Shown: positions 1 through 20,069 of the stretch, one piece after another
How the letters are laid out: the number at the start of each line of letters is the position of its first letter
Position numbering within the stretch: position 1 is the stretch's first letter
Source of the DNA: a virus
Length of the DNA: 20,069 nucleotides
Reading direction: 5' to 3' (one strand)
IMG/VR virus record: IMGVR_UViG_3300011116_000632
Span: 1 to 20,069 of that record
The notes under the pieces: model-generated
What the model was told of the DNA's origin: nothing
The model's database searches: none
Seen by the model: only the letters and a program-made list of their open reading frames with translations
Position numbers and translations under genes: made by a program

Positions 1-35
1 CTTGTTTAGCGGTCCCTCATTATTTAAGTTATTCG

Positions 36-341
36 TTATTTCCTCTGTTTACTCTGCTTTTGCGTGGGAGGGGGTAGGTATGATTGTAGTCTGTTTACAA
101 TCAATTGGGAATAGCCTGCTATATCTGCCCAATGGTCTATGTGTTTAGGGTTGCCATGCACTATACGAGCTATCTTGGTGCATATTACATCAAGAGATTC
201 CATCATGTCGTTATCTAGCCATTTATCCTGATCGTTGAGTGATGCTTTAAATACTAATTTTAGCATCTGAGCAGTATCAGCTAGTTTATGAAAGTCCTCT
301 GATTTTGCGTGAGTATTATCTCTATCTTTGATTATGTCCAT
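36..341 (-). CDS. DUF6378-like conserved phage protein
   Basis: A 101-aa soluble protein. The central block RDNTHAKSEDFHKLADTAQ and the later stretch ICTKIARIVHGNPKHIDHWA with DIAGYSQL match what I recall of the phage family DUF6378, whose function is not known. A longer reading begins at a GTG at 416 that overlaps the stop of the M15 peptidase gene, but it has no ribosome-binding site. The ATG at 341 follows AGAGAGGATAGT, a strong site with good spacing, and gives the usual family N-terminus, so I chose it. It is the last gene of the leftward block; bases 1-35 hold no further gene that I can see. Confidence 0.75.
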   Translation of the reverse strand: MDIIKDRDNTHAKSEDFHKLADTAQMLKLVFKASLNDQDKWLDNDMMESLDVICTKIARIVHGNPKHIDHWADIAGYSQLIVNRLQSYLPPPTQKQSKQRK

Positions 342-412
342 ACTATCCTCTCTTATATTATATATGCCTACATTTTCCTCAATACTAGCAGTTAAGTGAT
401 GTAGGACTTGGT

Positions 413-877
413 TCACATTGCGAATACTGTGTTATCTACTTTGCTCATATATGGTCGAGTGCCTGACTTATCTATAATGAGTGCCTGTTTGCGTGGTTTT
501 GTTTGCTCGTCTTTAGGTATGCTTATATGCACCCAGCTATCAAACTCTCTAATTACTTGATCATATTCAATCTTACTATTAACAATACGATTAACAATGT
601 CATTAGGTGTCATGCCTGATACTTTGATGTCAGCAGCACAACCGATGCAATGTTGTGATGTAGGTTTGCTACCTACCATAGAATTAATCTTAACACTGCG
701 ATAAGCAGAATTAACGAGAATAGGTTTAGACAATACTGATCGAACTTGCTCCAATACATTGGCGAGCCTTGTAAGATTAGGAATAATATCAGCAGGGGCA
801 GAATTATCGATATTATGTTGAATAGCAATATCACTCTTGGTCAATTCCTCAAGTGTAAAATGTTCTGTTAATTTCAA
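413..877 (-). CDS. M15-family peptidase, probable endolysin
   Basis: A 154-aa protein of the Peptidase_M15_3 / D-Ala-D-Ala carboxypeptidase type, a zinc peptidase that cuts peptidoglycan cross-bridges. The metal ligands are visible: H76 and D83 in SQHCIGCAADI and H117 in SWVHIS. The NSAYRS motif at residues 56-61 is also typical. No signal peptide is seen, so export would need a holin, and the gene directly upstream encodes one. Translation appears to begin at a TTG at 877, preceded by AAAGGTG at suitable spacing; this TTG overlaps the holin stop codon (TTGA). Peptidoglycan role is inferred from family and neighbour. Confidence 0.88.
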   Translation of the reverse strand: MKLTEHFTLEELTKSDIAIQHNIDNSAPADIIPNLTRLANVLEQVRSVLSKPILVNSAYRSVKINSMVGSKPTSQHCIGCAADIKVSGMTPNDIVNRIVNSKIEYDQVIREFDSWVHISIPKDEQTKPRKQALIIDKSGTRPYMSKVDNTVFAM

Positions 878-1269
878 GAAACACCTTTCATTTTTTCGTA
901 TGTTCTCATGCCACCTAATCCTAATAAACCACCGAGAGCATACATAAGAGATTGCATATCAAATGCGATGTTAATAGCTGAATGTCCGAATAAAACAATA
1001 ATCCAATTAAGAATAGGAAAAATAACGAAATGTAATGAGAATGCCGTTCCACAAGTCCACCCAATAAATGGTCGCCAGCCTGATTTAAAAATATTATCTG
1101 ATTGAGCTTCTATGGCGTTTACTTTGATTTGCTCAATAGCTAATTGAAATTCATTAGATTGTAAAGCTGATTGCAAAGCTTCTTGAGCTTCTGCTCTTTT
1201 ATTTTTATCAGGAATAACCCTGTCTAAAACTGTTCCTATTGTTCCGAGTATCGTATCTATAATTGCCAT
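874..1269 (-). CDS. 3TM-type holin
   Basis: A 131-aa membrane protein of the 'holin of 3TMs, gene transfer release' type. The diagnostic block SGWRPFIGWTCGTAF lies at about residues 62-76, followed by hydrophobic segments at about 72-95 and 100-122. The N-terminal 60 residues are charged and helical (IPDKNKRAEAQEALQSAL). Holins of this family form the inner-membrane lesion that lets the endolysin reach the cell wall. Its stop overlaps the TTG start of the M15 peptidase, a normal holin-endolysin pairing. The start ATG directly abuts the stop of the SprT-like gene. Confidence 0.85.
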   Translation of the reverse strand: MAIIDTILGTIGTVLDRVIPDKNKRAEAQEALQSALQSNEFQLAIEQIKVNAIEAQSDNIFKSGWRPFIGWTCGTAFSLHFVIFPILNWIIVLFGHSAINIAFDMQSLMYALGGLLGLGGMRTYEKMKGVS

Positions 1270-1623
1270 TTAAAATCCTTCAATATCAAGATTATACACC
1301 TCACACACTATTTTTGCATACTTTTCAAATCTTTTTCCATGTTGGTCGAAGTCTTTGTATTTATTATACCAAAGCATACAATGAATCATCTCATGTAACA
1401 TAGTCTGTGATATTTGGTCCCATGTTTCACAACTTCTATCTATTTTAATGACTGGCGGGTCATTTATAAACCACCCAAAAGCTTCGCCATCGCTAACTAC
1501 CTGAAATGTAACTTTATGGGCAGCAGGCATCCTGTATTCGTTAAAAGGCGGTAAAGATAAAAATGCCCTATATAATTTGCGTAGATTCTGTTTGGTTAGT
1601 AACTTTGTAGCCATAGTCCGCAT
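1270..1623 (-). CDS. SprT-like zinc metalloprotease domain protein
   Basis: A 117-aa protein with the zinc-protease signature HEMIH at residues 77-81 and a third likely ligand H95 in DFDQHGKRF, the arrangement of SprT-like proteins. The substrate is unknown. Phage members are small and often sit near terminase or lysis genes. The start is uncertain: ATG at 1623 has no clear ribosome site, and a second ATG at 1614 (fourth residue) is equally possible. The 5' end overlaps the HNH nuclease gene by 56 bases in another frame, longer than the other overlaps in this block. Confidence 0.75.
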   Translation of the reverse strand: MRTMATKLLTKQNLRKLYRAFLSLPPFNEYRMPAAHKVTFQVVSDGEAFGWFINDPPVIKIDRSCETWDQISQTMLHEMIHCMLWYNKYKDFDQHGKRFEKYAKIVCEVYNLDIEGF

Positions 1624-2008
1624 CCGTATATTTAATTATTCCATTTCCGGTGTAATGGAGGTAAACACCTGCACTTTCCTCTTGTGTTTTATTGGTGTGG
1701 CACGGAGCGCATAGGCTTTGAAATATATTATTCTTAAATTTTGAATTATCCTGTCTGTGTGGGAATACATGGTCTATATGTTCTGCTGGGACCACTTTTC
1801 CGTTTAATAAACAACAAGCACATAATGGTTGTTTGCTTAATTGAATCTGTCTTTGCTTTTTCCAAAAGGCAGTAGAATATAGCTCATTATTCTTTTTGCC
1901 TTTATCTGTCTGTCCGCCACCATGTTGTTCGCAGAATGTTGAACGCCATGTTTTATCGTTTTTACAACCTAATTCCCTGCATTTTGTGCTTTGAGGAATA
2001 CTAGGCAT
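1568..2008 (-). CDS. HNH endonuclease
   Basis: A 146-aa protein with a complete HNH nuclease core: zinc cysteines C63/C66 and C100/C103, the catalytic HIDH segment at residues 77-80, N94, and H104. A second possible zinc site (C10, C15, C26, H29) lies near the N-terminus. HNH proteins of this type in tailed phages commonly assist genome packaging near terminase or act as free-standing nucleases; which applies here is not shown, since no terminase is in the window. The start codon lies one base from the stop of the oxygenase gene. Confidence 0.85.
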   Translation of the reverse strand: MPSIPQSTKCRELGCKNDKTWRSTFCEQHGGGQTDKGKKNNELYSTAFWKKQRQIQLSKQPLCACCLLNGKVVPAEHIDHVFPHRQDNSKFKNNIFQSLCAPCHTNKTQEESAGVYLHYTGNGIIKYTDADYGYKVTNQTESTQII

Positions 2009-2009
2009 T

Positions 2010-2810
2010 TTACCAGTGATTGTTAAAAGCTTTAAGTGGATAAAATACTAAAGTGTTACGATAACCGCCCTCTTTAAGTGGTATAATCGGCGTTACTCCA
2101 TGAACATTTCGCCAAGCAGGATAAACTAACATGGAATTATCCGCACTATCTACAGTCGCATTATAATCAGGAACTGTTGTATTGCCGCCTTTAGCATTAC
2201 TACGCTTTGCGATAATAACATTACAACACCCCTCAAGATTACCGCCATCCCTATGATAATCAGCAGCGATATTAAAATTAGAAATGCTAGAGGTAAATAA
2301 ACGACCAAATCTAAAACGTGGCGGAACATTTTCCTCGATTGTTTGTAATTGTTTTTCATATATTGTAGGTGCTAATTCCTTAATGACTTCTTCTGCTTCT
2401 GTGCAAGCAAGCAGCATGGCTTTGATAAATGTTTGAGCTGATTCAACTTCATGAATTCTTGACATTCTTGGGTAATTCATACGCATATGTGGTCTTGGTG
2501 CGCAACTGCCGATAATAGTGCTCCATTGTGCTACATGGCTTCTACCTGCTGCTTTTAATTTGTCTGCATACCATTTGCTTCTAGCTGGTCCTCTATCCAT
2601 CATTTCTTTTGGCACTCGGTCAGATAAAAATTCAGCATTAGCTATTTCTACTAATTGTTCTAATTTTTTAGGCACTTTCTTAAGGTAAAATCCGATAGGC
2701 TCACCCTCATCGTAAAATATAGTGTCCTCTTTTACATTAGGCTCTAAATTTTCACATTTATCACCAATCTTGATATTGTGTTCTACTTTTATCAAATCTA
2801 ATCTATTCAT
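2010..2810 (-). CDS. 2OG-Fe(II) dioxygenase-like protein
   Basis: A 266-aa protein whose last 90 residues carry the facial triad of 2-oxoglutarate/iron oxygenases: H186 and D188 in DYHRDGG, H237 in WRNVHGVTP, and R251 in GGYRNTLVFYPL as the likely 2OG-binding arginine. The spacing (HxD to H 51 residues, H to R 14) fits double-stranded beta-helix hydroxylases, including the TET/JBP branch that oxidises thymine or 5-methylcytosine, but I cannot assign that branch from motifs alone. The N-terminal 160 residues are unrecognised. It overlaps the HAD gene upstream by 8 bases, and a glycosyltransferase precedes that, so a modification pathway is a reasonable inference. The substrate could be DNA, protein or a small molecule. 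Confidence 0.72.
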   Translation of the reverse strand: MNRLDLIKVEHNIKIGDKCENLEPNVKEDTIFYDEGEPIGFYLKKVPKKLEQLVEIANAEFLSDRVPKEMMDRGPARSKWYADKLKAAGRSHVAQWSTIIGSCAPRPHMRMNYPRMSRIHEVESAQTFIKAMLLACTEAEEVIKELAPTIYEKQLQTIEENVPPRFRFGRLFTSSISNFNIAADYHRDGGNLEGCCNVIIAKRSNAKGGNTTVPDYNATVDSADNSMLVYPAWRNVHGVTPIIPLKEGGYRNTLVFYPLKAFNNHW

Positions 2811-3252
2811 ATAATATTGGCTCTGCCATTCCTTTTTCCCAAAAATATAATTCTATAAAAGATGGAAGTTGTTTCTTTAATCCTTTTAATACTGTTTTGT
2901 TATCTTCGTAATGCCTTTTTACATTTAAGCGTAGGATTGTGTTCGCTTTAAAATTAACCACATTCTCGATGTTTCTTGATTCTTTTAGCAAATGAAAACT
3001 TAACACTCTGCCTGGGTAATATTTTTTAAGCCAGTAATTCGTTATCTTTAAAATTGTTTCTTCGTTTTTACGAGCAGAGATAGCGTGAAAAGTTTCCTCT
3101 TGTGGATTTAATAATGGCTTGGCTTCCATATACCAACTCAAAAGAAAGTTTTTCCTATTCTTCCTTTCATCGCCTTTCATTTTACCCCACTTCTTATTGC
3201 TTGGTGGCGGTTGCTCTGCTAATACTCCGTCAATATCGTAAGACACTATCAT
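2803..3252 (-). CDS. HAD-superfamily phosphatase-like protein
   Basis: A 149-aa protein with all four HAD motifs in order: DIDGVL (D6, D8; nucleophile and acid/base), S59 in ISARK, K102 in NFKANTI, and the acidic pair E116/D117 in HYEDN. These enzymes transfer or remove phosphate from small molecules, sugars or nucleotides. No cap domain is obvious and the protein is short, resembling phage nucleotidase-like HADs. It shares four-base overlaps with its neighbours and lies between a glycosyltransferase and an oxygenase, so the three products may act in one pathway. The substrate is not deducible. Confidence 0.78.
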   Translation of the reverse strand: MIVSYDIDGVLAEQPPPSNKKWGKMKGDERKNRKNFLLSWYMEAKPLLNPQEETFHAISARKNEETILKITNYWLKKYYPGRVLSFHLLKESRNIENVVNFKANTILRLNVKRHYEDNKTVLKGLKKQLPSFIELYFWEKGMAEPILYE

Positions 3253-4232
3253 AATTTAATTGGGTCTTGCGTTGGCATCTTTTCTAATACTTCTTTTTGT
3301 TTTTGCCAAATAGATTTGCGTAAATCATAAGAAGCATTGGCATATAATTCAATATCTTTAATTGTTTTTATTTCTTGACACCAATCAAGTCCTTCATTAA
3401 CTTTTGGTGCGAATACGGGTATTCCTGCATATAGGGCATGATAAGCTCTACCTGTTCGCCAACCTGTTGATCTGTGTTTGTCATCACATATTGCAAGGCA
3501 GCCTGCAAAGTTTTGATAAAATTGACGCCTATTTCTTTGTTGCGGTATATCCATAATGCTAATACCTGCATACTTTTTCCATTCGATATCTTTTCCTGAT
3601 ATTTGTAGATATTTGCTATCTATAAATTCGTCAAAGTATTTTGTCCTGCCGTTAGGTCTGCCGATATAAACTAATTTTTTATATTGCCCATCGTGAAAAC
3701 TGGAAAATTCTGTATTGGCTTTCATATTGTAATCCACCACTTTACAACCTGCAGGTGCTTTCAATATCTGTTTTACAACTTCAGGATTAGTAGCGTTTGC
3801 TAGTATCGTCCAGCGTGACCAATCCTCATCAGGAAGTAATTTCCAAATAAATGCTAAATCAGGGTCATCAATAATAAATAATATTCTGCCTTGATGAGCT
3901 TTTATAAATGCGAGAGTTTCGTCCCAATATTTTTTATAAAATTGTAAATTAGTTCCGCCAAATTCAAGCATCAATATATCGCATTTTTGATACACGCTAT
4001 ATGATTTGTAACCTTGTTCTTTGGTAATGTCAGTTCCTTGAGAAAAAGGAACAATACGATAATTTAAAGCAAATAGATTTTTAAATAGTGCAGTGCGTTT
4101 CTCTACCCATGCGCCCCTTACACCATCTTCACGACTGGTTAATCCAACTTTGCCTGATACTCGGCGATAACCAATCTTTGGTCCAGTATTCTTATAATTG
4201 GCTAAATTAAACCAATTAAGCTCTGTAATCAT
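3249..4232 (-). CDS. Glycosyltransferase-like protein, GT-B type
   Basis: A 327-aa protein that looks like a GT-B glycosyltransferase. The C-terminal half begins with a beta strand and loop KLVYIGRPNGRT (about residues 186-197), followed by a donor-site-like region STGWRTGRAYHALYAGIPVFAP (residues 255-276), where an invariant-looking arginine and the G-x-P-V-F turn are typical. The N-terminal half has a Rossmann-like core with CDILMLEFGG and ILFIIDDPD. No signal peptide or membrane segment is seen. The acceptor could be modified DNA bases, a virion protein or a host glycan. Its start overlaps the ParB gene stop by four bases. Confidence 0.62.
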   Translation of the reverse strand: MITELNWFNLANYKNTGPKIGYRRVSGKVGLTSREDGVRGAWVEKRTALFKNLFALNYRIVPFSQGTDITKEQGYKSYSVYQKCDILMLEFGGTNLQFYKKYWDETLAFIKAHQGRILFIIDDPDLAFIWKLLPDEDWSRWTILANATNPEVVKQILKAPAGCKVVDYNMKANTEFSSFHDGQYKKLVYIGRPNGRTKYFDEFIDSKYLQISGKDIEWKKYAGISIMDIPQQRNRRQFYQNFAGCLAICDDKHRSTGWRTGRAYHALYAGIPVFAPKVNEGLDWCQEIKTIKDIELYANASYDLRKSIWQKQKEVLEKMPTQDPIKL

Positions 4233-4822
4233 AGTCTATCTTTTTCTTGTCTTAAGAATTGTAATATCATGTATCCTACATAGGCATCTTGCTCTCGCCA
4301 AAATTTAATTAACTCTTGAGCTTCTGCGAAATGGTCGGGCTCAAATTCAATTTGTATAGCCCTACGCACACCTTGAGCCATATCATCTAATTGTTGTTCG
4401 ATTTTATGTTCGTCTAAAATTGAATAATCAATTTCTTTTACTTGTAATTCTGATGGGTCAAAAGCGAGAACGCTAATATCAAAATCATTTAATTTTAATT
4501 TATCAATTTCGTTTAATAACATTTGCTCGTCCCATTCAGCATTCAAAGCAATTTTATTGTCAGCAATAACGAATGCTCTTTTCTGATCTTCAGACATATC
4601 AGAAGCATCTATCGTTGGAACTTCTGTCATTCCTAATTCTTTTGCAGCTTCTACTCGACCATGACCTGCTAAAATTGTTTGACCATCTACAATCACAGGA
4701 TTACGAAAGCCAAATTCTTTGATTGATGCAGCTATTTGGCTTATTTGATATTCGTTATGAATACGACTATTTTGTTCGTATGGGTTTAAATCTTTTATCT
4801 TTTTATATTCTATCTTCAGCAT
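4229..4822 (-). CDS. ParB N-terminal domain protein
   Basis: A 197-aa protein with a ParB/Srx-like N-terminal domain at residues 1-95. The signature NPVIVDGQTILAGHGRVEAA contains the G-H-G-R nucleotide-binding box at 53-56, and an ADNKIAL segment follows. This is the form usually fused to or found beside phage DNA adenine methyltransferases, but no methyltransferase is in the window; the C-terminal 100 residues are acidic and unrecognised. It probably does not partition DNA, as no ParA is present. ParB-domain proteins can act as CTPases, nucleases or nucleotide-modifying enzymes. ATG at 4822 is preceded by AAGGAACG. Confidence 0.8.
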   Translation of the reverse strand: MLKIEYKKIKDLNPYEQNSRIHNEYQISQIAASIKEFGFRNPVIVDGQTILAGHGRVEAAKELGMTEVPTIDASDMSEDQKRAFVIADNKIALNAEWDEQMLLNEIDKLKLNDFDISVLAFDPSELQVKEIDYSILDEHKIEQQLDDMAQGVRRAIQIEFEPDHFAEAQELIKFWREQDAYVGYMILQFLRQEKDRL

Positions 4823-4830
4823 ATCGTTCC

Positions 4831-5235
4831 TTATTTTAAAAATGTTAATTTATACATCGTAGATTCTACTAAATTGATTAATGTATCTACTTCATTCTGT
4901 AAAGAAGTGTATGGTCCTACTACGGCTCTGTTATCTACAATAAAATCACGAATAGATTTGACTTCTTCTAATGCGTTAGATTTAGGTGCGTCATACATAG
5001 CTGGGTAATCAATAATTGTTTGATATGCACCTTGATAGCCCTCTACTATTGAATCAATAGCATCGGGCAATCCCTCATAATAATGTTGCAATGCTTTGTG
5101 TTCTGCGTAGGATTTCGTCTGTAAATGTAATATATGGCCATTTGTAGATGCGTTCAGTAATTTCATAAAGAATTCACCGATTGTTACTACCGGAACTGGC
5201 ATTTCTGCCTCATTGATAGAATAGATTTTTTTCAT
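4831..5235 (-). CDS. DUF5856-like phage protein
   Basis: A 134-aa protein. The segment HILHLQTKSYAEHKALQHYYEGL with a following IVEGYQGAYQ is a pattern I recognise from marine and freshwater phage proteins placed in DUF5856, predicted to be a helical bundle resembling Dps/ferritin. The function is unknown. No membrane segment is present. The ATG at 5235 is preceded by AAAAGGGGCAATT, a good ribosome-binding site. Confidence 0.6.
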   Translation of the reverse strand: MKKIYSINEAEMPVPVVTIGEFFMKLLNASTNGHILHLQTKSYAEHKALQHYYEGLPDAIDSIVEGYQGAYQTIIDYPAMYDAPKSNALEEVKSIRDFIVDNRAVVGPYTSLQNEVDTLINLVESTMYKLTFLK

Positions 5236-5249
5236 AATTGCCCCTTTTG

Positions 5250-5543
5250 CTACATTTTAACATCTAAATAGTGATTCTCAAACAACCAACCGATAGTTTT
5301 TCTATGAGCTTCTTCCCATAATTCCATTTTGCCAGCTTTGTCGAACTTTGAGCCCTCGTCTATTTGAGTATGGTGGAAGTGGCACAAGTAAGCAATGCGG
5401 TAGTCATTAGCTTTAATACCTGTGCCTTTTCCATCTTTAATCTGATTGCTATGAGCCGCAACAACAGTCCCATCTTTTTTGCCACATAACATGCAAGGTG
5501 CATATTGAGCAATTTTTAATATATTTTTATTTCTGTAAGTCAT
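5250..5543 (-). CDS. YbcO/DUF1364-like nuclease
   Basis: A 97-aa zinc protein: CMLCGKKDGTVVAAHSNQ near residues 17-34, then CHFHHTQID at about 54-62. This C-x2-C ... AH ... CxxHH layout, with a G-x-G-x-K loop, is that of the YbcO/DUF1364 small nucleases, which in lambdoid phages lie beside ninB and act in recombination. Here too the gene sits directly after ninB, with its ATG overlapping the ninB stop (TAATG). Nuclease activity is inferred from family; an HNH-like reading of the same motifs is the main alternative. Confidence 0.72.
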   Translation of the reverse strand: MTYRNKNILKIAQYAPCMLCGKKDGTVVAAHSNQIKDGKGTGIKANDYRIAYLCHFHHTQIDEGSKFDKAGKMELWEEAHRKTIGWLFENHYLDVKM

Positions 5544-5893
5544 TACCAGCTAAATCCTAATTCTGAAGCTGCCCACATTTCAATTTTTTCTTGATAGTCG
5601 GTCATTTCCTCGACTGTCAATTTCGTTGTGCTTTTTAATACTTCGTAAGATTCGCCGTTGATTATTCGTTCGGTGCGTAAAAATTTGTATTTCATCATTT
5701 TGTGAATATCGTCTTGAGTGTATCCAAGATAATCACCTATGGCTTTGTATAAAGTCCATAATCGGTCATTCTGTTCGTTTGAGCGAACTTCTTTATTTTC
5801 CGTAAGAGTTACTTTCCATTTCTTTGTGAAGTCGAGCGATTCTAACTTCTCTATCAGGAACGGCAGGTTTTGTTTTGTGATAATCCATTGCAT
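5543..5893 (-). CDS. ninB: NinB recombination protein
   Basis: A 116-aa protein matching phage NinB (lambda Orf), a recombination mediator that binds single-stranded DNA. The core KWKVTLTENKEVRSNEQNDRLW followed by a helical region with DDIHKMMKYKFL is characteristic. The length is slightly below the usual 140-150 aa, and the C-terminus ends soon after the EMWAASELG helix. The ATG at 5893 is preceded by AAGAGGCTAAAGATT. The gene overlaps the upstream gene by 101 bases in a different frame. The neighbouring YbcO-like nuclease supports a recombination role. Confidence 0.85.
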   Translation of the reverse strand: MQWIITKQNLPFLIEKLESLDFTKKWKVTLTENKEVRSNEQNDRLWTLYKAIGDYLGYTQDDIHKMMKYKFLRTERIINGESYEVLKSTTKLTVEEMTDYQEKIEMWAASELGFSW

Positions 5894-6053
5894 AATCTTT
5901 AGCCTCTTGTGGTGTATTAAAAACTTTTATGAAATGATTTGGCAATTCCCATAAACCATATTTTGCGTTATCCGCAATAATGTATTTAGCAATCGCATAA
6001 CCATCTGCAGTAATCGCATATTTGCTATGCTTTTTCCATTTGAATTCTGACAT
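5793..6053 (-). CDS. Hypothetical protein, 86 aa
   Basis: Not recognised. An 86-aa basic protein containing the segments SKYAITADGYAIAKYIIADN and NTPQEAKDYAMDYHK. The first 50 residues have the alternating pattern of a small beta-rich domain; the C-terminal 33 residues overlap the start of ninB in another frame and may be constrained by it. It also overlaps the upstream gene by 29 bases. The ribosome-binding site is weak. Its strand and place in an unbroken chain of overlapping genes support it as real. Confidence 0.55.
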   Translation of the reverse strand: MSEFKWKKHSKYAITADGYAIAKYIIADNAKYGLWELPNHFIKVFNTPQEAKDYAMDYHKTKPAVPDREVRIARLHKEMESNSYGK

Positions 6054-6468
6054 TCGGCGATTCTAACGCTTCTTTAGCAAAACGCCTAGCAATTTCAGGG
6101 TAATCTTTTGGGTTTGCTATAATTCTTTTTGCCCAGGCTTTCATATCCGTAGTTGGTTTTGCCACCTTTTCTATCGTTTCTAACATTTTATCAGCAAACG
6201 CCTTGTTCTCATCTTTTGATAATTTAGGTGCTGGTAATTGTGTATATTGAACGGGTTCAGGTATCAATCGAATTATGTCTGCTGGGCTAGGTGCTGATGT
6301 ATATTTTGTAGAATAAGTATCAAAAGCTTTGCATACATCTTTAAATTCATATCTCTGCAATTTTGAATACCAAATTCTCACAGTGTTTATATCCATCGCA
6401 GGCAAGTTATATAAAGCCATCATTGAATTAACTGCGCCCATAAATCCTATCTTATCTCTATCGTTCAT
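6025..6468 (-). CDS. Replicative helicase loader/inhibitor-like protein
   Basis: A 147-aa helical protein. Residues 1-65 resemble the N-terminal domain of phage helicase-loader proteins (G39P-type): a helix with FMGAVNSMMALYNLPAMD, then VRIWYSKLQRYEFKDVCKAFDTY, then SAPSPADIIRLIP. These load or hold back the DnaB-like helicase. The rest is charged and low in similarity. The assignment fits the nearby DUF1376-type initiator, but no helicase is in the window. Its ATG overlaps the upstream stop as TAATG. Confidence 0.6.
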   Translation of the reverse strand: MNDRDKIGFMGAVNSMMALYNLPAMDINTVRIWYSKLQRYEFKDVCKAFDTYSTKYTSAPSPADIIRLIPEPVQYTQLPAPKLSKDENKAFADKMLETIEKVAKPTTDMKAWAKRIIANPKDYPEIARRFAKEALESPNVRIQMEKA

Positions 6469-6644
6469 TAATAAGGTGCCTCTTCGTATAAATTAAATAT
6501 ATTTTCTTTTGGCGGTTTTGGTAAAACTTTAATTACATGTTTCGGTCTTGTTGATATATAAACTTCTGCTTCATGTTTTGTGCGAAATCTACGAATAGGT
6601 TCGCCAAAATCATCAAATACTAAATATCTAAATAAAATTTCCAT
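6468..6644 (-). CDS. Hypothetical protein, 58 aa
   Basis: Not recognised. A 58-aa protein starting MEILFRYLVFDDFGEPIRRF and including a KHEAEVYISTRP segment, the kind of small alpha/beta protein common in phage early blocks. A longer reading begins at a TTG 45 bases upstream, but the ATG at 6644 follows GAGAG and overlaps the stop of the 32-aa gene (TAATG), so the shorter form is preferred. Confidence 0.6.
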   Translation of the reverse strand: MEILFRYLVFDDFGEPIRRFRTKHEAEVYISTRPKHVIKVLPKPPKENIFNLYEEAPY

Positions 6645-6742
6645 TAAACTCTCGAATAAATAAAAATACAGGCAAAAATCAAATACCAAATAGCCCCTGC
6701 GTCATGTATATAAAAATTAAACAAAACTAAAAGAGCTAGCAT
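6644..6742 (-). CDS. Small membrane peptide, 32 aa
   Basis: A 32-aa open frame with two hydrophobic stretches around a central polar turn (MLALLVLFNFYIHDAG, then IWYLIFACIFIYSRV). It starts with an ATG that overlaps the stop of the preceding gene and ends with a stop that overlaps the next ATG, both as TAATG. This exact stop-start chaining on both sides is the main evidence that it is translated, by coupling. The function is unknown; a small membrane-active or holin-like role is only a guess. Confidence 0.5.
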   Translation of the reverse strand: MLALLVLFNFYIHDAGAIWYLIFACIFIYSRV

Positions 6743-6930
6743 TAACTATTCCTTAAAAACATTACTTCCATGATTACACTTAACCCCATCAATAAACCAA
6801 TTATACCGCCACCAATTAAAATTAAAGTGATGTAGTAAATTATTTTTTCAATTATTGATATCGGTCCAAACATGATATAAAACCATTCCCACAGTAACCA
6901 CAATACACAACCAAAGAATAGTCCCAACAA
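6742..6930 (-). CDS. Small two-helix membrane protein, 62 aa
   Basis: A 62-aa membrane protein with hydrophobic segments at about residues 3-22 and 28-55 (glycine-rich LILIGGGIIGLLMGLSVIM). The start is a TTG at 6930 preceded by TAGGAGCAAAAA, a good ribosome site, which overrides the lack of an ATG; a second TTG follows directly. The function is unknown. It heads a chain of TAATG-coupled genes. Confidence 0.6.
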   Translation of the reverse strand: MLGLFFGCVLWLLWEWFYIMFGPISIIEKIIYYITLILIGGGIIGLLMGLSVIMEVMFLRNS

Positions 6931-6945
6931 TTTTTGCTCCTAAAA

Positions 6946-7119
6946 TTAAAAATTCCATCGAATGTTGTTCACAATTTTAGAGATTGCGCCTTGAGTTACA
7001 TTATATTTTTTAGCAATATCTACTTGTCGCATATCTTTTATTGCTCTGATTTCGTAAATTTCTCGCATGGTTAATTTTGCGAGTGGGTGATTCTGACCTT
7101 TTGTTGTAGAAAATTTCAT
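6946..7119 (-). CDS. Small helix-turn-helix protein, 57 aa
   Basis: A 57-aa basic protein. After LAKLTMREIYEIRAIKD comes MRQVDIAKKYNVTQGAISKI, a clear helix-turn-helix: first helix with VDIAKKY, the turn NVT, and recognition helix QGAISKIVNNIRW. The same module occurs alone or as the C-terminal DNA-binding part of HNH homing endonucleases; here it stands alone. It could be a small transcription regulator or a remnant of a homing nuclease. The ATG at 7119 is preceded by AAGAGGATATT. Confidence 0.72.
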   Translation of the reverse strand: MKFSTTKGQNHPLAKLTMREIYEIRAIKDMRQVDIAKKYNVTQGAISKIVNNIRWNF

Positions 7120-7140
7120 AATATCCTCTTGTTTTATTGA

Positions 7141-7157
7141 GGCGTCACGAGGACGCC
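7141..7157. repeat. Perfect inverted repeat (hairpin) between genes
   Basis: GGCGTC, a five-base loop ACGAG, and GACGCC form a six-base-pair GC-rich stem just downstream of the cell-wall hydrolase stop and just upstream of the HTH gene. No run of T follows on the minus strand, so it is not a standard terminator. It may stop or pause polymerase weakly, protect RNA ends, or be an operator. Confidence 0.6.
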
Positions 7158-7163
7158 CCTGTC

Positions 7164-7517
7164 TTAATAAAATATGTGGTTGTTATATGCTACTTTAACC
7201 ACTTTGTCTTTAGCCCAATATGGCTTCATATTTTTTGTATGAAACCATTTAGCCCCTCTTGTTGGGTCATCGACCCTACCTTGCAATATCGCTTCGGCTA
7301 ATGGCATTAAATACGCTACTTGCTTTTGCGTAGGCATACCATAATCCATGAATTGATATTGTTTCGGTTGTTTCATGACCGAACAAATACTCTTCGGATA
7401 ATTTGGGTCGGCTTTGCGGTTAATTGCAGTAAAAGCAACTGCAACTTTGCCAATATCTGGCTCACCGCGAGCTTCACCAAACATAATTGCTGATAAACAT
7501 AAGATTTCATTTATCAT
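7164..7517 (-). CDS. SleB-type cell wall hydrolase
   Basis: A 117-aa protein of the Hydrolase_2 (SleB/CwlJ) fold. It starts near MINEILCLSAIMFGEARGE, where the glutamate in FGEARGE is the expected catalytic residue, and continues with KVAVAFTAINRK and KQPKQYQF, ending with AKWFHTKNMKPYW. These enzymes are lytic transglycosylases or amidases acting on peptidoglycan. Two ATGs (7520 and 7517) follow AGGAGGA; 7517 has the better spacing. The ribosome site overlaps the stop of the replication gene. It is a second candidate lysin in the window, separate from the M15 peptidase. Confidence 0.82.
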   Translation of the reverse strand: MINEILCLSAIMFGEARGEPDIGKVAVAFTAINRKADPNYPKSICSVMKQPKQYQFMDYGMPTQKQVAYLMPLAEAILQGRVDDPTRGAKWFHTKNMKPYWAKDKVVKVAYNNHIFY

Positions 7518-7525
7518 CATTCCTC

Positions 7526-8218
7526 CTAGAAAGTTAAAGGAACGGGCGGTTCGTCCTTCCACCTGCCTTGATTCAGGTAAGTAGTAGGATTAGGTATGAA
7601 CTGCCCACCATTTCTGAACCACTGGTCTGATTTTGTTTGCCATTCCAATGCTTCGAGAACTTCTGTGATATTTGGTCTTGTTTTATTCCAAGATTCTAAA
7701 GCTTTATCTTTTCCGACTTTCTTCGGATACGCTTGCCAAAATTGTTCAAAATCTTTATCCGCCACCAAGACGGGTTTTAATTTGGTTTTTGGTTTATGGT
7801 TTATGGTTTCTTGGTTTATGGTTTGTGGTTTATGGTTTATGGTTTGCATAGGGTGCGGTATGCGGTCGTTATGCGTTCGCATAGCTAGTGCATCTTTATC
7901 CTTATTCCATCGTAGATTTGCTGCTATAGAAGCTTTTTCAGACTTCGTTTGATAGGCTAAAATCTCAAGGTCGCAGCGTTTATGAATAAAACCATCTTCA
8001 GTTTTAATAAAGAAATCGTTAAGAACATTTTTAATAGCTTGTTTCTCATCTTCACTCCTTGCGCTCATTAAGCGAAATAGTTTATTTTCGTCTAGCGGGA
8101 TTGGTTGTTCGGTTAAGTAATACTGATCTAAAAGTTGGTGATAAGCCCCGTGTTCCAATAGGTTTAAGTGACCTGTATCTTTTCTATAGTCCGCTATGTT
8201 ATGTTGATAATAATGCAT
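7526..8218 (-). CDS. DUF1376-type replication initiator/replisome organiser
   Basis: A 230-aa protein in two parts. Residues 1-110 are a DUF1376 domain (HLNLLEHGAYHQLLDQYYLTE and a following EDEKQAIKNVLNDFF). Residues 155-225 match the C-terminal part of phage replisome organisers (FEQFWQAYPKKVGKDKALESW, then FIPNPTTYLNQGRWKDE). Such proteins bind the origin and recruit the helicase. The linker between them is encoded by tandem AT-rich heptamers, giving repeated INHKP/TINQE peptides. The gene has a strong ribosome site (AAAAGGAGTTTT) and a promoter module upstream. The helicase-loader-like gene further on supports a replication role. Confidence 0.82.
   Translation of the reverse strand: MHYYQHNIADYRKDTGHLNLLEHGAYHQLLDQYYLTEQPIPLDENKLFRLMSARSEDEKQAIKNVLNDFFIKTEDGFIHKRCDLEILAYQTKSEKASIAANLRWNKDKDALAMRTHNDRIPHPMQTINHKPQTINQETINHKPKTKLKPVLVADKDFEQFWQAYPKKVGKDKALESWNKTRPNITEVLEALEWQTKSDQWFRNGGQFIPNPTTYLNQGRWKDEPPVPLTF
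7784..7845. repeat. Nine tandem GGTTTAT-type heptamers inside the initiator gene
   Basis: Nine GGTTT units spaced every seven bases (one gap is eight), mostly as GGTTTAT, run through the linker region of the replication initiator gene. On the coding strand they read as ATAAACC units. Tandem iterons inside an initiator gene are how the lambda origin is organised within gene O, so this is a candidate origin; it could also be only a low-complexity linker. Confidence 0.75.
7870..7883. repeat. Short palindrome next to the heptamers
   Basis: TATGCG-TT-CGCATA is a perfect inverted repeat of six bases with a two-base centre, 24 bases beyond the heptamer array and inside the same gene. It may be a protein-binding site belonging to the putative origin or may be chance. 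Confidence 0.45.
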
Positions 8219-8249
8219 AAAACTCCTTTTGTCTTATATTCCTTTATCA

Positions 8250-8279
8250 ATTATCGTTGATTTTTGAAAAAAAGAAAGC
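8250..8279 (-). promoter_or_regulatory. Promoter module, copy 3 (drives the initiator gene)
   Basis: Read on the minus strand, GCTTTCTTTTTTT (8279-8267) is followed after 11 bases by GATAAT (8255-8250), a near-consensus -10 box. The leader then contains AAAGGAATATAAGAC before the ribosome site AAAAGGAG of the initiator gene. The same arrangement occurs twice on the plus strand, which is the main support. Confidence 0.65.
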
Positions 8280-8282
8280 GAT

Positions 8283-8633
8283 TTATGACTTTAAATATGA
8301 TTTTATAACTTCTTTGCCCTCCAAAAACCCATAACAAACGACTGCCTGGTAGCCCATTTGATCGGCTAATTTCATAAATTCGGCTTGATTTTCTTGAATT
8401 TTACCCCCTTTGGCTTTCATTTCGATGAATAAACCACATTTAGAGCCCTTTGGGACCATTAAAAATAGGTCTGATACCCCAGGCATCACGCCCTCTTTTT
8501 TAAGCTTTATAGCCGTCCCTATATTCCTTACACCACCATTTGGAATAGCAAATAGAGTATTTTTGATTAAAGGATATTGAATCCTGAACCAATTTATGAG
8601 TAAAACCTGTTCTAAATGCTCTTTTTGTGCCAT
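8283..8633 (-). CDS. VRR-NUC domain nuclease
   Basis: A 116-aa stand-alone VRR-NUC domain of the PD-(D/E)XK nuclease superfamily. Active-site residues can be placed: D55 in PGVSDLF, E71 and K73 in GLFIEMKAKGGK, and Q83 in the following helix. The NGG motif in AIPNGGVRN is also typical. Phage versions are thought to resolve branched DNA or act in replication and repair. The start ATG has no visible ribosome-binding site (the upstream is AATATTTAAA), so it may be poorly or leaderlessly translated. It lies at the head of the leftward block, divergent from the plus-strand genes. Confidence 0.88.
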   Translation of the reverse strand: MAQKEHLEQVLLINWFRIQYPLIKNTLFAIPNGGVRNIGTAIKLKKEGVMPGVSDLFLMVPKGSKCGLFIEMKAKGGKIQENQAEFMKLADQMGYQAVVCYGFLEGKEVIKSYLKS

Positions 8634-8659
8634 TTTAAATATTTTAATCTTTTTTTACC

Positions 8660-8694
8660 AAAATGCTTTCTTTTTTTAACAGTTCCTCCATAAT
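8660..8694 (+). promoter_or_regulatory. Promoter module, copy 1
   Basis: AAAATGCTTTCTTTTTTT (8660-8677) is followed after 11 bases by CATAAT (8689-8694), a likely -10 box. Downstream the leader has TTAACTGGAATT at 8715-8726 and the ribosome site AAAGGAAT before the ATG at 8740. The first box, the spacing and the leader motif recur at copy 2. Confidence 0.65.
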
Positions 8695-8739
8695 GACTTC
8701 TGTAGTAAATTTTTTTAACTGGAATTGAAAGGAATCAAA

Positions 8740-9012
8740 ATGCAAATATTTACCCAGGCAAAGAATCAAGAAATCCCTCAATTAAAAGAAACAACTTTCT
8801 TCCGTGGTAATACATTTTTCGAAGCTTCACCTTGTGAGTGTTGTGGCAAGGTTTTAATCGAAGAAGGCAATCCCGTAACAATCGTAACTAAATTTAATGA
8901 CATCGAGTTTTATCAACGAGATAAAATTGATGCCAGCGATATGTCATCAGTCACTGATCAATATACTATCAATGATGATGGTTATATTATTTGTTTAGAT
9001 TGTGATGTGTAA
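8740..9012 (+). CDS. Small zinc-ribbon-like protein, 90 aa
   Basis: Not recognised as a named family. A 90-aa acidic protein with two cysteine knuckles, CECC at about residues 32-35 and CLDC near the C-terminus, which could together bind one zinc ion. A longer reading starts at a TTG at 8725 inside the leader; the ATG at 8740 after AAAGGAATCAAA is clearly better. It is the first gene after promoter copy 1, a place typical of host-takeover proteins. Confidence 0.65.
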   Translation: MQIFTQAKNQEIPQLKETTFFRGNTFFEASPCECCGKVLIEEGNPVTIVTKFNDIEFYQRDKIDASDMSSVTDQYTINDDGYIICLDCDV

Positions 9013-9013
9013 T

Positions 9014-9121
9014 ATGAAAAAAGATTTAATCACCGGAATTATTTTCGCCACTGCCTTTTGGGCGTATGTGGCGTTATGGCTTTATGTTGGTTACCCTTTT
9101 TTAACTAAATTATTTGGATAG
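9014..9121 (+). CDS. Single-pass membrane peptide, 35 aa
   Basis: A 35-codon frame starting two bases after the upstream stop: a short basic N-terminus (MKKD), one hydrophobic helix with TGIIFATAFWAYVALWLYVG, and a short C-terminal tail. The basic start and single membrane span are coherent, and it fills the gap between two genes exactly. There is no strong ribosome site, so translation would depend on coupling. Confidence 0.55.
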   Translation: MKKDLITGIIFATAFWAYVALWLYVGYPFLTKLFG

Positions 9122-9129
9122 GACAATAT

Positions 9130-9450
9130 ATGACACAAGATAATACATATAACGGCTGGAAAAATTACGCAACATGGCGTATCGCTTTGGAAATTTTTGA
9201 CGGCTATGATATTTCTGACTTTTATCATTCTTGGGGAAGTGAACCAAATAAATTAGCTGATTTTTTAGAAACTATTGCCGAGGAATCTATATTTCTAGAT
9301 GTGCCTGACGGGTTGGCTAAAGATTATGCAAGAGCTTTTTTAGATGAAGTTAGCTGGTATGAAATAGCTAAAAATCTTATAGACGCTCATGAATGGGAAA
9401 ATAATGCTAACGAGGAAAATACAAGAGAGGACTATGATGAATATAAATAA
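9130..9450 (+). CDS. Conserved phage protein of the NGWKNYATW type (DUF7249-like)
   Basis: A 106-aa acidic protein. Its N-terminus TYNGWKNYATWRIALEIFD is a motif found in many phage and plasmid proteins (YNGYxNYETW...), which I recall as DUF7249; the function is unknown. The remainder has helices with LADFLETIAEE and YARAFLDEVSWYEIAKNLI, the latter typical of the same family. It is in a chain of small genes under promoter copy 1. Confidence 0.65.
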   Translation: MTQDNTYNGWKNYATWRIALEIFDGYDISDFYHSWGSEPNKLADFLETIAEESIFLDVPDGLAKDYARAFLDEVSWYEIAKNLIDAHEWENNANEENTREDYDEYK

Positions 9451-9676
9451 AGGTATATTAGCTTCAAATTATGCAATAGATTTTTACACTTCTGATTTAG
9501 GCGGATTAACTCATGAGGAATTTTATGAGGCTTTATCTGATGGTGAAATTCCTGATGAAGTTTCTATTTGGTCACCCTTTGAAAATTCTGACGCAGGCGA
9601 TTTGTTAGAGCTTATAGATAATTTAGCTAATTATTTAATACATTTTTCAGACAAAATCTCTGAAAGGCAAAAATAA
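9437..9676 (+). CDS. Hypothetical acidic protein, 79 aa
   Basis: Not recognised. A 79-aa acidic protein with LTHEEFYEALSDGEIPDEV and a C-terminal helix AGDLLELIDNLANYLI. A longer frame can be drawn from 9389, but AGAGAGG at 9424-9430 is placed for the ATG at 9437 (or 9434), so the short form is preferred. It overlaps the stop of the previous gene. Confidence 0.6.
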   Translation: MNINKGILASNYAIDFYTSDLGGLTHEEFYEALSDGEIPDEVSIWSPFENSDAGDLLELIDNLANYLIHFSDKISERQK

Positions 9677-9852
9677 TGTTTATTATAGACTTCGAAACCG
9701 AAAAAATTAAAGAAGTAGATAATTGGCAAATATGCGAGTTCGTAAATGGTCTTATTGCAAGTCAAAATATGGACCTATTAAATAAGCGTTATTTGTTTGT
9801 TCCAACCGCCGAAGCCGCCGAATATATTATTACTAAATCTACAAATCATTAA
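9676..9852 (+). CDS. Hypothetical protein, 58 aa
   Basis: Not recognised. A 58-codon frame whose ATG overlaps the preceding stop (TAATG), with AAAGG upstream. It has the alternating pattern of a small alpha/beta protein: MFIIDFETEKIKEVDNW, a helix ICEFVNGLIASQ, and KRYLFVPTAEAAEYI. It ends just inside the start of promoter copy 2. Confidence 0.6.
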   Translation: MFIIDFETEKIKEVDNWQICEFVNGLIASQNMDLLNKRYLFVPTAEAAEYIITKSTNH

Positions 9853-9886
9853 AATGCTTTCTTTTTTTGCAAATTCGAACGATAAT
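9851..9886 (+). promoter_or_regulatory. Promoter module, copy 2
   Basis: AAAATGCTTTCTTTTTTT (9851-9868) is identical to copy 1; after 12 bases comes GATAAT (9881-9886). The leader repeats TTAACTGGAATT at 9905-9916 and AAGGAATTTAT before the ATG at 9930. The distance from first box to leader motif is 54 bases here and 55 in copy 1. Confidence 0.68.
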
Positions 9887-9929
9887 TACTCTTGCAATAT
9901 TTTATTAACTGGAATTATAAGGAATTTAT

Positions 9930-10436
9930 ATGAATATATTTTATCTACACAATAACCCTCGCCACTGTGCCATTATGCATCTTGACAAACATTGCGTTAA
10001 GATGATTCTTGAATATGCCCAGCTTCTCTCTACTGCTCATCGTGTCCTCGATGGCGATGATTATGCTGACGAACATGGCTTCTACAAAAAAACTCACATG
10101 AATCACCCGTCTGCTGTATGGGTTCGCAAAAGTTATCATAATTACTTTTGGTTACATACACTATTACGCTTCTTGTGTATCGAATATACATACCGCTACG
10201 GCAAAATTCATAAGGTTCAGCTCACAGGTTTATTAGACCAGCTTTTTGTATTGCCTAAACATATTGGCACCGAGGATTTTACCGAGCCTACGCCTGCTAT
10301 GCCTGATGACTGTAAGATAGCCGATGATTCGATTGCTTCATATCGCAAATACTATCAATTATATAAATCGCATATTGCCAAATGGACTGATCGTAATATG
10401 CCTGACTGGTTTGATAAAAGCTTTGCAATTCAATAA
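9930..10436 (+). CDS. Conserved phage protein, DKHCVKM type
   Basis: A 168-aa protein. DKHCVKMILEYAQLLSTAHR near the N-terminus, then HMNHPSAVWVRKSYHNYFWL, EYTYRYGKIHK, and a C-terminal YRKYYQLYKSHIAKWTDR with MPDWF form a pattern I recognise from many aquatic phages. Some such proteins are loosely labelled pyrimidine-dimer glycosylase, but I see no clear support for that. It is rich in His, Trp and Tyr, as in an enzyme or nucleic-acid-binding protein. It is the first gene after promoter copy 2, so probably early. Confidence 0.65.
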   Translation: MNIFYLHNNPRHCAIMHLDKHCVKMILEYAQLLSTAHRVLDGDDYADEHGFYKKTHMNHPSAVWVRKSYHNYFWLHTLLRFLCIEYTYRYGKIHKVQLTGLLDQLFVLPKHIGTEDFTEPTPAMPDDCKIADDSIASYRKYYQLYKSHIAKWTDRNMPDWFDKSFAIQ

Positions 10437-10477
10437 TTTGAGAGTATCATTCGCTAAATCAACAACTAGGAGGCGTT

Positions 10478-10816
10478 ATGACTGACGAAAATGTTGCGGT
10501 AGAAAAGATTCATATTCAAACATTGATAAACAATGACCCTGATTTTTTAGAGGAAGCACCTGCGCCCTCTGTTCAGGATTTAATTGAATATCATATTACT
10601 TTTCAATCAAAGAATTTCAATGACTTCTGCAAACACGCAGAATTGCAGGGTCATATAAAAAATATTCTTTACGATTCAGAGGACGATAAGCTTGGTCGCA
10701 TCAAAGACTTATACGATGCTGAAATCAAAAGAATAGCAAAATATATTGCAGAGAATCATCAAAACAATAATTTTGCTCGTTGGGCGTATGAGGAAACAAT
10801 GAAATATATTATTTAA
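10478..10816 (+). CDS. Hypothetical protein, 112 aa
   Basis: Not recognised. A 112-aa acidic, mostly helical protein with no membrane segment. It contains PSVQDLIEYHITFQSKNF and a C-terminal helix with IKRIAKYIAENHQNN. A strong ribosome site (AGGAGG) precedes the ATG at good spacing. Confidence 0.65.
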   Translation: MTDENVAVEKIHIQTLINNDPDFLEEAPAPSVQDLIEYHITFQSKNFNDFCKHAELQGHIKNILYDSEDDKLGRIKDLYDAEIKRIAKYIAENHQNNNFARWAYEETMKYII

Positions 10817-10838
10817 TTTTAAAAGGAATTTATAAGAC

Positions 10839-11402
10839 ATGAAAACATCAGAAAGTATAAAAGAAATATCAAGTGCGCTAGTTCAGGCACAAAGCAATAT
10901 TAAATTTGCTATCAAAGATTCTACCAATCCACATTTCAAATCTCGTTACGCAGATTTAGGGTCTGTTATTGGCGCAGTAAAAGAATCTCTCAACGCAGTA
11001 GGCATCGCTTTTATTCAAACGCCTACTGAATCTAATACTGGCACTTTGGCTCTTACTACTCGGCTTATTCATCAATCAGGTGAATGGATTGAGGATACCG
11101 CTATTTGCCCTTTACAAAAGAATGACCCGCAAGGTTATGGCTCTGCTTTGACTTACCTACGCAGATATTCTTTAGCGTCTATCACAGGTCTGTATCAAGA
11201 CGATGACGATGGCGAATCTACTCGCATGAACCCTGAAGATTATTTGAAAAAAATACAATCCGCTACAAATCTCACGAGCCTGCAAAAAATCTACGGCTCA
11301 ATAATCGCTGAAGTCAAAAATGATAAAAATTTGACCAACGCTATTATTGCGGAAAAAGATAGATTGAAAAAGATATTTGAACTTGATAACGAGGAGCAAT
11401 AA
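10839..11402 (+). CDS. erf: ERF-family single-strand annealing protein
   Basis: A 187-aa member of the ERF superfamily of phage recombinases, which anneal complementary single strands. The core is clear: AIKDSTNPHFKSRYADLGSV, then VKESLNAVGIAFIQTP, GEWIEDTAICPLQKNDPQG, and the signature YGSALTYLRRYSLASITGL followed by DDDDGE. The C-terminal 45 residues are helical and variable, as usual. It starts a recombination block with YqaJ exonuclease and an SSB-like protein, the usual annealase-exonuclease partnership. The leader AAGGAATTTATAAGAC resembles that of the initiator gene. Confidence 0.93.
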   Translation: MKTSESIKEISSALVQAQSNIKFAIKDSTNPHFKSRYADLGSVIGAVKESLNAVGIAFIQTPTESNTGTLALTTRLIHQSGEWIEDTAICPLQKNDPQGYGSALTYLRRYSLASITGLYQDDDDGESTRMNPEDYLKKIQSATNLTSLQKIYGSIIAEVKNDKNLTNAIIAEKDRLKKIFELDNEEQ

Positions 11403-11632
11403 TGAAATTACCTAAAATAAACTGGCAAGATTTATCCAACAATGTATTTCTGTATTCTTGCATGGCACCAGTCTATGCAGGATTGATTGATGCGGGTTGG
11501 TATGTATTTACTAGCCAAACTTTAATCAATAAAAGTTGGGACTGGTATTCAGCAACACTTGTATTAGTATTTTTATTTTTGGCTATAGCCACATCTACAT
11601 ATCTTAAAAATCAAAAGGAAAAAACACAATGA
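11402..11632 (+). CDS. Small membrane protein, 76 aa
   Basis: Not recognised. A 76-aa protein with two hydrophobic segments, about residues 15-36 (FLYSCMAPVYAGLIDAGWYVF) and 48-68 (YSATLVLVFLFLAIATSTYL), and a basic C-terminus. The ATG overlaps the ERF stop (TAATG). Its place inside the recombination block suggests membrane-associated early function, nothing more specific. Confidence 0.6.
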   Translation: MKLPKINWQDLSNNVFLYSCMAPVYAGLIDAGWYVFTSQTLINKSWDWYSATLVLVFLFLAIATSTYLKNQKEKTQ

Positions 11633-11850
11633 AGACAACACAAGAAGATCGTTTAATTAAACATTTCAAAAAAATAAAAACAATCGACCCAATCAGAGCT
11701 TGGACCAATCTAGGCATCTATCGTTTATCTGCAAGAATTTTAGAGCTTCGTAAAAAAGGTTATGAAATTGATACGCAAAGAAAAGCAGTTAAAAATAGAT
11801 TTGGCGAGGACTGTGTCGTAGCCCAATATAGAATGCGAGGCATGCTATGA
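11629..11850 (+). CDS. Helix-turn-helix protein (HTH_39 type)
   Basis: A 73-aa winged-helix-like protein of the HTH_39 type. The pattern IDPIRAWTNLGIYRLSARIL, then ELRKKGYEIDTQ, and KNRFGEDCVVAQYRM is typical of this small phage/prophage family, which is predicted to bind DNA. It may regulate early transcription or assist recombination. The start overlaps the preceding stop by four bases. Confidence 0.8.
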   Translation: MKTTQEDRLIKHFKKIKTIDPIRAWTNLGIYRLSARILELRKKGYEIDTQRKAVKNRFGEDCVVAQYRMRGML

Positions 11851-11969
11851 CATTAACCAGCTTTTATGGCATTAAATTACCTATTACTGTTGATGATATT
11901 ATTCAGCAAGAAAAAAGACATATCAAAGTTTTATTTTTAAGACGATTGATGAGTTTAAAAAATGGATAA
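11847..11969 (+). CDS. Hypothetical peptide, 40 aa
   Basis: Not recognised. A 40-codon frame whose ATG overlaps the stop of the HTH gene (ATGA) and whose end overlaps the YqaJ gene by eight bases, so it fills the space exactly. A GAGG ribosome site precedes it. It is basic at the C-terminus, including the run LFLRRLMSLKNG. Confidence 0.5.
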   Translation: MTLTSFYGIKLPITVDDIIQQEKRHIKVLFLRRLMSLKNG

Positions 11970-12594
11970 TATTCAGCAGGGCAGTGATGAATGGTTCGAG
12001 ATGCGGTTAGGAAAAGTAACCGCAAGTCGAATTTCTGATTTATTGTCAAAAATTAAGTCAGGCGAAAGTTCAGGGCGTAAAAAGTTAAGAAACGAACTCA
12101 TACGAGAGCGTTTGACGCACAAACGCATCGAGGGTTATACCAATGCAGCCATGGAACGAGGAAACCTGTTAGAGCCTCTTGCAAGAGCTTCCTACGAGGT
12201 CCAGCGAAAATTGTTCGTAGATCAGGTGCCTTTTGTGAATCACCCTGTCATTTCGATGGCAGGTTGTTCACCTGATGGCTTAATTGGTAGTGATGGGCTA
12301 ATAGAAATCAAATGTCCTAACCCTGAAAACCATTTAGAGCATATTCTGAATGACGGAGTAGATTTAATAAATCGTTACTTCGCTCAATGTCAATGGCAAA
12401 TGGCATGCACAGATAGACGCTGGTGCGATCTCGTTTCTTTTGACCCTGACATCAGCGAGCCGTTGCAATTATTTATCACTCGAATTGTTAGAGATGATGA
12501 ATGGATTGCCCAGGCAGAAGCAGAAGTAGTCAAATTTAATGACGAAGTAGATACTATTGTAAAACAACTAAAGGAAAAATATAATGGCAATTAA
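11962..12594 (+). CDS. YqaJ-family exonuclease (lambda-exonuclease fold)
   Basis: A 210-aa YqaJ-like viral recombinase nuclease. It opens with QGSDEWFEMRLGKVTASRI, the family signature, and has the PD-(D/E)XK active site: E65 and E71 in MERGNLLEP, D105 in CSPDGLIG, E115 and K117 in LIEIKCP, and Q143/Q145 in FAQCQWQM. It digests one strand of duplex DNA to give 3' single-stranded tails for the ERF annealase encoded just upstream. The C-terminal helix is charged. Confidence 0.93.
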   Translation: MDNIQQGSDEWFEMRLGKVTASRISDLLSKIKSGESSGRKKLRNELIRERLTHKRIEGYTNAAMERGNLLEPLARASYEVQRKLFVDQVPFVNHPVISMAGCSPDGLIGSDGLIEIKCPNPENHLEHILNDGVDLINRYFAQCQWQMACTDRRWCDLVSFDPDISEPLQLFITRIVRDDEWIAQAEAEVVKFNDEVDTIVKQLKEKYNGN

Positions 12595-12838
12595 ATATGA
12601 TTTAGTAGCAGGTGGTGAAAAGTTTGTAGGTCAAGACGGCAAAGAGCGTCGCAAAGATATTCATTGTGGCGTAGTGATGGATAATAAATATGGCGGTATA
12701 TCTATCAAATTAGAAAAGCTTCCTGTAAACTTCGATGGTTGGTTAAATAGCCGTGACCCTAAACCAAAAGAAGCTGCGCCTCAAGAGGCTGCTCCGCCAG
12801 CGAACTTTGATGACATGCAGGACGATACTCCGTTCTAA
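12584..12838 (+). CDS. SSB-like protein with acidic DDTPF tail
   Basis: An 84-aa protein. Residues 1-55 look like a short OB-fold-like beta domain (YDLVAGGEKFVGQDGKERR, then HCGVVMDNKYGGISIKLEKL). A proline/alanine-rich linker leads to a C-terminus DDMQDDTPF, closely resembling the acidic tip (DDDIPF) by which bacterial SSB recruits partner proteins. Together with the adjacent exonuclease and annealase this suggests a single-strand DNA-binding protein. The assignment rests on tail and context, as the fold is not proven. Confidence 0.68.
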   Translation: MAIKYDLVAGGEKFVGQDGKERRKDIHCGVVMDNKYGGISIKLEKLPVNFDGWLNSRDPKPKEAAPQEAAPPANFDDMQDDTPF

Positions 12839-12842
12839 CTTT

Positions 12843-12869
12843 AGGGGGATTAATTTCCCCCTTTTTTTT
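12843..12869 (+). terminator. Rho-independent terminator after the recombination block
   Basis: AGGGGGA, a six-base loop TTAATT, TCCCCCT, then a run of eight T. The seven-base-pair stem with T-tract lies five bases after the SSB-like gene stop and ends the ERF-YqaJ-SSB block. Some read-through is needed to reach the next gene unless that has its own promoter. Confidence 0.9.
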
Positions 12870-12879
12870 AAGGAAAATT

Positions 12880-13830
12880 ATGCCAAGAACATTAACAGAT
12901 GATGATTTCATAAAACTTTGGAACGAGCATAAATCATGCACTAAAATATCCAAAGTAACAGGAATGGGAATACGCTCTATTCAAACAAGACGCAGAGCAG
13001 TAGAAGGCAGATATGGCGTTGAATTAAATATTAGTGATGAGCGTCCGTTTGTAGAAAAACATTCAGCAAGAATCAATCACCCTCTGAATGATGGTGTTGT
13101 TATTGTATTTTCTGATGCACATTTTTGGAACACAGATGAATCGACTGCGTTCAGAGCTTTAATTAAATGCATTAAAGAATTGAAGCCAAGAGTAGTCGTA
13201 GCCAATGGCGATGTATTCGATGGTGCTTCTATATCAAGACATGGTAGAATTGGTTTCCTTGAACATAGACCGACTGTTATTGAGGAATTAAAAGCTTGTA
13301 AAGAAATGCTAGGCAGAATTGAAGACGCCTGCAAAACAGTCAAACCTAGCCCATTCCTAACATGGACTTTAGGTAATCACGATAGCCGTTTTGAAACATA
13401 CTTGGCTGCCGTAGCTCCGCAATATGAATTTATAGATGGCTTTCATTTAAAAGACCATTTCCCTGCTTGGCGTCCTTGCTGGGCAACATGGGTTAATGAT
13501 GTATGTATCAAACACAGATGGAAAGGTGGCGTTCATGCTACACACAATAACACTTTGGGGTCAGGAACATCAATGGTTACTGGGCATTTACATTCTCTTA
13601 AAGTTACTCCTTATACCGATTATACTGGTACTCGTTATGGCGTGGATACTGGGACGCTAGCAGAAATAGAGGGCGACCAATTTTTAAACTATACGGAAGA
13701 TAATCCAAAAAACTGGCGTTCAGGTTTTGCGGTATTAACATTCCACAAGGGCAGACTTCTACAACCTGAATTAGTAGAAGTCATGGAAGATGGTGTTGTT
13801 TGTTTTAGGGGGAAAGTCTATGAAGTATAA
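12880..13830 (+). CDS. Calcineurin-like metallophosphoesterase with N-terminal HTH
   Basis: A 316-aa protein. Residues 1-45 form a helix-turn-helix-like segment (CTKISKVTGMGIRSIQTRRR); from about 70 on is a metallophosphoesterase with the dimetal motifs D79/H81 (FSDAHF), D111 (ANGDVFDG), N166/H167/D168 (LGNHDSR), H219 and GHLH at 235-238. Phage members may act as DNA exonucleases or phosphodiesterases; the SbcD/Mre11-like fold is the reference. The N-terminal DNA-binding segment suggests that the substrate is nucleic acid. The ribosome site AAGGAAAATT follows the terminator directly. Confidence 0.88.
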   Translation: MPRTLTDDDFIKLWNEHKSCTKISKVTGMGIRSIQTRRRAVEGRYGVELNISDERPFVEKHSARINHPLNDGVVIVFSDAHFWNTDESTAFRALIKCIKELKPRVVVANGDVFDGASISRHGRIGFLEHRPTVIEELKACKEMLGRIEDACKTVKPSPFLTWTLGNHDSRFETYLAAVAPQYEFIDGFHLKDHFPAWRPCWATWVNDVCIKHRWKGGVHATHNNTLGSGTSMVTGHLHSLKVTPYTDYTGTRYGVDTGTLAEIEGDQFLNYTEDNPKNWRSGFAVLTFHKGRLLQPELVEVMEDGVVCFRGKVYEV

Positions 13831-14014
13831 CGAAGCAGGAAAAGGTTCAAATCCTAAATTAAAACAAAAGAAACAATTTGACGATAATTATGAGAAGATA
13901 GATTTCTCAAAAAAAGAAGTCTATTATGATTCAGATGAAACGACAGATTGGGACGAGGATAGAGTAGATATTATAGGCACCAATGGAAACACTGGTGAGC
14001 ATTACATCAAATAA
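13820..14014 (+). CDS. Hypothetical acidic protein, 64 aa
   Basis: Not recognised. A 64-aa hydrophilic protein with a basic N-terminal third (KGSNPKLKQKKQFDD) and an acidic remainder (DSDETTDWDEDRVD). The start at 13820 overlaps the stop of the phosphoesterase and follows GGGGGAAA; a longer reading from 13790 has no support. It is the last gene before the convergent terminator. Confidence 0.6.
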   Translation: MKYNEAGKGSNPKLKQKKQFDDNYEKIDFSKKEVYYDSDETTDWDEDRVDIIGTNGNTGEHYIK

Positions 14015-14041
14015 AAAAAAGGGGTTTTTAAACCCCTTTTG
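14012..14041. terminator. Convergent bidirectional terminator
   Basis: GGGGTTT-TT-AAACCCC (14021-14036) flanked by A-rich and T-rich runs. On the minus strand the stem is followed by eight T, a strong terminator for the pqqA side; on the plus strand four T follow. It separates the rightward early block from the leftward block. Confidence 0.9.
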
Positions 14042-14073
14042 TAAATAAATTTCAAATTTGATAGTTATTTCAT

Positions 14074-14102
14074 GTTGATATGAAAACTACAAAAATATCA
14101 AC
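14074..14102. repeat. Inverted repeat downstream of pqqA
   Basis: GTTGATAT and its perfect complement ATATCAAC are separated by 13 bases, between the pqqA stop and the convergent terminator. No T-run follows. It may be an RNA stem that protects the short pqqA message, or a binding site. Confidence 0.55.
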
Positions 14103-14138
14103 TTACTATATCCTTTGAAGGTAGTTTAACAAATTTAT

Positions 14139-14210
14139 TTACTTATTCATTACATACATAGTTACTTCAAAGCCAAATCTCATTTCTGTTGCTGCTGGTT
14201 TAGTCCACAT
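14139..14210 (-). CDS. pqqA: PqqA, PQQ precursor peptide
   Basis: A 23-aa peptide that reads as PqqA, the ribosomal precursor of pyrroloquinoline quinone. The N-terminus MWTKPA and core RFGFEVTMY match bacterial PqqA closely; E15 and Y19, spaced E-x3-Y, are the two residues that PqqE cross-links and from which PQQ is built. The ATG at 14210 is preceded by AAGGAGCATATT, an excellent ribosome site, and the stop is TAA. No other pqq gene is in the window, so processing would depend on host PqqB-E. It sits after a small holin-like gene and before a strong terminator. Being so short, it is invisible to ordinary gene callers. A chance match of this quality with a perfect ribosome site is very unlikely. 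Confidence 0.9.
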
Positions 14211-14256
14211 AATATGCTCCTTAAAAGTTAATGTAGGTTTTCACTCTACAAACATA

Positions 14257-14279
14257 TTGTTTCATATTGAATGAAACAA
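14257..14279. repeat. Inverted repeat in the pqqA leader region
   Basis: TTGTTTCAT, a five-base centre ATTGA, and ATGAAACAA form a perfect nine-base-pair stem 47 bases before the pqqA start. It could be a weak terminator for the holin-like gene, an operator, or an RNA processing stem. No T-tract follows on the minus strand. Confidence 0.6.
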
Positions 14280-14295
14280 ACCATCAAGAAAATCA

Positions 14296-14472
14296 TTATT
14301 TATTAAATTTTTTTTTGAAATGCTCGTATATTCTAATGCTATACCAAACGATAGATAATAAAGCTGCTATCGCTGGAAGTATTTGAGCTATCGTGCCTAA
14401 TACTGTAATTCCTGAAATAGTATCAACTACATGCTTTGTATGTTCGTTGATGTCCTGAATATGTTTAATCAT
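14296..14472 (-). CDS. Small holin-like membrane protein, 58 aa
   Basis: A 58-aa protein: a polar N-terminal 20 residues, then a hydrophobic segment at about residues 20-47 with TVLGTIAQILPAIAALLSIVWY, then IRIYEHF and a lysine-rich tail (KKKFNK). The LPAIAALLSIVWYxIRIYE pattern is that of small T7-type (class II) holins in aquatic podophage-like genomes. The start is ATG at 14472 after a weak GGGAAA site. It is distinct from the 3TM holin at 874-1269. No endolysin is adjacent on this side. Confidence 0.68.
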   Translation of the reverse strand: MIKHIQDINEHTKHVVDTISGITVLGTIAQILPAIAALLSIVWYSIRIYEHFKKKFNK

Positions 14473-14484
14473 TTTAATTTCCCA

Positions 14485-14670
14485 CTAATTAACAAGATGC
14501 TTTTTAATAGCAATATAAAGATTGTCAGAGCTAAATATATGAGCAATAGACCCATCAGATAATAAAATAACCAAACAATGTTTATTATCGTAGTAATCAA
14601 AGTCAATATTTTGAATTGTTTTATTTTGTAGAAAATTGTAAACTTCATCAATTGTTTGTATAGAACTCAA
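14485..14670 (-). CDS. Hypothetical protein, 61 aa
   Basis: Not recognised. A 61-aa protein with a TTG start that overlaps the 3' end of the glycosyltransferase gene. The segment IQNIDFDYYDNKHCLVILLSDGS has the look of a genuine small beta-rich domain. There is no ATG in the frame and the ribosome site (AAAGG, about 13 bases upstream) is poorly placed. A competing hydrophobic frame on the same strand (14469-14651) looks like a shadow. Confidence 0.45.
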   Translation of the reverse strand: MSSIQTIDEVYNFLQNKTIQNIDFDYYDNKHCLVILLSDGSIAHIFSSDNLYIAIKKHLVN

Positions 14671-15694
14671 GATTGGCTTTTAACCTTTCGTTATCAGGTT
14701 CAAATTGTAACGCAATTTCCCCATGTTCGATAGCCAAATCTTTTTTGCCTAAATGATGCGCTGCTATCGCAATATAATCATGCGGTAATGCGCTCCATAC
14801 TGCTGGATTCATAGTATATACCAATGCTTTATCTTTAATTTCTAATGCTCGTAAACCAGCATCTAAAGATTCTTGCCACATTGATTTCTTGTAATATGAT
14901 TCAGATAATTCTACCCAAGGTTCACGAGTGTTAGGTGCTTCATTACAAGCTTTTTTAAACCACTCAACACCATTTTGACCGAGCTCGTCATAGCATTTGC
15001 CTAATAATCTCATAGCATAACAACGCTCATTTGGCCATGTAGCTTCAGGCATATCTAAATATTTGTTTAAAGCTACTACGGCATCTAACCATTTATGGTA
15101 AAAGGTTAGCTCCCTTGCATAATAAAAAGCGTTTCTAGGACATCTAGGGTCCTCTGTAACCGCTAATAATAATAGGTCTAAGTATTGGCCTCTAGATTTT
15201 GTTGGGTCAGGTTTATGAACCACCAACAACATATCTGTTTGAGCCCATACTTCTGTAATTCTAGCATCAGGAACAGGATATTCATGGCACGGGTGATGCC
15301 AATGATAGCCATGTCTTGCGTGTATTTTTTCGTAATAGAATGCGATACCTTGACCCCAGTCAAATTTGTATCTTAATCGAGTAGTGTCAGCTTTCCATAC
15401 TCGTTCTATTTCCTCACGCCAACCCTTTTGTAATTCCTCATCTAAATCTAAAGAAACACAAACATCAAAGTCTTTAGGTATTAAGGATAAAGCAGCATCA
15501 CGAGCAATATCAAATCGCCAAGGAGTAACACCAATGCTATAAACAGTAGCTCCACAATCTCTCGCTTTTCCCACTGTGTCATCTGTAGAACCTGTATCAG
15601 CAATTAAGATTAAGTCGGCGTCTTTGGCAGATTGACAAAAACGCTCGACAAATTGTTCCTCATTTTTTGATATTGCATATACTGCTATTTTCAT
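14648..15694 (-). CDS. GT2-family glycosyltransferase with TPR region
   Basis: A 348-aa protein. Residues 1-110 are a GT-A family 2 glycosyltransferase: SKNEEQF (10-15), the nucleotide-binding ADTGSTDDT (32-40), and the metal-binding SLDLDEE (81-87). From about residue 215 to the end there are TPR-like helix pairs (AMRLLGKCYDELGQ; WVELSESYYKKSMWQESLDAGLRALEI; IAAHHLGKKDLAIEHGEIAL). No membrane segments are seen. GT2-TPR proteins like this occur in phages and are thought to modify virion or host glycans. It lies directly downstream of the collagen-like fibre gene, which makes the fibre a plausible substrate. Ribosome site AAAGGAC. Confidence 0.85.
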   Translation of the reverse strand: MKIAVYAISKNEEQFVERFCQSAKDADLILIADTGSTDDTVGKARDCGATVYSIGVTPWRFDIARDAALSLIPKDFDVCVSLDLDEELQKGWREEIERVWKADTTRLRYKFDWGQGIAFYYEKIHARHGYHWHHPCHEYPVPDARITEVWAQTDMLLVVHKPDPTKSRGQYLDLLLLAVTEDPRCPRNAFYYARELTFYHKWLDAVVALNKYLDMPEATWPNERCYAMRLLGKCYDELGQNGVEWFKKACNEAPNTREPWVELSESYYKKSMWQESLDAGLRALEIKDKALVYTMNPAVWSALPHDYIAIAAHHLGKKDLAIEHGEIALQFEPDNERLKANLEFYTNN

Positions 15695-15714
15695 GTCTTG
15701 TCCTTTATTATTAT

Positions 15715-18207
15715 TTAACTTGGATATACGGCATCTACTAATTGTCCTGCACTTAACGCGACTGCAAATACAACAGATGTTCCACTTGATACAGTAACAT
15801 CTACGCCATTTCTCATTAAAACACCTTGTAAATATACACTAATTTTGCCTGATGTATATGTTGCTGATGTAGTAAATGTTGTTTGTGAAGCAGTAGCAGT
15901 AAATGAATCATAACGCAATAACGCTGCTCCGCTAGTTCCTGTAGGTCCTGTAGGTCCTCCTGCGCCAGTAGTTCCTGTTGGTCCCGTAGGTCCAGCAACA
16001 GTAGAAGCTGCACCAGTTGGTCCAGTAGGACCTCCTGCTCCCGTTGCACCTGTGCTGCCTGTTGGACCAGTTGGACCGACATTTCCTTGCACGCCTTGAA
16101 TACCTTGCACACCTTGTGCGCCTGTTGGTCCTGTTGGACCTACTGCGCCATTAGAACCAGCAGTTCCTGTTGGACCTGTCGGACCTGCGTTGCCTTGTAT
16201 TCCTTGTGGACCAGTTGGACCAGCGACACCTTGTATGCCTTGTTCACCCTGTATTCCTTGTGGACCTGTAGGACCGACTGCACCAGTGCTTCCTGTGGGT
16301 CCTGTTGGACCAACATTACCCTGACTTCCTGTAGGACCTACTGCACCTGTGTTTCCAGTTGGACCTGTAGGACCAACGGCACCTGTATTTCCTACTGCTC
16401 CTGTTGGACCAGTTGGACCTACTGCACCTGTTTCGCCCTGTATGCCCTGAACACCCTGTGGACCAGTTGGACCAACATTTCCTTGATCGCCTTGATTTCC
16501 TGTTGGACCAGTTGGACCGACCGCTCCTGTTGAGCCTGTATTTCCTTGTGGACCTGTAGGTCCTACATCACCCTGAATTCCTGTAGGTCCTGTAGGTCCA
16601 ACGGCACCTGTTGAGCCGACTGCACCTGTAGGTCCAGTAGGTCCGACATTGCCTTGATTTCCTGTAGGTCCGACATCGCCCTGAGCCCCTGTAGGTCCAG
16701 TAGGTCCAGCAACAGTAGATGCTGCTCCTGTTGGTCCTGTTGCTCCTATGTTTCCTGTTGCACCGACACTTCCAGTTGGTCCTGTAGGTCCAATATTTCC
16801 TTGAGGACCTGTTGGACCTGTTATACCTACTGATTGAATGATAGCAATTAAATTATGATTGTTTGCAAAACCAGTTGTTCCTGTTCCTGCTGAAGTATCT
16901 AAAGATACTGGCACAGTAATAGAAGTATTAGGAATTACTGTTGGAGTTGCGGTTACTAACCATTTTTGATAGTTATTAGAATTAGTTGCATCTTGTAAAA
17001 TTAAAACATCATTCGTTTTTAATATTCCTAAAAATACATCAATGTCAATTACATTAGATGTTAAATGACTAAATACAAGATTAGTTGCTGAAATTTGAGT
17101 AGCATTATTCCAAAAAACATGACCATTTGTTGGTGTGCCACTTGTTTGAGTTGTGTCTGCTTGATATTGATAATAGCTAGATGATATTCCGTCAGCACCT
17201 TGTGGACCTGTAGGACCAGTAGCTCCTACTGCTCCAGCATTTCCAGTTGGACCAACATCACCTTGAGCTCCTGTTGGACCTGTTGGACCTACGGCACCTG
17301 TTGCACCAACACTTCCTGTTGGACCAGTTGGACCTGTATTTCCGATATTTCCTTGTGCGCCAGTTGGACCGACACTTCCTGTTGGACCTTGGCTTCCTGT
17401 TGGACCAACATCGCCAGTTGCACCAGTTGGACCTGTAGGACCAGCGATTGTGCTTGCTGCACCTGCTGCGCCAGTTGGACCTGTAGGACCAGTATTTCCT
17501 GTTGCACCAACATTTCCTGTAGGTCCTGTTGGACCAGCTACACCAGCATTTCCTTGAAGCCCTTGAACGCCCTGTGGACCTGTGGGTCCTGCTACTGTAG
17601 AAGCATCGCCTTGAGCTCCTGTTGGACCTGTTGGACCATTTGTGCCATTAGTTCCTGCTGCTCCTGTTGGACCTGCAATAGTAGAAGCTGCACCTGTCGG
17701 TCCAGTAGGACCTGTAATTGAAACACCTGATGCACCTGTTGGACCTGTGTCGCCTTGTATTCCTTGTATTCCTTGTATGCCCTGCGCTCCTGTTGGACCA
17801 GCGTTTCCTGCTGCTCCTGTTGGACCTGTTGGACCTCCTGCTCCACCAGCACCTGTTGTTCCTGTTGGACCTGTGGGTCCTGCTGCACCTGCATTTCCTT
17901 GAATACCCTGAACGCCTTGTGAGCCTGTTGGTCCTGCTGCACCTGTAGCACCTGTTGGACCAGTTCCGCTAGGACCAGTAGGACCTGCGACAGTAGAGGC
18001 AGCACCAGTAGGACCTGTTGGTCCAGTTCCTGTAGGACCAGTTGGACCAGCTACTGTTGAAGCAGCTCCAGTAGCTCCAGTAGGACCAGTGGGACCTGTG
18101 CCACCTGCACCTGTAGGACCTGTAGGTCCAAGAGTTCCTGATGTGCCTGCTGGACCAGTTGGTCCAATAATGCCTTTATCAACGACTAATGTAATTTCGG
18201 AAGCCAT
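15715..18207 (-). CDS. Collagen-like tail-fibre-type protein, 830 aa
   Basis: An 830-aa protein. Residues 15-340 and 464-760 are Gly-X-Y repeats, mostly GPTGPT with GAQ, GVQ, GIQ and GNV variants and a recurring [13 protein letters not shown] unit. Between them (341-463) is a non-collagen insert with [15 protein letters not shown] and [15 protein letters not shown]. The last 70 residues ([15 protein letters not shown], then [20 protein letters not shown]) match a widespread C-terminal phage fibre module. The first 14 residues are not repeated. Such proteins form trimeric triple helices on virions, as with Bacillus BclA on spores. It is probably a tail fibre or side fibre. Threonine in the Y position offers glycosylation sites. 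Confidence 0.85.
15928..16818 (-). repeat. Collagen repeat block 2 (coding)
   Basis: Tandem nine-base units encoding Gly-X-Y, on the plus strand seen as varied GGACCTGTTGGACCAGT-like repeats. They cover residues 464-760 of the fibre protein. Such arrays recombine easily, so length variation between related phages is expected. Confidence 0.85.
17188..18165 (-). repeat. Collagen repeat block 1 (coding)
   Basis: Tandem nine-base units encoding Gly-X-Y for residues 15-340 of the fibre protein, with a repeated AASTVAG segment at several points. This block is separated from block 2 by the 369-base insert at 16819-17187. Confidence 0.85.
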
Positions 18208-18208
18208 A

Positions 18209-18691
18209 TTAATTCACCACCCCATCTGATCTGACTAAAAATAAAAGGAAAACGATTAAATCTTGCGCAGGTGTTGAACCACTTGCAGGATATGAAATTT
18301 TAATTCTACCACTAAAGCCAACGCAATCTGAAGCGTTAATATCTAATTGTGGGTCACTTGCAATCAAGCCCCAAGCATTGTCGTCAATGACAAGCGTAAA
18401 TGTTCCGCCAGCAGTATCTATATTTGTGATAGTAAGAGGGATTGCAGAGGGTGCTGGTGTGTAATCAGCTATATCGAAAGTTAATCCATATCGAGTATCT
18501 CGAACATTGGATAACTGTCTGCGAATAATTTGTGCGTTTATAGTTGCACCAGTTAAAGTTACTGGGGCATTTTCTATATTTTCCAAAGTGAGGTTCCAGT
18601 AAGTAGATTGATTCCAAACTAATTCGCCTGCAATAATCTGATTACTAAACCCTGACACTTGCGTGAGGGTATTTTTATTAAAGATTGCCAT
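18209..18691 (-). CDS. Probable virion structural protein, 160 aa
   Basis: A 160-aa protein, beta-rich and low in charge. [23 protein letters not shown] is the pattern of the N-terminal domain of phage baseplate-upper-protein (BppU)-like fibres, and its C-terminus ([27 protein letters not shown]) is similar in character. It ends one base before the collagen-like gene begins, so the two are probably partners in the same tail structure. The family name is not certain. Ribosome site TAGGAAAAATT. Confidence 0.65.
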
Positions 18692-18745
18692 AATTTTTCC
18701 TAACTAGGTAAATGACGCCAGCATCTTTCTGACGCAAGGCGGAAA
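18692..18745 (-). other. Short intergenic spacer with direct repeats
   Basis: Two TGACGC hexamers (18713-18718 and 18730-18735) lie 17 bases apart, with CGCC/GGCG segments around them. No clear terminator or promoter boxes are seen. The spacing of 17 could suit a regulator binding one face of DNA, but this is speculative. Confidence 0.35.
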
Positions 18746-19159
18746 TTATGTCTTATTTTTTAAAATGTAATTAGCAATGATTTTACCATACTTAATTGCA
18801 TTTTTCTTGGGTATTTTAAAATCATATTGTGTTGGATTTTGAAATATTACATCAGTATTTGAGTATTTACTAGATTTAATTGTATCAACCCATATTAATA
18901 TATCAGCATTAAATATAGCTCTGCTTTCTTTTGTAGGAGCTATAAAGTCAGCTATAACATAATCTGCATCACTTATATTAGCCAATTCATTGATTCTTTT
19001 AGCTTGTCTTATTCTACCCTCAATACTAAAATCCCAATCATTATATTTTTCTCTTATTTCGTCTGCATTTAATCTTATATTGTTTGGAAGTAATTTTGCT
19101 AATTCTTTAGCTAATTCGGATTTGCCACTTCCTGACAAACCCATAATAAGTATTTTCAT
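18746..19159 (-). CDS. APS-kinase-like P-loop kinase
   Basis: A 137-aa P-loop kinase. Walker A is GLSGSGKS at residues 7-14. IRLNADEIREKYNDWDFSIEGRIRQ then follows with the residues expected of adenylylsulfate kinases (NADE-x-R, DFS-x2-GR), and YVIADFIAPTKESR plus LIWVDTI match the later APS-kinase motifs. CysC makes PAPS, the sulfate donor, from APS and ATP. At 137 aa it is shorter than CysC (about 200 aa), so substrate identity is open; it may phosphorylate another small molecule. It overlaps the sulfotransferase-like gene by four bases. Confidence 0.78.
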   Translation of the reverse strand: MKILIMGLSGSGKSELAKELAKLLPNNIRLNADEIREKYNDWDFSIEGRIRQAKRINELANISDADYVIADFIAPTKESRAIFNADILIWVDTIKSSKYSNTDVIFQNPTQYDFKIPKKNAIKYGKIIANYILKNKT

Positions 19160-19839
19160 ACAAAATATTTAAGTTTAGGAAATTGCTCTATTATTTTTTC
19201 TTGAATTTTTAATATTTTAAAATCTATTGGTATATAAGGCATAATATATTCGTCTGTATTACCTGCTTCATCTACATTTATATACTTATTACTTTTTAAA
19301 AAATCATTTTTAATATGTTTTACATGAAAGTTAATTTCAATAGGAACATATTTAATGCCAAAAAATTCACATACTTGTTTAGCTATAAACTGTGGATTTT
19401 TAAATAAATCATCTGCATCTATAAACATAATGTCTTTAGAATCTATAGCCCAAAACATTCTATCTGCCCATAAAGTTGCTTGCAATAATTCAGGACTATA
19501 ATCATGTTCAATTAATTTTGTTTTTCTGTGAAATCTTTTTTCCATCACATTAAGATGAAAAGCTACTGCTTGGCAATCTTTTTTCTTTTGTATTTGATCG
19601 TGTAATTTACGATATAAAAATACTTTTTTACCTTTTATAAATGGCATTAAATAACAACATACACTTGAATATTTAACAATCTCATTATCTTTTTGATGTT
19701 GTTCTATAAACTCTAATGGGTTTTCTTGATTGTAAACTTGATGTGACCAATCGGGTTCAGCTAATGTAGGAAGTGATTTGCTTAATAAAGCAGTTAAATA
19801 AGTTGAGCCACAATGTGAGGTATGAAATATTGAATACAT
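19156..19839 (-). CDS. Sulfotransferase-like protein
   Basis: A 227-aa protein. The N-terminal SIFHTSHCGSTYLTALLSKS at residues 3-22 has the shape of the 5'-phosphosulfate-binding loop of sulfotransferases (after strand 1, with the small-residue turn CGSTYL). A later helix-turn pair with FIAKQVCEFFGIKYVP matches the C-terminal region of the same fold (F-x-G-I). The usual second signature with Ser/Arg binding the 3'-phosphate is not clear to me. It overlaps the APS-kinase-like gene, which may supply PAPS. The acceptor is unknown; a fibre, a lipopolysaccharide sugar or a small molecule are options. Confidence 0.65.
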   Translation of the reverse strand: MYSIFHTSHCGSTYLTALLSKSLPTLAEPDWSHQVYNQENPLEFIEQHQKDNEIVKYSSVCCYLMPFIKGKKVFLYRKLHDQIQKKKDCQAVAFHLNVMEKRFHRKTKLIEHDYSPELLQATLWADRMFWAIDSKDIMFIDADDLFKNPQFIAKQVCEFFGIKYVPIEINFHVKHIKNDFLKSNKYINVDEAGNTDEYIMPYIPIDFKILKIQEKIIEQFPKLKYFV

Positions 19840-19842
19840 ATC

Positions 19843-20069
19843 TTATCCTATTTTTAAAAGTTTAAATGCCAATGAAACTCTTAATCCATTAAAATTTTGA
19901 CTTAAAGGCATAGCAAAATGATTTTTATTGTTTTGAAAATAGACTGCGGAATAAGGAGTGTTTTGAATTACAGTATCATTTTCCTCAAAATATGTTCCAC
20001 CACCCCATTCTATATTCCATTCAGGATTGCAATAAATTAAAAATGTTCTTCCTAATTCAGTATTCATAT
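19843..20069 (-). CDS. Partial 2OG-Fe(II) oxygenase (prolyl-hydroxylase type)
   Basis: The C-terminal part (at least 74 residues) of a second 2OG-iron oxygenase, cut by the window edge. RTFLIYCNPEWNIEWGGGTYFEE and the end NHFAMPLS with GLRVSLAFKL match the C-terminal half of prolyl-4-hydroxylase-like phage proteins: the NHF His would be the third metal ligand and the Arg in LRVSLAF the 2OG-binding residue. The HxD lies upstream and outside the window, or just at the edge: the codon before the first Met is N-A-T and can encode His, Asp, Asn or Tyr. The internal Met is therefore not a reliable start. Confidence 0.75.
   Translation of the reverse strand, partial: MNTELGRTFLIYCNPEWNIEWGGGTYFEENDTVIQNTPYSAVYFQNNKNHFAMPLSQNFNGLRVSLAFKLLKIG

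Follow-up and report, generated by a model that had tools for sequence, protein, structure and literature searches.

A stretch of 20,069 bases deposited as an IMG/VR virus record (hereinafter, the window) encodes a 23-amino acid precursor peptide of PQQ, the cofactor of methanol oxidation; the peptide is PqqA. Most probably, this is a genuine, self-contained pqqA gene of a Methylophilaceae phage: its transcription would be turned on by a host activator, host enzymes would make PQQ from its product, and methanol dehydrogenase would stay supplied.

A pqqA gene in a phage genome fragment

The pqqA gene (14139..14210 on the minus strand, stop codon included) is identified by its translation, by profile matches and by its homologues. 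The open reading frame matches TIGR02107 with 40.4 bits (cut-off 20, E-value 1.8e-10) and PF08042 with 42.4 bits (cut-off 21.1, E-value 6.4e-11), i.e., at about twice the curated cut-offs, and on these E-values chance is excluded as the source of the matches. The preliminary description had read this 23-codon frame as pqqA and had proposed a profile search as the check; the strong matches to both profiles bear it out. The peptide contains E15 and Y19, the residues joined by PqqE, in the E-x3-Y spacing noted earlier, and the reported ribosome site is present as well, a Shine-Dalgarno sequence AAGGAG read from the sequence at 14217..14222 (minus strand, 14222-14217 in the direction of reading), 6 nt 5' of the ATG. 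An intrinsic terminator with a 10 bp stem, a 4 nt loop and a T-run is predicted 3' of the gene (14017..14040, minus strand). The gene indeed occupies an apparent gap, as had been claimed: no other likely gene is found between the end of a 74-aa ORF on the plus strand (14014) and the end of a 58-aa ORF on the minus strand (14296). An Rfam search detects no RNA element at the pqqA locus, the fold of the pqqA transcript is not unusual (z -1.3), and a plain sigma-70 scan finds no good promoter for the window pqqA.

The window has 17 proteins in common with the methylotroph phage P19250A and carries phage-type genes for ERF, YqaJ, a holin and an M15 peptidase. By this gene content, it represents part of the genome of a P19250A-like methylotroph phage, in line with the earlier assignment of pqqA to a phage. 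The methylotrophic host that had been proposed is likewise supported: the kinship with P19250A and the identity of the peptide with many Methylophilaceae PqqA peptides point to a host within Methylophilaceae. On one side of the gene, a rightward early module (metallophosphoesterase, YqaJ, ERF) ends; on the other lies a leftward module. In the early module, the ERF and YqaJ recombination genes, a phage hallmark, lie at 10839..12594 (plus strand), and a calcineurin-like metallophosphoesterase gene near the end that converges on pqqA lies at 12880..13830 (plus strand), in a region with a blastn match to P19250A. Just upstream of the pqqA cassette and outside the gene itself, the 58-aa ORF (14296..14472, minus strand) encodes a predicted membrane-spanning protein with no PHROG match.

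Several other genes of the window, all on the minus strand, are also of note. The region 2010-2810 encodes an oxygenase domain of the Tet/JBP-type 2OG-Fe(II) family (PF12851, with a score that exceeds the cut-off), a hint that bases of the phage DNA are modified. Immediately past the small ORFs that lie upstream of pqqA, a 348-aa protein (14648-15694) shows weak matches to glycosyltransferase family 2 and TPR; it is followed by an 830-aa collagen-like protein (15715-18207) that consists mostly of G-P-T-G repeats and is a probable tail fibre, and by adjoining APS-kinase-like and sulfotransferase-like genes (18746-19839).

Spread among phages and selection on the peptide

A tblastn search identifies PqqA in nine Methylophilales-infecting isolates, namely P19250A, Venkman, MEP301, MEP401, MEP402 and four Melnitz strains (a set that is not claimed to be complete, given that NCBI taxonomy lists further Methylophilales phages, e.g., MEP431-434), and also in the Manatee Spring phage MW202481. 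In all tblastn-matched phages, pqqA is unannotated or lies beneath a "hypothetical" ORF, on the opposite strand in the cases inspected. MW202697, a relative of MEP402 with 75% terminase identity, is not among the tblastn pqqA matches. Two scans of IMG/VR with degenerate DNA patterns, a non-random sampling, retrieved at least 119 loci each; every viral locus retrieved encodes PqqA, and the number of viral loci with pqqA exceeds 170 as a lower bound. The IMG/VR contigs with more divergent PqqA peptides encode portal, terminase and head (capsid) proteins. Because the terminases of P19250A, MEP301 and MEP402 are absent from one another's best matches, and Melnitz is T4-like, several unrelated lineages carry pqqA. 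Thus, the expectation that the same gene would be found in related phages is borne out among both isolates and IMG/VR loci, and it extends to unrelated methylophages.

Neither pqqB-E nor xoxF was found near pqqA in the retrieved viral loci, most of which are parts of genomes, with a positive control that worked. Matches to "Acinetobacter phage MD-2021a" (CAKLQF020000010.1 and CAKLQH020000055.1) were set aside: CAKLQF020000010.1 contains a pqqABCDE operon beside ppk and looks like bacterial DNA filed as phage. The alphaproteobacterial-type PqqA pattern retrieves only 3 viral contigs. Stand-alone PqqA of this type (e.g., MKWSAPIVQEVCVGMEVTSY...) is encoded on the large IMG/VR viral contigs L406, L407 and L408, one of which is 265 kb long; the stretch examined contains no match to PqqB-E.

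The phage coding sequence is under strong purifying selection: across 163 distinct viral pqqA genes, with redundancy removed by identity only, dS is about 1.26 and dN about 0.115 (dN/dS ~0.09). The first scan pattern fixed F-E-V-T-M-Y, so that conservation in this segment is partly imposed by the search, whereas the second pattern covered residues 1-13 only and left E15 and Y19 free. Among the loci retrieved with the second pattern, replacements of M18 by L and of V16 by I occur, and E15 and Y19 are always kept; altogether, this pair is retained in 141 of 141 viral loci, including every locus from the N-terminal-only pattern. The loss of the Glu/Tyr pair that would have told against the original reading is therefore not seen in the homologues.

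These data bear on the most serious alternative, under which the peptide would act otherwise than as a PQQ precursor, e.g., by occupying PqqD/PqqE in competition or by giving rise to another modified peptide. Position 4 of the phage peptides varies (K/T/S/Q), as do positions 6-8, so that PqqD binding could differ in some phages. However, E15, Y19, G13, F14 and T17 are invariant in the 163 phage genes (partly by search design), many phage peptides, that of the window included, are letter-for-letter identical to the host peptide, and no host-type pqq enzyme gene lies near pqqA in the viral loci. A non-precursor role thus appears unlikely, and a role as PQQ precursor is preferred.

A predicted upstream element shared with host pqqA genes

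Upstream of both phage and Methylophilaceae pqqA genes, we predict a shared element, here named the PQQ box, with the dyad TAATGA-TTT-TCATTA. Motif discovery was run separately on non-redundant upstream regions of 91 phage and 95 host genes and yielded nwTTAATGATTTTmykTAkn for phages (log-likelihood 437 vs 72 for shuffled sequences) and CTmATGATTTTCATTAG for hosts (867 vs 74). When the host model is applied to the complete genome of LSUCC0401, an OM43 strain, the sites ranked first and second are upstream of pqqA genes, and the site ranked sixth is 77 nt upstream of pqqB. A strict box pattern finds 20 sites in six further host genomes, 15 of them before pqqA and 2 before pqqB, compared with 1 site for the reversed control. 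The box therefore looks like the mark of a PQQ-specific regulon in Methylophilaceae. In one methylotroph genome (G009:C1:63944, L395), a perfect PQQ box has no adjoining pqq gene and is located near genes for a DNA polymerase IV-like and a glycine-zipper-like protein. The half-sites resemble those of the Fur box, but the best Fur-consensus sites in LSUCC0401 lie away from the pqq genes, and Fur finds no clear support. No description of a PQQ operator or box in Methylophilaceae was found in the open-access literature.

In the window, the predicted PQQ box (TAAATAATGATTTTCTTGAT, 14283..14302, minus strand) is the best site of the whole stretch under a model built from host promoters only. It shares bases with the final codons of the 58-aa ORF and is located 72 nt upstream of pqqA, with its center 81 nt upstream of the ATG. 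Of six other phages scored with the same host-only model, five have their top site 49-93 nt upstream of pqqA (P19250A, Venkman, MEP301, MW202481 and a 12-kb Melnitz stretch); in MEP402, the box is poor under this model and the top site is not upstream of pqqA. Among 129 non-redundant phage pqqA upstream regions, 58% score above the 99th percentile of 1,752 other viral ORF upstream regions (Mann-Whitney p ~6e-55). Thus, the control region of phage pqqA appears to be wired into the host switch for PQQ genes. The presence of a host-type regulatory element upstream of phage pqqA goes beyond the preliminary description.

When host promoters are aligned on the box center, a second half-site is found at +15 to +21 and the -10 hexamer at exactly +53, with a strong -10 at this position in 33 of 90 promoters. 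In phages, a strong -10 at +29 to +34 (mostly +30 to +33) is present in 59 of 109 promoters vs 12.6 in shuffles; the window's own -10 is weak (AACAAT, 4/6, at +30). With a transcription start placed about 12 nt beyond the first base of the -10, the box center falls near -65 in hosts and near -42 in phages. Classical activators bind near -65 (class I) or near -42 (class II). Judged by this geometry alone, the box would be a class I activator site in hosts and a class II site in phages, and activation would be more probable than repression.

The same observations weigh against the possibility that the many copies of the box serve as a decoy that titrates the host regulator, with the peptide secondary. 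Conservation of the box across many unrelated phages would fit such a role, but strong purifying selection on the coding sequence would not, and across the phage set the -10 tends to keep a particular spacing to the box, as is typical of a promoter. We consider a decoy quite improbable and return to the box as part of a putative pqqA promoter.

The surroundings of the gene indicate that this predicted promoter belongs to an independent unit. Among the 163 phage pqqA loci with both neighbors known, the upstream neighbor is on the opposite strand in 74 (45%) and both neighbors are antisense to pqqA in 61; the median length of the upstream gap is 116 nt. At the same junction, pqqA is co-directional with the early genes in P19250A and runs against them in the window. 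The DNA of the window resembles that of Venkman, MEP301 and MEP401/402 only over 85-108 bp around pqqA. Judged by its position, phage pqqA is an autonomous cassette, a transcription unit that would have a promoter region of its own, with the host-shared upstream site, and likewise a separate ribosome site and terminator. Although hosts carry many scattered pqqA copies and accidental pick-up would be easy, there is next to no likelihood that the gene is a passenger or an artefact, i.e., a piece of host DNA placed in viral contigs by faulty assembly or a functionless recombination relic: pqqA is present in complete genomes of cultured phages, which already contradict this view, and on contigs that also encode terminase, portal and capsid proteins, and it is kept under strong purifying selection while orientation and flanks change.

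A broader scenario, to which we incline with less assurance than to the function of the gene itself, is that the PQQ box and pqqA form a mobile, orientation-independent cassette that was taken up by several unrelated methylophage lineages and plugs into a PQQ-specific host activator, with the box moved from the class I to the compact class II position. Methylophages would then very commonly target PqqA supply, and the small size of the gene, only 23 codons, would explain why this was overlooked.

Proposed role and relation to known systems

PqqA is consumed at one molecule per PQQ and is the only part of the pathway so used, PqqB-E being enzymes; hence, a 72-bp gene would be enough for a phage to affect the pathway. 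During infection, the activator of the host PQQ regulon would switch on phage pqqA, host PqqE/PqqD would cross-link the phage peptide at Glu15-Tyr19, and PqqB/PqqC would complete PQQ. The phage would thus supply a consumable substrate to host PqqB-E, and the PQQ-dependent methanol dehydrogenase would stay active. Binding of an activator to the box, expression of pqqA and a rise in PQQ or methanol oxidation are accordingly predicted from the sequence. In a study cited in PMC9851590, 70-80% of added PqqA was converted to PQQ by a Gluconobacter cell extract, and additional PqqA may raise PQQ output. Against this stands the fact that the hosts already hold several pqqA copies, so that PqqA need not be limiting. 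The gene is present in all 41 Methylophilaceae genomes scanned, in 1 to 12 copies, and multiple copies with typically a single pqqBCDE cluster have been reported for this family (PMC4109929). The maximum of 12 copies, in 2.1 Mb, belongs to a genome (G036) in which the pqqA positions match LSUCC0135 contigs L148 and L162.

Overall, these observations suggest that viruses of methanol-eating bacteria sustain the oxidation of methanol during their own replication. Methylophilaceae are major consumers of methanol, which in lakes and coastal seas is an important source of carbon; should pqqA be common among their phages, these viruses would exert widespread control over methanol oxidation. Phage-host pairs already in culture (P19250A/LD28, Venkman and Melnitz/H5P1, MEP301) make the proposed role testable, and the PQQ box provides a first handle on the regulation of PQQ synthesis in Methylophilaceae. 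No mention of phage pqqA was found in the open-access papers on OM43 phages, a silence which shows that metabolic genes of 23 codons are missed by gene callers.

With respect to the PqqA family (TIGR02107/PF08042), the window peptide is typical in its length, its MWTKP start and its R-x-G-F-E-V-T-M-Y core with E15 and Y19; unlike the usual members, its gene is phage-encoded, without pqqB-E beside it. The stand-alone pqqA genes present in multiple copies in Methylophilaceae (PMC4109929, PMC9851590) are similar to the phage gene in that each has its own upstream region with a PQQ box and, mostly, a terminator-like hairpin at the 3' end. The spacing differs: the center of the host box is 53 nt from the -10, compared with about 30 nt for the phage box.

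Phage pqqA as such has already been described once and is not new: pqqA and methanol dehydrogenase were reported in a Lake Baikal T4-like methylophage population, VP_266, likewise with a predicted role in providing PQQ to the methanol dehydrogenase of Methylophilaceae (Coutinho et al. 2020, PMC7678222). The same paper states that P19250A encodes none of those genes; contrary to this statement, P19250A does encode an unannotated pqqA. A 2026 study of reservoirs lists viral pqqA, pqqD and pqqE (PMC13188868). VP_266 is a single metagenomic population that also encodes methanol dehydrogenase, and its report includes no shared upstream element, whereas here pqqA alone is found in many unrelated phages together with such an element.

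The gene resides in what is, by its content, a true phage genome and is a host homologue kept by selection, as expected of an auxiliary metabolic gene; phage pqqA would be a clear example of a viral metabolic gene that seemingly draws on a regulon of the host. With cyanophage auxiliary metabolic genes of the psbA type, the phage provides the one host component consumed in the course of infection. Phage pqqA would follow the same logic, the difference being that psbA encodes an enzyme subunit and pqqA a 23-aa peptide substrate that is modified.
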